A stretch of DNA of 64,000 nt, taken from assembly GCF_007860015.1 (NCBI RefSeq), contig NZ_SJPS01000002.1, positions 434,898-498,897 of the forward strand, given 5' to 3'. Position numbers and translations under genes: made by a program. The DNA comes from Bythopirellula polymerisocia (GTDB lineage Bacteria; Planctomycetota; Planctomycetia; Pirellulales; Lacipirellulaceae). The stretch's first letter is position 1. Each line of letters starts with the position of its first letter. Of the stretch, positions 1 to 64,000 are shown one piece after another. The notes under the pieces were generated by a model, which saw only the letters and a list, made by a program, of their open reading frames with translations, ran no database searches and was not told where the DNA came from.

Positions 1-487
1 TGATATTGACGACAGTTCCTTGTGAGAAAGGTAGTGGGTCGTAGTCGATAGTCGCACCGCGGAAAGTAACATTGGATGCACCACCAAAACTGATCACCTG
101 TTTCAAGTCGGTGGCGATCAGATTCACGCCATCAGCGATAATGGTTAGATCGCTAGCTCCGTAGATCGGCAGAATGGTGTTCGATGAGGAGCCGATGCGG
201 TAGTCGCCTGGCGCAATCGTAACACTCGGCGCACCAGCAACAATAGCCGCATTTATCTGATTCAGGAGCGACTGCGCAGTCGCTCGTTCGGCTGGAGTGG
301 ACGCAGACACTTTCTCCAGTGACAAACAGGCTAATGATATGATACAGATCATCACAGGCTTTACGACACGCATAGCCGAAGCTGGAAGTCGACTCTTGCC
401 GATCCCTGTGGACGAGCGTTCTGCAAATTGACATGTGGTCGTGAGCAAAAGTTTCTGCATATTCTGAACGCCAGCCATTCTAACCAT
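1..487 (-). CDS. Right-handed beta-helix (pectate-lyase-like) protein, N-terminal part, cut by window edge
   Basis: Reading the minus strand, an open frame runs off the left edge. After a hydrophobic stretch that looks like a signal peptide (VMICIISLACLSL), it reads STPAERATAQSLLNQINAAI followed by APSVTIAPGDYRI and then LTIIADGVNLIAT and VTFRGATIDYDP. The pattern of a residue-counting helix, a 'gDYrI' segment and short beta-strands with asides such as 'nvtfrGatID' is typical of the start of pectate-lyase-like parallel beta-helix proteins, which act on polysaccharides or are extracellular structural proteins. An in-frame stop lies just upstream of the ATG at 487; later in-frame ATGs at 478 and 373 are possible and the one at 373 gives the cleanest signal peptide. 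The substrate cannot be inferred. Confidence 0.55.
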   Translation of the reverse strand, partial: MVRMAGVQNMQKLLLTTTCQFAERSSTGIGKSRLPASAMRVVKPVMICIISLACLSLEKVSASTPAERATAQSLLNQINAAIVAGAPSVTIAPGDYRIGSSSNTILPIYGASDLTIIADGVNLIATDLKQVISFGGASNVTFRGATIDYDPLPFSQGTVVNI

Positions 488-655
488 TCCGCATTACATC
501 GCTAAACTCAGAGAGCAATAACCTGCCCGTCGTATGTAATAAAACCACGGGCTGCTGGCCCTGATGATCGCAACAGTCCGTGATTGTCTCATCGTCGTTA
601 CATCTTACCCACCAACGACGTCGCTGCCCCAGACGCCGTGATGGAATTAACGCTG

Positions 656-1510
656 TCAGGAGGCGCGAAGCCTCCGCCGTCCAAAGGCCGGTACCAACAG
701 GCCAAGTCCGAGCAGGGCGACCGTGCCGGGCTCGGGGATGCGACTCACGTCGAGCGAAAGGGAATCAACAACCCAATTCGTACTATTGAACTGGAAAAAG
801 AGATTGTCGAACGTGGGATAGTTCCAGAAAATTGCCTCCGTTGCATTAGCGGGATCAAGCAATGCAGAGTGCACCAAGGTATCGTTGTGTTTGAGCTGGA
901 ACGCATGGGTTGAGGTATTGTAAATAAACTCAATTTTATTTGTCTGTTCCAACCATGCAGGAGTGCCATTTCCAGTGTCACTCGACACGAGAGTCTGGAA
1001 GTTAAGCCCCGGCTTGAACAGCTTAAAGGGAGCACCAAGCGAATCAAATTGGAACGACGGTCCAGACTGGGGGTGAGAAACACCCAGGAATCCAAAATCT
1101 TCAAATTCTACATAAAGCGTTCCGAACTCATCGCCGTTTCCGCCGTCGATTGGGCGATTGGAGTTAATCTGCATCGTCGCAGTGACGATCGAATTCGTGG
1201 TGTTCAAATCACCGCCAGCCAAAACGTCGACGGCTACCGTGCCGAAATTTCCGGTCTGCGTCGCTGGGTCGACCCCGGTCAGGTTGCTGACGCCATCCGT
1301 ATAGACGAGATTCGGGTTTGCGTGGTAATAGGTTCCATTAACCCCCGCTGTCGATCCATCCGTCGAACGACCTTCGGCACTGCCTCCCGGACCTGTGAAA
1401 TTGTCTTCAAAGACGATCGCCGCGCCGGCAGGCGAGACCAAAAGGATGACAGCGATAAGTCCAAGGACGCCCCGAACTGCTAACTGATTTTCACGATGTT
1501 GAATACTCAT
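656..1510 (-). CDS. PEP-CTERM sorting domain protein
   Basis: 284-residue secreted protein. The N-terminus has a signal peptide (GVLGLIAVILLVSPAGAA). The C-terminus has the exosortase recognition signal: IPEPGTVALLGLGLLVPAF followed by GRRRLRAS, i.e. the PEP motif, a transmembrane segment and an Arg-rich tail. The middle is a beta-rich domain of about 200 residues, start VFEDNFTGPGG, with the character of planctomycete concanavalin-like surface proteins; no catalytic motif is recognised. The ATG at 1510 is preceded by GGAGG, and that ribosome site lies in a 70-nt sequence duplicated upstream (1510-1693). No exosortase gene is in the window, so it must be supplied from elsewhere. The next gene upstream is another PEP-CTERM protein on the same strand. 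Confidence 0.85.
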   Translation of the reverse strand: MSIQHRENQLAVRGVLGLIAVILLVSPAGAAIVFEDNFTGPGGSAEGRSTDGSTAGVNGTYYHANPNLVYTDGVSNLTGVDPATQTGNFGTVAVDVLAGGDLNTTNSIVTATMQINSNRPIDGGNGDEFGTLYVEFEDFGFLGVSHPQSGPSFQFDSLGAPFKLFKPGLNFQTLVSSDTGNGTPAWLEQTNKIEFIYNTSTHAFQLKHNDTLVHSALLDPANATEAIFWNYPTFDNLFFQFNSTNWVVDSLSLDVSRIPEPGTVALLGLGLLVPAFGRRRLRAS

Positions 1511-1693
1511 TAGAACTTTACCTCCAAAATTAAGAAAAGATGCGTCGGGACGGCAGGTTACTGTGCTGAACCGACTTACCCAAAAACATTAAACTATCAA
1601 CACGCTATCAACATGAGATTACATTAGAATTTTGCCTCCAGGATTTAGAAACGATGTGTCGGGACGGCAGATTACTGTGCTGAACCGACTTAA
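1510..1693 (-). repeat. Tandem duplication of a 70-nt 5' leader (copies 1510-1579 and 1624-1693)
   Basis: Two direct copies of about 70 nt, offset by 114 nt, lie upstream of the PEP-CTERM gene starting at 1510. They share a core of CGGTTCAGCACAGTAA, then CTGCCGTCCCGAC and, on the minus strand, end in GGAGG plus a start codon. The proximal copy supplies the ribosome site and ATG of the gene. In the distal copy the same GGAGG-ATG is followed at once by TAA (ATG 1624-1622, TAA 1621-1619). Short flanking similarity (ATGAGATTAC near 1613 and 1714) suggests the duplicated unit was somewhat longer. Confidence 0.85.
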
Positions 1694-1752
1694 CAAAACA
1701 AGACACTACACTCATGAGATTACCTTAGTTGCGGACGAACCCGCTTTTCATC

Positions 1753-2709
1753 TTAATGACGGCGGACCAGGCTTCCCCCCTGGGCCATCCCCACTACCCC
1801 AATGAGCAATAGCAGGTGGGCGGTCGGTTCAGGAACACCAACCAAAACAGGGGCAATCTGAGGGGATCCGTAGTTATTCTGCCAATCGCTCAAGCTGCCA
1901 ACGCCTGGGTCGCGCTGCCAAGTGAGAAAATCGTGCCCGTCCACGTCACCGTCCATATCAAAGTCACCAGCCTGTCCTTCGGGGATATCACTCACGTCGA
2001 CAATGATTTCGCTGAGCAACGGATAAGAAGCACTATTGCTCTGAATGTAGAGATAATCAAACTCGAGCACCCCCGATGGCCCAGGATCTTCAAACAACGC
2101 GTAAATGTTGCTGGGATCTATCGCTCCCGAGAATTGCTGAAATGCGGGATCATCGTGATCTCCGGTGATCTCGAAAGAATTGTCTGAGGTGTTGAACGCG
2201 ACGCTGACCGTTGAGAAGTCATTCACCTGGTTCAACACAGGGTTCTCCTCGAAAGCCACGTCAGACAATCCGCCGGGATTCCACATCTTAAGCGTCGCGG
2301 AACTCTCGACACCCACAACAGGGCCCACACTTCGCTGGTCGATTCCACGAAAGTCATCATTACCAAAACCAATTAAGAAGAGCCCGGGGTTGTCCACAAT
2401 GTCGATGGTGAAGGTCAGCGTCACAATCTTGTCGGTAATGTCGCCAGGCTCGATATCGATGAACACGGTGGTTATAACAAAATCGTTATACATGTTGCCG
2501 TTCCCGTCGATAGTCCAGACAATGTCTTGTTGCGGTTGCGTAAGCGAGCCGTCAGAAAAAGTCCAGGTTCCGCCTGCGTCGTTTACGTCTGGAACATGTG
2601 CCGTAAGTGGTCCTGCTGGCCCCGAAAAAGTGTCCTGAAAAACCACCACCGCGTGGACTGGAGCCACTAAACACAACAACAGCGCGAGACAATGAGATAC
2701 GATTTTCAT
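1753..2709 (-). CDS. PEP-CTERM protein with dockerin-like calcium-binding segment
   Basis: 318 residues with a signal peptide (HCLALLLCLVAPVHA), a beta-rich body beginning VVFQDTFSGPAGPL, and near residue 247 the segment GDFDMDGDVDGHDFLTWQR, a single EF-hand-like calcium loop of the dockerin type that is common just before the sorting signal in planctomycete surface proteins. The C-terminus is VPEPTAHLLLLIGVVGMAQGG with RRH, a PEP motif, membrane segment and basic end. The body is related in start and layout to the neighbouring PEP-CTERM protein (FEDNFTGP / FQDTFSGP), so the pair may be old paralogues. The start ATG has GGAGG about 12 nt upstream. Function is not recognised; cell-surface or exported matrix protein is the expectation for the family. 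Confidence 0.85.
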   Translation of the reverse strand: MKIVSHCLALLLCLVAPVHAVVVFQDTFSGPAGPLTAHVPDVNDAGGTWTFSDGSLTQPQQDIVWTIDGNGNMYNDFVITTVFIDIEPGDITDKIVTLTFTIDIVDNPGLFLIGFGNDDFRGIDQRSVGPVVGVESSATLKMWNPGGLSDVAFEENPVLNQVNDFSTVSVAFNTSDNSFEITGDHDDPAFQQFSGAIDPSNIYALFEDPGPSGVLEFDYLYIQSNSASYPLLSEIIVDVSDIPEGQAGDFDMDGDVDGHDFLTWQRDPGVGSLSDWQNNYGSPQIAPVLVGVPEPTAHLLLLIGVVGMAQGGSLVRRH

Positions 2710-2766
2710 TTCAAGTTGATCCTCCCAGAAAAGTGAAAGTTACAAGATTACAATCATGTTTCTTCG

Positions 2767-3324
2767 TTAATTGTTAGTGAAATTGAATTCAGCCATATTT
2801 TCTTTTTCAGCCACGACAGTAAATCGCAAGTCGGATGTGCTGCGGCTCGCATACTTCAAATCGATCATTGTTTTTTTCGTGTTCTTCCGGCTTTGCTGAC
2901 GGCCCTCGAAGACAGAAGCGAGGCCAGGATCTGCAAGCTCCGGTCCGGAGGACACAGGGTATGGGGCATCCACTAGGGTGACCAAGTAATCGCCAACACG
3001 CGCACCGTCGCCTGGGTCCTTACTGCTAAGCTCGAAACGGCCCGCCTCGTCGGTAGTTGCCCAGGCGGGCCGACCGCCATCCACGGGTATAAATGTGACA
3101 CCCGCCCCCGCAACCGGCTGGCCATCAACATTGACAACTCCGCTTACGGGAGCCATTTCGACGCCTTGACCGCAACCAACTAAAACTAGGGAGAATAGTG
3201 CTATGGCAGTGATCGCTAACCCGCCAGTTTCTTTACCGGGTGCGACAACAGCTTCGTACGCTTGTGCCAACAACTCGATCTGTTTGTTGCGCGTCATCTT
3301 CCCGGGTGTCCTTCTTAGTTTCAT
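2767..3324 (-). CDS. Carboxypeptidase-regulatory-like domain lipoprotein
   Basis: 185 residues. A hydrophobic segment ends in the lipobox LVGC (Cys near residue 51) and is followed by PVSGVVNVDGQPVAGAGVTF and TTDEAGRFEL, the signature of the carboxypeptidase regulatory-like (transthyretin-type) beta-sandwich abundant in planctomycetes as small lipoproteins. The region before the hydrophobic segment is unusually long (about 34 residues, MKLRRTPGK...) for a lipoprotein signal; no better in-frame start codon is visible between it and the membrane segment. It is transcribed in the same direction as, and 31 nt downstream of, the DUF1559 protein, a very common planctomycete pairing; the partnership is known only by conserved neighbourhood. 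Confidence 0.75.
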   Translation of the reverse strand: MKLRRTPGKMTRNKQIELLAQAYEAVVAPGKETGGLAITAIALFSLVLVGCGQGVEMAPVSGVVNVDGQPVAGAGVTFIPVDGGRPAWATTDEAGRFELSSKDPGDGARVGDYLVTLVDAPYPVSSGPELADPGLASVFEGRQQSRKNTKKTMIDLKYASRSTSDLRFTVVAEKENMAEFNFTNN

Positions 3325-3355
3325 TGCTCAAGCGACTCGGTGTTTGAAAAGGGCC

Positions 3356-4360
3356 CTATAGGCTCAGCGAGAAAGTTTGACCGTCCGCGCGATCGCCGAG
3401 GGCCTGATACACTGTCGCATGGTCGATATCTTCAGGGAGGAAATGCACACTGCCATCCCCGAAGAGGAACTGGACCCCGCCCGGATGGATGCCTTTGTAT
3501 CCCAATTCAGAATTGAAGTTGCAGTTTCTTAAGCAACCGTCCACCCCGCTTCGCCGATCTGCACAGGAGTCAAAATTTAAGGGAATCACCGTGCTCATCA
3601 ACCCGTTGCCGTTGTTGGTGTACACCCACCCCCCTAACAAGTGCTCGGAACACTCTGGTCGGACCTCGCCGAAAAAAATGGTATTAGACAAGCCATCTGT
3701 GATCTGTCGAAGTTCGAGCTCTTGACCGAATCGCGAGAACGGGCCCGAGAAGTCCATGTCATTCGGGTCGAGAAACTGTCGCACACGAATGGCGAAGTCG
3801 TTCCACGTCGACTGCTGGCTGCACGTACAACTGGAACTATTGCCCACCATAGAGGACCCGTTCGAGGCAGCATAGTCGAACGAAGCCAATTCATCGAACG
3901 TAAACGGTCGAGTAAGCAAGGGAGTGTGAGTCTGAGAAGGGCAGAGATAACCGGCGATGACCGTCTGGGCGAGCTGCTTCTGATCCGTAACGTAGCCATC
4001 GAGTTCGATCCGCTCGTAAATCGCACCATTTTCCAAATAGGGGAGAATGTCGAGCAAAATCGTGCTGTCCTCCCTTAAGACGTCCCAGCCTCCCTTTGAT
4101 GTGTCAATAATGAGACGGGCCCCGGGAGGCAGTTTACCTTTGGCAGACTCATAGTTGAGAATTGAAAGCCCAATTTGCTTTAAATTGTTAGTGCACTGAG
4201 ATCTCCGAGCGGCTTCACGGGCGGCCTGCACAGCAGGCAATAAGAGAGCCACGAGGGTGCCGATGATTGCTATCACGACCAGAAGTTCCACAAGCGTAAA
4301 ACCGGACTTGTCATGTTTGCGTTGTGCGGCGTTCGCATCACCGTAGCACTTAGTTCGCAT
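3356..4360 (-). CDS. DUF1559 protein with prepilin-type N-terminal cleavage/methylation signal
   Basis: 334 residues. The N-terminus carries the type IV pilin-like signal GFTLVELLVVIAIIGTLVAL with G/F cleavage and the E at position 5, followed by LLPAVQAAREAARRSQCTNN and LKQIGLSILNYES, the standard start of DUF1559 proteins. The C-terminus has the H-x9-DG motif, read here as IHPGGVQFLFGDGSVHFL. The family is massively expanded in planctomycetes and is expected to be membrane-anchored and extracytoplasmic or assembled into pseudopili. Length is typical. It leads the short same-strand pair with the lipoprotein downstream. Confidence 0.9.
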   Translation of the reverse strand: MRTKCYGDANAAQRKHDKSGFTLVELLVVIAIIGTLVALLLPAVQAAREAARRSQCTNNLKQIGLSILNYESAKGKLPPGARLIIDTSKGGWDVLREDSTILLDILPYLENGAIYERIELDGYVTDQKQLAQTVIAGYLCPSQTHTPLLTRPFTFDELASFDYAASNGSSMVGNSSSCTCSQQSTWNDFAIRVRQFLDPNDMDFSGPFSRFGQELELRQITDGLSNTIFFGEVRPECSEHLLGGWVYTNNGNGLMSTVIPLNFDSCADRRSGVDGCLRNCNFNSELGYKGIHPGGVQFLFGDGSVHFLPEDIDHATVYQALGDRADGQTFSLSL

Positions 4361-4807
4361 AATAAAGATCCCCTTTGAGAAGCCTGAACGACAAGCGGAG
4401 AAGCTCAGCTAACGCCAGCTGGCCTACCTCAACGCCCTAACCTAGTTTACTGTGTTATAACAAGCCACAGCTTAATAAGCCGTTGCGAAGGTGCAAACGA
4501 GTTTCAAAATTCTTGATTAGTCTTTTTCTACATAGGGAATGTTCGCGACTACGGCGTTTCGGACTAGAAAAACTAGAGAATCCCACCATTCTCTCTCCAG
4601 CTGCTAATTCAATTGGAAGTGCTGGCGGCAGATTCGGCGGTTTTTTAGGGTGAAATGTTGGTCGTCAGGGGTGAGTGCAGATTGCCGTGACTATCCTCAA
4701 TCTGGAAGCAAAGATGTCCCAATTTTGCTCGGTCCGGACATTACTAAGGTGATAAAAGTATTTGCCCAACATGTCCTGAGTATTGAACGGCAGGCTTGAG
4801 GAGTACC
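4361..4807. other. Divergent intergenic region
   Basis: About 450 bases between the divergently transcribed DUF1559 gene and the ECF sigma factor gene. It should hold both promoters, but no convincing promoter pair or operator could be assigned by eye. No gene, repeat or RNA is recognised. Confidence 0.5.
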
Positions 4808-5401
4808 TTGGAAACAACAATATGCAGTCACGTTTCTAACCGAACTAATTTGCTGAGTGAGTCTGTGACGAACCAACACGACAAGCCAGACGAGAAGAAC
4901 GCCCTTTTCATGCAGCTCTACGTGCCCAATCAGCATCGGATTTTGGGCTACCTGCTCACGCTGGTTGGGGATCGCAATGTTGCTGACGACTTGCTCCAGG
5001 AAACTGCAGTGACCCTTTTCGCAAGGTTCGACAGCTTTGAGCTAGGGACCGATTTCGTCGCGTGGGCGTGTCAGGTGGCTTTTTGGAAGGTGAAGAACTA
5101 CCGCAGGAGCCTCGCTAGAAGCAAACTACTGTTCAGCGACGACTTCATCGACAAGCTCTCAGAGCGAACCGTGGAAATTGTCCCGACGCTCGACGCCAGG
5201 CGCCAGGCGCTGGACGCATGTTTAAAGCGACTGGACGAGCGCGACCATGAATTTCTCATGGCGCGTTACCAGCCTGGAGGTAGCGTCGCCCGTGCCGCGC
5301 AGGTCGCTGGGCGAACAACTCAGGCGGCGTACAAATCACTGCAACGGCTTCGCCGGGTACTGAGAGATTGCGTTTCGTTACGTCTTTCCACCGAATCGTA
5401 G
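4808..5401 (+). CDS. ECF-type RNA polymerase sigma factor
   Basis: About 197 residues. Region 2 is clear: LYVPNQHRILGYLLTLVGDRN followed by VADDLLQETAVTLFARFDSF and FVAWACQVAFWKVKNYRR. Region 4 has RDHEFLMARYQPGGSVARAA and GRTTQAAYKSLQRLRRVLRDC. This is the Rhodopirellula/Verrucomicrobium-type ECF family (TIGR02989-like). It is followed 22 nt later by a FecR-type membrane protein that is the likely cognate regulator. The start is uncertain: TTG at 4808 has GAGGAG a few bases upstream, TTG at 4796 is also open, and GTG at 4865 would give an N-terminus closer to the usual length. In planctomycetes such pairs often sit beside sulfatase genes, and a sulfatase remnant follows here. Confidence 0.9.
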   Translation: METTICSHVSNRTNLLSESVTNQHDKPDEKNALFMQLYVPNQHRILGYLLTLVGDRNVADDLLQETAVTLFARFDSFELGTDFVAWACQVAFWKVKNYRRSLARSKLLFSDDFIDKLSERTVEIVPTLDARRQALDACLKRLDERDHEFLMARYQPGGSVARAAQVAGRTTQAAYKSLQRLRRVLRDCVSLRLSTES

Positions 5402-5423
5402 CGTATTGACGGGAGTTGTTATT

Positions 5424-7025
5424 ATGAGTCCAGAGTCGCGTTTTGTCGAGCTAGATGAATTGCTGGCCTTGATGCTGGACGGCAATGGACTATCGAAATC
5501 TCAAGAGGATCGCCTGGAATCGCTCCTCCAAGAAGACTCTGAACTGCTGGACCAATTTGTTGTTTCGATGGCGCTCGTAAACGACCTGCATGATGTCGCT
5601 GCTTTTGCGGTCTCTGCCGATGGACAACTCCAAGGCGATGAACGCACCAGTGGGACGATACCAAAAATCTTATTGGGCAACCGAGGGTTTTACTTCGCCG
5701 CTTTGGCGGCCTGTCTTCTGATCGGTGCGTTTTCCGTGGGACTTCAATGGGACGGCGATACTGAGAACTCGCACGAGCCTCCTTTCCATTCGGAATTTGT
5801 GGCAACCGTTGTTTCTCAGGAGGATTGGGACGCTGTTGCGTCTCATCCCATTGGCAGCCGGGTGCCTACTGGAGGTTTTGCTGTTAGTCGAGGTGCCGTG
5901 GAGTTACGGTTCGATAGCGGCCCCTCTCTGATCGTCGAGGGACCTGCAAGGTTGGAGGTCCGTAATGCGTCCGAAGCTGAACTGACCTCGGGAAAGGTCT
6001 TCTTTCGAGATGAAACCGGCGGGTTGCCTTTTCGACTGACAACACCGCGTTCTCGATTCATCGACCATGGTACTGAGTATGCTTTGTCGGTAAACGGTAA
6101 TTCCGACGAAGTACACGTTTTTTCGGGCATCGTCGAGAGAACCAAGCAGCCAAGCGAGAATGCCTCCTCTGTGGATATTTTGGTGGGTGGTCAGGCGAAG
6201 CGTTACTCTAAGGATAGTCATGTTTCGGCCGTTGACATTCAAGCCGATCCCACGCAATTCGTTCGCGAACTTGCCAACCAACATGAAGATCCAATAAAAG
6301 AGCTGCGAGCGATTGAGTCCTTCAAGTACGAGGATGAACGCGCTGTGATCGACGTGGTGGCCGAAGGGGGGGTGGGCTGGACTTCCATGTGGTGGCCAAA
6401 CGGAGAGAAGCTCCCCGGTCACAACGAAGGTGACGTTGCCCTTCGCACTGATGAGAGTCTCGTGTTCGGAGGCCTCGACGCACCTTCGCAGGGCGGCTCA
6501 CTTGGCTACGTCGGTGAGTGGCTTGTTCACCGACCGCTTAAACAGAAAGTTAGCTTGGCTGAGAATGACGTTTGCTATGTCAGCTTCCTGTTTCGCCCTG
6601 ACGGGCTATGGAGCAGTCCCGAGAATACCGTGAAGCTCATATTCCAAAATCCTGATCAGGGGATATTAGAGCACCGGATTGCCGTCGGCATCGACGTCGC
6701 TCGAGGGAACATTCGCGGCGAGCTGTGTGGTGTGCTGGGGGAAAGCCCATTGCCCATGGAGAGTGGCTCAACATACTTGGTGGTAATGAAGATCGTCGCA
6801 GCGGCTGACAATCCTGATCAGCTCATGATCAGAGTGTTCCAGCCCAACGAGCCAATCAGCGAGCGGGAGACCAGCAGCTGGACGGTTACGACTCCCACAT
6901 CCGATAGTGATGATTCGTACGAGTTGGCGAGCATCTATTTCAACTGCAATCGGGAGCAGCGACTCGATGAACTGCGGATAGGTAGCTCCTGGGCTTCTGT
7001 TACGTATCCGTGGTGGACTGACTAG
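5424..7025 (+). CDS. FecR-domain membrane protein with C-terminal LamG-like domain (putative sigma regulator)
   Basis: 533 residues from the ATG at 5424 (GGGAG 9 nt upstream; an in-frame TTG at 5406 is less likely). Residues 1-85 are a soluble cytoplasmic segment of the kind that binds ECF sigma factors. Residues about 89-109 (FYFAALAACLLIGAFSVGL) are a membrane helix. Residues about 120-260 form a FecR-like domain (VPTGGFAVSRGAVELRFDSG, LIVEGPARLEV, STPRSRFIDHGTEYALSV-type motifs). Residues about 290-533 look like a concanavalin/LamG-like beta-sandwich (VSFLFRPDGLWS, DELRIGSSWASV). Known members with this layout partner the sigma factor encoded upstream. The extracellular sandwich might sense a glycan; this is inference. 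Confidence 0.8.
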   Translation: MSPESRFVELDELLALMLDGNGLSKSQEDRLESLLQEDSELLDQFVVSMALVNDLHDVAAFAVSADGQLQGDERTSGTIPKILLGNRGFYFAALAACLLIGAFSVGLQWDGDTENSHEPPFHSEFVATVVSQEDWDAVASHPIGSRVPTGGFAVSRGAVELRFDSGPSLIVEGPARLEVRNASEAELTSGKVFFRDETGGLPFRLTTPRSRFIDHGTEYALSVNGNSDEVHVFSGIVERTKQPSENASSVDILVGGQAKRYSKDSHVSAVDIQADPTQFVRELANQHEDPIKELRAIESFKYEDERAVIDVVAEGGVGWTSMWWPNGEKLPGHNEGDVALRTDESLVFGGLDAPSQGGSLGYVGEWLVHRPLKQKVSLAENDVCYVSFLFRPDGLWSSPENTVKLIFQNPDQGILEHRIAVGIDVARGNIRGELCGVLGESPLPMESGSTYLVVMKIVAAADNPDQLMIRVFQPNEPISERETSSWTVTTPTSDSDDSYELASIYFNCNREQRLDELRIGSSWASVTYPWWTD

Positions 7026-7167
7026 TCTGATTCCACTCATCGGCTCGGTGTTGCCTACTAATTATGGGTTTCAGCCACTATCGCATAGCATGCGTCATTT
7101 TCGGAGCCTCCGGAATTGTCTTTTTTCGCCTGACAACAATGGTGGATGCAAATATGCCCACCCGTAA

Positions 7168-7632
7168 TCCCAAAAGCTGCTGAAGGGAATGGAGGTGTGC
7201 GACAAGACATTCATGAACCACCTTGATGGCTACAGCTTTCTTCCCTACTTCAAAGGAAGACCGACGCCTCGCCGCGCCACGAGTTCATCTACTTTTTCTG
7301 ATAGCGGCGATCTGTACGCCGTCCGCTACGACGATTGGAAGATTAGCTTCAAGGCTGTCGTCGGCAATCTGTTCAATGGCCCAGAACGAAGCACAAACGC
7401 AGCACCGGTAACTAATCTTCGGATGGATCCTGGGGAACGTAATCAGTCGGAATCGGTGCTCTATGGACGCTGGTGGGGTGAGAACATGTAAACCTTTCTT
7501 CCAGCAACTACGGTCGTAGGCCAGTTCCTAGAATCGTTCGAGGAATACCCGCCGAGCGCACCGCCTTCGTGTTTTGGCGTCGAGAAGGCACTCAAGGCCT
7601 TGGAGGAACGATACCGCGGTGCCGGAAAGTAG
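7168..7632 (+). pseudogene. Arylsulfatase C-terminal fragment with internal stop
   Basis: In one frame the sequence reads LLKGMEVCDKTFMNHLDGYS, FLPYFKG, FSDSGDLYAVRYDDWKISFK, GNLFNGPERSTNAAPVTNLR, MDPGERNQSESVLYGRWWGE, then a TAA at 7489-7491, and continues in the same frame as TFLPATTVVGQFLESFEEYP, PSAPPSCFGVEKALKALEER, YRGAGK and a stop at 7630-7632. This is the C-terminal quarter of a type I (formylglycine-dependent) arylsulfatase. The catalytic N-terminal three quarters, including the C-x-P-S-R motif, are absent, an in-frame TAA lies just upstream near 7162-7166, and there is a stop inside. It cannot be a functional enzyme. It sits directly after the ECF-FecR pair, the usual place for a sulfatase in this phylum. 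Confidence 0.85.
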
Positions 7633-8191
7633 GGCCTCACGCCCTGTGCGGAGCACATGATCTGGGCATCTTGGAAGTGCAGAATGGATGTAGCGATTCA
7701 CTAGACCGCTGCGCATTCGAGTTCTTCGATCCTCCGAGCGGTTGGACCAGTTTCAGCAAGTTAAGCCCTGCCCGAACTTGCTGAGGTCTACTTTCGGCGT
7801 AGACACCTCGAGCAGTTAGCCCGAAGCCTTAGCCGCTGAGAATGATGCATCCTCAGTGAATTCTCCAGTCGCCGAAGTGAGCGAGGTCAGATTCACCTCC
7901 GCTAGTTCAAGCGAGCACTGCCAGGGTCCCGAGCAGCCGGAAAGCAAGGTTTTGGAACAGAACTTGCACCCTGTTGACTTAGACACAAGAGGGGCCGAAT
8001 TACCCTAGCAAAGGGCCCTGCAGTGGCGGCTGCGCGTGCGGAAACGCACGTTAAGTGGGATAGGACAGCACACAATAGAAGAAGGGCATTTATCAAATCA
8101 CCGTCAAAACAGGCAGAAAAGGTGTCGGGTAATCAGGCCGTTTTGCCAGTAATCCTGTGGGGACGGAAGTCTCGATCAAGGGAGGTGCGTG
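7633..8191. other. Intergenic stretch with a hairpin repeat, no gene seen
   Basis: About 560 bases between the sulfatase remnant and the next PEP-CTERM gene. It contains one copy of the dispersed hairpin repeat (7741-7788, listed separately). No coding region is convincing on either strand. The last 20 bases carry the ribosome site GGGAGG of the next gene. Confidence 0.5.
7741..7788. repeat. Dispersed hairpin repeat, copy 1
   Basis: A 48-nt element starting GTTGGACCAGTTTCAGCAAG. A perfect 10-bp inverted repeat TCAGCAAGTT (7753-7762) / AACTTGCTGA (7775-7784) encloses a 12-nt loop. Related copies lie at 19224-19270 and 27851-27897; all three share GACCAG/GATGCA-like starts, TTCAG-x-(A/G)AGTT, an 11-12 nt variable loop, AACTTGC and a final GGT. 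It lies just after the sulfatase remnant. Confidence 0.7.
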
Positions 8192-8935
8192 ATGCGATGG
8201 CTTATCACTGCAACGCCCGCCGACGAGCGGGCGAATAGAGGTGTCGCAGGGAATGCTTTGCGCATGTTTCTGATGGGTGTCACTCTGGGCGCCCTTGTTA
8301 CCGTTTCGAACGTGGCCGCGACGACCATCGAGACCAACCTGGAGGGCACATGGAGTTCTCCGGTGTGGGGTGGCACCAGCGGCTCGCAATACCAAAACGT
8401 CGGGGAGACCTTCACCCTGCAACCTGGTGAGGACGCGGTGCTCGATTCGATCCGTTTTTTTGTCGATGACTACGCAGATCGCTCTGCGTCCCACGCACAG
8501 ATCAAGTTCCGCCTCTATGTCCATTCTTGGGACACCTATTACGACTTTCCAGACCCTGCTCAGGAGTTGTTCCGCAGTGACCTGTTAATGACCAACGGCC
8601 TTGCAGGCTGGCAGACCTTCATCGTGCCAATCGGCGCACTCCGTCTGGAAACGGGCGTCAAGTATGGCTGGTTCATCTCAAGCGTCGGGGAGAACGAAAA
8701 CTACGGGGCGGCCTTCGTCGGCATCGACTATGGTCCGCAGGATGGCGGCGTCGGAGACCCCTATCCCTACGGAAAAATGCGAGTGGGCGCCGGCCCGCTA
8801 GGCCTCAGTGGTACGTCTTCCAACTCCGACATGGCGTTCCGCATGGAATTCTCTGCTGTGCCTGAGCCGGCAACCTCTGGCCTCATGCTACTGGCGATGG
8901 TGGGCATGCTCTGCCGCCGCATTCTTGGCACATAA
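8192..8935 (+). CDS. PEP-CTERM sorting domain protein
   Basis: 247 residues from the ATG at 8192, chosen because GGGAGG lies 6 nt upstream (a GTG directly before it is the alternative). N-terminal basic region and signal helix (MFLMGVTLGALVTVSNVAA). The body (TTIETNLEGTWSSPVWGGTS, YQNVGETFTLQPGEDAVLDS, RFFVDDYADRSASHAQIKFR) resembles beta-sandwich surface domains that planctomycetes place before sorting signals. The C-terminus is VPEPATSGLMLLAMVGMLCR followed by RILGT, a PEP motif, membrane helix and basic residues. A small membrane protein gene follows after 17 nt and may be cotranscribed. Specific function unknown. Confidence 0.8.
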   Translation: MRWLITATPADERANRGVAGNALRMFLMGVTLGALVTVSNVAATTIETNLEGTWSSPVWGGTSGSQYQNVGETFTLQPGEDAVLDSIRFFVDDYADRSASHAQIKFRLYVHSWDTYYDFPDPAQELFRSDLLMTNGLAGWQTFIVPIGALRLETGVKYGWFISSVGENENYGAAFVGIDYGPQDGGVGDPYPYGKMRVGAGPLGLSGTSSNSDMAFRMEFSAVPEPATSGLMLLAMVGMLCRRILGT

Positions 8936-8952
8936 AGGTTAGGCGGCTTTAG

Positions 8953-9453
8953 ATGAACGCACGACGCCTTTGGTCACGCATTTTAGTCGTTGTCGGTGGT
9001 ATTGCCATGCTGGTCGGAGCAATCGACCCGATGGAGGGGTCGCTCCTCATCCTCCCCGGCAGCGGCTTGTTCGCAATAGGCACCTTCCTTGGTCAAAACG
9101 AGCGCTGGTTGATCGCATACAGGGTGTGGGTTTTCGTTCTGATTGCGATTGGCGTGGGTGCGCTGTGGGGGCTAAGCATGGTTGGAGGCATTGGAGGTTC
9201 ATCTGGAGTTTCGCCCTGGTGGGCTGTTCTGATGATGCCCTATCCAATTGGCTGGTTGATGGGGATTTGGGGTCCAGAGTCCCCGCGCTGGATGCTTTGG
9301 CTGGGGATCGGCGTTGGCTTATGGTATCTGACGATCTTTGCGATCGCCCTGTCGAAATCGGCGTTTGTGGGGGTAAACTTTGTCATCGCCATCATCGGTG
9401 TGCTGACCATTGGGGGTTGCATCAACTCATTGGTGCGAGACAGAAGCCGATAA
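8953..9453 (+). CDS. Hypothetical multi-pass membrane protein
   Basis: 166 residues with at least four hydrophobic helices: ILVVVGGIAMLVGAID, VWVFVLIAIGVGALWGLSMV, WAVLMMPYPIGWLMGIWG, and two near the C-terminus (WLGIGVGLWYLTIFAIAL, FVIAIIGVLTIGGCI). The last residues are basic (VRDRSR), compatible with a cytoplasmic end. No family is recognised. It follows a PEP-CTERM gene by 17 nt on the same strand and is probably cotranscribed with it. Confidence 0.6.
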   Translation: MNARRLWSRILVVVGGIAMLVGAIDPMEGSLLILPGSGLFAIGTFLGQNERWLIAYRVWVFVLIAIGVGALWGLSMVGGIGGSSGVSPWWAVLMMPYPIGWLMGIWGPESPRWMLWLGIGVGLWYLTIFAIALSKSAFVGVNFVIAIIGVLTIGGCINSLVRDRSR

Positions 9454-9478
9454 ACCACCGTTTTAGACACACCTTTTA

Positions 9479-9500
9479 CGGTACATGGATTATTGTACCG
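9479..9500. other. Inverted repeat between convergent genes
   Basis: CGGTACA (9479-9485) and TGTACCG (9494-9500) form a 7-bp stem with an 8-nt loop, flanked by TTTTA on the left and AAAAA on the right. It sits between two convergent genes, so a terminator role is possible, but neither strand has the T-run expected after the stem. Confidence 0.4.
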
Positions 9501-9640
9501 AAAAACGTCTGTTCGGAGCATTTGACACAGATCTTGGATAACACCCGAGTGACTGAGCCATCAAACGAAAGTTTGGACACTCCAAAGTCTGTCGTCGCAT
9601 TAAGAATTGATGCGAATTTCATCTTTGCTTTGCTGACACT

Positions 9641-11200
9641 CTATCGATTAAACGTGATTGCTCCAGTGGGGCAGGCGTCGGCACAACGGAGGGCTGCGGA
9701 GCCAAGGGCCTGATCAAGTGTTACTCCAGGTGGGGGGCCGATACGGGTTTCTAGACTGCGTCCTAAGAATGTCAATCCGACGGCGTCCGATGTTTCGCGG
9801 GCGAGTTGCACGCAAATACCACACAAAATGCACTTGCCTAGTTCCAGAACTACTCGCTGCCCAACGATACGTCCTTCAAAGCGGCGTTCGTTTCCGCGGA
9901 ATCGTTGGGCATCGCAATGATACATCGCCGCATAATGATGCAGCCGACAGGTATCAAGGGCCGGGCAATCGCAGCTCAAACAGCGTTCCGCTTCCTGCCG
10001 CACGTCGTCCTCGGACAAATCCTCCACCCGCAGTCGATCATCCAACCGGGCCGTGGTCGGAGCCCCCTCGCAAAAGTCGCAGAGTTCGCCCGCGGAAAGC
10101 CGTGCCAGCCGAGTCTCGAACTTGTGACGACGGTCAGGAATACTGATTCCCCGGAGCCATGCATCGATACACTGTGCCGCCAGCTTTCCTTCGGCCACAG
10201 ATTGAACCACGAGATTGTAAGGCCTCACAGCATTTCCGGCGGCAAACATCCCCTCCCGACTGGTCATCCGTGAGTGGGAGTCAACCCGGATCCCACTGGT
10301 CGTCGTTTGAATCCCAGCCGTGTCTAACCTGTTCACGAGGAAGCGCCCCGTAGCCAGTAACACGGCATCGAACTCACATACCAGTTCTTCCACCGCAATT
10401 TGTTCTCCCAGGCATTGGCCGAGTCGCCGCGTAGTACCCAACGCCAGTGCCGCCTCTGCTTCGTGCTCGAGGATCTTTCTCGGCAACTTGTCTCGCGAAA
10501 ACTCCTCGCCAAGCCGCCCACCAAGCTCTGCTCGCTGTTCAATCAAGGTGCACTGATGCCCCTGCTGGCTGAGATGGTAGGTGGCCGTCAATCCCGTGGG
10601 ACCTCCACCGACGATGGCTACTCGCTTACCCGTGGGTGGAGCCGTCGGGGGCTGATATGGTGAGGGCGAGGCAAGATCCTTGTCTGCGACATAGCGCTTG
10701 ATCTTGCAGATGGCGGCCGGGCTATCATGCTGTCCGCGCCGGCAGGCGCCTTCACACACTTCAGGACACACTCGGCCAAGAATCGCCGGAAGTGCAATAT
10801 CGCGTTTGACAGTTTCAATCGCGGCCCGGTAGTCTCCCGTGGCAGCCTGCCGCAGCATGTCGGGCACATCCATCCCCGCGGGGCATGTATTCTCGCATGG
10901 GGCATGGCAATCGCCGGCATGGTCGGCGAGCAGGAGTTCTATCCCGGTGCGTCGCAACTCACGAATTGCTTGCGTTTCCGACTCAACTCGCATCCCCGCG
11001 CGAACCGGCGTCGAACAAGCCGGCACCAACCCCTCCTTGTCGTCCACTCGTACTAGGCAACACATGCAAGCGTTATTCGCGGGTTGCCCCTCTTGGTAGC
11101 ACAGTGCGGGGAGGTCAATTCCCAACTTGCGGGCTGCGCTGAGGATCGAGACACCCTCGGCGACTTCGATTTTCAAATTGTCGATCCAGATAACGACCAT
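9641..11200 (-). CDS. Iron-sulfur flavoprotein oxidoreductase: [2Fe-2S]/NuoG-like N-terminus plus GltD-like FAD/NAD(P) domain
   Basis: 519 residues. An N-terminal plant-type ferredoxin fold (LCYQEGQPANNACMCCLVRV with later CSTPV) is followed by the His-Cys-rich NuoG-type motif (DHAGDCHAPCENTCP) and the GltD-type Fe-S region (ILGRVCPEVCEGACRRG). Then comes a Rossmann FAD motif (RVAIVGGGPTGLTATYHLSQ, LIEQRAELGGRL) and a second nucleotide-binding part (AVLLATGRF, GMFAAGNAVRPYNLVVQSVA). The C-terminus carries further clusters (CILCGICVQLARE, CADACPTGAITF). Architecturally it matches the NAD(P)-linked subunits of formate dehydrogenases, HydA-like N-termini and NfnB-like proteins. It is the last gene of the six-gene redox operon; its ATG overlaps the stop of the NuoEF fusion (TGATG), so translation is coupled. 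Likely cytoplasmic electron transfer between NAD(P)H and Fe-S carriers; substrate unknown. Confidence 0.8.
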   Translation of the reverse strand: MVVIWIDNLKIEVAEGVSILSAARKLGIDLPALCYQEGQPANNACMCCLVRVDDKEGLVPACSTPVRAGMRVESETQAIRELRRTGIELLLADHAGDCHAPCENTCPAGMDVPDMLRQAATGDYRAAIETVKRDIALPAILGRVCPEVCEGACRRGQHDSPAAICKIKRYVADKDLASPSPYQPPTAPPTGKRVAIVGGGPTGLTATYHLSQQGHQCTLIEQRAELGGRLGEEFSRDKLPRKILEHEAEAALALGTTRRLGQCLGEQIAVEELVCEFDAVLLATGRFLVNRLDTAGIQTTTSGIRVDSHSRMTSREGMFAAGNAVRPYNLVVQSVAEGKLAAQCIDAWLRGISIPDRRHKFETRLARLSAGELCDFCEGAPTTARLDDRLRVEDLSEDDVRQEAERCLSCDCPALDTCRLHHYAAMYHCDAQRFRGNERRFEGRIVGQRVVLELGKCILCGICVQLARETSDAVGLTFLGRSLETRIGPPPGVTLDQALGSAALRCADACPTGAITFNR

Positions 11201-13992
11201 CAGATTACCCTAATTGCCTCCTCTGGACACACAAAGCGGCAGGCATCGCAACGGGTGCAGAGATTCGAATCGATCACATGTTGGCGATAAGGGGTCGCGG
11301 GGATTGCCCCCACCGGGCAGTGTTGCGCGCACAGCGTGCAGCCCACACACTCGCGAGTTACTTCGTAACGAATGATCGCCTTGCAGCGTCCCGCCGGACA
11401 ACGCCCCTCAAGGTGTGCGGCGTATTCATCGCGAAAATATTTCAAGGTTGAAAAGACCGGATTGGGCGCCGTCTTTCCCAGACCGCACATGCTCCCCTGC
11501 GAGACCGCTTGTGCGAGTGCTTCGATTTCATCCAAGTCTCGCGGCTTGCCTTTCCCAGCGCATAGCCGTTCCAGAATATCAAGCAGCTTGCGCGTTCCAA
11601 CGCGACAAAAAGTACAGTGACCACAAGACTCATGCTGCGTGAATTCAAGGAAGTATCGGGCGACATCGACCATACAGTCCTCGTTGTCCAGTACGACAAG
11701 CCCCCCAGAACCCATGATCGCTCCGACCTCACGAAGGCTCTCGTAGTCAATCGGCGTGTCCGCCAGCGAGGCAGGGATGCAGCCTCCCGAAGGCCCGCCT
11801 ATCTGCACGGCTTTGAATTGCTTGCCTTCTGCTACTCCTCCGCCAATGTTGTCGACGATCTCCCGGATGGAGAGCCCCATTGGGATCTCAATCAACCCCC
11901 CATACCGAATCTTCCCGGCTAGAGAGAAGACTTTAGTCCCCTTACTGGTCGCAGTCCCCAACGCAGCGAATCGCTGCGGTCCATTGCGGAGTATCCAGGG
12001 GACGTTCGCAAAGGTCTCGACATTGTTGACCAGCGTGGGCCTGCCGAAGAGTCCTCGCTCGACAGGATATGGTGGTCGCAATTGGGGAATCCCGCGACGG
12101 CCCATGATGGACTGTAGCATGGCGGTTTCTTCGCCACAAACGAATGCACCGGCCCCTTCGACCACCTCGACCGAGAGCGAAAAGTTAGTTCCCAGAATCG
12201 AGTCTCCCAACCAACCGGTCGTGGTCATCCTCTCGATTGCATGCCGTAGTCGCTCGACAGCCAACGGGTACTCGTGTCGAACATAGATTATCGCCTGTCG
12301 GGCCCCCACCGCATAAGCTGCAATGGCCATTCCTTCCAACACCCGAAACGGAAACGATTCCATGACCATGCGGTCCATGAATGCGCCGGGATCCCCTTCA
12401 TCGCCATTGGCGATCAGAAACTTTTCACCCTTGGCATCACTCATTTTCCGCCACTTTACCGCCGTGGGATACCCGGCCCCACCACGGCCACGGAGGCAGC
12501 TTTGCTCGATCACGTCAATTATCGCAGCTGGACTCCGCTCGCGCAAGCACAGCTCGAGGGCACGAAAGCCATCCCTGGCGTGATACTCTTCCAGACTCGC
12601 CGGGTTCAACAGTCCGCTGTGCTCGGTCACGATCCGAATCTGAGGATCAACAAATCGTCGCACCTGCACGTCGCTTACGGGACAGATCTGGCAAACACTG
12701 GCAGCTTCTTGCTCGGGCGCTTTCTCGCTCTGCCAGAGATCGGCCAAGCGATTCCGCCAGCGTTGCGGCCAAGCTGCTGCGTCGGAGAAGCTTCGCAATA
12801 TCTTGCGCACATCAGCCGGTGTAGCACGGGTAGCTACAATCGGATCCATTCCTGGGGCTACCGCTTCCACCAACGGAGTCAAATGACAGATGCCGACACA
12901 ACCAACCGGCTTGATCACCGCATTGAGATGACGTGCCACTATCTCGCGTTCCAGGGAATCCATTACATCGCGACTTCCCCCCGCCACACAGCACGAACCG
13001 ATGCCGATGCGAATCTCCACCGGTGGGGCTGCTAGGCCGCTGCGTCCGTTGACCGCGACAATCGGTTGTTGCGCCCTACCCGTGTGGTCGCACGTCTGGC
13101 GGTTCCAATCTACGAGCGACGAAAGCGATTCCACTGAAACGTGGCCGGCCACTTCGTCATCCACCTCCAGTACCGGAGCTAAAGTGCAGCAGCCCAGGCA
13201 TCCCACCTGTTCGATCGTCGCCATCTGTGCGGCATCGGTATCCTCCCTCGGAGGAATCCCCAACGACCGCCGTAATTGGGCTTCGAGCCGATCCGCCCCA
13301 GCCACATGGCAGGCCGTGCCACGGCAAACTCGCACGAGGTGTTCCCCTCGCGGCTTGGTGCGAAACTTCGTGTAAAACGACGCCACCCCCGCGATGTTTT
13401 CATGAGAGATTTTCGTCACTTCTGCCAAGAGCGTCAGCGCCTGCGGAGGTAAGTACCGGTAGTGCTGGTTGATCGCGTGCAAAAGCGGAATCAAGTGACG
13501 ATCCTCGCAACCAACTTGCCGTACCAAACGTTCAATCAGCGTGAGATCCACCAGTGGCAACTCCTCCCGAAGGAGCAGCGGGGTGACAGCAGCGGGGTGA
13601 CCGTTGCGTTCCTCATTTGCAGAAACGGTCGCAGGAATCTGTACCACTGCAGCGAGCGACCGAGGTGCCATCGGCTTGCCACCCTGTTTCGCCTTGATCA
13701 ATGCGATAAACAACCCCGCGGCAACCAACACGGTGATCCCCGCTAGTCGTTGGTGGTGAGTTCGCGTAAGCGAAGACGCCGTTTGTCGTTCGACCTCCGC
13801 ATCGAATGCATCCCTCGCTGCGGGATTTGTGCGGGCAGCATCCTCGGTCAAGCGGAGTCGCTCGGCCAGTTCGTCGGCACTGCCGACTTGCACAATCCAA
13901 TTGACAGTCAGGAAGGAGACTGCCGCGGTGAGTACCACGAGCGCCACCCCCATCGTGATCGCCCAGGCCATTTGTTTCCGGTGCGATTTCAT
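11200..13992 (-). CDS. Membrane-anchored NuoE-NuoF fusion (NADH-binding FMN/Fe-S oxidoreductase)
   Basis: 930 residues from the ATG at 13992, which overlaps the upstream stop codon (ATGA) and has GGAGG 7 nt upstream. Two hydrophobic helices at about residues 9-31 and 84-99 enclose a charged 50-residue loop, an anchor not found in ordinary NuoE or NuoF. A NuoE-type thioredoxin-like [2Fe-2S] domain follows (CRGTACHVAG near 222, GCLGCC near 265), then a second thioredoxin-like domain (GIGSCCVAGG near 331, GCVGIC near 365). The NuoF core has GRGGAGYPT near 503, NGDEGDPGAF near 530, GAGAFVCGEETAM near 615, an SLBB segment and ESCGHCTFCR near 790. Two [4Fe-4S] ferredoxin motifs close it (CVGCTLCAQHCP, CTRCDACRFVCP). 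The layout after the anchor resembles HydB/HndC-type subunits. Predicted to exchange electrons with NAD(H) at the inner membrane face. Confidence 0.85.
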   Translation of the reverse strand: MKSHRKQMAWAITMGVALVVLTAAVSFLTVNWIVQVGSADELAERLRLTEDAARTNPAARDAFDAEVERQTASSLTRTHHQRLAGITVLVAAGLFIALIKAKQGGKPMAPRSLAAVVQIPATVSANEERNGHPAAVTPLLLREELPLVDLTLIERLVRQVGCEDRHLIPLLHAINQHYRYLPPQALTLLAEVTKISHENIAGVASFYTKFRTKPRGEHLVRVCRGTACHVAGADRLEAQLRRSLGIPPREDTDAAQMATIEQVGCLGCCTLAPVLEVDDEVAGHVSVESLSSLVDWNRQTCDHTGRAQQPIVAVNGRSGLAAPPVEIRIGIGSCCVAGGSRDVMDSLEREIVARHLNAVIKPVGCVGICHLTPLVEAVAPGMDPIVATRATPADVRKILRSFSDAAAWPQRWRNRLADLWQSEKAPEQEAASVCQICPVSDVQVRRFVDPQIRIVTEHSGLLNPASLEEYHARDGFRALELCLRERSPAAIIDVIEQSCLRGRGGAGYPTAVKWRKMSDAKGEKFLIANGDEGDPGAFMDRMVMESFPFRVLEGMAIAAYAVGARQAIIYVRHEYPLAVERLRHAIERMTTTGWLGDSILGTNFSLSVEVVEGAGAFVCGEETAMLQSIMGRRGIPQLRPPYPVERGLFGRPTLVNNVETFANVPWILRNGPQRFAALGTATSKGTKVFSLAGKIRYGGLIEIPMGLSIREIVDNIGGGVAEGKQFKAVQIGGPSGGCIPASLADTPIDYESLREVGAIMGSGGLVVLDNEDCMVDVARYFLEFTQHESCGHCTFCRVGTRKLLDILERLCAGKGKPRDLDEIEALAQAVSQGSMCGLGKTAPNPVFSTLKYFRDEYAAHLEGRCPAGRCKAIIRYEVTRECVGCTLCAQHCPVGAIPATPYRQHVIDSNLCTRCDACRFVCPEEAIRVI

Positions 13993-15068
13993 GTTTTGGC
14001 CTCCACGGGAGCTAGTGGGGTTCTTAGTTGAATGGGCTTGGTGTTTTCGATTTCCACCAGCTCGATTTCGCCCCACTTAACCTGTTGCCGAGGACAATGG
14101 GCGAAGCAACGCGCACAAGCCATGCAGTCCGCGCGGTCTGCCCTGAGATTGCGAATCGCACCAAACGGGCAACTTTCCGCGCACAGTCCGCAGTCGAGTT
14201 CCTCATCGGGCGTGATGCAGACCGACTTCAAGGCATATCGCGACACGATCGCCAAAAGTCCCCCGTAGGGGCAAAGAAATCGGCAATAAGGTCGGCCTAC
14301 AAACATTCCCAATACCAACAAGCCGCCACCCAAAAGCAACATCCAGGCACTCCCACTCAGGCGAAAAAAACCTACGAATGGATCGAACCGACAGATGATG
14401 AAATCCCGCTCGCCAGCCGGTTGCACCGCAAACCATAGTGCCGCGGCAAGATACAAGTATTTCAGCATTCCACCCCAGCGATCGACTGCGCGCGGCAGTT
14501 GCACCGGCCACAACACCGCCAAGTCTTGAATCGCCCCCAGCGGACAGACTCCGCTGCAGAACACGCGCCCTACTAGTAACGCTGCAATCAGCGGGAGCAG
14601 AAAAAACAGCACCACCACAAACGGAACCGCCAACGTGGGATCGGCAATCGCAGCAGCCACATTCTGGATAGCACCGATTGGGCAGACACATCCCTGCCGA
14701 AAAAAACCAAAGTATGCCAGCGAAGCCACGGTGATCGTCACGACCATCCATCTACGTCGCCAACGATGCGCGACCAGCGCTGCCGCCACCAGCGCCGCGA
14801 ACAACAGCACCACATCGACCGCATACCACCAGGTCGACCTTGGAGCGACATGCTGCACGGCGGGAAGTTGATAGGAATCGCCAATGTCTTCGGGTTGTGG
14901 GGCCGCAGTCACTGGCCGCGAGTATTCCTCTTGCCCTCTCACCGGCAACATGACGGTGGCCAGCATCAGGAACAACAGAGTCAGCAGTCCGCACCCCTGT
15001 GCCCAAGCGGACAAGCCGCTTCGCATCGACACCAAGATTGGGTCGGATTGAGTGCGCATGAGAATCAC
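13989..15068 (-). CDS. Membrane polyferredoxin, NosR/NapH/CcoG-like 4Fe-4S protein
   Basis: 359 residues. About six hydrophobic helices carry cysteine motifs at their ends: CVCPIGAIQNV, CSGVCPLGAIQDL and CRFLCPYGGLL, the CP signature of NapH/NosR/RdxA-type membrane ferredoxins. The C-terminal soluble part holds two [4Fe-4S] sets (CGLCAESCPFGAI, CMACARCFAHCPRQQ). NapH and NosR proteins pass electrons between quinone and periplasmic or cytoplasmic partners. The start is GTG at 15068, sharing GTGA with the stop of the Tat ferredoxin gene; an ATG at 15059 is the alternative. The downstream NuoEF fusion overlaps by four bases. Coupled translation on both sides argues that the products form one complex. 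Confidence 0.85.
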   Translation of the reverse strand: MILMRTQSDPILVSMRSGLSAWAQGCGLLTLLFLMLATVMLPVRGQEEYSRPVTAAPQPEDIGDSYQLPAVQHVAPRSTWWYAVDVVLLFAALVAAALVAHRWRRRWMVVTITVASLAYFGFFRQGCVCPIGAIQNVAAAIADPTLAVPFVVVLFFLLPLIAALLVGRVFCSGVCPLGAIQDLAVLWPVQLPRAVDRWGGMLKYLYLAAALWFAVQPAGERDFIICRFDPFVGFFRLSGSAWMLLLGGGLLVLGMFVGRPYCRFLCPYGGLLAIVSRYALKSVCITPDEELDCGLCAESCPFGAIRNLRADRADCMACARCFAHCPRQQVKWGEIELVEIENTKPIQLRTPLAPVEAKT

Positions 15069-15682
15069 ACATGGCCCCCTTCGAGGGTTCTTGCCGGTGC
15101 TGGCTGCGGACCAATACGGCAGTAGGCCTCCTCAGGACAATGCTGCGCGATTGAGCACTGGTTGCAGCAAACGCAGAGATCGTATCGCACTTCCAGCCGG
15201 ATGGAACCCAAACCTGCCGGGTCCTTGCATTCCATTACACACCGGCCACAACCGTTGCATTTGGATTCGTCGATCGTGTACTCGTAGAAATTATTCAGCG
15301 GATCATAAGGATCCACCTCACCAATCGGGGTCCGCACGATCGCGTCTCGTGGGCACAGTTTCTTTGCCGGCAATCCGTCGGGACCCATTGGGCCACGGAC
15401 ATCGTAGTAAGCTGGGCAGATGCAACAGCGACCACACTCGGCATGGTCGTTCACGGCCCGCACCGCCGAAAGGGGCAAAACACAGTCGGTCGCGCACACA
15501 TCGCAGACCTGTTCAGAGCCCGTGACACCCAACCGAATATTCACGCATTTGTTCGGCACAATCGCCCAGGCATCCTCCGAACAGGCCCGGCGACCCAAAA
15601 CGATCCCTGTCCCCCCCAACGCGACCGCGCAGGTTGTTCGTCCCGTACGCTGCAGAAACTGCCGCCTGTCGGGATCATTCAC
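15065..15682 (-). CDS. Tat-exported ferredoxin-like protein (NapG/NrfC type)
   Basis: 205 residues. The N-terminus NDPDRRQFLQRTGRTTCAVA has a twin-arginine motif (RRQFLQ) and hydrophobic core, so the protein is probably exported folded or anchored outside the cytoplasmic membrane. Cysteine sets include CDVCATDC, CGRCCICPAYYD, a classic CNGCGRCVMECKDP and CVCCNQCSIAQHCPE, enough for about three or four [4Fe-4S] clusters, as in NapG/NrfC-type electron-transfer subunits. It lies 12 nt after the NHL-like propeller gene and overlaps the polyferredoxin gene by four bases. Pairing of an extracytoplasmic ferredoxin with a NapH-like membrane protein is the known NapGH arrangement; no nitrate reductase subunit is present here. 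Confidence 0.8.
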   Translation of the reverse strand: MNDPDRRQFLQRTGRTTCAVALGGTGIVLGRRACSEDAWAIVPNKCVNIRLGVTGSEQVCDVCATDCVLPLSAVRAVNDHAECGRCCICPAYYDVRGPMGPDGLPAKKLCPRDAIVRTPIGEVDPYDPLNNFYEYTIDESKCNGCGRCVMECKDPAGLGSIRLEVRYDLCVCCNQCSIAQHCPEEAYCRIGPQPAPARTLEGGHV

Positions 15683-15694
15683 CGCGCACCTCCT

Positions 15695-16525
15695 TCAATG
15701 GCCTGTGGCTTGCAAGAGAAATACCTCGATAGCGCAACGCAGCGGATCAGTCGCATACAGTCGTCCGTGTCCGTCAGCCGCCAGATCAATGTTTTTCGTA
15801 TTAGAATCGAATACCCCATCAGGGGATTGAGTTAGGAACTCACCTTCGGATGTAAAAACCTTCACACGGGGGGGCGCTTTTTCGCTAACGGCAATCATGC
15901 CCTCTGCCGTGGCCGTGATATTAGTTGGATTGCAGCAGCCCCCAAAATCTGCAGGGTCGTTCATTCCAAAGTGGCCAAACCTATCGGTCAAAACACCTTT
16001 CAAATTGTATCGTTCGACACGATGCTTTTGCGGGTGCGCGACCACGACCGATGCATGGTCGGCGTCCAGAGCCAAGTCGAGAACCCCATTGGGGATCATG
16101 AAGCCGCGAGTGTTTACCTTGTTGCCTACCTCTTGCACCCATTTGCCACTGCGATACAAATGAATCGTGCGGTTCGTCGCATCGGCGGCCAGAAGCGTCT
16201 CTCCCACGACGGCCAATCCGGTGACAAGCCCGAGACGGTCCGCATCTTCGATCCGCTGGAGGGGTTTTCCATCGAAATCTAATTGCTCGATTCCTCCCTG
16301 CAGGCCAACCCACAATGAGTCTTCACCCACCGCGATTGACCACCCCGCATCGCTGGTAGGAAGCTGCGCCTCCAGCTCTCCATCGGGAGTAAATCGCTTG
16401 ATCTCGCGATCGCCCAAAGCATACAAGCGATGTTCCGCATCCGTTGCGATTCCGGCCAGTCGCACATGAAACTCTTCCGCCCGATCGCCTTTGCCGCTCA
16501 GTGTGTGGGAATGGGTGAATTGCAT
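15695..16525 (-). CDS. NHL/beta-propeller-like protein of the redox operon
   Basis: 276 residues made of repeated beta-strand units typical of NHL or SMP-30-like propellers: FHVRLAGIATDAEHRLYALG, REIKRFTPDGELEAQLP, VTGLAVVGETLLAADATNRT, GVLDLALDADHASVVVAHPQ, KNIDLAADGHGRLYATDPLR. No signal peptide is visible and no catalytic motif is recognised; a FGGCCNPTNI segment supplies two adjacent cysteines. It lies 9 nt after the PQQ-like lipoprotein gene and 12 nt before the Tat ferredoxin gene, so it belongs to the same transcript. Role in electron transfer is unknown; a scaffold or sensor is possible. Confidence 0.7.
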   Translation of the reverse strand: MQFTHSHTLSGKGDRAEEFHVRLAGIATDAEHRLYALGDREIKRFTPDGELEAQLPTSDAGWSIAVGEDSLWVGLQGGIEQLDFDGKPLQRIEDADRLGLVTGLAVVGETLLAADATNRTIHLYRSGKWVQEVGNKVNTRGFMIPNGVLDLALDADHASVVVAHPQKHRVERYNLKGVLTDRFGHFGMNDPADFGGCCNPTNITATAEGMIAVSEKAPPRVKVFTSEGEFLTQSPDGVFDSNTKNIDLAADGHGRLYATDPLRCAIEVFLLQATGH

Positions 16526-16534
16526 GTGTCGTTG

Positions 16535-17980
16535 CTATTCTCTTGGGGAAATCTTGGGTTGAACGCTATGCCGTCGGGAAAGTGCTGCCACACGAGCATC
16601 CGCTTTGGCGATGTCCAGGCAGATCAGCTTGCCCAAGTCACGTATCAGCAATTTGCCATGCGAGATGATTGGCGGCGCCCAAACATCCGGCCCTTCGAGC
16701 AATTTTATGTTGGCCAATTCTTCGTAATGATCCGCCCTCGCATCGAGAACACGCAGCACACCCGTCTTTCCCTCCAGGACGAAGAATTTCCCGTCTGCCA
16801 AGACGTAGCCTCCCATACCAAAGGACGCTTCTCCTTCGCTGGTCCACACCTCATTCCCTTCCAGGTCGAGACAGGTCCACAGCCCGCGTTGCTTCTTGCC
16901 GATGCCATAGACATGGCCACCGGAGAGAATAGGAGTCTGTACTTCCGAGTTCCATCCTGCGGTTGGTGGCGGGAGACTTACTACTTCACTAGTAACCCAA
17001 TCGTCGCCGCTACGCTTCACCTCGCAGACCACCGTTTGCGCGTGATAACCACCCGTGAGAAAAAATCGCCCATCACCTAGGGGCAACGGCGTCGACGAGA
17101 CTGCCGTGTTGAACTTCCAAGGAAAATGCCATAGCAGTTTTCCCGTCGCAGCATCGACCCCAACCAAGCCCTTGAGAGTTGTGTATGTGTATTGCTTCAC
17201 ACCATCAATTTCAACAGGCATTATCGACGAATGCGATAACAAGAACTGCTCGGTATTCTCAGTCTCCCAGATCGGGTCCCCGGTCGCTATGTCTAACGCC
17301 ACTATCAGCGCCCGTCCCCCCGTGGCGATCAATACGCGGTCACCCTCTAGTAGTGGACATTGGCCGTTGTACCAGGCGGGAATCGGGCTATCGTACTCAA
17401 CCGGCAAAGCCTTCTTCCAAATCAGCGTTCCATCTCGGGCGTCGAGGCAGTGGATTTCACACTTGGGATCGATTGCGATCACATAGCCACCATCTGTTGC
17501 TGGAGCCGATCGCGTGATCGCATGATTGGGTCTGATGCGTTTCTCAACCTCGTACCGCCATTGCTCCACGCCACTGTCGAGTGCGAGACAACGCACCATC
17601 CACAAGCTATCCCCTTCGTCATAGTCGTTAAAATAAACGCACCTCCCAACCACTGACGGAGCAGCATAGCCCTGACCGACCGGCGTTTCCCAGAGTACAA
17701 GGGGGCCCCCTGCCGACCCACTGCTGAGCAGGTCAGTTTCCTGGGAGATACCATCTCGGTTTCGACCGCGATATTGTGGCCAGTCTTCTAGGGTGAGAGT
17801 GACCGGTCGAGGCAGATCTTCCTCCTTGCGGCGAGTAGTTATCACCACTTTAGCTGGCGCGGTCTCCGCCGAGAGTGCCGACGGCGTTTCCTGAGGAGTG
17901 GAGTGGACCGCTCCCTGGGAGCCGCAGCCTAGGCACGTCGCGATTACCAAAGCCATACCAAGAAAAATAGGCTGCTTCAT
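16535..17980 (-). CDS. PQQ-like beta-propeller lipoprotein
   Basis: 481 residues. The signal peptide ends in a lipobox (MALVIATCLGC). The body repeats the PQQ/pyrrolo-quinoline-type propeller motif with WPQYRGRNRDGISQET near the start and blades such as GVEQWRYEVEKRI, CLDARDGTLIWKKALP, VALDIATGDPIWETENTEQF, GVDAATGKLLWHFPWKF and CLDLEGNEVWTSEGE. This is the family common in planctomycetes as outer-face lipoproteins; most members do not bind PQQ, and no heme motif is present. It is the first gene of the six-gene minus-strand operon, 9 nt before the NHL-like gene. Whether it binds a quinone cofactor cannot be decided from sequence. Confidence 0.8.
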   Translation of the reverse strand: MKQPIFLGMALVIATCLGCGSQGAVHSTPQETPSALSAETAPAKVVITTRRKEEDLPRPVTLTLEDWPQYRGRNRDGISQETDLLSSGSAGGPLVLWETPVGQGYAAPSVVGRCVYFNDYDEGDSLWMVRCLALDSGVEQWRYEVEKRIRPNHAITRSAPATDGGYVIAIDPKCEIHCLDARDGTLIWKKALPVEYDSPIPAWYNGQCPLLEGDRVLIATGGRALIVALDIATGDPIWETENTEQFLLSHSSIMPVEIDGVKQYTYTTLKGLVGVDAATGKLLWHFPWKFNTAVSSTPLPLGDGRFFLTGGYHAQTVVCEVKRSGDDWVTSEVVSLPPPTAGWNSEVQTPILSGGHVYGIGKKQRGLWTCLDLEGNEVWTSEGEASFGMGGYVLADGKFFVLEGKTGVLRVLDARADHYEELANIKLLEGPDVWAPPIISHGKLLIRDLGKLICLDIAKADARVAALSRRHSVQPKISPRE

Positions 17981-18340
17981 CAGGGTATCCTCGATCGAAT
18001 ACGTAGGAATTGGATTCGAGCCCAGTGAAAGTCGAAGTCTGAACCCAGATCTCTTCCCTCGGCACTGATACGTCGCAAAAATCGCGCCAATTTACAGCAG
18101 GAATCCACTGATACTTCGACGAAAGCAATTATTGCATAAGGTCTTCCGACTGGTCCGCAGACTAGTGTGCGTAAACGCACATTTAGGTAGGGCGACCGGC
18201 CTATTCGAGCTCGGTATCGCCGATCCCCGGGTCGGATCGGCAGCTCTAAGGCTTGAGACTCTCAAAACTCATCAACACGTCAAACGGTCAATGATCCCCC
18301 GATTAATAATCGAACATCATTAAAGCAGCGCGAAATACCA
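17981..18340. other. Intergenic region upstream of the redox operon, contains a GC-rich hairpin
   Basis: About 360 bases between csrA (ending at 18341) and the start of the redox operon. It must hold the promoter of the operon, but none could be assigned. The one clear structure is the 8-bp hairpin at 18219-18241. Confidence 0.5.
18219..18241. other. GC-rich hairpin
   Basis: GCCGATCC (18219-18226) and GGATCGGC (18234-18241) form a perfect 8-bp stem with a 7-nt loop. It lies downstream of csrA and upstream of the redox operon on the same strand. No T-run follows on either strand, so it is not a standard intrinsic terminator. Confidence 0.5.
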
Positions 18341-18565
18341 CTAGATCATCGAAGCCATAAAGTTCGAACCGATGCTTGCATCAGTTGGTTTGTGCCGGCG
18401 AAAAGAACGTTCCGACAACTCGCCCAACTCGCTTCGCATAATGTGAACGTCCTTGGGAGCTTCAATCCCAATCTTCACGCGGTTGCCATTGATTCTCACG
18501 ACCTTCACGATGATCTTCCCGTTGATGTAGATCGACTCACCGATCTTTCTGCTAAGTACTAACAT
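18341..18565 (-). CDS. csrA: Carbon storage regulator CsrA
   Basis: 74 residues from the ATG at 18565, preceded by GGAGG 8 nt upstream; an in-frame ATG 15 nt earlier lacks such a site. [20 protein letters not shown], then [20 protein letters not shown] and RSEL is the full RNA-binding core of CsrA, a dimeric translational regulator that binds GGA motifs in 5' leaders. The C-terminal 20 residues ([15 protein letters not shown]...) are an extension beyond the core. It stands alone between the redox operon and a PEP-CTERM fragment. In other bacteria CsrA controls glycogen and central carbon flow, and glgC and the glyoxylate genes lie nearby; direct regulation here is not shown. Confidence 0.95.
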
Positions 18566-18789
18566 GGTCCCATCCTCCATGAACCAGAAGTAATTGAGGG
18601 ATGCAAATTTGTCCCATATCCCGAAGCGGGTTTGTGCTCATGTTACCGCACCCAAAAAGTGAGTTGTGTGTAACAAAGCAAAACGTGCAAATTGTGTACC
18701 GTTACAGTTGAGGATGCTCGATTCGTCTTACAATGCTATGAAAGCCAGTTGATCGGCAATGCTGCAGAGAAGTGAGAGTATTTTAAACC

Positions 18790-19110
18790 GGCAAGCAAGC
18801 TAGCGCGCCCTTTGTTGATTTCGCACAGGGCAGCACGGTCAGTTCGAACAAGTCAACTTGAAGTATGTTGGGCTTCCCCGGAGACTTCGACCACGACGGA
18901 GACGTCGATGGGCGAGATTTTCTCGTTTGGCAGCGTAACGTCAGTGTAGGGAACTTGTCTGACTGGCAGGCAAACTACGGCGCACCACTCACGGCAACAA
19001 GCACTACTGTGCCGGAGCCATCAACCTTGGTTCTGTTTTCGATCGCAGTATTGGGAAGCAACTTCGCCATAAGGCGACGAATCGTCGAGCGAATCGCAAT
19101 AACTCATTGA
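18790..19110 (+). pseudogene. PEP-CTERM protein C-terminal remnant
   Basis: From about 18865 the frame reads LGFPGDFDHDGDVDGRDFLV, WQRNVSVGNLSDWQANYGAP and VPEPSTLVLFSIAVLGSNFA with RRR: a dockerin-like calcium loop followed directly by a PEP-CTERM sorting signal. There is no signal peptide and no body domain. Just upstream, a short piece reading DFAQGSTVSSNKST ends in a stop, so decay has spread over the junction. The layout equals the last quarter of the intact protein at 1753-2709. An 81-residue product from ATG 18865 is formally possible but would not be exported. Confidence 0.7.
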
Positions 19111-19723
19111 TGATATGACACTGTTTATCCAACGGACCATTTTCTGAGACGCAGATTAACAACTCTTTGCATGCGGCGGTGTGCACATCCTCGTTCAGTT
19201 TGAGTTCCCTCGAATTGTCAGCGGGTGGACCAGTTTCAGCGAGTTGGCCAGTCGGCTAACTTGCAGCGGTCTTGTTCGAGAAATGACACCTCAGCGCCGT
19301 AGCAAAATCTCTTCCGGCGGTCGGGTGATGCAACCGCCATCACGAAGCAAATCGTCTTGCTGCTGTCGGTCGTGCACTCCGACCGCACGAAGCGAGGTGC
19401 CGTTCGCGACCTCGTCAGGCCATCTGAAGCACGTCAACAGGTATTAAAACGCCAGACCCAAAGGTCCAGACGACTGATGCGATTTAGACTGCTGGTGATA
19501 CCCAGGCGACCGAGTTTCATTAAAGGTGTGTTTTGCGATTCCAAAGGAATTTTCAGGATCATGCGACTCGGGTCGGTACTGATCGTGATTGCTCGTAAAG
19601 AGTGTCCGGGATCCAACGCTGAGAAAAGCAAAAAAACAAGGCATGAAACGACACCACTGACCAAAAACAGATCGTCGCTACCTTGATTACACTGCTATGT
19701 GTTCTGTTACACCACTAAACTCC
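19111..19723. other. Intergenic stretch with hairpin repeat, no gene seen
   Basis: About 610 bases between the PEP-CTERM remnant and the end of glgC. It holds copy 2 of the dispersed hairpin repeat and, at 19317-19334, an 18-nt word GCGGTCGGGTGATGCAAC that recurs with one mismatch at 27845-27862. No open frame on either strand has recognisable protein features. Confidence 0.5.
19224..19270. repeat. Dispersed hairpin repeat, copy 2
   Basis: A 47-nt relative of the element at 7741-7788, containing GTGGACCAGTTTCAGCGAGT. GCGAGTT (19239-19245) pairs with AACTTGC (19258-19264) through one G-T wobble, around a 12-nt loop whose sequence differs from copy 1. The sequence before it (TTGAGTTCCCTCGA / TTCGAGTTCTTCGA in copy 1) is also similar. 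Confidence 0.65.
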
Positions 19724-20986
19724 TCAACGCACCTTGTGTATCATCTGACCAAACATCTCCGGTGTCGCTAAGACCACCCCGCCGGGGCTGACGTGGAACC
19801 GCTCCCAGTCCTCTGCCGGATCCTCCCCGATGACGGTCCCGGAAGGTACTTTGCAACCTTTGTCGATGATGGCCTTCCGGATCCTGCACTTCGAACCGAT
19901 GACAACCTCCGGTAGAATTACAGACTGACGAACTTCGGCCTGTTCTTCGATCCTTACGTCATAAAACAGCAGTGAGTTTTCAACATAGCCGCCAGAGATG
20001 ATCGACCCGTTGGTGACTAACGAGTCCACTGCGAGTCCCCGGCGGTGGGCTTCGTTGAAGATGAACTTGGCCGGGGGATATTGTCTGGAATTTGTCCGAA
20101 TTGGCCACTTTCGGTCATGTAGTTTGAGTTCAGGGGCCTCACCCACCAACTCCATGTTGGTCTGCCAATACGCATCGAGTGTCCCTACATCTCGCCAGTA
20201 CTGGCCTCCCCCCACACTTTGAAAAGGACAGGCAAACACTCGGTGGCTTTGAATCAGGGATGGAATGATATCTTTACCAAAGTCGTGAGATGAGTTGGCA
20301 TCGTCAGCGTCTAGGATCAACTGTTCGAAGAGGAAAGCTGTATCAAACACATAAATGCCCATGGAAGCCAGTGCCCGGTCCCTTGTCCCAGGTATCGGCT
20401 TGGGCGAATTAGGTTTCTCTTCAAATCCTACCACTCGCTGTTCGTCGTCCACCTGCATGACGCCGAACTCGCTGGCGAGTTCCACAGGAATCTCAATGCA
20501 ACTGATGGTCAAGTCTGACTTCCTCAGGCGGTGATAGCTGATGAGGGGGCTGTAGTCCATCTTGTAGATGTGATCTCCGGCAAGGAGGAGCACATAATCC
20601 GGATTGTAGCGCCGGACAATGTCGATGTTCTGGTAGACAGCATCAGCTGTACCACTGTACCACTTCTCGGCAATACGTTGTTGAGCGGGAAGAATTTCAA
20701 TGAATTCGCCCAATTCGGCATGCAGCACCCCCCACCCGTGGATGATGTGGCGGATCAACGACTGGGACTTGTACTGGGTGAGGACCCCGATTTTACGTAC
20801 TCCTGAGTTGATGCAATTTGATAAGGCGAAGTCTACGATTCTATACTCTCCTCCAAATGGCACTGCCGGTTTCACCCGCCACCGAGTCAGGTCCTTCAGC
20901 CGTGTACCGCGCCCGCCTGCCAATACCAGAGCGAGTGTATATTTAATATCAGTAACGATCTGTGTTGGTAGTTCAGGGTATTCCAT
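19724..20986 (-). CDS. glgC: Glucose-1-phosphate adenylyltransferase
   Basis: 420 residues from the ATG at 20986; an upstream in-frame TTG (21037) would add 17 residues not seen in the family. ADP-glucose pyrophosphorylase makes ADP-glucose for glycogen synthesis. Clear motifs: LALVLAGGRGTRLKDLT (nucleotide binding), RVKPAVPFGGEYRIVDFALS, ALSNCINSGVRKIGVLTQYK, WYSGTADAVYQNIDIVRRYN, VLLLAGDHIYKMDY (catalytic Asp), VGFEEKPNSPKP and the C-terminal left-handed beta-helix (NGSIISGGYVENSLLFYDVR, EVVIGSKCRIRKAIIDKGCK). Length and motifs are those of an active enzyme. It lies 155 nt downstream of aceK on the same strand; the spacing allows a separate promoter. Confidence 0.95.
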   Translation of the reverse strand: MEYPELPTQIVTDIKYTLALVLAGGRGTRLKDLTRWRVKPAVPFGGEYRIVDFALSNCINSGVRKIGVLTQYKSQSLIRHIIHGWGVLHAELGEFIEILPAQQRIAEKWYSGTADAVYQNIDIVRRYNPDYVLLLAGDHIYKMDYSPLISYHRLRKSDLTISCIEIPVELASEFGVMQVDDEQRVVGFEEKPNSPKPIPGTRDRALASMGIYVFDTAFLFEQLILDADDANSSHDFGKDIIPSLIQSHRVFACPFQSVGGGQYWRDVGTLDAYWQTNMELVGEAPELKLHDRKWPIRTNSRQYPPAKFIFNEAHRRGLAVDSLVTNGSIISGGYVENSLLFYDVRIEEQAEVRQSVILPEVVIGSKCRIRKAIIDKGCKVPSGTVIGEDPAEDWERFHVSPGGVVLATPEMFGQMIHKVR

Positions 20987-21141
20987 CTGGTAAATCAACT
21001 TTCGAAAAACTGTCAGGGTGAGATTCGCAAGATCCAACTTAAGCAGCAGACTGTACCCTATTCAGATGCAAAACGAGCAGTTGAAATGGGGCGAACTTCC
21101 TTAGACAATAAGTCAGCTCGGGCATTTCCTGGGAGATTCCA

Positions 21142-22950
21142 TCAACCGAGAGTAATGCTCCTTTCGGATTCAGGAACAGTGTCGGAGGTTCGGGCTTTCC
21201 GCTCCGGGGGCAGGGCATAGGCCAGGCGTTTATCTTCGGCATAGGGAGCCACATGGAACAGCTCACCCGTAGCGAGCCGCTGTTTAAGGCCATTCCAGAA
21301 ATCGGCTTGCAGCAGATCGCCGTGATATACTGAAAAAACTTGTTTCAATTCAGGCGTTAGTCCGAGAAATTGCAGGAACTCCTCTGGGAAAATGTCATGG
21401 GGGCCGACTCCGAACCAAGGTTCGGCAGCGAACTCATCGTCGTAGTCGCGACTTTGAGGGATCTTTCGAAATTTACACTCTGTCAGCAAGCAGACCTCGT
21501 CATAGTCATAGAACACGACTCGTTTGTTTCGGGTGACGCCAAAGTTTTTTGGCAACAGGTCGCCTGGAAACAGATTTGTCAGAGCCAAATCCTTGATGGC
21601 TTGGCCGTAGTCGACAACTGCGGCCCGTGCGGCCTCAACGTCGGCCTGTCGCAGATAGACGTTTAATGGTGTCACCCTCCGTTCGGCGTAGCAGTGCTTG
21701 ATGACCACTCGGTTTTCGTCGATCGAAACCGTCTTGCTCGCATCATGGCAAAGTTCAGCTAGCAGGCCATCGGAAAACCGAGCTCGATCTAGTACGAGGT
21801 ACTCGTATTCCTGTGCGTCGACGAGCCTGCCCGCACGGTCGTGATTGAATATCAAGTGATATCGATTGATGACACTTTCCCTGCTGCAATCCTTGGGAAA
21901 TTCAAAATTGTCACGAATCACTTTGATAACCACAGGGTAAGAAGGCATGGTGAATACAATCATAACCATGCCTTTCTGACCCTCAGCCAATTGATAATTG
22001 TCGTGCGTATCGGCCAGATGGCGGAGTGCGTTTCTATAGAGCTCCGTCTTGCCGTGCTTGTTATAGCCCATCGAGATGTAGATTTCAGCCACTTTCTTGT
22101 GCGGGATCAGAGAATTGATGAACGCTACCATGTCATAAGGACGCTCGACCTCTACGAGAAAATAGGAACGCGTGAAACTGAACAGCAAGCTGACGTCTTC
22201 TTCCGTCAGAAGTACTGCATCGACGCGCGGGCCTCTGTCGTCGTGGATTAGACACAGTACCAACGGAATGGTTGTATCGTGTACTGTAGTGCGACCCATC
22301 AGATAAGCGTGCTCGCCTCTGTAGAAGACGGCGTTCGCAAACATCGCCGTCACAACATTTGTGAAGCCGCCATGGCATTTCAATTCAGACGCTAGTCGCG
22401 TCGCCACACGACCGGCGTCCATGTCGATGGCATGCGCAGAGAGATGCAACTCGGGGTGATCCGACAGGACTTTGCGAATCAGATCGGCCGTCGTCTCGGC
22501 CCGGTAGGTGCGAAAAACGGGTTTTCGCGACTGTGTCGGCGGTGCCGCGTAGTCAGTGTGCAAGAATTCGATCTCGGGATCGATTCCGACGGTGGTGAAG
22601 ACACGTCGCGTCACCGAATTAAAAAAGGTTTCCGCGACTTCCCAATCGTCTCGTTGCTCGATCAGCCCTGAGTAGACAGCCTTAATGCCGACCCAGATTA
22701 ATCGCGAATGAAGGCGATCTCCGAGTCGAGCACGGACCTGCGTCAAGAGCTGCGCGAGTACGAGATCGCGAACCTCAAGTCGCCGACGCGTGTCTTCTTG
22801 CAAACCACGCCAATCGCGTTGCGCAAACCGGTGGGCGGCCTGCTGAGTGATGCTGCGGAACCTGCTGTGAAAGTCAGCAAAGCCGTCGCAGATCGCGCGT
22901 GACACGCCGTTCGCAAGCCGACTTGTCGACATGGGCATGCGTGCTGTCAT
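21142..22950 (-). CDS. aceK: Isocitrate dehydrogenase kinase/phosphatase
   Basis: 602 residues from the ATG at 22950, chosen for GAGG 5 nt upstream (an in-frame TTG at 22971 is open). AceK phosphorylates and dephosphorylates isocitrate dehydrogenase, sending isocitrate to the glyoxylate shunt. Family motifs: DWEVAETFFNSVTRRVFTTV, QKGMVMIVFTMPSYPVVIKV (ATP-binding), KDLALTNLFPGDLLPKNFGV and RVVFYDYDEVCLLTECKFRK (catalytic), EPWFGVGPHDIFPEEFLQF. Length is near the usual 570-600. It lies 62 nt downstream of the malate synthase-isocitrate lyase fusion gene, mirroring the aceBAK order of enteric bacteria with aceB and aceA fused. AceK is mostly a proteobacterial protein, so finding it here suggests transfer. 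Confidence 0.95.
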   Translation of the reverse strand: MTARMPMSTSRLANGVSRAICDGFADFHSRFRSITQQAAHRFAQRDWRGLQEDTRRRLEVRDLVLAQLLTQVRARLGDRLHSRLIWVGIKAVYSGLIEQRDDWEVAETFFNSVTRRVFTTVGIDPEIEFLHTDYAAPPTQSRKPVFRTYRAETTADLIRKVLSDHPELHLSAHAIDMDAGRVATRLASELKCHGGFTNVVTAMFANAVFYRGEHAYLMGRTTVHDTTIPLVLCLIHDDRGPRVDAVLLTEEDVSLLFSFTRSYFLVEVERPYDMVAFINSLIPHKKVAEIYISMGYNKHGKTELYRNALRHLADTHDNYQLAEGQKGMVMIVFTMPSYPVVIKVIRDNFEFPKDCSRESVINRYHLIFNHDRAGRLVDAQEYEYLVLDRARFSDGLLAELCHDASKTVSIDENRVVIKHCYAERRVTPLNVYLRQADVEAARAAVVDYGQAIKDLALTNLFPGDLLPKNFGVTRNKRVVFYDYDEVCLLTECKFRKIPQSRDYDDEFAAEPWFGVGPHDIFPEEFLQFLGLTPELKQVFSVYHGDLLQADFWNGLKQRLATGELFHVAPYAEDKRLAYALPPERKARTSDTVPESERSITLG

Positions 22951-23012
22951 GATTGCCTCGACTTCAAGCAAACACTCTCCACAGAACTTCCTAGTTGAGT
23001 CAGCGAGTGAAG

Positions 23013-26000
23013 TTAACGTTTTGCGATTAATCTCTCCAATTCAACGTGATCCGGATGCAGCAGCGCGGTTACCAGATCACGATTCACGGAAGCGACGATG
23101 ATTTGTCCGACTTCACTACGGACCTCGTCGAAGATGCCGATCTCCTGCAAACGCTGGCTCTGTTTCTGGTTTTCTTCGTTCGGGCTGACGTAATGCACCG
23201 ACGCAATCTTATACCGGTGGATCAGAAAGAGGTGAAGCAAGGTCATCAGACGCTTCCTGCGAAGTTGACTGTCGTAGGTCTCTTGGTCTCGCATTGAGAG
23301 GATCCGCTCACCGCGTCGATCTTGAATGGTTGCAAAGACAATGCCTGCAACCCTGGCGCCACCGGGGTTGACGACACTTATCGAAAGTAGCTCTGAGCCA
23401 GCGGAATGGGGCCGTAGCTCCACCCGCATGGGGCCGGGGATTCGATTCTCCTTTGCCCACAGTTGTAGCCACTCTTCCAACAAGCGCACGGGGACTTCGG
23501 TCTGGACTAGGTGCTGAACTTGCGTTGACCCCTTACCCATAGCTTTGGTCGTCGCCGTGCGGCCGGATGAGGCCATGAGAGCGCCATCCAAGCGAGGTCC
23601 TCCTACCAGCGATTGGGGAGTTTTGTAAGGAGACTCCACCAGCCTTAATTTGCGCTGCAAGCGGGCCAACGAGAGCATTCCATCCTGCTTCAAGGCGGTG
23701 GCGAATTCCTCTGCCGCCATGCCGTCGACCTGATGTCCCCCATAGGTGATGAAGTCAAACACATACCCCAACTTGCCCAACTCGGCTGGGAATTCCCGCA
23801 TCTCGTTGTCTGTCATGCCGGTGGTATCCCAGTTGAAAGAAGGCGAGAGGTTATAGGCCAACATTTTCTCTGGATACCGGGCATGGATCGCGTCGGCAAA
23901 ACGCTTGGCGTAGGGCAGATTGGCCGTCTTGGTCTCCATCCAGATGATGTCGCAGTAGGGCGCCACAGCCAGGGACTTGGCAATGGCGTATTCGATACTG
24001 CCTTCGATGGGGTAGTAACCTTCGGGCGTCCGCGCCAGCTCGCAATCCCAGGTCACGTTGACACCCATCGACTGTGCCCGTTCGCACGCTTCCTCGTGCG
24101 ACGCACCGCTAGTCCATGCAAGCCATTCGTCGACCGAGACGTCGAACTTTTGGCCCTCGTCGAGATGGAAATTCATGGCGTCGGCAACGGCCTTGCCAAA
24201 GGTCTTGAATCCGGCCTCCGCTTCCCAACGTTCGGCAAACAGATTCGATACCTCATTCAACAACGCTTCGGCTGGAAGCACGCGATCCTGACGATGAGCA
24301 TTGAGTAGCGACTCCATGGTTGAGAAGACTCCCACTCGGTCTAGCCACGCGTAGGCAGATTCATAAGCGGAGTCCGTCAACTCGTACAAGAAATGGCCAT
24401 TGATTTCATCCACCCCCAGCTCATTGAATCTTTTCAAGATCGAGAGATAGGCAACCCGCCAAGCCGGCACCGCTGCATTGGTAACTCCCAAGATGAAGGG
24501 CTGATCCCGCTCGTCACTGTTTCCGTCCAGCAACGTCGCGGCTTCGGCATCGGTCCGCGCTACGATGATGCCGGGCACTTTCATCACGTCGAGTTGAAAC
24601 CGAGCCGCATTGAGACGCTTGATCTGCTCGTCTACCGGCACTAACACCTTGCCTCCTTGGTGGCCACACTTCTTACATCCAGGCTTTTGATCTTCGATGT
24701 GGTATCCCGGCACACCAACTTCGACAAACCGACGGATGAGATTCCGCACGTGGGCGTCTCCTCCGTGGCCCGTGTCAGCGTCGGCAATGATGAAAGGCCG
24801 ATAGTCAATTTTGGGAGTCGTGGCACGTTCTTCATCGGTCATACGCGAGCGGGCGAATTGTTGGTTCTTGTCAGCGGTCAACAGTGCCCGGACAATCGGG
24901 GCTGCTTCGTCGGGCACTTGGCTGAGTGGATAGCTGGCGAGGTCAGCCCCTGGGTCTTCGGTAACCGACCCCTTCGCGGAAGTGGCCCACCCGCCGAGAT
25001 AGATTCCTTCGATGCCAACACGTTTCATGGCGACCGCTTGACCTGGCGAATAGGGTCCAAAGGTTGTGATCGCTTGCTGATTGCGATAGAGCTCTCGTAG
25101 TCGAGAATGCATGCCCTCGCTGGCTATCTTCGCAATGGAATAGTCCTGCGCAATTGAGCCGCGTTGTTCAACCACCTGACGCGCACTATACAACCTTCGT
25201 ATCCCCTTGAATCGAGGACCCCCCATCCAAAGCTTGGTTTGCTCAACCTCCCGGTCAAACGCCGTTGCCTCTTCGTCCGCGCACATGTCCGCTGTATCCA
25301 GGTTCTCTGTAATGCGTGTACCATCCAGCTTGAGCGTACTCAGATACAGGCCAATCCTTTGTTGAGCTTTCGGAAGACTTGCATTATTAAGATTGATATT
25401 CAGCAGATCGATGTACCAAGGCACTTTGATCTCGTCGAGCACATACTTCTCAACAATTTCTCGAGCAATCGGCAACGTGGTCAGCTTCGAGTCCGAATGG
25501 ACATCTTTGTCATCTGCCAGAGACAATTTTTTGTACTCCTCCGCCAGCAATCTGCGGAAAGTTCCCTTCGTGAAGACATCTCCGGCTTTCGCCCCTGTTT
25601 CAACATCATCATCGGTAAGTCGTGCTTTCTTGTGAATCCACTCCCACAGGATGCTAAGGCGGATTTCGCCGGTGGCCGCGTCCTCCATTAGATAGAGGAT
25701 GTCGTCGTTGCCGAAAAAGTCTGCCGGTTTCAACGCTGCGGCTTGAAATCCCTGGCCGAACGCATTTCCGTATTGCAGTCCGACACTAATCAGATCTCGA
25801 GCGCCGCGAATCGTCCTCGGAGCGTCCTCCAGCATCATGAGGCCGTCGGCATCCGCTGGAGTATAAGTAAGCCGTGGGAATTCTCGACCAAGCTGATTGT
25901 CCTGCCCCACTTTCTCCCACACCGGCCGCACGATGTGTACCATCTTCCAGTGTGCCACCCATTTGCCACTGGCACCTGCCTGTTGCTCACGCTCCCCCCC

Positions 26001-27215
26001 GGCTACTGCTTTCTGCATGCCATTGGTAACACCCTCAGGAGATCCGACCGGAATGTTCGGCTCCATGCCCCCCTGCCATAACGCGCAGCGGCCTGCTGCG
26101 TCCGGTGTGTTCACAGCACGACGAACCCGGTCTTCATAGTTTCGCATGTAGCCATAGGTCATTGTGATGGCATCGATGTTCGGGTTAATAAAATCAAGGT
26201 TCCATGCCAACGCGTCGGACACGCTGTTGATGTAATCCCAGCGACCCGTGTTGTACCCTACAAAGTGCTCACCCAACGCGGCGCGAATCTCCATCAACTG
26301 GAAGGTTGCTTCGAGTTGCTCGACAAGCACGTAGACCTTAATAGCTCCGCGGCCAAGTCCCAAGTGGTCTTCGAGCGCCGAGAGCATGTCGTTCCAAAAT
26401 CCGGCCTCCTCGGCGGTCTGAATCTTGGGTAGATAGAGAACAATCGACGAACCTTCTCGATTTAACTGCTCAAAGTTATTGACGACATACAGCGACAGGT
26501 CGACGATCGAAGCTGAAAACGACTGGCCATCGGCCGTGCGAAGGTGGCGGTCGTCTAAATGCAGGCCCCGCGCGCGAAAGATCTTAGTCGTGAAATCGAG
26601 TTGGGACTGCCAGTCCCGGACGATCTTCCTACCGTGGAATTCCAGTGCCCAGGCGTTCATCTCCTCGGCAACCTCGGCAGCCACCCTCATGAAGACTGGG
26701 TCTCGGTGAATGGCAAGCTTTAAGTTCCGCTGATTGTCAAGAGCCATGGTGCGGACCTGACCTAGGGCGTCCTCGCCGTCAAACATCCAGCCGTCGGCCC
26801 CTGAAAGCAGCGCATACGCCACATTGCGGATACCGGATTCGACAGGGGAGTTCGGTTTCGTCGCCGGGCCCGTTCCCTGAATCCATTGCCTCTGCAAGTC
26901 TGTGGGAATTTCCGATCCTAAGAAGTTGCCGTCGCGGGCGGCTTGCACCTTGATCTGAGTGCGCGGAATAAGGCTTTCTGCATTCAGAAATTGGATCTTT
27001 TCGTGATCGCGGAAACGACGCAGTCGCCGCTCGCTGCGCTTGGCCATCAGTGATTTCTGGTCCTCGTTGAAGCTCGCCATAGCCTCTAAGGCGTCGAGGA
27101 CCTCAGAAGTAAAGATGTCCGCATAGTCGGACTTCAGAGCACCTCGAACCTGGATGTTTCGGCCACCAGTTGTCGCATTTCGGCCCATCATGGGCACCTC
27201 AGTACAGGTACTCAT
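23013..27215 (-). CDS. Malate synthase-isocitrate lyase 2 fusion (bifunctional glyoxylate shunt protein)
   Basis: 1400 residues from the ATG at 27215 (AGGGGA upstream). Residues about 1-640 are malate synthase: [62 protein letters not shown] near 326 and [11 protein letters not shown] near 508 with the catalytic Asp. Residues about 660-1225 are isocitrate lyase of the long ICL2 class: [60 protein letters not shown], the catalytic KKCGH near 848, [20 protein letters not shown] and [11 protein letters not shown]. Residues about 1228-1400 match the C-terminal domain of Mycobacterium tuberculosis ICL2 ([55 protein letters not shown]), known to be an acetyl-CoA-responsive regulatory domain. All catalytic residues I can name are present. 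aceK follows after 62 nt. Confidence 0.92.
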
Positions 27216-28226
27216 TTATTCGTCCCCTTCTTCTTGCACTCTAAAATTGTGGAGACACTCCTATTGTCACTAGTCAGATGCCCACAGTTGCGGGCGCGGT
27301 GATTGTTCGACAACCACATCACAATGAACAAGCAATTACTGCACCGATTATGCGTACCTACTTTTCCGCGCCGCGAGAGTCAGAATCGCCGACTTTCAAG
27401 GATGTAGCCACCAGCCCAATACAACACACACCAAGGATAAATATCCTTAGCTTTTGCTCGTAAGACGGTAGATTTCACTTCTGTGAATCTCATTTTGACA
27501 TGCCTTGAGAGGGATGCAGTGCCTTGGTATCTTAGAACGCAAACACAAAATGTTCGCGTCTGTAAGCGCGCTTTCAGGGTTGCAGTGTGCGATATCGCAC
27601 ATCAGCTCTCGAAGAGTCATCCTCTGTTGTCTATGACCAGAATTCAGAAGTTTCTTAGTGGAACATCACACATGAGGGCGTGTCCTGGGTGCATAGGCAG
27701 AATTGCTGAGGTCGATCCACCGCTGCAAATCTGGTCGGTTATCAAGCTGCCGATGGACCACCCGACTGGAGTTTCGCTCGACGCCAACTCGCAGAGGTGT
27801 ACTTCGAGATTTGACACCGCTGCGCCATGGGAAAAACCGTCCGAGCGGTCGGTTGATGCAACTTCAGTGAGTTGGGAACGCTCGAACTTGCGTCGGTGCG
27901 TCGGAAGTGTGTCGAATCGGAGCAGATTCGGAGCCGCTGGGTTGCACGCTCAGGACACGCCCTCCTGGGTAAGTTGTCAAAGTTGCGGATACGTCACTTT
28001 TACTACATCCGATAGCGATTTGTCTTGGGCTTTGAGCAGCTACGGTGTCTGGGTATTGAACTGACGGACACAACTTAACCAAGACGCAATGTGCCTTATG
28101 CCGAGGCAACTGAGGCCATGAAGGTCTTGGGGTTCAAGTCAGCGGTAAACGACACCAATCGGACTGGTGGACGTTCACGCCGAAGAGCTATGTGTAGAGA
28201 ACGTGATGGTAGACTCTGCTGTCGAG
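27216..28226. other. 1-kb decayed intergenic region
   Basis: About 1000 bases between the divergent glyoxylate gene and an AraC remnant. It includes the promoter side of the fusion gene and copy 3 of the hairpin repeat. A plus-strand open frame of 193 codons at 27483-28064 has no domain, no ribosome site and irregular composition, and is not called. Nothing else is recognised. Confidence 0.5.
27851..27897. repeat. Dispersed hairpin repeat, copy 3
   Basis: A 47-nt relative of the elements at 7741 and 19224. GTGAGTT (27867-27873) can pair with AACTTGC (27885-27891) through two wobble pairs around an 11-nt loop. The shared frame is TTCAG-x-GAGTTGG, loop, AACTTGC and CGGT. The preceding word GCGGTCGGTTGATGCAAC (27845-27862) occurs with one mismatch at 19317-19334. 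Confidence 0.6.
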
Positions 28227-28535
28227 TCAGGCTCTTGGAGTCTGCGAGGGCAGAGGACCAAACAACTTCCTGAAGTCCCCCGCGAATCGGCTTCGATCGA
28301 AGAAACCGCTTTCCAGGGCGGCTCTTTTTACACGCATCTCAGCGGCACTGGTTGTCACGAGGCGCTCACGTGCTGTGTGGAGCCGGCGAATTGTGAGAAT
28401 CGCATCGGGGAATTTCCGTAGGCCTGCTTGAAAGTGATTTGCAGCGTTCGGGCACTGACGCAAAGCTCTTTGCACAACTCGTAGCGCTGGAGCACTTTTT
28501 TCGGCCGCCGCCTGAGTCCCGACTTCTAATCCACA
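28227..28535 (-). pseudogene. AraC-family regulator DNA-binding domain, frameshifted fragment
   Basis: On the minus strand one frame reads RRPKKVLQRYELCKELCVSA, RTLQITFKQAYGNSPMRF, the first helix-turn-helix of an AraC/XylS C-terminal domain. Near 28410 the homology moves to another frame: IRRLHTARERLVTTSAAEMR, VKRAALESGFFDRSRFAGDF, RKLFGPLPSQTPRA and stop, the second helix-turn-helix and conserved end. The N-terminal sensor domain is missing and an in-frame stop lies before the fragment. It ends up divergent to the amidohydrolase operon that starts at 28561, the position expected for its former regulator. Confidence 0.8.
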
Positions 28536-28560
28536 ACCAAAATACCATACAATCAGCACC

Positions 28561-30183
28561 ATGAACATTCGTAACAGCATCCGCCTACTCCTGGCGACAA
28601 GCCTTCTCACCGTTTCGTCGGCATTTGCCCAGGACTACGACATCGCCATCCTCAACGGCCGGGTTATGGACCCCGAGACCAACTTTGATGGCGTGCGCAA
28701 TGTGGGGATCAAGGATGGCAAAATCGTTGCGATCACCGAGGACGCCATCACCGGCAAAGAGACCATCGACGCCAAGGGTCACGTCGTCGCCCCCGGCTTT
28801 ATCGAGGGGCACCAGCACGCGACAGACCCGTTCAGTCGCAAGGTGAATTTGCGTGATGGCTTGACCACCCAGATGGATTTCGAAGCAGGCGCCGGCGATA
28901 TCGCTAAATGGTATGCAGAGGCCGAGGGTAAAACCCAGGCCAACTACGGTATGGTCGTGCTCGCAACGCTTGCCCGTGGATTGGTGCTGGACGGACCTGA
29001 AGTAGTGGCTGGTGCTAATGACATGGGCGGCCTGTTCCCTATGGTGGGTCGCGCCGCCGCAAAGGCTGAGAAAGAAGGACGCAAGCCAGGCTGGACTGCC
29101 ACCTTGCCCAATAAAGAGCAGATGACCAAGATCATGAGTATCGTCGATGAAGGCCTTCGCCAAGGCGCCTTGGGCGTGGGCATTCCAGTCGGCTATATGA
29201 CCACGGGCGTGACCCAGTACGAATTGTATAAATACCAGGAGTTGGCATCAAAATACGGTCGTGTTTCGAATGCGCATGTCCGCTTTGCGGGTGTCAGGCC
29301 TCCGACCCAGGGACAATTGGGTGTTCAGGAAATGCTGGCCAATGCCATGGTTTTGGATGCACCTTTCCTGGCTTCACACCTGAACAGTAACATGGACTGG
29401 GAGTACACGATCCCGCTCATCAACGACGCAAGAGAAAAGCGAGGCGCCAAAGTATGGGGTGAGGTTTACCCCTATGCAGCGGGCGGTACCGTTGCTTCGA
29501 CAGATATTCTCACAGAGTCGAGCATGGCTCAGATGAATATAACCTATTCGGACGTCGCCAACCTTGACGGCACGCGTTGGGATAAGGCGATGTATGCGGA
29601 CGTTCGCAAGAATGATCCGGGCAGAACGATTTTGATTTTCAACAACTCCCCTGAGGACATCGCTAAATGGATGGCTATGCCAGGAGTTGTTGTTGTTTCT
29701 GACGGGATGGCGATCCAGGATGCAAAGGGCCAATACTACCCATGGGATTCACCTTATGAAGGCAAGTCAGTTCACCCGCGTTGTGCAGGTACCCGCGCCA
29801 AGGTGCTGCGCATGGTGCGTGTAGATAAGAACATGCCCCTGATGGAAGCCATTTCCAAGATGAGCTACCTGCACGCTAAGTACTTTGATGAACTGGGCGG
29901 CATCAGCCAGTTCAGGACCAAGGGCCGGGTGCAGGTGGGTGCCGATGCCGACATCGTCGTCTTCAACCCGGACACGGTCACTGATAACAGCACGTACGAG
30001 CCAGGCATGGGCGCGTTGCCCTCTACCGGCATTCCCTACGTGCTGGTGAACGGTGTCGTGGTCGTGAGAGATTCCGAAGTGCAAAAGGTCTTTCCAGGCA
30101 AACCGATCCGTTTTCCGGTGCAGGAAAAGGGCCGGTTGGATCAGATTACCATCGAACCAAGGATTTTTGATCCGAACCAGTGA
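28561..30183 (+). CDS. Amidohydrolase of the D-aminoacylase (N-acyl-D-amino-acid deacylase) family, exported
   Basis: 540 residues with a signal peptide (LLLATSLLTVSSAFA-QDYD). Metal-dependent hydrolase features: DIAILNGRVMDPETNFDGVR, GHVVAPGFIEGHQH (HxH ligand pair), DGLTTQMDFEAG with Glu at the place where D-aminoacylases have the NCG cysteine, SNAHVRF and FLASHLNS (further His ligands), VVVSDGMA (Asp ligand) and GRVQVGADADIVVFNPDTV at the C-terminus. Family enzymes cleave N-acyl-D-amino acids or related cyclic amides. Probably periplasmic. It is the first of three consecutive genes with nearly the same signal peptide, next to a second amidohydrolase and a beta-lactamase. The exact substrate is not known. 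Confidence 0.8.
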   Translation: MNIRNSIRLLLATSLLTVSSAFAQDYDIAILNGRVMDPETNFDGVRNVGIKDGKIVAITEDAITGKETIDAKGHVVAPGFIEGHQHATDPFSRKVNLRDGLTTQMDFEAGAGDIAKWYAEAEGKTQANYGMVVLATLARGLVLDGPEVVAGANDMGGLFPMVGRAAAKAEKEGRKPGWTATLPNKEQMTKIMSIVDEGLRQGALGVGIPVGYMTTGVTQYELYKYQELASKYGRVSNAHVRFAGVRPPTQGQLGVQEMLANAMVLDAPFLASHLNSNMDWEYTIPLINDAREKRGAKVWGEVYPYAAGGTVASTDILTESSMAQMNITYSDVANLDGTRWDKAMYADVRKNDPGRTILIFNNSPEDIAKWMAMPGVVVVSDGMAIQDAKGQYYPWDSPYEGKSVHPRCAGTRAKVLRMVRVDKNMPLMEAISKMSYLHAKYFDELGGISQFRTKGRVQVGADADIVVFNPDTVTDNSTYEPGMGALPSTGIPYVLVNGVVVVRDSEVQKVFPGKPIRFPVQEKGRLDQITIEPRIFDPNQ

Positions 30184-30253
30184 GCAATGCAATCCGGGCT
30201 TGGCCTGTTGAAGAGTGAGCAACGAAACAACCACGTTAAAAAGGAAAATCAAA

Positions 30254-31924
30254 ATGAATCTAATAAGAAGAGTTCTTGAACAAGGGCGCAAGCAGTTTAC
30301 TGTGTTCACCCTTGTTGCGGCGTTAACAACAAGCCTTCTCACCGTCTGCTCGGCCTTTGCCCAGGACTACGACCTCGTTATCAACAACGGCCGGGTCATC
30401 GACCCTGAAACACTGTTTGACGACATCGCCAATGTCGGTGTCAAGGACGGCCGCATCGTCACGATCAGCAAAGAACCACTCAAAGGTGCCGAGACCGTGG
30501 ACGCCACCGGCCAGATCGTGGCACCGGGCTTTATCGACACGCACTTCCACTTTCAAATGCCGGTCGGCTATTCGCTCGGGTTGCGCGATGGGTTGACCTC
30601 CAGCATTGATTTCGAGATGGGCTGTGCGGGATCCTATATCGACGGCTGGTACAAAGCACGCGCCGGCGTGACCGGGGCCAACTATGGCTGCGCGGTCAGC
30701 CACGAATCTGCCCGCGCGATGGTGATCGACGGGTCAGACGGCGATTACATGAAAGACGGCCCCCTTTCCGCTTTGGAAACCCGGAAGAAAACGGGCTGGA
30801 GCGTGACGCGCCCGACCCTGGAACAGGGCAACGCGATTCTCGAGGAGATTGACAAGGGCCTGCAGGCTGGCGCCCCCGGCGTCGGCAGCACCGTGGGGTA
30901 CATGAGAGAAGGCGTCTCTTCGCGCGAGATGTACGAGGTGCAGAAAGTCGGGGCCCGTTATGGCCGCCCGACCGGTGCACATACACGCTATACGCTCGGC
31001 ACCGCCACGACCGAGAATAACGGCGCGCAGGAACTCGTCGCCAACGCCCTGGCGCTTGGCGCCCCGGCGATCGTGCTGCACTACAACAACGACGGCTGGC
31101 AGCTTGCACACGAGATGATTACCAAGCTTCAGGAACAGGGCCACAATATCTGGGGTGAAATCTACCCTTATGCTGCCGGTTCCACCCCGATCAATGCCGA
31201 GTTCCTGGAGCCTGAGAGCTGGATCGACGAATTTGGCAAACGCTATGAAGATACCATGCTGGATCCGGTCACGGGTAAGTACTACACCTTGGAAACCTAC
31301 AAGGAGACGATCGCATCTGAACCCACCACAATGATCGTCATCTTCAAGCAGCCCGAAGAAAACCAGGCGAAGTGGCTGACGCTGAAGGGCGTGACCATGG
31401 CCAGCGATGCAACTGCCGCCACGCCCTACGACGCCCCGTGGGATTACCCTCTGGAAAAGTTGGGTGGCACGCATCCGCGCACGGCTGGTGCCCGAGGCGC
31501 TACGATCAGGCTCGGTCGGGAAAACAACATCCCGATGATGCAGCTGATCTCGATCCTCAGCTACAACGCTGCCAAGCATCTGGGCGATACCGGTCTGAAG
31601 TTCATGCAAGAGCGCGGCCGCATTCAGAAAGGCATGGTTGCCGATATCGTGGTGTTTGATCCCGAACTCTTCAGGGACAATTCAACCTATCAACAGGGCG
31701 CTATCCCTTCAACGGGCATGAAAGCCGTGATCGTCAACGGTCAGGTGGTTGTGCGTGACGACGTGCTGCTTCCGGTTTTTCCTGGTCAGCCGATCCGCTT
31801 TGAACCCGAAGCCAAACCGCGCTTCGAGCCGATCTCGGCGGAGGCGTGGAATGCCGAATTCTCGACCGGTATGCCTTTGCCATCTGACTTCTCGGGTGGC
31901 TTCCCAGAGAAGGTCGAAGAGTGA
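30254..31924 (+). CDS. Second exported D-aminoacylase-like amidohydrolase
   Basis: 556 residues from the ATG at 30254 (AAGGAAA upstream; an in-frame GTG at 30215 is also open). Signal peptide ends LTTSLLTVCSAFA-QDYD, matching the previous gene. Motifs: LVINNGRVIDPETLFDDIAN, APGFIDTHFH (HxH), DGLTSSIDFEMG, TGAHTRYTLGT and AIVLHYNNDGW (His ligands), GVTMASDATA (Asp), GRIQKGMVADIVVFDPELF. It is a clear paralogue of the preceding enzyme with a different active-site surround, so the two may take different substrates. The downstream beta-lactamase gene starts 42 nt after its stop. Probably periplasmic. Confidence 0.8.
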   Translation: MNLIRRVLEQGRKQFTVFTLVAALTTSLLTVCSAFAQDYDLVINNGRVIDPETLFDDIANVGVKDGRIVTISKEPLKGAETVDATGQIVAPGFIDTHFHFQMPVGYSLGLRDGLTSSIDFEMGCAGSYIDGWYKARAGVTGANYGCAVSHESARAMVIDGSDGDYMKDGPLSALETRKKTGWSVTRPTLEQGNAILEEIDKGLQAGAPGVGSTVGYMREGVSSREMYEVQKVGARYGRPTGAHTRYTLGTATTENNGAQELVANALALGAPAIVLHYNNDGWQLAHEMITKLQEQGHNIWGEIYPYAAGSTPINAEFLEPESWIDEFGKRYEDTMLDPVTGKYYTLETYKETIASEPTTMIVIFKQPEENQAKWLTLKGVTMASDATAATPYDAPWDYPLEKLGGTHPRTAGARGATIRLGRENNIPMMQLISILSYNAAKHLGDTGLKFMQERGRIQKGMVADIVVFDPELFRDNSTYQQGAIPSTGMKAVIVNGQVVVRDDVLLPVFPGQPIRFEPEAKPRFEPISAEAWNAEFSTGMPLPSDFSGGFPEKVEE

Positions 31925-31965
31925 TCACGTCACATTCCACAATCAGATACCTACCATACGACATC

Positions 31966-32958
31966 ATGAAAATTCGAAAAAAAATCAGCCTGCTTTTGGC
32001 GACCAGCCTTCTCACCGTTTCCTCGGCCATTGCCCAGGAATATCATTTTAAGGATATTTCTCAGAAAATTGAGAAGGTTACGCAGGGAATGGTTGGCCGC
32101 ATTGGCGTGGCTGCTCAGGAAATCGGCGGCAACGAGGTCATCGCGGTCAATGGTGATGAGACCTTCGCCATGGCCAGCACCTACAAGGTGGCGATCGCCA
32201 CGACCGTGCTGGATCGCGTGGACAAGGGGGAACTCAGTCTCGACCAACTGGTCGAAGTCCAGCCCGACATGTACGTCACCGGCGTCACTGCGCTTGCCGA
32301 GACATTCCCGCACCCCGGGATCAAGCTCTCGGTGGCGAACCTGATCGAGGTGATGATCACGGAAAGCGACAACACGGCGACGGACGTCTGCATGGAACTG
32401 GCAGGCGGAGCAGCGGCGGTGACCAAGAACCTGCGCAGGCTCGGGATCACCGATTTCAGGGTCGATCGGACTACCCGCGAGATTCTCATGGATTTCTACG
32501 GCTTGTCGGCGGTCACGCCGGAAGCTATCCCTGAGGCCATCAAAAACAACCCGGCACTGGTGGCGGCCCAGGTTGATCCCAATCCGGACTTCGAGGCGGA
32601 TCCCCGCGATCACACAACGCCCCTTGCTATGCTGAAACTCCTGCTTGCCATCGACGGTGGCAAGGCGATGAGCCCGGAAAGCAGCAAGTTCCTGCTGGGA
32701 GTCATGTCGCGCACGCGCACCGGCGCTGGCCGACTCAAGGGGCTGTTGCCGAAGGGAGCGTCTGTAGCGCACAAGACCGGAACCGCAGGCGGAATTGCCA
32801 ACGACGTCGGTTATGTCACGCTCCCCGACGGTCGGCGGTTTGCGATCGCCGTGTTCACGAACAGCAGCAAGACACCCGTGGCGGACAGAGATCGGGCGAT
32901 TGCGGAAGTTGGCCGGACTCTTTACGATTTTTATTATTTAACGGCAAAAGACAAATGA
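31966..32958 (+). CDS. Class A beta-lactamase family serine hydrolase
   Basis: 330 residues from the ATG at 31966; signal peptide LLLATSLLTVSSAIA-QEYH. The catalytic motifs are present: FAMASTYKVA (S-x-x-K), ITESDNTATD (SDN loop) and AHKTGTAGG (KTG). The omega-loop segment reads RTTREILMDFYG: a Glu is in the expected place, but the usual E-x-x-L-N is E-x-x-M-D. Known class A enzymes hydrolyse penicillins and cephalosporins by acyl-enzyme attack from the Ser and deacylation via the Glu. Length is slightly above the usual 290. It shares its signal peptide with the two amidohydrolases before it. It may be a true beta-lactamase or a related peptidase or amidase. Confidence 0.85.
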   Translation: MKIRKKISLLLATSLLTVSSAIAQEYHFKDISQKIEKVTQGMVGRIGVAAQEIGGNEVIAVNGDETFAMASTYKVAIATTVLDRVDKGELSLDQLVEVQPDMYVTGVTALAETFPHPGIKLSVANLIEVMITESDNTATDVCMELAGGAAAVTKNLRRLGITDFRVDRTTREILMDFYGLSAVTPEAIPEAIKNNPALVAAQVDPNPDFEADPRDHTTPLAMLKLLLAIDGGKAMSPESSKFLLGVMSRTRTGAGRLKGLLPKGASVAHKTGTAGGIANDVGYVTLPDGRRFAIAVFTNSSKTPVADRDRAIAEVGRTLYDFYYLTAKDK

Positions 32959-32992
32959 CTTTTGTCATGCCTAACGCAGTGTTAAACACAGA

Positions 32993-35314
32993 ATGTGTAA
33001 TATGCGGTTCTTACGATTCGTTTTTGCGGTGGCGGCCATATTGGCCGCTACCAGGGCTTCTGCTGCCCCTGAAGAGATCGAGTTTTCAGACCTTGCGGAT
33101 CCTTTGGCCGTTGTCTTTGACGATCCCTACCGAGACATGGGGTTCCAACTGCTGAATGAGTTGAAGCTCATTCTTCAGGTGGGTGAGAAACTCTCGCAAA
33201 ACGATCTTCCCGAAGAGCAGCGTGCCCGGTTCGAAACCCGACGCACCGCGGCGAAGGACATGCTTGAGATCAACGGTTACGACGTCGATGAGCTTTTGAG
33301 CCAACGCTGGGAGGTCGCCAAGAAGCGGAGGGTCGCGCTCATTGCCACGAACCCCGCTCTGGACAAGGCCGAGGTGACGCTAGCGGGCTATCTGATCCCG
33401 GCGCCGCAGGCCGCAGATGGCACCTACTACGGCTATCTGGTCTCTCAAGTGGGAATGTGCAGCCATCTTCCGCCGCCTCCGCCGAACGAACTCGTGCGGG
33501 TAAAATTGAAAGAAGATCCGCAGGGCCAGTCTCTCTATGTGCCGGTTCAGGTGACTGGCCTGCTGCGTGTCGAACCAAGCGATGCCACCATATTCATCCT
33601 CGATGGAGAGTCGCATATGTTCAGCGGCTGGACTCTTGACGCCAACACCGTCGATCAAAGGGAAGATTTGCGAGATGATAGCGCTGTTAATGCGTTCCAT
33701 CAAACGTTCACTAACGGCATCGACTTGGCTGCCTCCACTGAAAAGGTGCAGCCAATCACGTGGAGAAATCTCGTCCCGCAAGTTGAGATCGATAGCGATC
33801 CCTTTCTCGAGTTGACCTCTGATCAGAAACTCGACCTCGTGATAGCCTCCAGAATACGGGAGCTACAGTCGGCAGGCGTGGACATTACGCCAGAGCAAAT
33901 GGAGAAGCTCACTGGCGCTGTAAAGCGGCTTGAGGAGGACGATATCGACATGGATGGATTGATCGCTTTGCGCGGAGAGATTGTCGCCCAGCGAGCGCAC
34001 GCGATGGCAGCGGTCAACGGAACCCTGAACGGCAAGCAGGTACGACTCGCCGGTTATGTCCTGCCACTCGGGACGGGTGGGCAGAAGATCACGGAGTTCC
34101 TGCTCGTTCCGTGGGTAGGTGCCTGCATCCACACGCCTCCGCCGCCTCCGAATCAAATGATCCACATTTCGGTTCCTGGCGGGATGGACCCGCGAGGGCA
34201 ATTCTCTCCTGTGTGGATCGAAGGAACGGTCGAAGTGAAACCGGCGAGCTACGACCTGTTCCTCGTCGATGGCAGCATGCAGGTGAAAGTCGCCTACACC
34301 ATGGTGACCGATGTCATCAGCGACTACTCAGCGGCCGATTCGGACGACCTCGCCAAGGTGGAAATTCCCGAGAGTGCCTTCGCAGGGCACAGCTGGTTCC
34401 AAATTGCGCAGGCAAAGGTTTCCCTGATTTTCACGCGCGCCATGAGCGGCCTCCGCGACGATGGAAGCTCGAAGGCATTCTGGTTCGCGATCCTGGTGGC
34501 CTTCGGCTACGGCCTCGTGCACACGCTTGGTCCCGGCCATGGCAAGGCGGTGGTGATCTCCTACTTTGTTGGCGATGGAGGGAGTTTGCGCAAAGGCTTC
34601 AAGATGGGAGTGTTGATCGCGGTCTTTCATGTCCTGTCCTCGATCATCGTCGTGCTGGTGGCGGATTTTGCCTTGAGGCAGGCCACCGGCCAGGCTCCGT
34701 CGGACTACCGCGCCATCCGCCTCGGCAGCTACGCCCTGATCATGGCCATCGGAGCCGTGATGTTGCGCAGTGCCATCCAAGCCTCGAGACAATCGCAGAA
34801 AAGCCTGGAATCTGAGACGGGTGATCACGCCCACGCCGGTCACGATCACCATCACGAAAATCATGGTAACAACCACGACGACCATGCTCATCACGACTGC
34901 CTCGCCTGCTCCGCCCTTGAGAAAAAAAAGAAGGGTGCGGGCACGTGGCTCGCCCTCGCGGTGGGAGTTGTCCCCTGCACCGGCGCGCTTCTGGTGCTGC
35001 TCTTCGGCGTGGCCAACGACCTCCTTTTTCCTGCCATCCTGATGGTCGCTGCCATCTCCGCGGGAATGGCACTCGCCATGTCCGGCATCGGCGTGCTCGC
35101 CATCCTCGGCAGGCGCGTCGCCTTCCGCCGGATGCAGGCTGACGATCCTCGGCGGGCTCGCTTCACTTCCGGATTGCGGATCACCGGTGCGGCGTGCGTT
35201 CTCCTGATCGGAACCTTACTCTTCGGCCTGACCTACTCCAACGCCAGTCAACTGACAGTCCCAACACAGTCTCCGAGTCTCGGCGACTCTCAAACGTTAG
35301 GGCAGAACGGTTAG
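32993..35314 (+). CDS. Fusion of two DUF3299 domains with a NicO-type nickel/cobalt exporter
   Basis: 773 residues. Signal peptide (FLRFVFAVAAILAATRASA). Two DUF3299-type domains each contain 'GYl-P' and a Cys-His-Pro-rich motif: VGMCSHLPPPPPNELVRV near residue 160 and VGACIHTPPPPPNQMIHI near residue 378. From about residue 490 a membrane domain begins (FWFAILVAFGYGLVHTLGPG, HGKAVVISYFVG) that is characteristic of the NicO/RcnA family, with a His-rich cytoplasmic loop (GDHAHAGHDHHHENHG...) and further helices (TWLALAVGVVPCTGALLVLL). NicO proteins export Ni or Co. DUF3299 proteins are usually stand-alone and found near metal-transport genes. The fused extracytoplasmic domains are likely metal-binding through the Cys-His motifs. 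Start at 32993 or 33002. Confidence 0.8.
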   Translation: MCNMRFLRFVFAVAAILAATRASAAPEEIEFSDLADPLAVVFDDPYRDMGFQLLNELKLILQVGEKLSQNDLPEEQRARFETRRTAAKDMLEINGYDVDELLSQRWEVAKKRRVALIATNPALDKAEVTLAGYLIPAPQAADGTYYGYLVSQVGMCSHLPPPPPNELVRVKLKEDPQGQSLYVPVQVTGLLRVEPSDATIFILDGESHMFSGWTLDANTVDQREDLRDDSAVNAFHQTFTNGIDLAASTEKVQPITWRNLVPQVEIDSDPFLELTSDQKLDLVIASRIRELQSAGVDITPEQMEKLTGAVKRLEEDDIDMDGLIALRGEIVAQRAHAMAAVNGTLNGKQVRLAGYVLPLGTGGQKITEFLLVPWVGACIHTPPPPPNQMIHISVPGGMDPRGQFSPVWIEGTVEVKPASYDLFLVDGSMQVKVAYTMVTDVISDYSAADSDDLAKVEIPESAFAGHSWFQIAQAKVSLIFTRAMSGLRDDGSSKAFWFAILVAFGYGLVHTLGPGHGKAVVISYFVGDGGSLRKGFKMGVLIAVFHVLSSIIVVLVADFALRQATGQAPSDYRAIRLGSYALIMAIGAVMLRSAIQASRQSQKSLESETGDHAHAGHDHHHENHGNNHDDHAHHDCLACSALEKKKKGAGTWLALAVGVVPCTGALLVLLFGVANDLLFPAILMVAAISAGMALAMSGIGVLAILGRRVAFRRMQADDPRRARFTSGLRITGAACVLLIGTLLFGLTYSNASQLTVPTQSPSLGDSQTLGQNG

Positions 35315-35506
35315 AGAAGCCACTGCCGCGTCCAAGATGCTCTTGAGCGGGCGTAATAGTTACCGCAGCCGATTCGCTGCACATTCATCTTTCGACCCAA
35401 ACGCAACGCTAAACCTCGGCAATGCAATCCAATTCACGGCACCCCTTCGGTTGGATCGTAAATGGTTCGCTTAATGACTCGTCTTAGCTTTAACCCCGCA
35501 GTTTCA

Positions 35507-36838
35507 TTACAGTCCGAATTGGATGGTGAACTGGATTCGATTGTTATCTCCGATCGTCAGGTCCCGAACCTCCCGCCAATTGTAGTTGTATTCGATTCCC
35601 ACTCCGAAACCGGGGCGCGGTGACCAGATCAGGTTGATCGCGGCGTTTTGAAGATCGCGGGCTGCCGTGGAAGCCATCAGCGAAGTCGACTCAACACGCG
35701 TCAGGCCGTAATACATGTTCGTGCGGAATTCATCCGAAAAAAAATGCTGCAACGATATATAGGCTCCCGTTGCCCCCAGGGTTCGGAAACCGTCCACATC
35801 GGGCGCGGCCGCGGACTGCGTTGCGGCCAGTCCCAACATGTATTGTCCGATGCCTCGTCCGCCAGTGACACCCATCCGGAGATTGTCTTTTCCGGCGAGC
35901 TGTACCCGAGAAGTCAACGCGACGCCCCAGCCGGTCCGCAAGTGTTCATCCCCGAACTGATCTTCATACCCGATGCCCCGGACCAGCGAAGCGATTTGAA
36001 ACGTGCCGATATCGTTGCTGGCGAACTGGATCCTCGAAACGAAGTCGGGCCAGCGTTCCAGCGGCTGATCGTTGATGGGATCCGGCAGCGTGACGTCGTT
36101 GGAGCTAGGGTCTTCAAAAGCACACGCAATGTTGACACAATCATTGACGCGACGAGTAACGCGAAAGAGCCCTTGTCGAACGAAAATCGAGCCAGGCTGT
36201 GCCGTTTCAGGAAGAGCCTGAGGCAAGGTGGCGGGGTCCATGAAGGTTGACCAAGTCTGTCCGGCTAATAGTTCAAAGTTGTCAAATTTCCATTCTCCGA
36301 ACGCATGCCGGAGTCGCGGTACTGTTGCTTGAGGCGCATAGAAATCAAATTCGATAAACCCACGTAGTTTGCCAAAATCTGTACTGGACTGGGCGTCAAA
36401 ATTCAATCGAGAATGATTCGCCGTAAGCGTTGTCTGGCCTCGCCTTTGCGCTAGCGGTGACCCGTCAAGGGCGATGGTGCTTGGCACCAGTAACGTCCCG
36501 GACCCAACATATCCAGTATCGTAGATCATTTCCCCGCGCGCGTAGCCACCAATGCGAAGTGAAACATCCGTTCCGGGTAAAAGAATGGCTCCACGAGAAT
36601 CACCTGCTTGAACCAATCGTTGTGGATCGATGGGCGGCTCAAGCAAGTCCTGCGTAGAAACGTTGCGTTCAGCTACCAGTCTGCGCAACTCTTCGACTTC
36701 CGAACGCAGTTCTTCAACGTCGGCGTTCTCCGTCGGTGACAAACGTGTTTTGGCATCCGAGTCTTGTGCGAGTCCTTGCTTGGCCAATGGCACGCCCAGA
36801 ATGCCAAAAACCAAGATGAAAATGAACAGCCTCCACAT
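35507..36838 (-). CDS. DcaP-like trimeric outer-membrane porin
   Basis: 443 residues from the ATG at 36838, which begins directly with a signal peptide (MWRLFIFILVFGILGVPLAK); an in-frame GTG at 36913 would put 25 residues before it. A short coiled coil follows (ENADVEELRSEVEELRRLVA), then IGGYARGEMIYDTGYVG, NFDAQSSTDFGKLRGFIEFD, RHAFGEWKFDNFELLAGQTW and SRIQFASNDIGTFQIASLV, the beta-strand pattern of DcaP-like porins. The protein ends in a strand with terminal aromatic-hydrophobic residues (NRIQFTIQFGL). Such porins carry small organic acids or peptides across the outer membrane. It faces away from the metal-exporter gene and toward the CoA cluster; a role in uptake for these genes is inference. 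Confidence 0.75.
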   Translation of the reverse strand: MWRLFIFILVFGILGVPLAKQGLAQDSDAKTRLSPTENADVEELRSEVEELRRLVAERNVSTQDLLEPPIDPQRLVQAGDSRGAILLPGTDVSLRIGGYARGEMIYDTGYVGSGTLLVPSTIALDGSPLAQRRGQTTLTANHSRLNFDAQSSTDFGKLRGFIEFDFYAPQATVPRLRHAFGEWKFDNFELLAGQTWSTFMDPATLPQALPETAQPGSIFVRQGLFRVTRRVNDCVNIACAFEDPSSNDVTLPDPINDQPLERWPDFVSRIQFASNDIGTFQIASLVRGIGYEDQFGDEHLRTGWGVALTSRVQLAGKDNLRMGVTGGRGIGQYMLGLAATQSAAAPDVDGFRTLGATGAYISLQHFFSDEFRTNMYYGLTRVESTSLMASTAARDLQNAAINLIWSPRPGFGVGIEYNYNWREVRDLTIGDNNRIQFTIQFGL

Positions 36839-37742
36839 GACGGCAATTCTTGCAATGAGGCCTTGGTAAATTGAAAGTCCTTGAACTGCTTGGTGGCTGT
36901 ACCTTTTCGGCACGATTCGATTTTCTAAAGAATCGGCACGAATGAGGTCTTAACTTTAACGAATAGGCAGTCTAATTCGATTATTCCACGGCTTATCCAG
37001 AGATGCCTAGATAGTGCCGAGCGACTACACGGAATACTAGGCCACGAGACCAACTGACAATCAGAGATACCATCGACGCAGTCGCGAACGACCACTGTAG
37101 CTAGATAAGGGTTCTGGGTTTTACTCCCTCGTTCTTCGCTGTGCGGAAACCACTACAACACGTACAAAATTGGTCGGTATTCCTGCGCTTTTTGCATGCT
37201 GATTGATCGAATCCATGGCGTTTGGGCATTCTTTACGTATGCATCGTGTTCGCATTCCTTGCCATGTGCTACCTGCTGGACATAGCGCGGCCCGAATGGG
37301 GCTGGCATCCACACAAGCTGATCATCTGTCCAACCTTGAATATTCAGGCGTCGCGGTAGCACGTGCCGACCGAAGCGTCTTGCACTTGAACGATTTGGGA
37401 GCGCTATTAGCGCACCGAACGTCGATTGCGAGTTTTGCATATTGATTTCTCGGCTTCAAGCCTTCCGCGGAATGGCGCGGGCATTTCCTCGGTTTTTGCG
37501 CCGTTTTCCAGCCAGGGGTTTCCAACTCGACTCCGCCGAAAAATCCCAGTAAAGGAGGAGTTGAACCTTTTTTCCTGTTGCGTGGACTGCCGCCTCGCGG
37601 TTGTTCGTTGACGCCGAACAGTCGGGACGATAACTTCAAAATGAAATTGTACGTCGTTTCAGAGCGTCATGTCTTGGTGCTTACCGAGGCGAGACGTAAA
37701 TAGCGTCGTGATGATTTCACTTTTAAAAAATAGGAGAAGAAC
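36839..37742. other. Intergenic region, no gene recognised
   Basis: About 900 bases between the divergent porin gene and the MaoC gene. Minus-strand frames at 37153-37440 and 37322-37639 are open but show no domain, ribosome site or consistent codon pattern. The last bases carry TAGGAGAAGAAC, the ribosome site of the MaoC gene. Confidence 0.45.
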
Positions 37743-38207
37743 ATGGCAAACAAAATCGTACCTAAAGATGAGCTCGTCAATTACATTGGGACCAAGGTTG
37801 AACCAACCGGATGGTATGAAGTTACGCAGGAACGCATCAACATGTTTGCCGAGTGCACAGGGGATAACTACTTTATGCATGTTGATGTCGAAAAAGCGAA
37901 AAAAACTGATCTGGGTGGAACCATTGCTCACGGCTTGTTGACGCTGTCGTTGACACCTTATCTGATGGATAACTTTCCAGTACCTGAGAATATGCCACAT
38001 GGTCTGAACTATGGGTATGATAAGGTTCGTTTCCTGTCCCCGGTACGCACAGGTAAGCGGGTACGCATGCACGGCGTGGTTCAGGATGTCCATTGGAAGG
38101 ATGAGCACAACTGCAAGTTCAAGGTTGGTGTGACCGTTGAAATTGAAGATGAGGAAAAGCCAGCGCTGTACGCCGAATGGATACTTTACTACGAAACCGT
38201 CGACTAA
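37743..38207 (+). CDS. MaoC-family (R)-specific hydratase
   Basis: 154 residues with AGGAG 6 nt before the ATG. The hot-dog hydratase signature is clear: WYEVTQERINMFAECTGDNY, FMHVDVEKAKKTDLGGTIAH, GLLTLSLTPYLM, with the catalytic Asp and His in TGDNYFMHVD. MaoC proteins hydrate enoyl-CoA thioesters. The short single-domain form is typical of bacterial MaoC/NodN. It opens a plus-strand run of CoA-ester genes; a 13-bp hairpin separates it from the CaiB gene 80 nt on. Confidence 0.9.
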   Translation: MANKIVPKDELVNYIGTKVEPTGWYEVTQERINMFAECTGDNYFMHVDVEKAKKTDLGGTIAHGLLTLSLTPYLMDNFPVPENMPHGLNYGYDKVRFLSPVRTGKRVRMHGVVQDVHWKDEHNCKFKVGVTVEIEDEEKPALYAEWILYYETVD

Positions 38208-38222
38208 GATTACCGCCGAATC

Positions 38223-38257
38223 GGCTCGCTCACCCGATATTACAGGGTGAGCGAGCC
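38223..38257 (+). other. Strong intercistronic hairpin
   Basis: GGCTCGCTCACCC (38223-38235) and GGGTGAGCGAGCC (38245-38257) form a perfect 13-bp stem with a 9-nt loop between the MaoC and CaiB genes. No T-run follows; instead ATCATCTAACC is directly repeated and then the ribosome site of the next gene begins. It probably acts in mRNA processing or partial termination. Confidence 0.75.
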
Positions 38258-38287
38258 ATCATCTAACCATCATCTAAGGAGACGTAC

Positions 38288-39460
38288 ATGTCAGATACTT
38301 CCAACCTTCCGTTAGACGGAATTCGCGTTCTGGATTTCACACAGGCCGAGCAGGGCCCCATTGGCACTCTACAACTCGCTGATTTTGGTGCCGATGTGAT
38401 CAAGGTCGAGCGCCCGGGCGTGGGTGATCTGAGTCGGCATACCGTTGGCGGGACATCTCTAGAGGCGACGAACAATCCGACGTATGTAGCCATGAATCGC
38501 AACAAGCGTTCGATGGAAGTTGATACGAAAAGCGAAGCTGGAAAGCAGATTATTTATGGTCTCGTCAAAGAGATGGATGTGGTCGTAAACAATTTTCGCC
38601 CCGGCGTGATGGATAAAATGGGCTTTAGCTATGAGAAGCTCAAAGCGATTAATCCACGCATTATTTATGCGGCCGCAACAGGCTATGGACCTGTCGGCCC
38701 ATACGCCGAAAGACCCGGGCAGGATATGGTGGCCCAAGCCATGTCGGGTGTAATGGCTGTAACCGCGGACCCGTCAATTCCATCATCGATTTATCCAACC
38801 GCCCTCTGCGATTATACCGGCGGAATGCATCTCTGTCAGGGCATTATGGCCGCGTTGATTGGGCGGGACAAAACCGGCGCTGGTCGAAAAGTGGAGGTGT
38901 CGCTTTATGACTCGATGATTGCGATGCAAACGCAGGAAGCGGCCTACTGGAACAAATATCAAAAGGTTCTGAACTGGGCGGCAATGCCACTCGCTGGTCA
39001 CTTCGAGGCCAAGGATGGGCCAATTGTGGTGATTGGAGCGTTTATGCCCAACCCGCTAAAGGCTATGTGCGCTGCTTTCGAAATAGATGATCTCACCATA
39101 CCCTATCCGGATATGGCTTCTCAGATCGAAAACAAAGCGGTTATACAGGATACACTCCGCAAGGAAGTTGCCAAATACACAAGGGACGACTGTTTGGCAC
39201 GTCTAGAAGGGCAGGATGTACTTTGTTCCCCGGTCCGGAAATTGAGTGAAGCACTGGAAGACCCGCAAACAGCGATTAACAATATGCTACTCGAAATGGA
39301 TCACCCGGTTCTTGGCAAACTGACGGTCGTCAGTTGCCCCGTTCATATCAGTGACGCCCCTGTTACTGTGAGAATAATGCCGCCACTGCTCGGTGAGCAC
39401 ACCGAAGAGATCCTTCGCGAATTCGGTTTGGCCGGAGATGACGGTAAGAGCGCAGGATGA
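38288..39460 (+). CDS. CaiB/BaiF-family (class III) CoA-transferase
   Basis: 390 residues; AAGGAGACG precedes the ATG. Motifs: PLDGIRVLDFTQAEQGPIGT, LADFGADVIKVERPGVGDLS, MNRNKRSMEVDTKSEAGKQI, VVNNFRPGVMDKMGFSYEKL and ERPGQDMVAQAMSGVMAV with the catalytic Asp (DMVAQA). Class III transferases move CoA between carboxylic acids through a mixed-anhydride/thioester on this Asp. Length is standard. It lies between a MaoC hydratase and two crotonases, so it probably activates the acid substrate of this pathway. Carboxylic acid not predictable. Confidence 0.93.
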   Translation: MSDTSNLPLDGIRVLDFTQAEQGPIGTLQLADFGADVIKVERPGVGDLSRHTVGGTSLEATNNPTYVAMNRNKRSMEVDTKSEAGKQIIYGLVKEMDVVVNNFRPGVMDKMGFSYEKLKAINPRIIYAAATGYGPVGPYAERPGQDMVAQAMSGVMAVTADPSIPSSIYPTALCDYTGGMHLCQGIMAALIGRDKTGAGRKVEVSLYDSMIAMQTQEAAYWNKYQKVLNWAAMPLAGHFEAKDGPIVVIGAFMPNPLKAMCAAFEIDDLTIPYPDMASQIENKAVIQDTLRKEVAKYTRDDCLARLEGQDVLCSPVRKLSEALEDPQTAINNMLLEMDHPVLGKLTVVSCPVHISDAPVTVRIMPPLLGEHTEEILREFGLAGDDGKSAG

Positions 39461-39532
39461 GTGTCCTGTTTGACACAAGTGACGGCGTACTCGGGTTGCG
39501 ATTGATCGTCCAACGAGGATGAATGCAATATA

Positions 39533-39556
39533 CCTCCAGGCAGATGAGGCTGGAGG
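39533..39556. other. Hairpin after the CaiB gene
   Basis: CCTCCAG (39533-39539) and CTGGAGG (39550-39556) form a 7-bp stem with a 10-nt loop, 70 nt downstream of the CaiB stop and 70 nt before the next gene. There is no T-run. Confidence 0.45.
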
Positions 39557-39626
39557 AAATCTGGGGCGGGCTTAAGCCAGCAGAAAAACAAACAATTAGA
39601 CAAACAATAAAGAAAGACAGAAAGAT

Positions 39627-40415
39627 ATGAGCACTAGCTATAAAACAATCAATACATTTGAAAAAGATGATATTTTCTATTTAGAAGTAAACAGGCCTGA
39701 CAAGCTGAATGCACTAAATAAAACAGTGTTGGATGAAATGTTGGATGCGATAAAAAGTATCGATGTTTCAAAATACAAAGGCGCTATTCTAACAAGTGTT
39801 GGAGAAAAGGCTTTTATGGCAGGTGCAGATATAGCTGCTATGTCTCAAATGACGCCGGAAGAAACACAAGTCTTTGCCGAAACAGGACAGGCCGTCACCT
39901 TGGCCATGGAAGACTTGGCCCTGCCTCTGATTGCCTGTGTTCAAGGCTTTGCACTCGGCGGTGGATGTGAAATGGCAATGTCTTGCGATTTCATTTATGC
40001 GTCGAAGCAAGCAGTTTTTGGACAGCCTGAGGTTAAATGGGGTGTGTTACCTGCTTTTGGTGGAACCCAAAGACTTCCAAAATACATTGGTCGAAACCGG
40101 GCAAAAGAGCTGATCTATTCGGGCACTTTTATCGATGTTGATAAAGCCTATGAGTGGGGATTGGTGAATAAAGTCACAGATGATAAGGCAAGCTGCCTGG
40201 AAGCAGCAGTTGAGTGTTTAAAGGTTATAGGAAGAAATGGTCCACTTGCCGTCGCAAGTGCAAAGCAGGTCATGAATGCTGGAAATGACATGTCAAATAA
40301 AGATGGTATCCACCAGGAAGCGTCAGTCTTTGGAGTAGTTGCTAATTCTAATGATAAGGCGGAAGGGACCAAAGCATTTGTAGAGAAAAGACACCCAGTG
40401 TTCACAAGAAGCTAG
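39627..40415 (+). CDS. Enoyl-CoA hydratase (crotonase), AT-rich
   Basis: 262 residues. Motifs: NRPDKLNALNKTVLDEMLDA, GEKAFMAGADIAAMSQM, GFALGGGCEMAMSCDFIYAS and FGQPEVKWGVLPAFGGTQRL, with both catalytic glutamates of the hydratases (GGGCE and GQPE). It hydrates 2-enoyl-CoA to 3-hydroxyacyl-CoA. Its DNA is plainly more AT-rich than every neighbour (for example runs such as AAATAAAACAGTGTTGGATG), and lysine and isoleucine codons end mostly in A or T, which suggests recent acquisition from an AT-rich donor. It follows the CaiB gene after 166 nt and precedes the second crotonase after 53 nt. Confidence 0.92.
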   Translation: MSTSYKTINTFEKDDIFYLEVNRPDKLNALNKTVLDEMLDAIKSIDVSKYKGAILTSVGEKAFMAGADIAAMSQMTPEETQVFAETGQAVTLAMEDLALPLIACVQGFALGGGCEMAMSCDFIYASKQAVFGQPEVKWGVLPAFGGTQRLPKYIGRNRAKELIYSGTFIDVDKAYEWGLVNKVTDDKASCLEAAVECLKVIGRNGPLAVASAKQVMNAGNDMSNKDGIHQEASVFGVVANSNDKAEGTKAFVEKRHPVFTRS

Positions 40416-40468
40416 AACGATCAGCGTGTAGCTCACATACGACTTATATCTACTAGAGGAAGAAAAAA

Positions 40469-41293
40469 ATGAGTGACCAAAAAGTACGCGTGGAGATCGA
40501 TGGCGGCGTAGCAACCGTGTTCCTGGTTAACCCGCCGATGAACGTGATGACACTGGACATGAGACGAGAGTTGGACGAGGCCCTGACCAGCCTGGAGGCT
40601 GACCCAGCGATAGGGTCGATTGTACTCACAGGCGACGGTGACCGCGCTTTCGGTACTGGCTCCGACATCAAGGAATTTCCTGGACTTTTGGCGGACGGTA
40701 CCGTCGTGTCTACCAAGCTCGGTCCTGAGAACGAAACATTCACCAAATTCGCCAATTTCACGAAACCCACAGTCGTGGCCATTGAAGGCTATGCGCTAGG
40801 CGGCGGCATGGAACTCGCAGCCGGCGCCGACATCATCGTAGTCGCCGAAAATTCAAAATTTGGCGTACCCGAAATAAACCTTGGCGCCATACCCGGCAGT
40901 GGAGGCTCAGTGCGTATAACACGGCGTATCGGTTTTGGCCGCGCCAGTGAGTTGTTTTTGCTGGGCGATATGATCGATGCACAGCAAGCGCTCGCGTGGG
41001 GCTACGCCAATCACATTAAGCCTAAGGGCGAGGTGCTCTCACACGCGCAAGAAATTGCTGCAAGGCTTGCAAGCGCTCCGAAGCAGGCCATTTGTGCCGC
41101 CAAGCAGGCGTTGCGGTATGGCATCTACTTGCCCGAGGAGCAGGCAATCGCGAAGCTGCTTGACGTGCTCGATGTGCTACAGCGTACACAGGACCTCCGC
41201 GAGGGAGCCGACGCCTTCATGAATAAGCGGAAAGCGAATTTTCAAGACCCGCTGGACGCCTCAAAATTCGTTGGCTGCATTTTTCCAAAATAA
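40469..41293 (+). CDS. Enoyl-CoA hydratase/isomerase family protein
   Basis: 274 residues; GAGGAAGAAAAA precedes the ATG. Crotonase motifs: VNPPMNVMTLDMRRELDEAL, GDRAFGTGSDIKEFPGL (oxyanion hole), GYALGGGMELAAGADIIVVA and FGVPEINLGAIPGSGGSVRI, with Glu at both hydratase positions. It is only distantly similar to the preceding AT-rich crotonase and has the GC-richer composition of the surrounding genes, so the two were brought together rather than duplicated. Possible roles are hydratase, isomerase or hydrolase of acyl-CoAs. A strong hairpin lies 68 nt after its stop. Confidence 0.9.
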   Translation: MSDQKVRVEIDGGVATVFLVNPPMNVMTLDMRRELDEALTSLEADPAIGSIVLTGDGDRAFGTGSDIKEFPGLLADGTVVSTKLGPENETFTKFANFTKPTVVAIEGYALGGGMELAAGADIIVVAENSKFGVPEINLGAIPGSGGSVRITRRIGFGRASELFLLGDMIDAQQALAWGYANHIKPKGEVLSHAQEIAARLASAPKQAICAAKQALRYGIYLPEEQAIAKLLDVLDVLQRTQDLREGADAFMNKRKANFQDPLDASKFVGCIFPK

Positions 41294-41707
41294 GCTCACG
41301 CCCCGTACGAAACGCGGGTCCACTCAGGTGGTGAGGCCTGAGTTGGCGAACGAATTGCACAAGAAGGCCGAGGACCTCGGCCTTCTTGCCTTGGGTTTGG
41401 CTTATCGATAAGGCACCAATGGACGACCTGCGAGTGGCGCTCACGCAGAATCCCCGAAACGGTCAGATCTCACCGAGAAATTTCCTTCACGCGGGTATCC
41501 GATTTATCCAAATTTCCGCATGAAGGCCGCCACCTGAAAAAGCAATTTCCTAGCAATCATCTGATCGATGTACCGGTGGACTACTCCGAGAACGACCGGA
41601 TAATGAACGTTGAACTACCGCGATTGAGTGCGGCCCTTTGACGCCGTGATGTTCGCCACGATGGAGATCCGCAACCCGATCAATCGAGAACGGCACTAAG
41701 AGATTTG
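41294..41707. other. Intergenic region with terminator-like hairpin
   Basis: About 410 bases between the second crotonase and the thioesterase gene. It contains the hairpin at 41361-41387. No gene is recognised. Confidence 0.5.
41361..41387 (+). terminator. Terminator-like hairpin after the crotonase gene
   Basis: AAGAAGGCCGA (41361-41371) and TCGGCCTTCTT (41377-41387) form a perfect 11-bp stem around GGACC. The left arm begins and the right arm ends with A/T-rich bases, so it could terminate on either strand, although only TTGGGTTT follows on the plus strand. Confidence 0.6.
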
Positions 41708-42172
41708 ATGCACACGGATGCAATGAACCAATCAATGAATAATGACGAGGAGCATGCTTCCGGAACTGCCGGACCACACGGCGAATTGCTCTTGCGCACG
41801 TTGGCCATGCCGGCGGATACCAATCCGAGCGGTGATATTTTTGGGGGCTGGCTGATGTCGCAGATGGACATGGCCGGGGCCATGCTGGTGCGGGAGCTCA
41901 CCCGCGGACGCTGTGTCACCGTGGCGGTGGACGCATTCAAGTTTCAACAACCGGTCAAGGTGGGGGATGCGGTGTGTTGCCATGGGCGGGTGATTCGGAT
42001 TGGAACCACGTCCGTGACCCTGAAGCTGGAGGTTTGGGTCAAGCCGCTCACACCAACGGGCGAGCCCCAGAAGCCGAGGTTTCAGGTGACCGAGGCCACC
42101 TTCACCTACGTGGCGGTGGATGAAGCCGGAAAAAAACGACCGGTGCCGGACTCGGCGCGTGCGGCCGGGTAA
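41708..42172 (+). CDS. YciA-type acyl-CoA thioesterase
   Basis: 154 residues from the ATG at 41708. Hot-dog thioesterase motifs: LAMPADTNPSGDIFGGWLMS, QMDMAGAMLVRELTRGRCVT, AFKFQQPVKVGDAVCCHGRV and VTEATFTYVAVDEAGKKRPV. This is the YciA/ACOT subfamily with the Asp in SGDIFGGW that hydrolyses acyl-CoA to free acid and CoA. It ends a plus-strand run and converges with the acyl-CoA ligase gene, so the two opposing activities sit side by side. It is more GC-rich than the crotonase genes. Confidence 0.9.
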   Translation: MHTDAMNQSMNNDEEHASGTAGPHGELLLRTLAMPADTNPSGDIFGGWLMSQMDMAGAMLVRELTRGRCVTVAVDAFKFQQPVKVGDAVCCHGRVIRIGTTSVTLKLEVWVKPLTPTGEPQKPRFQVTEATFTYVAVDEAGKKRPVPDSARAAG

Positions 42173-42382
42173 CCGAAACGGCGATACTCCTTTCGTCCGG
42201 TATCGAGACTCTGGCACCCGGTCAGGCTGCATTTCATTTGGCGATTATCTTCCTGGCCTGGCCAACCGGGTCAGCGAGAAGGTCTTCGTGATGGTGCCGA
42301 TGTCCTGATCGATTATCTTCGTGGGTAGGCGATTCAAGCCCCGTCCCGGGCTCCAAGTCCGATAAACACTCGCTATGGCAAG

Positions 42383-43978
42383 TCAGCGGGCGAGGGGAGA
42401 GGGCCCCGTTCCTGGGCCTGGCTCGCGAGCCTGCTTTGCAAGAGCCTGCCTTTCAAGAGCCTGCAGGTCGTTTTTCCCGGTCGCCAAGAGCGGCATCTCG
42501 TCGATGAAGTAGATATGGCGCGGATGGGAGTACGCGGGTCCGCGCGCTATGTAGTAGTCGATGAGTTCCTTCTCGCCGAGGTTCGACCCGACGTTGCGCA
42601 CGACGAAGGCCACCGGAACCTGGCCCTTCACCTCGTGGGGGACAGGAACGACACAGACGTCCCGCACTTCCGGATGAGTGGCGAGGATGTTCTCGACTTC
42701 GGCCGGGAAGACGTTCTCGCCTCCCACGTTCATCTGGTCGTCGACGCGCCCCCTAAAGGTGAACCAGCCGTCGGGGTCGCACGACACCATATCCCCGGTA
42801 TAGACCCAGCCGTCCCGGAAGCGCTCCGCCTGGGCGTCCGGCCGGTTGTAATAGCCGAGGGCGTTGCACTCGCTCCGCACGACCAGTTCCCCCGCCTCTC
42901 CCTGTGGCAAAATGTTCCCGTCGGAGTCGATGACCTTGCACTCGAAGCCCGGAAGAGCGGGACCGATCGTGCCCAGCTTGTTTCGGCCGCGTGGGTTGAG
43001 GGTGATGATGGGCCCAGACTCCGTCAGCCCGTACCCTTCGATCACATCGACACCAGGCATGGTCTGGACCAGTTCGTCGAGAAGCGCGCGTGTCATGGGA
43101 GCAGATCCCACTGCGATGAACTCGAGGCTGGAGGCATCCACGTGCGTTCTTTGCCGCGCGGCAGCCAGAATCAGCTTGTAGGTGGCCGGTACACCGGTGG
43201 TGTACGTGCAGCCGTGCGTCTCAATCGCATCGATCACGCGCTCCGCGTCGAACTCCTTGAGAATGACCACCGAGCCGCCCTGGCTCAGGCACGGGAGTAG
43301 CCCCGCGGCAGTGGCGTTCATGTGGAAGAGCGGCGTCGACAACAAGACCCGTGAGTTCTCGTCGATCCGGTTGGACGCCGCTTGGAGCTGAACGTTACGC
43401 AGTAGGCCACGGTGCGAGAGAAGAACCCCCTTGGGCCGTCCGGTCGAGCCCGAGGTGTACGCCTGGATGCAGACGTCGCTGCCGGCCGACCCATGATCGC
43501 AGCGTTCGGGCGAAGATGAGGCCAGCCAGTCCTCATAGCTTCGAAGCGGACCCCGGTCGGCATCGACGACGATACCGACCTCGGCAACCCTGTCGGCCAG
43601 GCAGGCGAGGACGGATTCGGCCGTCCCGGCGCTGCCGAAGACGATGCGACTCCCACAGTCTCGAGCCAGCTCGATGTGCTGCGGCGGCTTGAACTTGAAG
43701 TTGACCGGGACCGCTACGGCGCCGGCCCTGACGATACCGAGCAGGACTTCGGGGAAGCGGATGTCGTTCTCGAAGATGACGAGGACGCGCTCGAACCGCT
43801 CGACTCCGAGCGAGATCAGCCCATTGGCGACCCGATTGATGCGCTGCTCGAGCTCTGCATACGTCATCGACCGCTTGCCCTGGATGAGGGCGACTCGCTG
43901 CGGGTCTAGGGATAGGCCGGTGTCGCACAGCCGCGCGAGGCTGGACGCGTCGTCATCGAACATATTCGTCATCTCCAT
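42383..43978 (-). CDS. Class I adenylate-forming acyl-CoA ligase
   Basis: About 531 residues from the first ATG at 43978; ATGs at 43972 and 43963 are alternatives. Motifs: SMTYAELEQRINRVANGLIS, CIQAYTSGSTGRPKGVLLSH (P-loop), IEGYGLTESGPIITLNPRGR, GWVYTGDMVSCDPDGWFTFR, GRVDDQMNVGGENVFPAEVE and a C-terminal ATGKNDLQ with the adenylation Lys. Such enzymes form acyl-CoA from a carboxylic acid, ATP and CoA. The DNA is strikingly GC-rich compared with the whole window, with GC-rich antisense open frames as a side effect, so it probably comes from a high-GC donor. The preceding 25 in-frame codons after a TTG look like unrelated sequence. Confidence 0.9.
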   Translation of the reverse strand: MEMTNMFDDDASSLARLCDTGLSLDPQRVALIQGKRSMTYAELEQRINRVANGLISLGVERFERVLVIFENDIRFPEVLLGIVRAGAVAVPVNFKFKPPQHIELARDCGSRIVFGSAGTAESVLACLADRVAEVGIVVDADRGPLRSYEDWLASSSPERCDHGSAGSDVCIQAYTSGSTGRPKGVLLSHRGLLRNVQLQAASNRIDENSRVLLSTPLFHMNATAAGLLPCLSQGGSVVILKEFDAERVIDAIETHGCTYTTGVPATYKLILAAARQRTHVDASSLEFIAVGSAPMTRALLDELVQTMPGVDVIEGYGLTESGPIITLNPRGRNKLGTIGPALPGFECKVIDSDGNILPQGEAGELVVRSECNALGYYNRPDAQAERFRDGWVYTGDMVSCDPDGWFTFRGRVDDQMNVGGENVFPAEVENILATHPEVRDVCVVPVPHEVKGQVPVAFVVRNVGSNLGEKELIDYYIARGPAYSHPRHIYFIDEMPLLATGKNDLQALERQALAKQAREPGPGTGPSPLAR

Positions 43979-44129
43979 TTCACTCGCCCAAAACCACGCC
44001 GAGGCCTTCTGCGCCAAGTCGAGGGTGGTGTAACTTCCATTCTGTAAATTCAATTTAACGCGTGGCTGAAAAGGTGGGCCAGTTCGGTTTCTTTTGTAAG
44101 CGTCTTAAAACATTCAAAAGGAGCCTCCC

Positions 44130-44300
44130 ATGACCCACCAAGATCAATCTAGCGAACTTCTCGAAGCTGTCCAGTTGGTGCTCTACGCGGATGAAAGGGA
44201 AGTCCTTCTTTGCAGGGCGGATGCTGGTGAGGCATGCGCCGAAGACTTTCTGTTGATGCAGTCCTATCAGTACGAACTCAGCAACAACTCTTCGCAATAA
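44130..44300 (+). CDS. Small hypothetical protein, 56 residues
   Basis: AAAAGGAGCCTCCC immediately before the ATG is one of the best ribosome sites in the region. The product begins THQDQSSELLEAVQLVLYAD and continues EREVLLCRADAGEACAEDFL, LMQSYQYELSNNSSQ. It is acidic with a likely alpha-helical character and three cysteine-containing positions. No family is recognised. It lies 17 nt before the membrane protein gene at 44318 and could be cotranscribed. It may also be a remnant of a longer gene, but no homologous extension is visible. Confidence 0.5.
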   Translation: MTHQDQSSELLEAVQLVLYADEREVLLCRADAGEACAEDFLLMQSYQYELSNNSSQ

Positions 44301-44317
44301 AACCCCAGACAAATTGC

Positions 44318-44839
44318 ATGGCCAATCCAACGTTCAACTCCATACTAGGTGTCGCGTTCCTTGTCGTGGGCACCGGGGCTACGTTTTTGATGTACCATCT
44401 TTGGGGATATCCATTCGACAAGGAGAAGCTTCGCAGTTCGGCTCCCCGTTGGTTAACGAACGTCCATCGAGCTCTCGGCTACATTTATCTTTCGATCTAT
44501 GTTGTGCTGATGGTTCAGATGGTCCCGCGAGTTTGGCAGTATCAGGTGGAATTACCACCTCGGACCGTTGTACACCTTACGTGCGGAATGCTAATCGGCG
44601 CAATTCTGATCGCAAAGATCGCAATTGTACGATTCTTCAAGCATCGCGAAGAACCCCTCGTACCGTTGTATGGCACTTCACTTTGGATATGTACGTTGCT
44701 TGTCGTCGGCCTCGCAGTACCCTTCGCTCTGCGGGAGTCATACCTTAATCGTCAATTCCTCCAAGACCCAACGTCGGCTGATCTTCGTCTCGCGCGGGTT
44801 AAGGAGCAGCTACGACCGTGTACGTCAAGCTTCTTGTAA
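44318..44839 (+). CDS. Four-helix membrane protein with replaced C-terminus
   Basis: 173 residues from the ATG at 44318. Hydrophobic helices: FNSILGVAFLVVGTGATFLM, ALGYIYLSIYVVLMVQMV, VVHLTCGMLIGAILIAKIAI and SLWICTLLVVGLAVPFAL. Several histidines lie at helix ends (FLMYHLWGYPF, TNVHRALGY, VVHLTC), which would suit a cytochrome-b-like heme protein; this is a weak guess. The last residues (RVKEQLRPCTSSFL) appear to come from the start of the following P-domain remnant, since the frame runs into that sequence at about 44815. The protein is therefore probably truncated or chimeric at the C-terminus. Confidence 0.6.
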   Translation: MANPTFNSILGVAFLVVGTGATFLMYHLWGYPFDKEKLRSSAPRWLTNVHRALGYIYLSIYVVLMVQMVPRVWQYQVELPPRTVVHLTCGMLIGAILIAKIAIVRFFKHREEPLVPLYGTSLWICTLLVVGLAVPFALRESYLNRQFLQDPTSADLRLARVKEQLRPCTSSFL

Positions 44840-45478
44840 ACCGGAACCGCTATTTTTCAACGCTTACCGTGCCCGAGTCGTTTAACATCACCGACGTGAA
44901 CGCGACGCTGAACATTTCGCACTCGCACAACAGCGATTTGATTGCCGAGTTGGTTGCGCCCAACGGTACACGCGTGAAGCTGTTCTCACGTGTCGGCGGA
45001 GCGACCGACAACTTCACGAATACTACCTTTGACGACCAAGCGAATACGTCAATTACCAACGGCTCGGGGCCGTTCAGCGGTAGCTATCGCCCGGAGTCGC
45101 TCCTGAGCGTGCTGAACGGCATCGATGCGGCTGGCGTGGAAGCTGGAGATTACCGACATGGCCCTGCAAAACACGGGTACGCTCCTCAGTTGGTCGCTGC
45201 AATTCTCGTACGTGGCTACTCCGGTTGTTCTTCAGATGCCCCTCGAGCCTTTGCAGTCGGCTTCAACGACCCAATCGAAGGCAGGCTCTTACGTGCTGGC
45301 GGAGGAACAGGCGTTCGCCGAGCTAGCGTCCGACATGCAAGGGGCTACGGTCGGGGAAACTGGCGGGATGTTACAGGAATCGGACGCTGCAGGCGAATTC
45401 CTTGAGGAAGAAGCTACTGATGACTTCGTCGCAGCGTTCGACTTGGCGCTGGAATCTGAATTTACCTTTAGTCTTTAA
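44818..45478 (+). pseudogene. Proprotein-convertase P-domain protein, frameshifted fragment
   Basis: The first frame reads STLTVPESFNITDVNATLNI, SHSHNSDLIAELVAPNGTRV, KLFSRVGGATDNFTNTTFDD and LLSVLNGIDAAGV, the P (Homo B) domain found after subtilisin-like proteases and in surface proteins. At about 45138 homology passes to the next frame as WKLEITDMALQNTGTLLSWS, LQFSY, then an acidic tail to a stop at 45478. The junction reads GGCGTGGAAGCTG where an uninterrupted domain needs GGCGTGTGGAAGCTG, i.e. one TG unit was lost, so slippage is likely. The protein before the P-domain is missing. Confidence 0.8.
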
Positions 45479-45675
45479 AGTATCGTCAAACGACCTTTTA
45501 TGAAACGCAGCGTCGACGTCCAGCGTGCGTCGGTCGCCTCCACCGCTGTCGATTTGCGAGATTCAGAACTGCTGGCGGGTGGACCAACCTCAGTTTCTTA
45601 GCCACTCCTCAAACTGAAGGAGGTGGTGGCGACCTCTGCAGCTGCGACACCAACTCAATAGCAAATAGGCCCTGG
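45479..45675. other. Short intergenic stretch
   Basis: Between the P-domain remnant and the end of the HsdM fragment. It contains GCGGGTGGACCAACCTCAG near 45575, reminiscent of the start of the dispersed hairpin repeat, followed by a TCAGTTT/AAACTGA inverted repeat; too diverged to list as a copy. Confidence 0.4.
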
Positions 45676-46569
45676 CTAGCGAAGCCCACTTCGACTATAC
45701 CCTTTCTGCCCAGGTGGGCCTGCTATGTGTCCAGGGAGAATTATGGGAAGGGATTCTTTGGTCGTACCGAGTCGGCCGCGCTCCAGATAGCTGTGGAGGC
45801 GGTAGAGGCAGGTGAGGAGGGATGTTGCATTCGGTGACGCAATGTTCCCAGATTTCTGGCTCGAATTGCATACACTTTTGCAGCGCTTCGAGAGCGAATC
45901 TAACTGACTCCGCACCATATGCAATTCGTTCGAGTCCTTACCGGCCTGGGCCGCTACCTTGAGCAGCAACGATCCGGAACCGCAGGTGGGGTCGTAGGCG
46001 GTGGTCGAGGCCACGGCATTATCGGGCGAGATGCCGATGACGTGGGCCATGATGCGGCTGACCTCCGACGGGGTGTAGAACTGTCCCTTGCTCTTGCCAC
46101 TCTCGGTGGCGAAGTGCCGCATGAGATATTCGTACGCATCGCCGAGGATGTCGTCGTTCTCTGCCCGATTTTTCGAGAAATCCAGTTCGGGCTTTTGGAA
46201 GATGCCCACCAGGTTGGTGAGGCGGTCCACCTTGGCCTGCCCCTCGCCGAGCTTGTTCGGATCGTCAAAGTCGGGGAAATCGCTGCGTGCAAGGCGGGAG
46301 TTCGCTTCCACGAGCGGCGCGATGACCTGCTTGTTGATTTTGTCTCCGATGTCGGGCTTGCCCTTGAGGGCGATCATGTCCTTGAAGCTGGCGCCCGGGG
46401 GGATCTTGACCGGCGGGGCGAAATCATCGGAGTCGCCGTATTTGTCGGAGACGTACTTGATGAACAGCATGAACAGGACATAGTCCTTGTACTGGCTGGC
46501 ATCCATGCCCCCACGAAGTTCATCGCACGAGGCCCACAGGGAGGAGTAAAGGTCGGATTTCTTAATGGC
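45676..46569 (-). pseudogene. hsdM: Type I restriction-modification methyltransferase HsdM, truncated
   Basis: From the ATG at 46569 the frame reads AIKKSDLYSSLWASCDELRG, ASQYKDYVLFMLFIKYVSDK and continues through AENDDILGDAYEYLMRHFAT, ESGKSKGQFYTPSEVSRIMA to AYDPTCGSGSLLLKVAAQAG, the N-terminal domain and SAM-binding motif I of HsdM. After that, at about 45935, similarity stops; motif IV (NPPF) and the rest of the methylase are missing, and no HsdS or HsdR lies nearby. The remaining frame (LHMVRSQLDSLSKRCK...) is unrelated. About 230 of some 500 residues remain, so it is inactive as a methylase. Confidence 0.85.
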
Positions 46570-46995
46570 CATCGACTCGGCGATTCCTGTCACTTAGCAG
46601 TAGAAGAGTGGAAAATGTGCTCGGCCAGTATAGCTCTATGGGGTGGGGCCTTGGTAGCGGGTGCCAGGCCGTTCTATAAAGGAGTAAAGAATTCATCCGA
46701 CCGCATTGCCGTCAAAATCAACGCCCGTTCTCCACTCTCACTCGCCACGAAACTCCCGAGTGGGGCGAAATGTGGGTACACGGCAGTTGAATCCCGGTGC
46801 GGCATATCGACAATCGGCCTTTTTCTTTTTGCATCCCGTTGATAGTTAATCACCTACCGGCGTAGGATGGATGCATAGGGAAGGCGAACGTCGGGTTGCA
46901 AACCGATTCGCCAAGCGGCCTGGACCGGCGCGGGGAATTCTTTTGCCTTTCACCCCGTCGGCCCAAGCCGGCCCGGAAAACGAAAGGCAATAATC
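46570..46995. other. Left flank of the integrative element
   Basis: About 425 bases between the HsdM fragment and the first gene of the element. Just before 46996 the sequence has GC-rich inverted segments (TTGCCTTTCACC / GAAAGGCAA around 46943-46990), a possible leader hairpin. The left attachment site should lie in or before this region, but no tRNA-Met fragment could be found by eye. Confidence 0.4.
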
Positions 46996-47793
46996 ATGGC
47001 GGATTCATCGCCGTCAGCCGATCTGTTGGATCGCGCCAGCAAAGTCTTCGGTATGGCAAACTCGTTAGCTAGGGGCTTTCAGAACGAAAATCGCGAGCAA
47101 GTTCCAATGCTCGTGTTAGACGAATCGCCCCGCGAAGGTCATCGAAAGAAAATCAGCGATTTCATCGCAGCAACTCTGGACCTTCGCGACGCGATTGAAA
47201 GCCCTCCCGAAGGTTTTGAGGCCGTGGCTGAGCAACTCCTTAAAGCTTGCCAACTCGCCCGTATCCTTCCTCTAATGGATGGGTGGGACCTCCTGGATCA
47301 ATGGCCGAGCCTGAATCAGATAGCCTTCGATGGACACATAGCGGTTACGGAAGCAGTTAAGGCAAAGCGTTTGGAGGATCCTTGGGCGTTCCTGGACAGA
47401 CCTCCCGCAAGTGACGCCGAGCCGGCGGCGGATGCAGACCAACAGAATCCGGCGAAACCTATCCAGACGAAATCCAAACGTAGTACGGAGCGTGGGGAAG
47501 GCCGGGCCAAGCTTATTGCGGCCCTCACGAAATACCACAAGTACGCCGACGATGGTTGCCTCAACTTAGAGCCCGCTGGCAGCAATGAACTAGCCCGGCT
47601 GGCGGGCGTTTCCGTATCCACGGCCTCGGCATTTTTTAGCAAGGAGTTCGGTGGGCATACGAAGTATCGGGCAATCTGTGCTGACGCCACGAGCCTTATT
47701 GCTGGGCTAAAGCTGCTGAATCAAGAATTCTCGCCACATGATCTATACGGTGGCAAACCGCCCGGCGAAGTCGAACGGGAAGACGACGAATAG
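46996..47793 (+). CDS. Hypothetical protein of the integrative element
   Basis: 265 residues; GAAAGGCAATAATC precedes the ATG. No family recognised. The N-terminal half is helical and acidic. A low-complexity linker follows (PPASDAEPAADADQQNPAKP, IQTKSKRSTERGEGRAK). The C-terminal part has LAALTKYHKYADDG and SNELARLAGVSVSTASAFFS, which resembles a DNA-binding helix-turn-helix. It is the first gene of the element, 185 nt before the AlpA-like gene, and its position suggests a regulatory or replication-associated role; this is inference. Confidence 0.6.
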   Translation: MADSSPSADLLDRASKVFGMANSLARGFQNENREQVPMLVLDESPREGHRKKISDFIAATLDLRDAIESPPEGFEAVAEQLLKACQLARILPLMDGWDLLDQWPSLNQIAFDGHIAVTEAVKAKRLEDPWAFLDRPPASDAEPAADADQQNPAKPIQTKSKRSTERGEGRAKLIAALTKYHKYADDGCLNLEPAGSNELARLAGVSVSTASAFFSKEFGGHTKYRAICADATSLIAGLKLLNQEFSPHDLYGGKPPGEVEREDDE

Positions 47794-47977
47794 CCGGCGC
47801 GTTCGATCATTCGGTAACAGTTGCCGAACACCTGAAAAATCTCTTTACTGTGCGAATCGCAGCTTTCTTAGACGTTTTCGTGCGAATCCCATACTGTTCG
47901 GCATCTTCTCGCCGAACGCTGCGCCAACGGATAGGCGAACCGCGTGGTTCGGAACACATGACCTGTTGGAGCAATCA

Positions 47978-48232
47978 ATGATGGATATTCAATCTGTTGA
48001 ATCCCTTGCCTTGCGGCCCCGCGAGGCAGCGAAGGCCTTGAGCATTAGTGCCCGCACTCTTTGGGGGCAAACAGCCCCGCGTGGTCCGATTCCCTGTCTT
48101 CGGATCGGCCACGGCAAACGGCAAAGCGTGCTGTACCCTGTGGCAGAACTTCAGGCTTGGCTGAGTCAGCAAGCTGAAGCTGAGAGTCAGCAAGTTGAAG
48201 CCGAGGAAGGGGGCGACAATGACGCCTGTTGA
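47978..48232 (+). CDS. AlpA/excisionase-like helix-turn-helix protein
   Basis: 84 residues from ATG 47978 (or 47981), with TTGGAG upstream. LALRPREAAKALSISARTLW followed by PCLRIGHGKRQSVLYPVAEL and QAWLSQQ is the winged-helix pattern of AlpA/MerR-like excisionases (pick an operator, arm with aromatic, then 'YpvaeLqaWL'). The tail is a Gln/Glu-rich coil. Its end overlaps the start of the primase gene by 14 nt. In related elements such proteins control excision and directionality. Confidence 0.8.
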   Translation: MMDIQSVESLALRPREAAKALSISARTLWGQTAPRGPIPCLRIGHGKRQSVLYPVAELQAWLSQQAEAESQQVEAEEGGDNDAC

Positions 48233-50642
48233 GAGAGTGTTGGAAACATTGCCAGATGCCAAGCAGGGCGGCAAGGGTTGGTCGGCGTGCTGTCCGGCGC
48301 ATGAGGACCGGCGGGCGAGCCTTTCGATCAACGAAGGCGAAGACGGCCGGGCACTGATTAAGTGTCACGCCGGCTGTACCGTCGAAGAAATCTGCGATGC
48401 GATGGGGTTAACCGTCTTGGACCTAATGACCACGGCTAACAATTGGCCTGCAAGCGATGTCTATGTCAACGGTAATCACAATAAATCGAAGAAATCGGCA
48501 ATTCCATTGACGCCCAAGCAGGCTGACAAGACTTTCGCTACTCCCCAGCAGGCGGTGGCATATTTGGAACGCCAGCACGGTCCTCGGTCTGCCTTGTGGA
48601 CATACCAAGAGGCTGAGGGTGAGCCGGCCGGCCTGGTGGTCCGTTGGGACCTTACTGACGGCAAGAAAGACATTCGGCCAGTTAGCCGTCAAGGCGATGG
48701 TTGGCGAATTGGCGGGATGTCTGAGCCGCGCCCCCTTTATCGCTTGCCAGACCTGGCCGTCGCGAGTCGCGTTTATATTTGTGAAGGTGAAAAAGCAGCT
48801 GATGCGATTCGCGCACTTGGCCTAGTGGCCACGACTTCCCCGCATGGTTGCGAATCAGCGACCAAAGCCGATTGGGGGCCTCTGGCTGGCAAAGAAATTA
48901 TCATCCTGCCTGACAACGATCCCCCGGGCTACAAGTACGCTGACAGCGTGGCGGCACAACTGGCCACGCTCACGCCGCCCTCGACTGTCAAGGTACTCGA
49001 ATTGCCGGACTTGCCAGACCACGGTGACGCAGCCGATTGGGTGGAAGCACGGCGAGATGTCGACGCCGACGAACTTCGACGACAATTAGAGGCTTTGGCC
49101 AACGAAGCCGAATCGATCCAAGTTGAGCGACCTACTGCTTGCATCGAACGATACCAACCATTCCCAACGAAAGCATTACCCGAGCCGGTTCGCGGATTTG
49201 TAATAGCGGGTGCAAAGGCAATAGGCTGTTATGCGTCCTATTTGGCACTTCCGATGCTGTCCGTGATGGCTTCGTTGATCGGGAACACGCGATGCATTCA
49301 ACTGATGCGAGGCTGGAGTGCGCAGGCGATTATTTGGACCGCAATTGTGGGTGAAAGTGGGACATCGAAAACTCCCGCCTACAAGTTGGTAATGAAGCCA
49401 TTGCGGGAATTGCAACGCAACGCGCTGGAAGAATACATGGAAGCGATGAAGCGCTATGAAGTTGAACTGGCCCAATACGAAAAGGAATTCTTGCAATGGA
49501 AAAGAGATAAAAAAGCCAACACTCTGCCACCAGAGAAACCCGAAGCGCCCCGGGCCATCCGATACTTCGTGAGTGATACCACGGTGGAGGCTCTATCCCC
49601 GCTGCTTCTGGAGAATCCGCGCGGGTTGCTTCTGGCCTGCGATGAACTAGCCGGCTGGATTGGAAGTTTCGATCGCTATTCAGGCGGCAAAGGGGGAACC
49701 GATGCATCGCACTGGCTCAGTTTGCACAACGGCGAAAGCATTGTGGTTGATCGTAAGACTGGCACACCGCGCACGATATACATTCCCCAGGCATCCGTGT
49801 CGATAACGGGTGGCATTCAACCATCGATACTACACCGCGCTCTTGGCAGCGAGCATCGTGAATCGGGATTGGCAGCACGACTACTGCTATCCTGCCCACC
49901 GCGAAAGCAGAAACGGTGGACCGAAGCTGACATTGACCCCGAGGAAGAAGCCAAAATAGCAAGACTAATTGAGAGGCTACTCGATTTAAAACCCACTACT
50001 GACGACGCTGGTCGCCCTTGCCCACAAGTTGTGAAATTAACCCCCGAGGCGAAAGCTGCCTGGATAGAATACTACAACCAACACGCCGAGGAACAAAACG
50101 ACCTAAGCGGCGATCTGTCCGCAGCATGGAGCAAGCTAGAAGAGTACGCGGCCCGACTGGCACTGGTGGTTCACTGCGCCCGATGGGCGGCTGACGATCC
50201 AACTCTAGAGAGCCCTGATGCCGTAGACCTGGCCAGCATGAAGGCTGGCATCGAACTAGCCCAATGGTTTAAGGCCGAAACTCGAAGGGTCTACGCCTTG
50301 TTGAGCGAATCGGACAATGACCGTGACCAACGCCGGCTGATCGAGTGGATTGAACGCAGAGGCGAATCGGTAACTCCAACCGAAGTGCGACGCGGCAATC
50401 GGCGGTTTCAAACCACGCCCGACGCCGAAGCTGCCCTGGCGGAATTGGTCAAAGCTGGCGTAGGAATTTGGGAGCCAACACCCCCTGGCCGGCGCGGGCA
50501 ACCGACGCGACGGTTTGTTTTGTCTACGGTGTCTACTGTCTACGGAAATACCCTGAAACCCGACGAAAACGGCAATACCGTAGACGTAGACAGTGTAGAC
50601 ACTCCTAAAACGCAATCTGATGCCGATTGGGGGGAACTGTGA
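48219..50642 (+). CDS. Primase-helicase-like protein: CHC2 zinc finger, Toprim, DUF3987
   Basis: 807 residues from the ATG at 48219. Residues about 20-60 are a primase-type zinc finger (ACCPAHEDRRASLSI, IKCHAGC). Residues about 170-260 are a Toprim domain (VYICEGEKAADAIRALGLVA, EIIILPDNDPPGYKYAD with DND). From about 330 the DUF3987 domain follows with a Walker-like VGESGTSKTPAYKLVMKPLR and DELAGWIGSFDRYSGGKGG. A winged-helix end is suggested by GRRGQPTRRFVLS. Such proteins start replication of phages and integrative elements. It overlaps the AlpA-like gene by 14 nt and the next gene by four bases (GTGA). Confidence 0.88.
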   Translation: MTPVERVLETLPDAKQGGKGWSACCPAHEDRRASLSINEGEDGRALIKCHAGCTVEEICDAMGLTVLDLMTTANNWPASDVYVNGNHNKSKKSAIPLTPKQADKTFATPQQAVAYLERQHGPRSALWTYQEAEGEPAGLVVRWDLTDGKKDIRPVSRQGDGWRIGGMSEPRPLYRLPDLAVASRVYICEGEKAADAIRALGLVATTSPHGCESATKADWGPLAGKEIIILPDNDPPGYKYADSVAAQLATLTPPSTVKVLELPDLPDHGDAADWVEARRDVDADELRRQLEALANEAESIQVERPTACIERYQPFPTKALPEPVRGFVIAGAKAIGCYASYLALPMLSVMASLIGNTRCIQLMRGWSAQAIIWTAIVGESGTSKTPAYKLVMKPLRELQRNALEEYMEAMKRYEVELAQYEKEFLQWKRDKKANTLPPEKPEAPRAIRYFVSDTTVEALSPLLLENPRGLLLACDELAGWIGSFDRYSGGKGGTDASHWLSLHNGESIVVDRKTGTPRTIYIPQASVSITGGIQPSILHRALGSEHRESGLAARLLLSCPPRKQKRWTEADIDPEEEAKIARLIERLLDLKPTTDDAGRPCPQVVKLTPEAKAAWIEYYNQHAEEQNDLSGDLSAAWSKLEEYAARLALVVHCARWAADDPTLESPDAVDLASMKAGIELAQWFKAETRRVYALLSESDNDRDQRRLIEWIERRGESVTPTEVRRGNRRFQTTPDAEAALAELVKAGVGIWEPTPPGRRGQPTRRFVLSTVSTVYGNTLKPDENGNTVDVDSVDTPKTQSDADWGEL

Positions 50643-51037
50643 GCGTGGTCCAGCTAATGACCGACCTATCCCGATTGGGAATCCGCATCGAAGCTCACGG
50701 CGATCGGCTGCGATACTCGCCCCGGTTGGCTGTGACGCCTGACCTGGCCGAACGGATGAAGGCCCACAAGAGCGAGCTACTGGAGATACTTCAGTCCGTA
50801 CCTGAAGCGGTCCTGTCGAACCGCGATTCAGGTTTTCTTAAACCAGTAACTCAACCCCAACAATCGAGGTCCATTTGCCGATGCAGCGGAACCACCTGGC
50901 GGGACGTGGCGATCCACGGCGGACAATCCGTTCGGAGAGACTGTGGACGTTGCGGGAGGTTCCTCAGTTTTCCCGTTTGGTATGGCAAGAATACTGGACA
51001 TAAAGACCAGCATCTAGTAAGATACTTGAGTGGCTAA
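50639..51037 (+). CDS. TubC_N-like helical domain with zinc ribbon
   Basis: 132 residues from the GTG at 50639, which overlaps the primase stop as GTGA; an ATG at 50657 is the alternative. The N-terminal part reads LMTDLSRLGIRIEAHGDRLR, YSPRLAVTPDLAERMKAHKS, ELLEILQ, which resembles the TubC N-terminal docking fold frequently annotated beside DUF3987 genes in planctomycete elements. The C-terminal part has CRCSGTTWRDV and CGRCGRFLSFPVWY, two cysteine pairs that make a zinc ribbon. Probably a replication accessory factor; inference from position. Confidence 0.7.
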   Translation: MSVVQLMTDLSRLGIRIEAHGDRLRYSPRLAVTPDLAERMKAHKSELLEILQSVPEAVLSNRDSGFLKPVTQPQQSRSICRCSGTTWRDVAIHGGQSVRRDCGRCGRFLSFPVWYGKNTGHKDQHLVRYLSG

Positions 51038-51257
51038 GAAGAAAACCAAGAAAATGACAGACCAATTGCGGCAAGCAATCGACGATTGCGGGCTGACGCG
51101 ATACGAAATCTCCAAGCAAACCGGTATCGACGAAAGCGCCTTGGCGAAGTTCTACAACGGACATCGTGGCCTTTCGATGAAAGCCTTGAACGCACTGGGC
51201 GAGTTTTTAGAACTGACTATTCACCTGGGCCGCAAGCCCGACAACAAAGGATCGTGA
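51030..51257 (+). CDS. XRE-family helix-turn-helix regulator
   Basis: 75 residues from the GTG at 51030, overlapping the previous stop by 8 nt; an ATG at 51054 gives 67 residues. DQLRQAIDDCGLTRYEISKQ and TGIDESALAKFYNGHRGLSM, KALNALGEFLELTIHL is a compact Cro/C1-type HTH. The gene lies 3 nt before the integrase gene. It may repress the element's transcription, or act as antitoxin; no toxin gene is adjacent. Confidence 0.85.
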   Translation: MAKKKTKKMTDQLRQAIDDCGLTRYEISKQTGIDESALAKFYNGHRGLSMKALNALGEFLELTIHLGRKPDNKGS

Positions 51258-51260
51258 AAT

Positions 51261-52523
51261 ATGGCCAGCATCGAACATCGTGCCCGATCGACGCGGGTGG
51301 TTGCCTACGTCAACAAAGAAAGGCAGGCGTTCGCTCTAGGCAGAGTTACAAAGAAAACGGCTGAGCGGTTTGCCAACAACATAGATACTTTGCTGCACGA
51401 ACGTCGCTGCAACCTGCCAATCAGCCGGGAAGTTTCCAACTGGCTAGCGGACCTGGATGACACGTTATACGTACTCCTGGTTGAACGTGGACTCGTTGAG
51501 CCGAGAGTGAAGGCAGGCAAACTCGCCACGTTTATCGACGATTACATCGCCGGTCGCTCCGACGTGACCGATCGCCGCTTAGGTAAATTCATCAACACCA
51601 AGAACCGGTTGATTGAGTTTTTCGGAGACGTGAGATTAGACGCTGTCACGCCAGGCGCAGCAGACGAATACAGCCGATGGCTCCTAAAGCGACTCGCCCC
51701 AGCTACGGCCCAAAAGGAATGTCAGGTTGCCGCCCAGTTCTTCCGGCATGCCTTTCGCAAAGAACTCATCGAGCGGAATCCCTTCGAGGGAGTGACTGTT
51801 GGCAAGGCGACCAACGACGACCGGCGCGTATTTGTTGAGCGCGACATTATCCAGCGAGTGCTGGACCAGTGTCCGAATTGGCAGTGGCGAACTGTGGTCG
51901 CCTTGGCGCGGTATGGAGGGCTAAGATGTTCGTCCGAGGTTGCATTGTTGAAGTGGTCAGACATCCTCTGGGACGCTGAACGAATCACAGTGACCAGCCC
52001 GAAAACGAAACGGTATGGCAAGGCCACTCGCGTTGTTCCCATCTTCCCGGAATTACGGCCATTTCTGGATGAGGCTTACTTCCACGATGACGCAGACAAA
52101 ACTTGGGTGGTTCCCATGCTAGCGGGTAATGCTGATAAGAACCTCGGAACGACGTTTCGGAAAATCATCCAACGCGCTGGAATTGAGCCATGGCCAAAAC
52201 CGTTCCAGAATTGTCGGTCCAGCCGGCAGACCGAGCTGGAGCAAGTGTTCCCAACTTACGTCGTTTGTGCCTGGCTTGGAAACACACCCACGGTAGCCCA
52301 CAAGCATTACCTAACGGTGACCGACGACCACTTCGCGGCGGCGACCAAAACTGGGGATAAACTGGGGATGCAAACGCCCGCTTTGAGTCGCAACGACTCG
52401 CACAAGAAACCCCGCACCGTCCATTCGGTGCGAGAAAAAGCGAGTTTCTCGGAAGTTGTGGGCATCCTCGAAAATGCCCGAGTAGCGGAGGAGGGACTCG
52501 AACCCCCGACACGCGGATTATGA
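51261..52523 (+). CDS. Tyrosine recombinase/integrase running into tRNA-Met
   Basis: 420 residues. Catalytic elements: LARYGGLRCSSEVALLKWSD (first Arg), SPKTKRYGKATRVVPIF (Lys strand), QNCRSSRQTELEQVF (second Arg, with Arg in place of the usual His of H-x-x-R) and VCAWLGNTPTVAHKHYL (Tyr nucleophile). The N-terminal core-binding part (LGKFINTKNRLIEFFGDVRL) is normal. The last 14 residues (ARVAEEGLEPPTRGL) are encoded by the antisense of the 3' part of the tRNA-Met gene and the stop TGA at 52521-52523 lies opposite the anticodon loop. This shows site-specific insertion at the tRNA 3' end. Confidence 0.92.
   Translation: MASIEHRARSTRVVAYVNKERQAFALGRVTKKTAERFANNIDTLLHERRCNLPISREVSNWLADLDDTLYVLLVERGLVEPRVKAGKLATFIDDYIAGRSDVTDRRLGKFINTKNRLIEFFGDVRLDAVTPGAADEYSRWLLKRLAPATAQKECQVAAQFFRHAFRKELIERNPFEGVTVGKATNDDRRVFVERDIIQRVLDQCPNWQWRTVVALARYGGLRCSSEVALLKWSDILWDAERITVTSPKTKRYGKATRVVPIFPELRPFLDEAYFHDDADKTWVVPMLAGNADKNLGTTFRKIIQRAGIEPWPKPFQNCRSSRQTELEQVFPTYVVCAWLGNTPTVAHKHYLTVTDDHFAAATKTGDKLGMQTPALSRNDSHKKPRTVHSVREKASFSEVVGILENARVAEEGLEPPTRGL
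52461..52480. other. Hairpin just downstream of tRNA-Met
   Basis: GGGCAT and ATGCCC (about 52461-52480) form a 6-bp stem around CCTCGAAA, immediately 3' of the tRNA on the minus strand and inside the integrase frame. It may help terminate or process the tRNA transcript. Confidence 0.45.
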
Positions 52524-52556
52524 TTCCGCTGCTCTAACCAACTGAGCTACTCCGCC
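52483..52556 (-). tRNA. tRNA-Met(CAT), elongator type, target of the integrative element
   Basis: 74 nt. On the minus strand the sequence begins GGCGGAGTAGCTCAGTTGGT, has anticodon stem GCGGA/TCCGC with loop ATCATAA (anticodon CAT), T-arm GGGGGTTCGAGTCCCTC and acceptor end CTCCGCTA. The first base pairs as a G-T wobble. The cloverleaf is intact, so the element has restored the gene. The integrase gene reads antisense across its 3' 41 bases. CAT could also mark tRNA-Ile2 or initiator Met; the lack of three consecutive GC pairs before the anticodon argues against initiator. Confidence 0.92.
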
Positions 52557-52773
52557 GCGAAAAAATGCCGTCTGCTATCAGCAGGCACTCTCTCGTTTCG
52601 GCCCGATTTCGCTGGGCGAATCCTCCAGATTACCTTCTCCGCACGGCTTGGCAAGGGGGAGAATTGCCGCCAGCAGTGCATCATCCTTTATGTGATCGTC
52701 ACAGTATGCCGAAGAATATGAATGTGCGCGTACTCTTCGCTTGACCGCTTCTTTTCGACCATTCACAAACGCA

Positions 52774-53289
52774 ATGATCACCTATCTTCTTCGACCCGTG
52801 CGCCAGTTCGCTCAGGCCCTCGTGGCCAATGACTCACCCAACCAGGTAGCCTGGGGGTTTGTCCTGGGAATGGTCATCGGACTCGTTCCTAAGGGGAATC
52901 TGCTGGCTATCCTGCTGGGGATGATACTCCTGTCCCTGCGGGTGAACAAATCTGCCGGCCTGGTGGGAGTTGGGCTCTTTGCTTTTGTGGGGATGTTGCT
53001 GGACCCGCTTGCCCATAGGATCGGCACTCTGGTTTTGGTGTGGGAACCGCTCCGCCCGCTCAATGCGCTTCTCTACGAATCAGCCGTTAGTCCCTGGCTC
53101 GGGCTCAACAATACCGTAGTCGTCGGGCAAGTGGTGATAGCGTTGTACCTTGCGTATCCCGCTTTTCGACTGTCGCATTTGTTTGCGATTCGAGTACAGG
53201 CTCGAGTAAGTCGCTGGCTATTGCGATTTCGAGCCGTTCGTTGGCTGCGTGGCCTGGAGATCGGCACGCAATGGGGGATCGACAGTTGA
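52774..53289 (+). CDS. TIGR03546 family membrane protein
   Basis: 171 residues from the ATG at 52774. ITYLLRPVRQFAQALVANDS, PNQVAWGFVLGMVIGLVPKG, NLLAILLGMILLSLRVNKSA and DPLAHRIGTLVLV are the DUF2062-like membrane motifs of TIGR03546. The 3' end overlaps the TIGR03545 gene by 19 nt. TIGR03545 and TIGR03546 are known as an uncharacterised two-gene pair in diverse bacteria with outer membranes, which points to a joint function in the envelope. Confidence 0.85.
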   Translation: MITYLLRPVRQFAQALVANDSPNQVAWGFVLGMVIGLVPKGNLLAILLGMILLSLRVNKSAGLVGVGLFAFVGMLLDPLAHRIGTLVLVWEPLRPLNALLYESAVSPWLGLNNTVVVGQVVIALYLAYPAFRLSHLFAIRVQARVSRWLLRFRAVRWLRGLEIGTQWGIDS

Positions 53290-55055
53290 AATTCATTCGT
53301 TGGAAATACGTCGCTCCTCGAATCATGATGCTTGCAATGTTGGCCATTTCAGTGCGTTTTGGCTGCGATCCCTTGCTTGAGTGGGCCATCGTAACCAGTG
53401 GTCAATCAGCCACCGGGGCAAAGGTGGAAATCGCTGAGCTGACGTCTTGGATCCGAGCAGGAAAAATTGAATTGCGTGACTTACAAGTCGCCAATCCTGA
53501 TGCAGTCATGCGAAACTTGGTCCAGGCGGATCACATCGTGTTGCAGTTAGACTCGCTGGCTCTGCTGCACAATCGAGTTGTCGTCACCAATGGTGCCATT
53601 ACCGGCATAGAACTTGACACCGAACGAAGTACATCGGGCGAGTTAGTCGTCATAGACGATGCCATCGACGATGCGCCCTCCGCGCTCGATCCACTTGTCG
53701 CCAAGGCAGGGGACCTGGCCAGTGATTGGCTCGACGAAGCTAGCAAGCGGCTCGACGCAGATCTTGTCGATCAATTGCAAACCCCACAGGTTGCCGAGAG
53801 TCTCTCCGAAAAATGGCAATCAAAGGCCGATGCTTTGCGTAGTCGTACCAACCAACTCAAGCTGCGCGGCCAAAAATTGGCTGAGGAATTTCGCGATATT
53901 AAGAAAAACCCCTTACGGGGCGTCGAACGAATTCCGCAACTCCAAGCCGAGTTGAAAACGAATCAAATGGAACTGCAGTCCTTGCAGCAAGAAATTAAAG
54001 GGCTCCCCCAGCAGGCAGAGACCGATCACCAGGCACTCCTGGCGGCTCGTCAGCAGGATGAAGCCTTCCTACGCAAGCAATTCGAATTTGAACAACTCAA
54101 TGGCGATAACCTCACACAAATCCTGCTTGGGCAGTCCGTTGCAGAAAAGTTGCAGGAAGCATGCGAGTGGATCGCCTGGGCGCGTAAAAAAGCCCCGGGC
54201 AATGCTGCCAAACAACTTGCTTCCCAGCGCGGTCGCGGCACGATGGTTACTTATGGGCGGGCACGGCCGCAGTTTGAAGTGCGACACCTTGGTGTGGAAT
54301 TAACCGCACAGATCGCTGGGCAAGAGTTGCAATTCGTGGGCTACGTGAGTGGCATTTCGTCGGCACCGCAGCTCCTTGAAGAACCTGCGAGAATGGAAAT
54401 AGCAGCGCTGGGGGATGTCCCCATGAAATTGCTCATGGTGTCAGACCATCGCGGCCATGTCCCCTGTGAAGAATTGCACTTTGACTGTCCAGCGCTCCCC
54501 ATGGAAGGACGAACCTTAGGGAGTGGCGAAAAGCTTGCGGTTGATCTTGCACCCGGCACGGCAGACCTTTCGGTCGATCTACAACTGGTCGGCGACAGTC
54601 TCTCCGGTCAGATTAACTTTGCACAACAGGATTTTCGACTCAGCCCATGCTCTAACCCGAAAGTGAATAAGCACCTCGCGACTGTACTGGGTGAAGCCCT
54701 GGGAAAAATTGAGCAGGTCACTGCAAAAGTTGAATTGGCAGGGACTTTGACAAAGCCTCAGTTCAAAATTAACTCTCCATTGGGCACGCAGCTGGCAAGT
54801 GAAATCAGCACCGCGGTAGCAAAATTGGCACGCGTAAGGGGTGAGACTCTCCTGGCTGAAACTACCTCCAAGATGAACAGCCAGCTGGAGAAACTCAATG
54901 CCACTAAGTCCGCTTTGCAACAAGAATTGCTCTCCAACCTGGGCGAAAATCAAAAACTCTTCGAAGACCTCGCAAGTCTAAGCGGTACCAATGGACGGGG
55001 TTTATCAGTTCCCCAGTTGGGCTCCACGCTTGGAAAGCAAATCTTGCGGAAGTAG
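53271..55055 (+). CDS. TIGR03545 family protein (AsmA-like envelope protein)
   Basis: 594 residues from the ATG at 53271. An N-terminal membrane anchor (YVAPRIMMLAMLAISVRFGC) is followed by TGAKVEIAELTSWIRAGKIE, LRDLQVANPDAVMRNLVQAD and VVTNGAITGIELDTERSTSG, the AsmA-like start of this family. The middle (residues about 165-330) is helical and charged (LRSRTNQLKLRGQKLAEEFR, LKTNQMELQSLQQEIKGLPQ), a predicted coiled coil. The C-terminal third is beta-rich. It overlaps the TIGR03546 gene and is probably translated with it. Predicted to extend from the inner membrane into the periplasm; related AsmA proteins carry lipids, but this is inference for this family. Confidence 0.85.
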   Translation: MGDRQLKFIRWKYVAPRIMMLAMLAISVRFGCDPLLEWAIVTSGQSATGAKVEIAELTSWIRAGKIELRDLQVANPDAVMRNLVQADHIVLQLDSLALLHNRVVVTNGAITGIELDTERSTSGELVVIDDAIDDAPSALDPLVAKAGDLASDWLDEASKRLDADLVDQLQTPQVAESLSEKWQSKADALRSRTNQLKLRGQKLAEEFRDIKKNPLRGVERIPQLQAELKTNQMELQSLQQEIKGLPQQAETDHQALLAARQQDEAFLRKQFEFEQLNGDNLTQILLGQSVAEKLQEACEWIAWARKKAPGNAAKQLASQRGRGTMVTYGRARPQFEVRHLGVELTAQIAGQELQFVGYVSGISSAPQLLEEPARMEIAALGDVPMKLLMVSDHRGHVPCEELHFDCPALPMEGRTLGSGEKLAVDLAPGTADLSVDLQLVGDSLSGQINFAQQDFRLSPCSNPKVNKHLATVLGEALGKIEQVTAKVELAGTLTKPQFKINSPLGTQLASEISTAVAKLARVRGETLLAETTSKMNSQLEKLNATKSALQQELLSNLGENQKLFEDLASLSGTNGRGLSVPQLGSTLGKQILRK

Positions 55056-55130
55056 ATTGGTGGGCTTCGTGACGCGCTCCGCCTCGTGAGACTCGGCAGG
55101 CGCATCGCGGCTAGCTTTCTTGCGTCGCGG

Positions 55131-55469
55131 CTAATTGCTGGGTTTTTGTACGACGCGTTTTTGTACGTCGGTTTCCAGGACGCCGAAAGCTTGTTCGTGC
55201 CGCTGGACAGAAAGATGCAAGGCGTGGAGCAATCGCTTGGCAGTAAAATAGTTAGTCACCAGGCGCTGAGTGATGATGACCGGCTCGGTGGGGACGCCAA
55301 AAGGCTGCGAATTCAGGCCGAAGTCGATGATCAATTCCTCGGGGGTGCCCGTGACTCGGCAAAAGTTCGCGTAGGAACAGGACGCATTGTGGTCGTCGAC
55401 TTGCACTCGCTGTTGCTCTTGCTGCTTGTCTGCTTGGACTTCTACTGATTCTTTTTTCTCGTCTGCCAC
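55131..55469 (-). CDS. DUF3467 family protein
   Basis: 112 residues from the GTG at 55469, preceded by GGAGCTGAACC. The sequence YANFCRVTGTPEELIIDFGL, NSQPFGVPTEPVIITQRLVT, NYFTAKRLLHALHLSVQRHE is the compact DUF3467 domain, a small soluble family of unknown function found in several phyla. The N-terminal 28 residues are a Gln/Glu/Lys-rich tail. It stands alone, convergent to TIGR03545 (75 nt apart). Confidence 0.85.
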   Translation of the reverse strand: MADEKKESVEVQADKQQEQQRVQVDDHNASCSYANFCRVTGTPEELIIDFGLNSQPFGVPTEPVIITQRLVTNYFTAKRLLHALHLSVQRHEQAFGVLETDVQKRVVQKPSN

Positions 55470-55579
55470 GGTTCAGCTCCGTTTATGGTTTAGTGTTAAT
55501 TGTAAGTATTGGTTCGTACCTATCCTGTAGGTATCAGGAAAGGAGTTCCATCGAGTTTAAATGAATCGGCTGTGAGACG

Positions 55580-56260
55580 CTATCCCCGGCGCAACGAGGA
55601 CTTTGGGTTGGTAATGCTTAAGATTACGCTTTCCGCATCCGTTGCTGGGGTAAGATAGGTAGCCGCCTTTCGCAACTCCAAATTCTTGAGCAGACCTACG
55701 TGCCTCGCCTCGCCCCGTTCTTCGACCCACTTGCGGCCCTTGATGAGCAAAAGGCGATCCACCGAGGACCAATGGGGTTCGACCCAACGGAGGAATTTAG
55801 CCAGCGCCGCCACGCCCCGAGCGACAAGCGTGTCAAATGTTTGGAGTTGTAATACTTCCTCGGCCCGGCAACCGTAGACTGTCACTGGCAAATGTAGCTC
55901 GGAAACAATTGCCTCGACTACTTTGGCTTTTTTTTGGACCGATTCGCAGACGCTCACTTTCAAATCGGGCCGGCAGATCGCGAGAATCAGCCCGGGAACA
56001 CCACCGCCGGTGCCGACGTCGAGGACTCGCTCGCGCTGAGTCAGCAACTTGGCAAGTTCCAGGCTGTCAAATACATCGCGGTTGACGAATTTCTCGAGCG
56101 AGGTGTGTCGCGTAAGATTGATCTGCTCGTTCCATCGCCACAAGACGGCACGATATTGGTCCAGTGATTCAACTTGCTCGTCAGGCAGTTCAATATCGAC
56201 ATCTCGCAGGGCCTGGCCCAAGTCGGCAATAGTAGGTTGTGTGTTTTCGGTTTCTGACAA
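55580..56260 (-). CDS. rsmG: 16S rRNA (guanine527-N7)-methyltransferase RsmG
   Basis: 226 residues. Motifs: LWRWNEQINLTRHTSLEKFV, RDVFDSLELAKLL, VLDVGTGGGVPGLILAICRP (SAM-binding), KVSVCESVQKKAKVVEAIVS and TLVARGVAALAKFLRWVEPH. This is GidB/RsmG, which methylates G527 of 16S rRNA. Length is typical. It faces truB divergently with a 144-nt gap; both act on RNA. No mnmG (gidA), parA or parB is adjacent, unlike in many genomes. Confidence 0.95.
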   Translation of the reverse strand: MSETENTQPTIADLGQALRDVDIELPDEQVESLDQYRAVLWRWNEQINLTRHTSLEKFVNRDVFDSLELAKLLTQRERVLDVGTGGGVPGLILAICRPDLKVSVCESVQKKAKVVEAIVSELHLPVTVYGCRAEEVLQLQTFDTLVARGVAALAKFLRWVEPHWSSVDRLLLIKGRKWVEERGEARHVGLLKNLELRKAATYLTPATDAESVILSITNPKSSLRRG

Positions 56261-56404
56261 AACGATTCTCGATCTAGTTGGTAGCGAAGTCTCAGTAGTT
56301 TAGTATCCTGCAAGCTGGCCAGTGTGCAAAGGGGGCGAATCGAGGAGCGGCCATCTTAGCTGCCGTGAAATGCCGGCAGGAAGCTAACACTACGGAAGTT
56401 GAAC

Positions 56405-57277
56405 ATGCTCGGATTTCTCAATATCAACAAACCGCCGGGATGGACGTCGCGAGATGTGGTCAATCGGGTGCAGAGACTTGTCCGACCCGCACGGGCCGGG
56501 CACGCGGGTACGCTCGACCCGCTCGCGACTGGAGTGCTTGTCGTGGGGGTTGGCCGGGCGACTCGAATATTGAAATATGTCCAACAGAAGCCGAAACGAT
56601 ACGAGGCAACGTTTCTGTTGGGTCGTACGAGCCAAAGCGACGACACGGAAACTGAAATGAGCGAGGTCGCCGGGGCTAAGGTGCCGACTCAGGTCGAGAT
56701 TGAGAAATTACTGCCACGATTTTTCGGAAGCATTGAACAGCGTCCTCCTGCCTATTCGGCAATCAAGGTTGCGGGGCGCCCTGCGTATGCCCTGGCTCGA
56801 GAGGGAAAAGAAGTCTCACTCTCCTTGCGCACTGTTGAAGTATTTAATCTATCAATTGTCCGATATGAATACCCAGAGCTTAAAATCACCATAGAGTGCG
56901 GCAGCGGGACTTATGTCCGCAGCCTGGGACGCGACCTGGCTGAGAGCCTCGGCACAGGAGCCGTCATGAGTCAACTTACCCGCACGGCAATTGGAGAATT
57001 CACGCTGGACAAATCGATGACAGTTGAAGAGCTTACTCAGGACCGAGTAGCCGAAAAGTTGTTCTCTCTGGCCGCAGCAGTCAGTCACCTGCCGCAGTTG
57101 TCACTCACCTCGGAGCAGATACGAGAGCTTGAGTTTGGTCGGCCGATTGCTGTTGAGAAGTACCCGCTGGCCACCGATCTGGCTGGCATTGATGGTCAGG
57201 GCCAATTAATCGCCGTTTTGCGGGAAAAGAACCCCGGCCTACTCGCCACGTACCGCAACTTTGCGCCATCCGCATGA
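56405..57277 (+). CDS. truB: tRNA pseudouridine(55) synthase TruB
   Basis: 290 residues from the ATG at 56405 (an in-frame TTG lies two codons upstream). Motifs: GFLNINKPPGWTSRDVVNRV, RAGHAGTLDPLATGVLVVGV (catalytic Asp in GTLDP), KRYEATFLLGRTSQSDDTET, PPAYSAIKVAGRPAYALARE and CGSGTYVRSLGRDLAESLGT. The enzyme makes pseudouridine 55 in the T-loop of tRNAs. The C-terminal 70 residues take the place of the PUA-like domain. Sequence is complete. Confidence 0.96.
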   Translation: MLGFLNINKPPGWTSRDVVNRVQRLVRPARAGHAGTLDPLATGVLVVGVGRATRILKYVQQKPKRYEATFLLGRTSQSDDTETEMSEVAGAKVPTQVEIEKLLPRFFGSIEQRPPAYSAIKVAGRPAYALAREGKEVSLSLRTVEVFNLSIVRYEYPELKITIECGSGTYVRSLGRDLAESLGTGAVMSQLTRTAIGEFTLDKSMTVEELTQDRVAEKLFSLAAAVSHLPQLSLTSEQIRELEFGRPIAVEKYPLATDLAGIDGQGQLIAVLREKNPGLLATYRNFAPSA

Positions 57278-57757
57278 TCGGTACGATTATGCCAGCATAT
57301 CTTGCCACTTTCCGCTGAAATGGCATTCACTCGAACCACTCGCTACTCATTTGCGTGAATAATCATGAGGAGGTCCTTCTCGAGCTTTCAATCAGCCGCA
57401 ACGCGAGTGAAACTGATTGGACCATTCTTGCAGGTCAACTTGGTGCTAGCGCACCCCACATGATGAATAGTCTGAATTGACTCGCGGCTGTATGGATTGT
57501 GCCAATGGACGCTGTCATAGGCATCTGTTGCATGGGGGAAACCTTAGAGTGCCAATCAAAGCGAGTTGAATCTCGCGGTAAATTACGTCGAAACAGAAGA
57601 TAGAAGTCCGAGTGCGCATCCGGTGCGCTCGGACGCATATCGCTACCAGGATGAACCACTAGGGAAATACATTCGGGCATGGACTGGCCCCCACGATCGG
57701 TCCGCAAGCAGCCATGAAGGCGCCGCGGACGATACAAGTTGATCGTTGAGACCACGC
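57278..57757. other. Intergenic region upstream of ftsK
   Basis: About 480 bases with no recognisable gene, RNA or strong hairpin. It probably contains the ftsK promoter. Open frames on the minus strand here (57435-57755) show no protein features. Confidence 0.5.
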
Positions 57758-60700
57758 ATGTTCGAGAATCGCAGCCTGCGAATCGATCTATTTACCTTGA
57801 TGCTGCTCGCCGTCACGGCGGTGCTGGGTGTCGCGCTGTTCACTTACAACCCCGCCGACCCTCCCAGCACGCTCGTTCAGCCCCCACAGACTGAATTCCA
57901 AAACGCCTGCGGTCCAATCGGTGCCTATGTAGCTCATTACCTGTTCGAGAGCATCGGCCTAGGGGCCTATTATCTCGTGGGGTCATTAGCGGTGCTGTCG
58001 GTGGTGTTGATGTGGCGGGGAGAAATTGATCAACCTGTGCTGCGGGCCGTTGGATGGGCCCTCTCTCTCGTTGCAGTCAGCACGCTCGCCAACATGCTGT
58101 TGCCTAACATGTCTCCTGGCCCCGAGATCGGTGCAGGGGGATTTCTGGGGGCGATGGGTCGAGTCCTCCTTGAAGCACATTTTGCTGCCACGGGGGCCTA
58201 TATCCTCACCCTCAGCGTGTTGCTGGCAGGCTGGCTGCTCTCGACGGATTACTTCCTTTTTCAAGCCGCCGCGGTGACTACCCGCGTATCAGGCCGCGGA
58301 ATCCTTACGCTTGGGCATTTCAGCACGTCCAAACCTCTCTTGCGAAAGTCGCGCCCCGAGAGTGATGTGGAGAGTGCCGACGAAGTAGCTGAGGGTGAAG
58401 AAGAGTACGAATACGAGTATGAAGACGACGGAGATGAAGGTGAAGAGGAAGAGTGGGAATATGAGGACGAAGGCGAGGAGGAGGAATCCGATGCAGCAGA
58501 CGAGGAAGGGGTCGTGATCCGAACTCCTGCTTCGAAACAAGAAGCTGAAGCCATAGCAGAAGAGGATGAACCCGCCGAACAGGAAGAGGAAGAAGCTGCG
58601 GAAAGTCCTCTGAAAAACAAGCTGGCGTCGGCACTCGGGATCGGCAAGAAGAAAAGTCTACTCAAGAAAAGCGAGCGAGAGGAAGTCATCAGTCAGCTGG
58701 AAGCGGCTGAGCAGCAGTTCCCTGAAACGGAATTCGACTACGAACTCCCGCCGCTCGATCTGCTACTGGAATCGGACAATGTCTGCTACGAAGAACACGA
58801 AAAAGAGGTTCGCCGCAAGGCAAAGATTCTTGAAAAGACGTTCCGCAATTTTGGTTTCAACGTTAAGGTCGTCGAGATTGAGACCGGTCCTGTGATCGCA
58901 CAGTACGAGGTTCAACTGGAGGCGGGACTAAGGTTGGCCAAGATTACCAACTTGGCCGACGACCTCGCGATTGCCTTACGGGTACCCAGTGTGCGAATCG
59001 TGGCTCCCATTCCAGGCAAGAACACTGTCGGCATCGAGGTCCCGAATGAGAACCGGCAGTTGGTCCGCCTGCGCGAAGTGATCGAGGAGTCCAACGGTCG
59101 AGCAAAACGGATGAAGATCCCCATCTACCTCGGCAAGGACGTATCGGGCAATCCGCTTGTGGTTGATCTCACTACCCTGCCGCATCTCTTGATTGCTGGT
59201 CGTACAGGCACCGGTAAGAGCGTGTGTCTGAATTCGATTATCCTCTCGATGCTGATGAGTCGGGGTCCCGACGAAGTGCGGATGCTGATGATCGACCCCA
59301 AGATGGTCGAATTGAGTGGCTATCGCAAACTACCGCACTTGATGCACCCGGTCGTTACCGACATGAAAAAGGCCGAAGCGATTCTGGCCTGGGGCGTCGA
59401 CAAAATGGAAGAGCGGTACCAACTACTGGCCCGTGCCGGTGTGCGACATATCACGGTGTACAACCAATTGAGCGAAGAAGAACTCCGCCAGCGGATCGAT
59501 CCTACCAGCGAGGCCGAGTGGGAGCAGATTCCCAAGCAACTGCCGTTCATCGTGATCGTAGCTGACGAGATGGCCGACCTGATGATGACTGCCGGCAAGG
59601 ATGTTGAACAACACATTATCCGCTTGGCTCAGAAGAGTCGTGCGGTGGGAATCCATCTCATTCTGGCCACCCAAAAGCCAACCGTCGACGTAATTACTGG
59701 CCTCATCAAATCGAATTTGCCCGCGCGAATTGCCTTCCAGGTGGCGAGCCGCACGGACAGCCGGGTAGTTCTCGACGAGATGGGCGCCGACAAACTACTG
59801 GGCAACGGCGATATGCTGTTCCTTTCACCTGGTACCAGCCAATTGCTCCGTGGCCAGGGAACCTACCTCTCGGACGACGAGATTACACGAGTGGTCGATT
59901 TTGTGGGGACCGATGCACCGCAGTTTGCCAAGGAGCTGATCGAGCTCAAAACCAAGGAGGAAGAGGAAGCAGCAGTCCCTGGACAGTTCAAAAATCGCGA
60001 CGACCTCTACGAGGCCGCTGTAGATATTGTCGTTCGCGAACGCCGAGGGAGTGTGTCGCTGCTACAACGCTGTCTCGGCATCGGCTATGGCCGCGCTGCG
60101 CGCTTGATCGACTTTATGGCCGAAGACGGCATCGTGGGCGAATACAACGGCTCGCAGGCCCGCGAGGTGGCGATCTCGATCGAAGATTGGGAGACGATGC
60201 AAGCGGGAGGGGATTCGGTGGAGCAACCTGAGGATGGTCCGTTGACCGCCGTAACCGTTCCCCCAAAACCTCGGCGCACGAACAAAGTAGTCCCTGGCAC
60301 GGATGAACTGAGTGACTTGGAACCAGAAACGGCTGTGGAAGAACCCTCCGATCTGGATTACGAGATCAGCGAAGAAAGCGAGCTAGAACCATCCGTTCCC
60401 GAATCCGACGCCGAGTACGACGAAGAATATGAGTACGATGAAGAGGAAGAAGCAGAACTCTCTGACGACGCCGAAAAGGGATCAGATTTAGAAGCTTCTT
60501 CGGATGAGGAGGAGGAAGAGTACGAATACGAAGATGATGAAATGGATGAAGAAGCTGCTGATGAAGAGAACGACGTAGCTGAAGCCGACGAAGTCGAGGG
60601 TGACGATGCTGAATACGAATATGAATATGAATACGAAGAAGAGGAAACCGAAGGAGACGGGGAAGTAGCGGAGTCCGACGAAGGTGAAGAGGACTCTGAG

Positions 60701-60790
60701 TGGGAATACGAAGAAGAGGAGGAAGACCTTTGGGAGGATGAATCCGAGGAAGAAACTCCAGCCACCGAGCCAGGCCAACGGTCTGCTTGA
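57758..60790 (+). CDS. ftsK: FtsK/SpoIIIE-type DNA translocase with acidic linker and tail
   Basis: 1010 residues from the ATG at 57758. Four N-terminal membrane helices (LFTLMLLAVTAVLGVALF, YYLVGSLAVLSVVLMW, ALSLVAVSTLANML, AYILTLSVLLAGWLL) anchor it. A very acidic linker lies at about 207-281 (EYEYEYEDDGDEGEEEEWEY). The alpha/beta motor follows: SDNVCYEEHEKEVRRKAKIL, LIAGRTGTGKSVCLNSII (Walker A near 485), VIVADEMADLMMTAGKDV (Walker B) and HLILATQKPTVDVITGLIKS. The gamma winged helix is at about 748-809 (RGSVSLLQRCLGIGYGRAAR). Then, unusually, about 200 further residues of acidic low-complexity tail follow (EYEYEYEYEEEE region). FtsK pumps chromosome DNA at the division septum; many planctomycetes lack FtsZ but keep FtsK. 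Confidence 0.95.
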   Translation: MFENRSLRIDLFTLMLLAVTAVLGVALFTYNPADPPSTLVQPPQTEFQNACGPIGAYVAHYLFESIGLGAYYLVGSLAVLSVVLMWRGEIDQPVLRAVGWALSLVAVSTLANMLLPNMSPGPEIGAGGFLGAMGRVLLEAHFAATGAYILTLSVLLAGWLLSTDYFLFQAAAVTTRVSGRGILTLGHFSTSKPLLRKSRPESDVESADEVAEGEEEYEYEYEDDGDEGEEEEWEYEDEGEEEESDAADEEGVVIRTPASKQEAEAIAEEDEPAEQEEEEAAESPLKNKLASALGIGKKKSLLKKSEREEVISQLEAAEQQFPETEFDYELPPLDLLLESDNVCYEEHEKEVRRKAKILEKTFRNFGFNVKVVEIETGPVIAQYEVQLEAGLRLAKITNLADDLAIALRVPSVRIVAPIPGKNTVGIEVPNENRQLVRLREVIEESNGRAKRMKIPIYLGKDVSGNPLVVDLTTLPHLLIAGRTGTGKSVCLNSIILSMLMSRGPDEVRMLMIDPKMVELSGYRKLPHLMHPVVTDMKKAEAILAWGVDKMEERYQLLARAGVRHITVYNQLSEEELRQRIDPTSEAEWEQIPKQLPFIVIVADEMADLMMTAGKDVEQHIIRLAQKSRAVGIHLILATQKPTVDVITGLIKSNLPARIAFQVASRTDSRVVLDEMGADKLLGNGDMLFLSPGTSQLLRGQGTYLSDDEITRVVDFVGTDAPQFAKELIELKTKEEEEAAVPGQFKNRDDLYEAAVDIVVRERRGSVSLLQRCLGIGYGRAARLIDFMAEDGIVGEYNGSQAREVAISIEDWETMQAGGDSVEQPEDGPLTAVTVPPKPRRTNKVVPGTDELSDLEPETAVEEPSDLDYEISEESELEPSVPESDAEYDEEYEYDEEEEAELSDDAEKGSDLEASSDEEEEEYEYEDDEMDEEAADEENDVAEADEVEGDDAEYEYEYEYEEEETEGDGEVAESDEGEEDSEWEYEEEEEDLWEDESEEETPATEPGQRSA

Positions 60791-61186
60791 ATCTTGAATA
60801 TAGCTACAACTTTGACTGCCCTTAGTTACTACTTTCAACCTGCCGAATGCTGGAGTATCTACCCCCCCTTATTCTTGGGGAAATCCGCCCTAAGTGCTTA
60901 TAATACATCATCTTGCGCATTCTTAATTTCCCTCTGGCCAAATCAAATGGGGGTCATTCGACTAGCAACACGCCTATTTATCCTGAGAATTTTATGGACA
61001 AATTGTCGCACTCTGGTAGATTGAATAGTTGATAGCAGTTCAGAAGCTGCATCGTAGCGCACGGATTAGGATGGTGCGGGGACCGCTCGATTTGCCAGAA
61101 TTATGCCGATAAGCAAGCGCGGAAACTCGGTAAAGTAGCACTTTAAACTTACACCTAGGACACACTTTCTTTAGAGGGGCCCGCTC
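60791..61186. other. Intergenic region
   Basis: About 395 bases between ftsK and a PEP-CTERM gene. No gene or stable hairpin recognised; the last bases hold AGAGGGG, a ribosome site for the following gene. Confidence 0.5.
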
Positions 61187-61993
61187 ATGAACAGGACACA
61201 CAATTCGATTTCTTGCACAGCGATTTTATTCTCGCTTTCGCTGGTATTCACTCATAGCCAGCAACTACTTCAGGCCGGAACCATCGTTGATCTAACTACG
61301 CTAGGGAACACCGGTAACATCGGTGTCGGCTTTTTTGATACGAATGTTCAGCAAGCCACAGGCACAGGTGGGTTTGACACTTTCAGTCAACAATCACCTC
61401 AAGGCAACGGCACGACTTCTCATGCCTATAATACGACAGTAAACAATACGCTGGACAATAAGGCTTCTGATAACTTCAATCGCTCCATTCTCTTGAGCGA
61501 TATTCCTATTCAGAATCTAAGCGGTGTGCCTCACCGTCGGTTTAGCCTTGACATCAATGAATCGAAAGGCAACGGGGACGAATTCCTATCGCTCGACGAA
61601 ATACAAGTCTTCGTCGGTGGTACCGCCAACTCTAGCGTTACCAGCTTTACAGCTGGAATTCTTGACCACGATGGAACACTCGTTTATCGGATGGATACCG
61701 GTATGGATAACTGGGTTGCTCTAGATTATTCACTAAATGATGGCAGTGGATCGGGAGACATGTTTTTCTATCTGCCGGATTCGCTGTTTGATTCCTTCAG
61801 TGGCCCGGATGTTGTGACGCTGTACTCTCAATTTGGTTTGCAAGGGGTGGATCCTGCAGGCTTTACCGGGAATTTTGGCGCCTCAGCTAACTTCGAAGAA
61901 TGGGGGCTTCCTGCAGTTGCTGTCCCAGAACCTTGTTCCTTGCTAATCATGGTCGTATCGCTGGGCTTCATTAGCCTACGCAGAGCCTGCTGA
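61187..61993 (+). CDS. PEP-CTERM sorting domain protein
   Basis: 268 residues. Signal peptide (CTAILFSLSLVFTHSQQLLQ) followed by GTIVDLTTLGNTGNIGVGFF, NRSILLSDIPIQNLSGVPHR, RFSLDINESKGNGDEFLSLD and EIQVFVGGTANSSVTSF, a beta-rich body. The C-terminus is VPEPCSLLIMVVSLGFISLR RAC: PEP motif, membrane helix, Arg. A strong intrinsic terminator follows 28 nt after the stop. It stands alone as a monocistronic unit. Its body differs from the other PEP-CTERM proteins in the window. Confidence 0.85.
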   Translation: MNRTHNSISCTAILFSLSLVFTHSQQLLQAGTIVDLTTLGNTGNIGVGFFDTNVQQATGTGGFDTFSQQSPQGNGTTSHAYNTTVNNTLDNKASDNFNRSILLSDIPIQNLSGVPHRRFSLDINESKGNGDEFLSLDEIQVFVGGTANSSVTSFTAGILDHDGTLVYRMDTGMDNWVALDYSLNDGSGSGDMFFYLPDSLFDSFSGPDVVTLYSQFGLQGVDPAGFTGNFGASANFEEWGLPAVAVPEPCSLLIMVVSLGFISLRRAC

Positions 61994-62020
61994 ACTCTGT
62001 TAATTTTTTGACTGCCACCC

Positions 62021-62059
62021 AACGCCCAGGGATTGCAATCCTTGGGCGTTGTTGTTTTT
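62021..62059 (+). terminator. Intrinsic terminator
   Basis: AACGCCCAGGGATTG and its near-complement CAATCCTTGGGCGTT form a stem of about 14 pairs with a minimal loop, followed by GTTGTTTTTC. It ends the PEP-CTERM transcript and is placed between convergent genes. Confidence 0.9.
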
Positions 62060-62087
62060 CAACCTGTTTGCCGCGAGGCACGGTTCG

Positions 62088-63683
62088 TTACTTTCCAGTC
62101 TTTTTCGGTGCGTCCTGGATCATCGTGTCGAGCATCGTGCCGATCAGCGCAGTGGTCTCTTGGTCTTTCCCGCCTCCAGCACCACCTACAACCATCACGC
62201 GGGGGGTGATTTCGATGTCTCCCTCACCCACGATCTTAAGTAGTTCTAATAGCGCCGCATTGCCGCCACCGATTTGTTCGGCAATCACTCGATAAGCCTC
62301 GGACTGGGCCTCCGCCTTGATTTGCACGGCTTGAGCCTCGGCCTCCGCCGCTATGATTTGCTTCTCCTTATCCTTCTCAGCAATCTGCACAGCATAGGCC
62401 GCCGTGGCAAGCCGCTTCTCTTCCTCAGCTTCCTGTTCAGTCTTGGTGAGCTGCTTTTTCTGTTCGGCGGCCCGTTGTTGCTCCTTGAAGGTATCTTGCT
62501 CTTGAAGGGCAATTTCGCGATCTGTCTGGGTCTTTAAGAGATTTCCGAGGGTTTCCTCGTTTCCAACATCCCCGATGCGGACTCCTGTGATGGTGACGCC
62601 GATCTTGTCCATTTCATCCTTGAGCATAGATAAGGACTGCGATTCCTGATGCGATCGCTGCTTGACGTAGTCGAGCGCCTTAACCCCCTCGGCATTGTTG
62701 CGGAAGATCGCTCGCACGGCTGAGTTCATAATGCTTCGCAATCCATCTTGATCGTCTCCCACAGTAGCAACCAACAAAGGGGCATTCTCTGGTTTGATTT
62801 CAAATTCAATCCGCACGTCAACCGGAAAGGTAAAACCGTCTGAGGTACGGACCATGATTTCACGTTCCTCGTCTCCCCCAGCGCGTGCCCCTTGCTGTGA
62901 GGTATAAAGCACGATGTGTTTCTTGGTTGAGACTTTGGTGATTTCATACGCTTTGGTATTTAGATAGTACTGACCTTCGAGCAAGGGCACACGCCAGATA
63001 CCGCGATCGCCACGGGACACCAAATGCCGCGATTCGCCGATCCGAGCTTCGTCTTCCTCTGCACTTGATCTTTCGCCAACATTAGATTTCACAACACCCA
63101 CCGTGGCTTTTTCGATGGTCGTAACCGGAAAGATTTCCAGTTCGTACAGCCTCGGGTTGATGCGGTAGGAACCCGGCTTCAATACCGAAGTCTGAGGCCC
63201 CTTGTAGCCGCCCCCATCACCCAGGAAGAACTCGGCATCTTGTGCCATGAGTCGCTCGTCCTTTTCTTCCCACTCAGGTGCATAAGCCGTGTCGCGAGGC
63301 AATGGTTGGCCATCTGAGGCGTTCAAGATCCCCACGCTCCCAGCAGGAATCTCGTTCACTTCGCCGTATTCGATGTCGTAGATAAAAGGCCAGTACCAAG
63401 GGTGCCAACCCGGTGGCAGTATCTTGGCCTGTAAACCCTTTTCGCCGGAGGTGGCGATGATCTTGCCAGGGGGCAATGAGGTGAAGCCAATATTCTTAGT
63501 CACAATGCCGATCTTGTCTTCGCCCACATAGCGGAATGAAGCGAGTGAGAATCCCGCCAACAACACGAGCAAGGCAAAAGCAAACCCAGCTATACGCAAC
63601 TGGGGGGAGCGCATCTGAGTCGCACTGGCGATAATCATTCCTGCCAGAACCACTCCCAAGATTAAAAAAAGTACAGAGGACAT
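62088..63683 (-). CDS. SPFH/band 7 (flotillin-like) membrane protein
   Basis: 531 residues. Two N-terminal hydrophobic helices (VLFLILGVVLAGMIIASA, FAFALLVLLAGFSLASF) are followed by YVGEDKIGIVTKNIGFTSLP, LKPGSYRINPRLYELEIFPV, the band-7 beta-domain, and MVRTSDGFTFPVDVRIEFEI, NSAVRAIFRNNAEGVKALDY. A long charged coiled coil at about 390-480 (LQEQDTFKEQQRAAEQKKQL, AEEEKRLATAAYAVQIAEKD, AEAQAVQIKAEAQSEAYRVI) is typical of flotillin/prohibitin proteins that build membrane scaffolds. The C-terminal tail ends GGGKDQETTALIGTMLDTMI. An insertion of about 100 residues splits the band-7 domain (SAEEDEARIGESRHLVSRGD). Confidence 0.88.
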   Translation of the reverse strand: MSSVLFLILGVVLAGMIIASATQMRSPQLRIAGFAFALLVLLAGFSLASFRYVGEDKIGIVTKNIGFTSLPPGKIIATSGEKGLQAKILPPGWHPWYWPFIYDIEYGEVNEIPAGSVGILNASDGQPLPRDTAYAPEWEEKDERLMAQDAEFFLGDGGGYKGPQTSVLKPGSYRINPRLYELEIFPVTTIEKATVGVVKSNVGERSSAEEDEARIGESRHLVSRGDRGIWRVPLLEGQYYLNTKAYEITKVSTKKHIVLYTSQQGARAGGDEEREIMVRTSDGFTFPVDVRIEFEIKPENAPLLVATVGDDQDGLRSIMNSAVRAIFRNNAEGVKALDYVKQRSHQESQSLSMLKDEMDKIGVTITGVRIGDVGNEETLGNLLKTQTDREIALQEQDTFKEQQRAAEQKKQLTKTEQEAEEEKRLATAAYAVQIAEKDKEKQIIAAEAEAQAVQIKAEAQSEAYRVIAEQIGGGNAALLELLKIVGEGDIEITPRVMVVGGAGGGKDQETTALIGTMLDTMIQDAPKKTGK

Positions 63684-64000
63684 GAGTCGTTATCCCTATC
63701 GGTTAAATTGAGCCAATATCGCCGCCACTACAGGGACTAGAGAATCCACTTTCGATGGGCGGTTGATGCTCAAGGGTAGCATAACCGCGGTTTGTTCTCG
63801 GGCATTTCCTCCTCTAGTAGTAGTTTCACCTGCTAATTCGCCTCGCAACCAACGATCTTGCCCTGATTCCGAGGGGTGCCCAGATCCATTTCTAGCGTTT
63901 ATCGGGAAAATTAGGGCTGCTGAACCCATTTTCCTTGGCGACTGTCTACGCTAGGAGCTAGGAAATTCGTTAGAATATCCGGTTCCGTCTTTCCAGCGCA

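Follow-up and report, generated by a model that had tools for sequence, protein, structure and literature searches.

The closest described relatives of the locus reported here are the bifurcating StnABC/Nfn-Bfu complexes (StnABC of Sporomusa ovata; NfnABC of 9n5u), which combine a NuoE-like subunit, a NuoF-like subunit with a C-terminal 2×[4Fe-4S] domain, and a third subunit with NuoG-N and GltD-like parts. Their third substrate is NADPH, whose electrons StnC takes at FAD. A BfuBC core is also found in the HydABC bifurcating hydrogenases, and the predicted membrane-bound complexes Nuo-Bfu (whose hosts include Planctomycetes) and Mbh-Bfu couple a Bfu core to a membrane module (PMC9304861). The same survey (Schut et al. 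2022) reports that clusters B2–B5 are absent from non-bifurcating homologues and that the B2 histidine is lost in only 8 of 1558 BfuBs, and it leaves 17 BfuB clades without an assignable function. A second group of relatives, NapGH/MauMN, NosR and RdhC (PceC), have a NapH-type membrane domain with CX3CP motifs, cytoplasmic 4Fe-4S motifs and a gene for an exported ferredoxin.

A six-gene operon of Bythopirellula polymerisocia (GCF_007860015.1, NZ_SJPS01000002.1, 434,898–498,897, forward strand; this 64,000-nt stretch is referred to as the window) shares features with all of these systems. It differs from StnABC/Nfn-Bfu in that BfuC and BfuB are fused and carry a membrane hairpin, BfuA is short (519 aa, compared with 1172 aa for StnC) and has no NADPH domain, and the partners are NapH-like, ferredoxin and propeller proteins. 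Unlike Nuo-Bfu and Mbh-Bfu, it encodes neither a complex I-type pump nor a hydrogenase subunit, their place being taken by a NapH-like relay together with exported Fe-S and propeller proteins, and unlike HydABC it shows no H-cluster (Fe hydrogenase) domain in a Pfam scan of the six proteins. Compared with the NapGH group it has a low NapH score, an extra invariant CxC set, a Bfu module and no recurring terminal reductase.

Operon layout, recurrence and neighbours

All six open reading frames lie on the minus strand, from window position 17980 to 9641 (Table 1). The first-pass annotation had read them as one coupled operon, and the frame coordinates agree with its spacings: 9 nt between the PQQ-like stop (16535) and the NHL start (16525), 12 nt between the NHL stop (15695) and the ferredoxin start (15682), and overlaps of 4 nt between the ferredoxin and NapH-like genes (15065–15068), 4 nt between the NapH-like and BfuCB genes if BfuCB starts at ATG 13992, and 1 nt between BfuCB and BfuA (at 11200). 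The BfuCB frame is open up to GTG 14076, and ATG 13992 is preceded by a GGAGG box. The NapH-like gene was assigned the start GTG 15068, ATG 15026 being a possible alternative. A scan for promoters and terminators gave 2 and 9 sites, respectively, against 4.2 and 9.2 in shuffled sequences.

Table 1. Features of the operon, in window coordinates
Feature	Position	Strand	Basis
PQQ-like (BamB-type) beta-propeller, N-terminal hydrophobic segment, 481 aa	16535–17980	−	Pfam PQQ_2
NHL-like propeller, 276 aa, CCN motif at residues 197–199	15695–16525	−	weak SGL match below cut-off
Cys-Cys-Asn motif codons in NHL propeller	15929–15937	−	residue conservation
Tat-signal ferredoxin, 205 aa, 16 invariant Cys	15065–15682	−	Fer4 behind RRxFL motif
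NapH/NosR-like membrane polyferredoxin, 359 aa	13989–15068	−	NapH/NosR-like matches under curated cut-offs
BfuC-BfuB fusion (BfuCB), N-terminal membrane hairpin, 930 aa from ATG 13992	11200–13992	−	2Fe-2S_thioredx + Complex1_51K + NADH_4Fe-4S + Fer4
BfuCB N-terminal membrane hairpin, segments at residues 12–30 and 83–101	13690–13959	−	Kyte-Doolittle scan
BfuB FMN/NADH domain, B1 + B2 cluster region, C-terminal B3/B4 ferredoxin domain	11203–12651	−	comparison with solved proteins
BfuA-like subunit, 519 aa: Fer2 + Fer4_20 + FAD Rossmann + NuoG-type 4Fe-4S, without NADPH domain	9641–11200	−	Pfam, alignment

Loci of relatives were retrieved with the NapH-like gene or the exported ferredoxin as entry point (the best 80 among the matches listed), and the six genes were sought in them as a unit, as the annotation had proposed. 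Among the matches listed, 64 loci extend 4 kb or more upstream and 7 kb or more downstream from the NapH match, and 54 of them hold the full set on the same strand and side, a recurrence far beyond chance. By record title, the complete sets among the matches listed come from seven phyla (Planctomycetota, Acidobacteriota, Bacteroidota, Aminicenantes, KSB1, Kiritimatiellota and one Chlorobiota-labelled record). Where the contig has room, the NapH-like gene is adjoined, among the matches listed, by the ferredoxin gene in 101/101 loci, NHL in 98/98, BfuCB in 80/83 and BfuA in 67/71, and the PQQ-like gene lies upstream of it in 84/92. Most relatives' operons include a seventh gene, for a membrane hairpin joined to a propeller. 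The annotation knew of no described complex with this composition, and the open-access literature searched yielded none with the same order of genes. The synteny and the gene fusion suggest that the six products may form one physical complex.

The annotation had also described the operon as lacking a substrate subunit, and had named a catalytic subunit routinely adjoining it as the observation that would speak against this. In the loci examined, the operon has no recurring neighbour that is a hydrogenase, a formate dehydrogenase or any other catalytic subunit. A first flank comparison of 30 loci gave a commonest shared family of 5 loci. In 110 loci (without L081, a duplicate of L056), the families present in at least 4 were extra BamB-like propellers (46), an FtsX-type permease (28), a GT4 glycosyltransferase (25), an ABC ATPase (22) and five more in 7, 6, 4, 4 and 4 loci; representatives of the GT4 and permease families were scanned with Pfam and the other labels were assigned by eye. 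A glycosyltransferase/ABC cassette was rejected as a specific part of the operon, a homologous permease being found in 19/20 non-carrier and 6/6 carrier genomes.

Strong NrdD matches (E < 1e-60) occurred in 14/38 carriers compared with 72/354 other genomes (p = 0.037, kinship ignored), and the window genome has none; this mild enrichment ties the operon only weakly to anaerobic life. Rnf/Nqr matches were found in 22/34 carriers, a figure that stands without a non-carrier control.

The NuoE-NuoF fusion and its BfuA-like partner

BfuCB and BfuA share their top three matches among solved proteins, 9bov, 9n5u (NfnA/NfnB) and 8oh5, while 7t2r ranked fourth for the BfuB part and first for BfuC. The domains by which the Bfu family is recognized are present: 51K FMN, NADH_4Fe-4S and C-terminal 2×[4Fe-4S] domains in BfuB, a 2Fe-2S thioredoxin-like domain in BfuC, with the C1 cysteine ligands in place in the window protein, and Fer2 and ferredoxin domains in BfuA (Pfam scan and an alignment of 11). 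Across 84 operon BfuBs, including that of the window (rows covering >430 residues), the B2 ligands C438, H525, C531 and C536 (7t2r numbering) are kept in all 84 and C476 in 71, and the B1, B3 and B4 cysteines are kept in 83–84. In the N-terminal domain of BfuB, where the B5 [2Fe-2S] cluster would lie, SCC...GCVGIC is present with a spacing that is not canonical, so that the usual B5 ligand set is not clearly recognizable, a point against the explanation favoured below; the bifurcating StnB is likewise listed without B5.

By these features, the fusion and the NuoG/GltD-like protein look like an electron-bifurcating BfuCBA module of the HydABC/StnABC type and not the NADH module of complex I. 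The annotation's picture of one unit linking NAD(H) to extracytoplasmic Fe-S carriers stands as regards the conserved synteny with a NapH-like and an exported Fe-S protein, but its NADH part needed to be reassigned. Because this part is of the Bfu type, ferredoxin is, by family analogy, probably also a substrate of BfuCB. The operon may belong to one of the 17 BfuB clades without an assignable function.

The membrane hairpin on BfuC was seen in the window protein and in one relative (L056). When profiles were compared, the match between this hairpin and the N-terminus of the relatives' seventh-gene protein (E 2.6e-5, probability 49.5) was only suggestive of homology.

In the window BfuA, Fer2_4 scored above its cut-off, as did Fer4_15 (23.5 vs 22.4), while Fer4_Nqo3 fell short (25.7 vs 27). 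The NADPH-binding domain of the Stn/Nfn relatives has been lost from this protein and is retained in Acidobacteria-type relatives. Of 84 relatives' BfuA rows (L081 again duplicating L056), 17 have FAD and NADPH domains, 53 FAD only, 9 no FAD domain and 5 other arrangements; among the 16 distinct rows with both domains, 14 have an intact NADPH motif and two (L116 and L151) a degenerate one. With the NADPH domain gone, the third electron partner would therefore lie outside BfuA.

The exceptions count against the explanation that we favour below. BfuCB is absent beside NapH in 3 of the 83 loci, and BfuA in 4 of the 71 (L113, L122, L145 and L149). Two of the three genomes without BfuCB beside NapH have an unlinked BfuCB-BfuA pair, and in the third (L149) the best BfuB match is HydABC-like, with two weaker matches besides. 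As the loci were fetched through NapH or the ferredoxin, these counts bear on how often the module accompanies NapH and not on the reverse, and unlinked pairs do occur.

The NapH-like protein, exported ferredoxin and propellers

Like the NapH-type membrane modules, the NapH-like protein has a pair of CX3CP motifs, 4Fe-4S motifs at its C-terminus and an exported ferredoxin partner, and it scores far below the NapH models themselves (TIGR02163, 46 bits against a cut-off of 213; NF007013, 42 against 234). It has an extra invariant cysteine set (CxC and C212 of the alignment), which would face the periplasm. The 16 cysteines of the ferredoxin are invariant in a 62-sequence alignment, giving room for four [4Fe-4S] clusters, and this protein matched no NCBIfam model at E up to 1e-5. 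AlphaFold models gave a pLDDT of 75.8 for the ferredoxin and a mean of 79.9 for the NapH-like protein.

In the PQQ-like protein, H153 (82/88), R157 (85/88), W203 (85/88), Y204 (83/88), Q207 (84/88), H250 (84/88) and R447 (88/88) are conserved. The best model for the window protein is PQQ_2 (BamB), and it lies just under the quinoprotein model PF01011 (25.6 bits, cut-off 26.7). The seventh-gene protein of Draconibacterium orientale (L118) exceeds that cut-off at 35.8 bits, through partial matches.

In most seven-gene operons the NHL protein carries a hydrophobic segment at its N-terminus. In the window protein there is no room for a signal peptide, an in-frame TAG lying four codons ahead of the ATG, and the absence of an export signal, which also weighs against the explanation favoured below, makes its place in the periplasm tentative. 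The CCN motif is found in 94 of 98 NHL proteins among the matches listed, and in a 96-row alignment C197, C198 and P200 are each kept in 95 rows and N199 in 94. This nearly invariant motif is a candidate site for a periplasmic substrate; the earlier view that the operon has no substrate subunit may on this account be wrong.

Proposed electron route and competing explanations

We lean, with modest confidence and from sequence comparison, towards a Bfu complex anchored in the membrane, in which a transmembrane Fe-S relay leading to the periplasm or the quinone pool serves as the third redox partner. Cytoplasmic BfuCB (FMN, NADH site, B1–B4 and C1), anchored at the membrane through its own hairpin, would trade electrons with NAD(H) and, by analogy with the rest of the family, with ferredoxin. 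BfuA would serve as an Fe-S relay with a vestigial or non-substrate FAD. Electrons would move between BfuA and the 4Fe-4S motifs on the cytoplasmic side of the NapH-like protein, and through this protein they would cross the membrane to the Tat-exported four-cluster ferredoxin and periplasmic propeller proteins; some might branch off at NapH into the quinone pool. The most likely direction would be joint oxidation of NADH and reduced ferredoxin (confurcation) with export of the electrons.

A rather unlikely alternative, akin to Nuo-Bfu without its proton pumps, is that NADH and ferredoxin reduce menaquinone at NapH, or that, with the membrane potential as driving force, quinol supplies the electrons for making NADH and reduced ferredoxin; in either case the exported ferredoxin would be a side branch. 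The membrane segments of NapH have been proposed as the quinol-oxidizing part of NapGH (PMC5928378). However, an exported ferredoxin that adjoins NapH in all 101 listed loci with room and keeps all 16 cysteines would be needless for a pure quinone reductase, and the invariant cysteines of the NapH-like protein are apparently found on both sides of the membrane, which suggests a wire through it.

Reverse flow, with the propellers taking electrons from a periplasmic compound and sending them into the cell for bifurcation to NAD+ and ferredoxin, is distinctly less plausible. The Bfu mechanism is called reversible (PMC9304861), and the conserved polar residues of the propellers, the CCN site and the PF01011 scores are in keeping with this, but the PQQ-like proteins best fit BamB-type PQQ_2, their PF01011 matches are partial, and a donor of about −400 mV would be required to drive bifurcation.

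It is improbable that a non-bifurcating BfuCBA simply serves as an input module for complex I or the quinone pool, with the neighbouring genes as accessories. In its favour, there is a NuoD match in the window genome, whose only NuoF-type gene is that of the operon. Against it, the B1–B4 ligands and B2 histidine are all kept, 7 of 34 carriers searched (of 49 found; some genomes are incomplete) have no NuoD match, and there is no nuo pump gene among the six genes and no nuo gene of any kind among the recurring flank families (labelled mostly by eye).

NosR/NapH-type proteins may also serve in maturation, and this, the CCN motif and the flanking propellers, permease and GT4 genes could fit an assembly or envelope-maintenance system that matures or reduces periplasmic proteins (thiol/disulfide or metal) with propellers as chaperone-like scaffolds, but we consider this very improbable, as the permease link is unspecific and a thioredoxin gene lies within the operon in L118 only among the loci examined.

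Taking the transmembrane Bfu complex as the preferred reading, the operon gives a concrete anatomy in which a Bfu core is coupled to a transmembrane Fe-S relay in place of a soluble third substrate. Experiments are possible, since the carriers of the complete set include the type-strain complete genome of D. orientale. A bolder version, which we regard as tentative and doubtful, is that this is the first bifurcating complex with its third partner across the membrane, the CCN NHL propeller being catalytic in a new periplasmic oxidoreductase with help from the PQQ-like propellers. If the preferred reading is true, an extracytoplasmic partner would be added to electron bifurcation; in the bolder version, the complex would enable cells of several phyla to dispose of NADH and reduced ferredoxin jointly to an external acceptor, by means of an operon without cytochrome, hydrogenase or ion pump.

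The operon and its Bfu-type core

Six open reading frames on the same strand, with gaps of 9 and 12 nt and then overlaps of 4, 4 and 1 nt, agree with the six-gene redox operon proposed in the first-pass annotation, and Pfam and NCBIfam support the domains claimed for its products: a PQQ-like propeller, an NHL-like propeller, a Tat ferredoxin, a NapH-like protein, a NuoE-NuoF fusion (here BfuCB) and a NuoG/GltD-like protein (here BfuA-like). The open frame of the fusion extends to a GTG, and a downstream ATG is its likely start, given the ATGA overlap and a GGAGG box.

Both large proteins were searched against solved structures, and the same complexes ranked first for each. The top matches of BfuCB were 9bov_B, 9n5u_B (NfnB) and 8oh5_B, followed by 7t2r_B; those of the BfuA-like protein, encoded last, were 9bov_A, 9n5u_A (NfnA) and 8oh5_C. 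We take 8oh5 to be StnABC. StnABC combines a HydBC-like bifurcating module with StnC, a NuoG-like and GltD-like subunit through which NADPH electrons pass via Fe-S clusters to FMN (PMC10482914). A HydBC-like core is the defining feature of the Bfu family; its B2 cluster is ligated by C438, C476, H525, C531 and C536 (7t2r numbering), and clusters B2-B5 are absent from non-bifurcating homologs (PMC9304861). When 84 operon BfuBs were aligned, the window's included and each row covering >430 residues, C438, H525, C531 and C536 were invariant, 71 had Cys at C476, and 83-84 retained the cysteines of B1, B3 and B4; all four C1 cysteines of BfuC were found in the window protein. The NADH module reported earlier is of NuoE/NuoF type as described, but its core matches the Bfu type, both in structure matches and in B1-B4 ligands, with B5 uncertain.

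In the window genome (6.14 Mb in 27 contigs, 94.81% complete) the only NuoF FMN domain matched is the operon's own BfuCB. A NuoD match is present too, so its complex I seems to have no NADH module of its own. On the operon's strand and some 360 bp upstream of it lies csrA (Pfam CsrA, E 2.7e-21), whose product is a candidate post-transcriptional regulator. A short reading frame beyond it carries a dockerin-like DFDHDGDVDGRDFLVWQRN stretch and a PEP-CTERM-like end; it seems to be what is left of a larger secreted protein.

Coordinates of the operon and of other features
Feature	Sequence	Position	Strand
Six-gene operon	window	17980 to 9641	-
BfuCB, limit of open frame (GTG)	window	14076	-
BfuCB, likely start (ATG)	window	13992	-
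NHL propeller	window	15695-16525	-
csrA	window	18341-18565	-
Short reading frame	window	~18866-19108	+
NuoD match	window genome (G000), contig C4	489806-490612	
Example of flanking genes	locus L146	16751-20660	
BfuC-BfuB-BfuA fusion	locus L075 (genome G408)	12216-15170	

Occurrence and gene neighbourhood

The exported ferredoxin is encoded in 11 of 59 genomes, the window's own counted: in none of 13 from the same genus, 9 of 22 from other genera of the family and 1 of 23 from the order. Of 392 genomes of the phylum, again counting the window's, 40 encode the NapH-like protein (38 at E <= 1e-37); wide flanks were taken for 20 of the other 39, plus genome G051. When 84,980 species genomes were scanned by pattern, 557 of the 587 stretches listed encoded a relative, hence at least 557; the best 80 were kept.

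Sought as a unit in planctomycete and other genomes, all six genes were found together in 70 of 108 loci, all selected via NapH or ferredoxin (L081 and the short L015 excluded). By phylum as labelled, complete sets occur in Planctomycetota (38/60), Acidobacteriota (12/16), Bacteroidota (14/19), Aminicenantes (2/2), KSB1 (1/1), Kiritimatiellota (1/1), one Chlorobiota-labelled locus (1/1), which groups among Bacteroidota in the BfuB tree, and loci without phylum (1/2). Lentisphaerae (2), Verrucomicrobia (3) and Spirochaetales (1) gave partial sets only, some cut by a contig end. In the same tree, two genomes of the window's family that have the seven-gene type fall beside Rhodopirellula and TBK1r (100/98) and not with the window type, suggesting transfer between lineages.

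Where the contig leaves room, the same-strand neighbours of NapH include ferredoxin in 101/101 loci, NHL in 98/98, the PQQ-like gene in 84/92, BfuCB in 80/83 and BfuA in 67/71. With room on both sides (64 loci), the set is complete in 54; the PQQ-like gene alone is absent in 7 and the Bfu genes in 3. Of the three loci lacking BfuCB, L171 and L172 have an unlinked BfuCB-BfuA pair elsewhere in the genome, and for L149 the best genome match is HydABC-like, ahead of two weaker ones. In the flanks searched no redox catalytic subunit recurs beside the operon in relatives. A propeller, a GT4 glycosyltransferase, an ABC ATPase and an FtsX-type permease often flank it in several phyla; homologous FtsX-type permeases also occur in genomes without the operon.

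In 65 of the 95 loci where the contig is long enough, NapH is followed by a seventh gene, whose product combines a membrane hairpin with a PQQ-like propeller (and has a third hydrophobic segment in L074). The window type has the hairpin fused to BfuC instead, and L056 has it on a separate BfuC; a profile match is suggestive of kinship between the BfuC and seventh-gene hairpins.

The NADPH site of BfuA

Residues 1-293 of the window BfuA align to 9-297 of 9n5u_A, and those from ~276 on to ~426 on; nothing in the window protein corresponds to the intervening stretch of 9n5u_A, where the second (NADPH) Rossmann domain lies. Among 84 BfuA rows from relatives (L081 and L056 being one contig), both the FAD and the NADPH domain are present in 17, FAD only in 53 and neither in 9; 4 are without detected domain or C-terminus (the fused L075 and three fragments) and 1 is cut. 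Five of the nine (343-390 aa) appear complete, and the other four are probably pieces. In L075 all three subunits form one 984-aa protein, in which a NuoG-type BfuA without flavin domain sits behind BfuCB and is missing its FAD and Fer4_20 regions.

The GGGNTA...YRR...MPC stretch is kept in 14 of 16 distinct FAD + NADPH rows and degenerate in L116 and L151. Among rows with the NADPH domain, 13 of the 14 that could be read (2 could not) retain the Asp of GxFAxGD; among rows lacking that domain, 15 of 31 do (22 unreadable). In the BfuB tree (88 rows), 13 NADPH-retaining operons, L104 and four PDB chains lie on one side of a branch (support 95/82). L116 and L151 fall elsewhere, which makes more than one loss of the domain likely; an ancestral NADPH domain, later lost, would fit this tree, rooted as it is on only four PDB chains.

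The proposed exported port and electron flow

Across 62 aligned NapH-like rows the CX3CP pairs are invariant; there is also a 4Fe-4S motif, and an extra CxC plus C212 that by the positive-inside rule would face outside. In the exported ferredoxin 16 Cys are invariant, and of its twin-arginine motif R6 is invariant and R7 kept in >=90%. In the NHL propeller C197, C198, N199 and P200 are kept in 94-95 of 96 rows (CCN in 94/98), and in the PQQ-like protein H153, R157, W203, Y204, Q207 and H250 in 82-85 of 88. These look like ligand sites, so the substrate subunit that the first-pass annotation found lacking may sit among the propellers. By coarse hydropathy on uncurated ORF starts, NHL proteins begin with a hydrophobic segment in most seven-gene operons and usually lack one in operons of the window and Acidobacteria types; the NHL propeller of window-type operons, without any export signal, may be exported by hitch-hiking on the Tat ferredoxin.

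By analogy, the Bfu core would send electrons through BfuA to NapH and outward to ferredoxin. We infer that outward confurcation is the favoured direction, since NADH (-280 mV) and ferredoxin (-500 mV; PMC9304861) would jointly drive electrons to any acceptor above ~-400 mV. Possible alternatives are a quinone version of the complex and reverse electron flow through it.

As first supposed, no published complex with this gene set was found in the open-access literature searched. Bfu complexes were already known, and Nuo-Bfu and Mbh-Bfu predicted (PMC9304861); a Bfu core joined to a NapH/exported-ferredoxin/propeller port would be a further variant of these.
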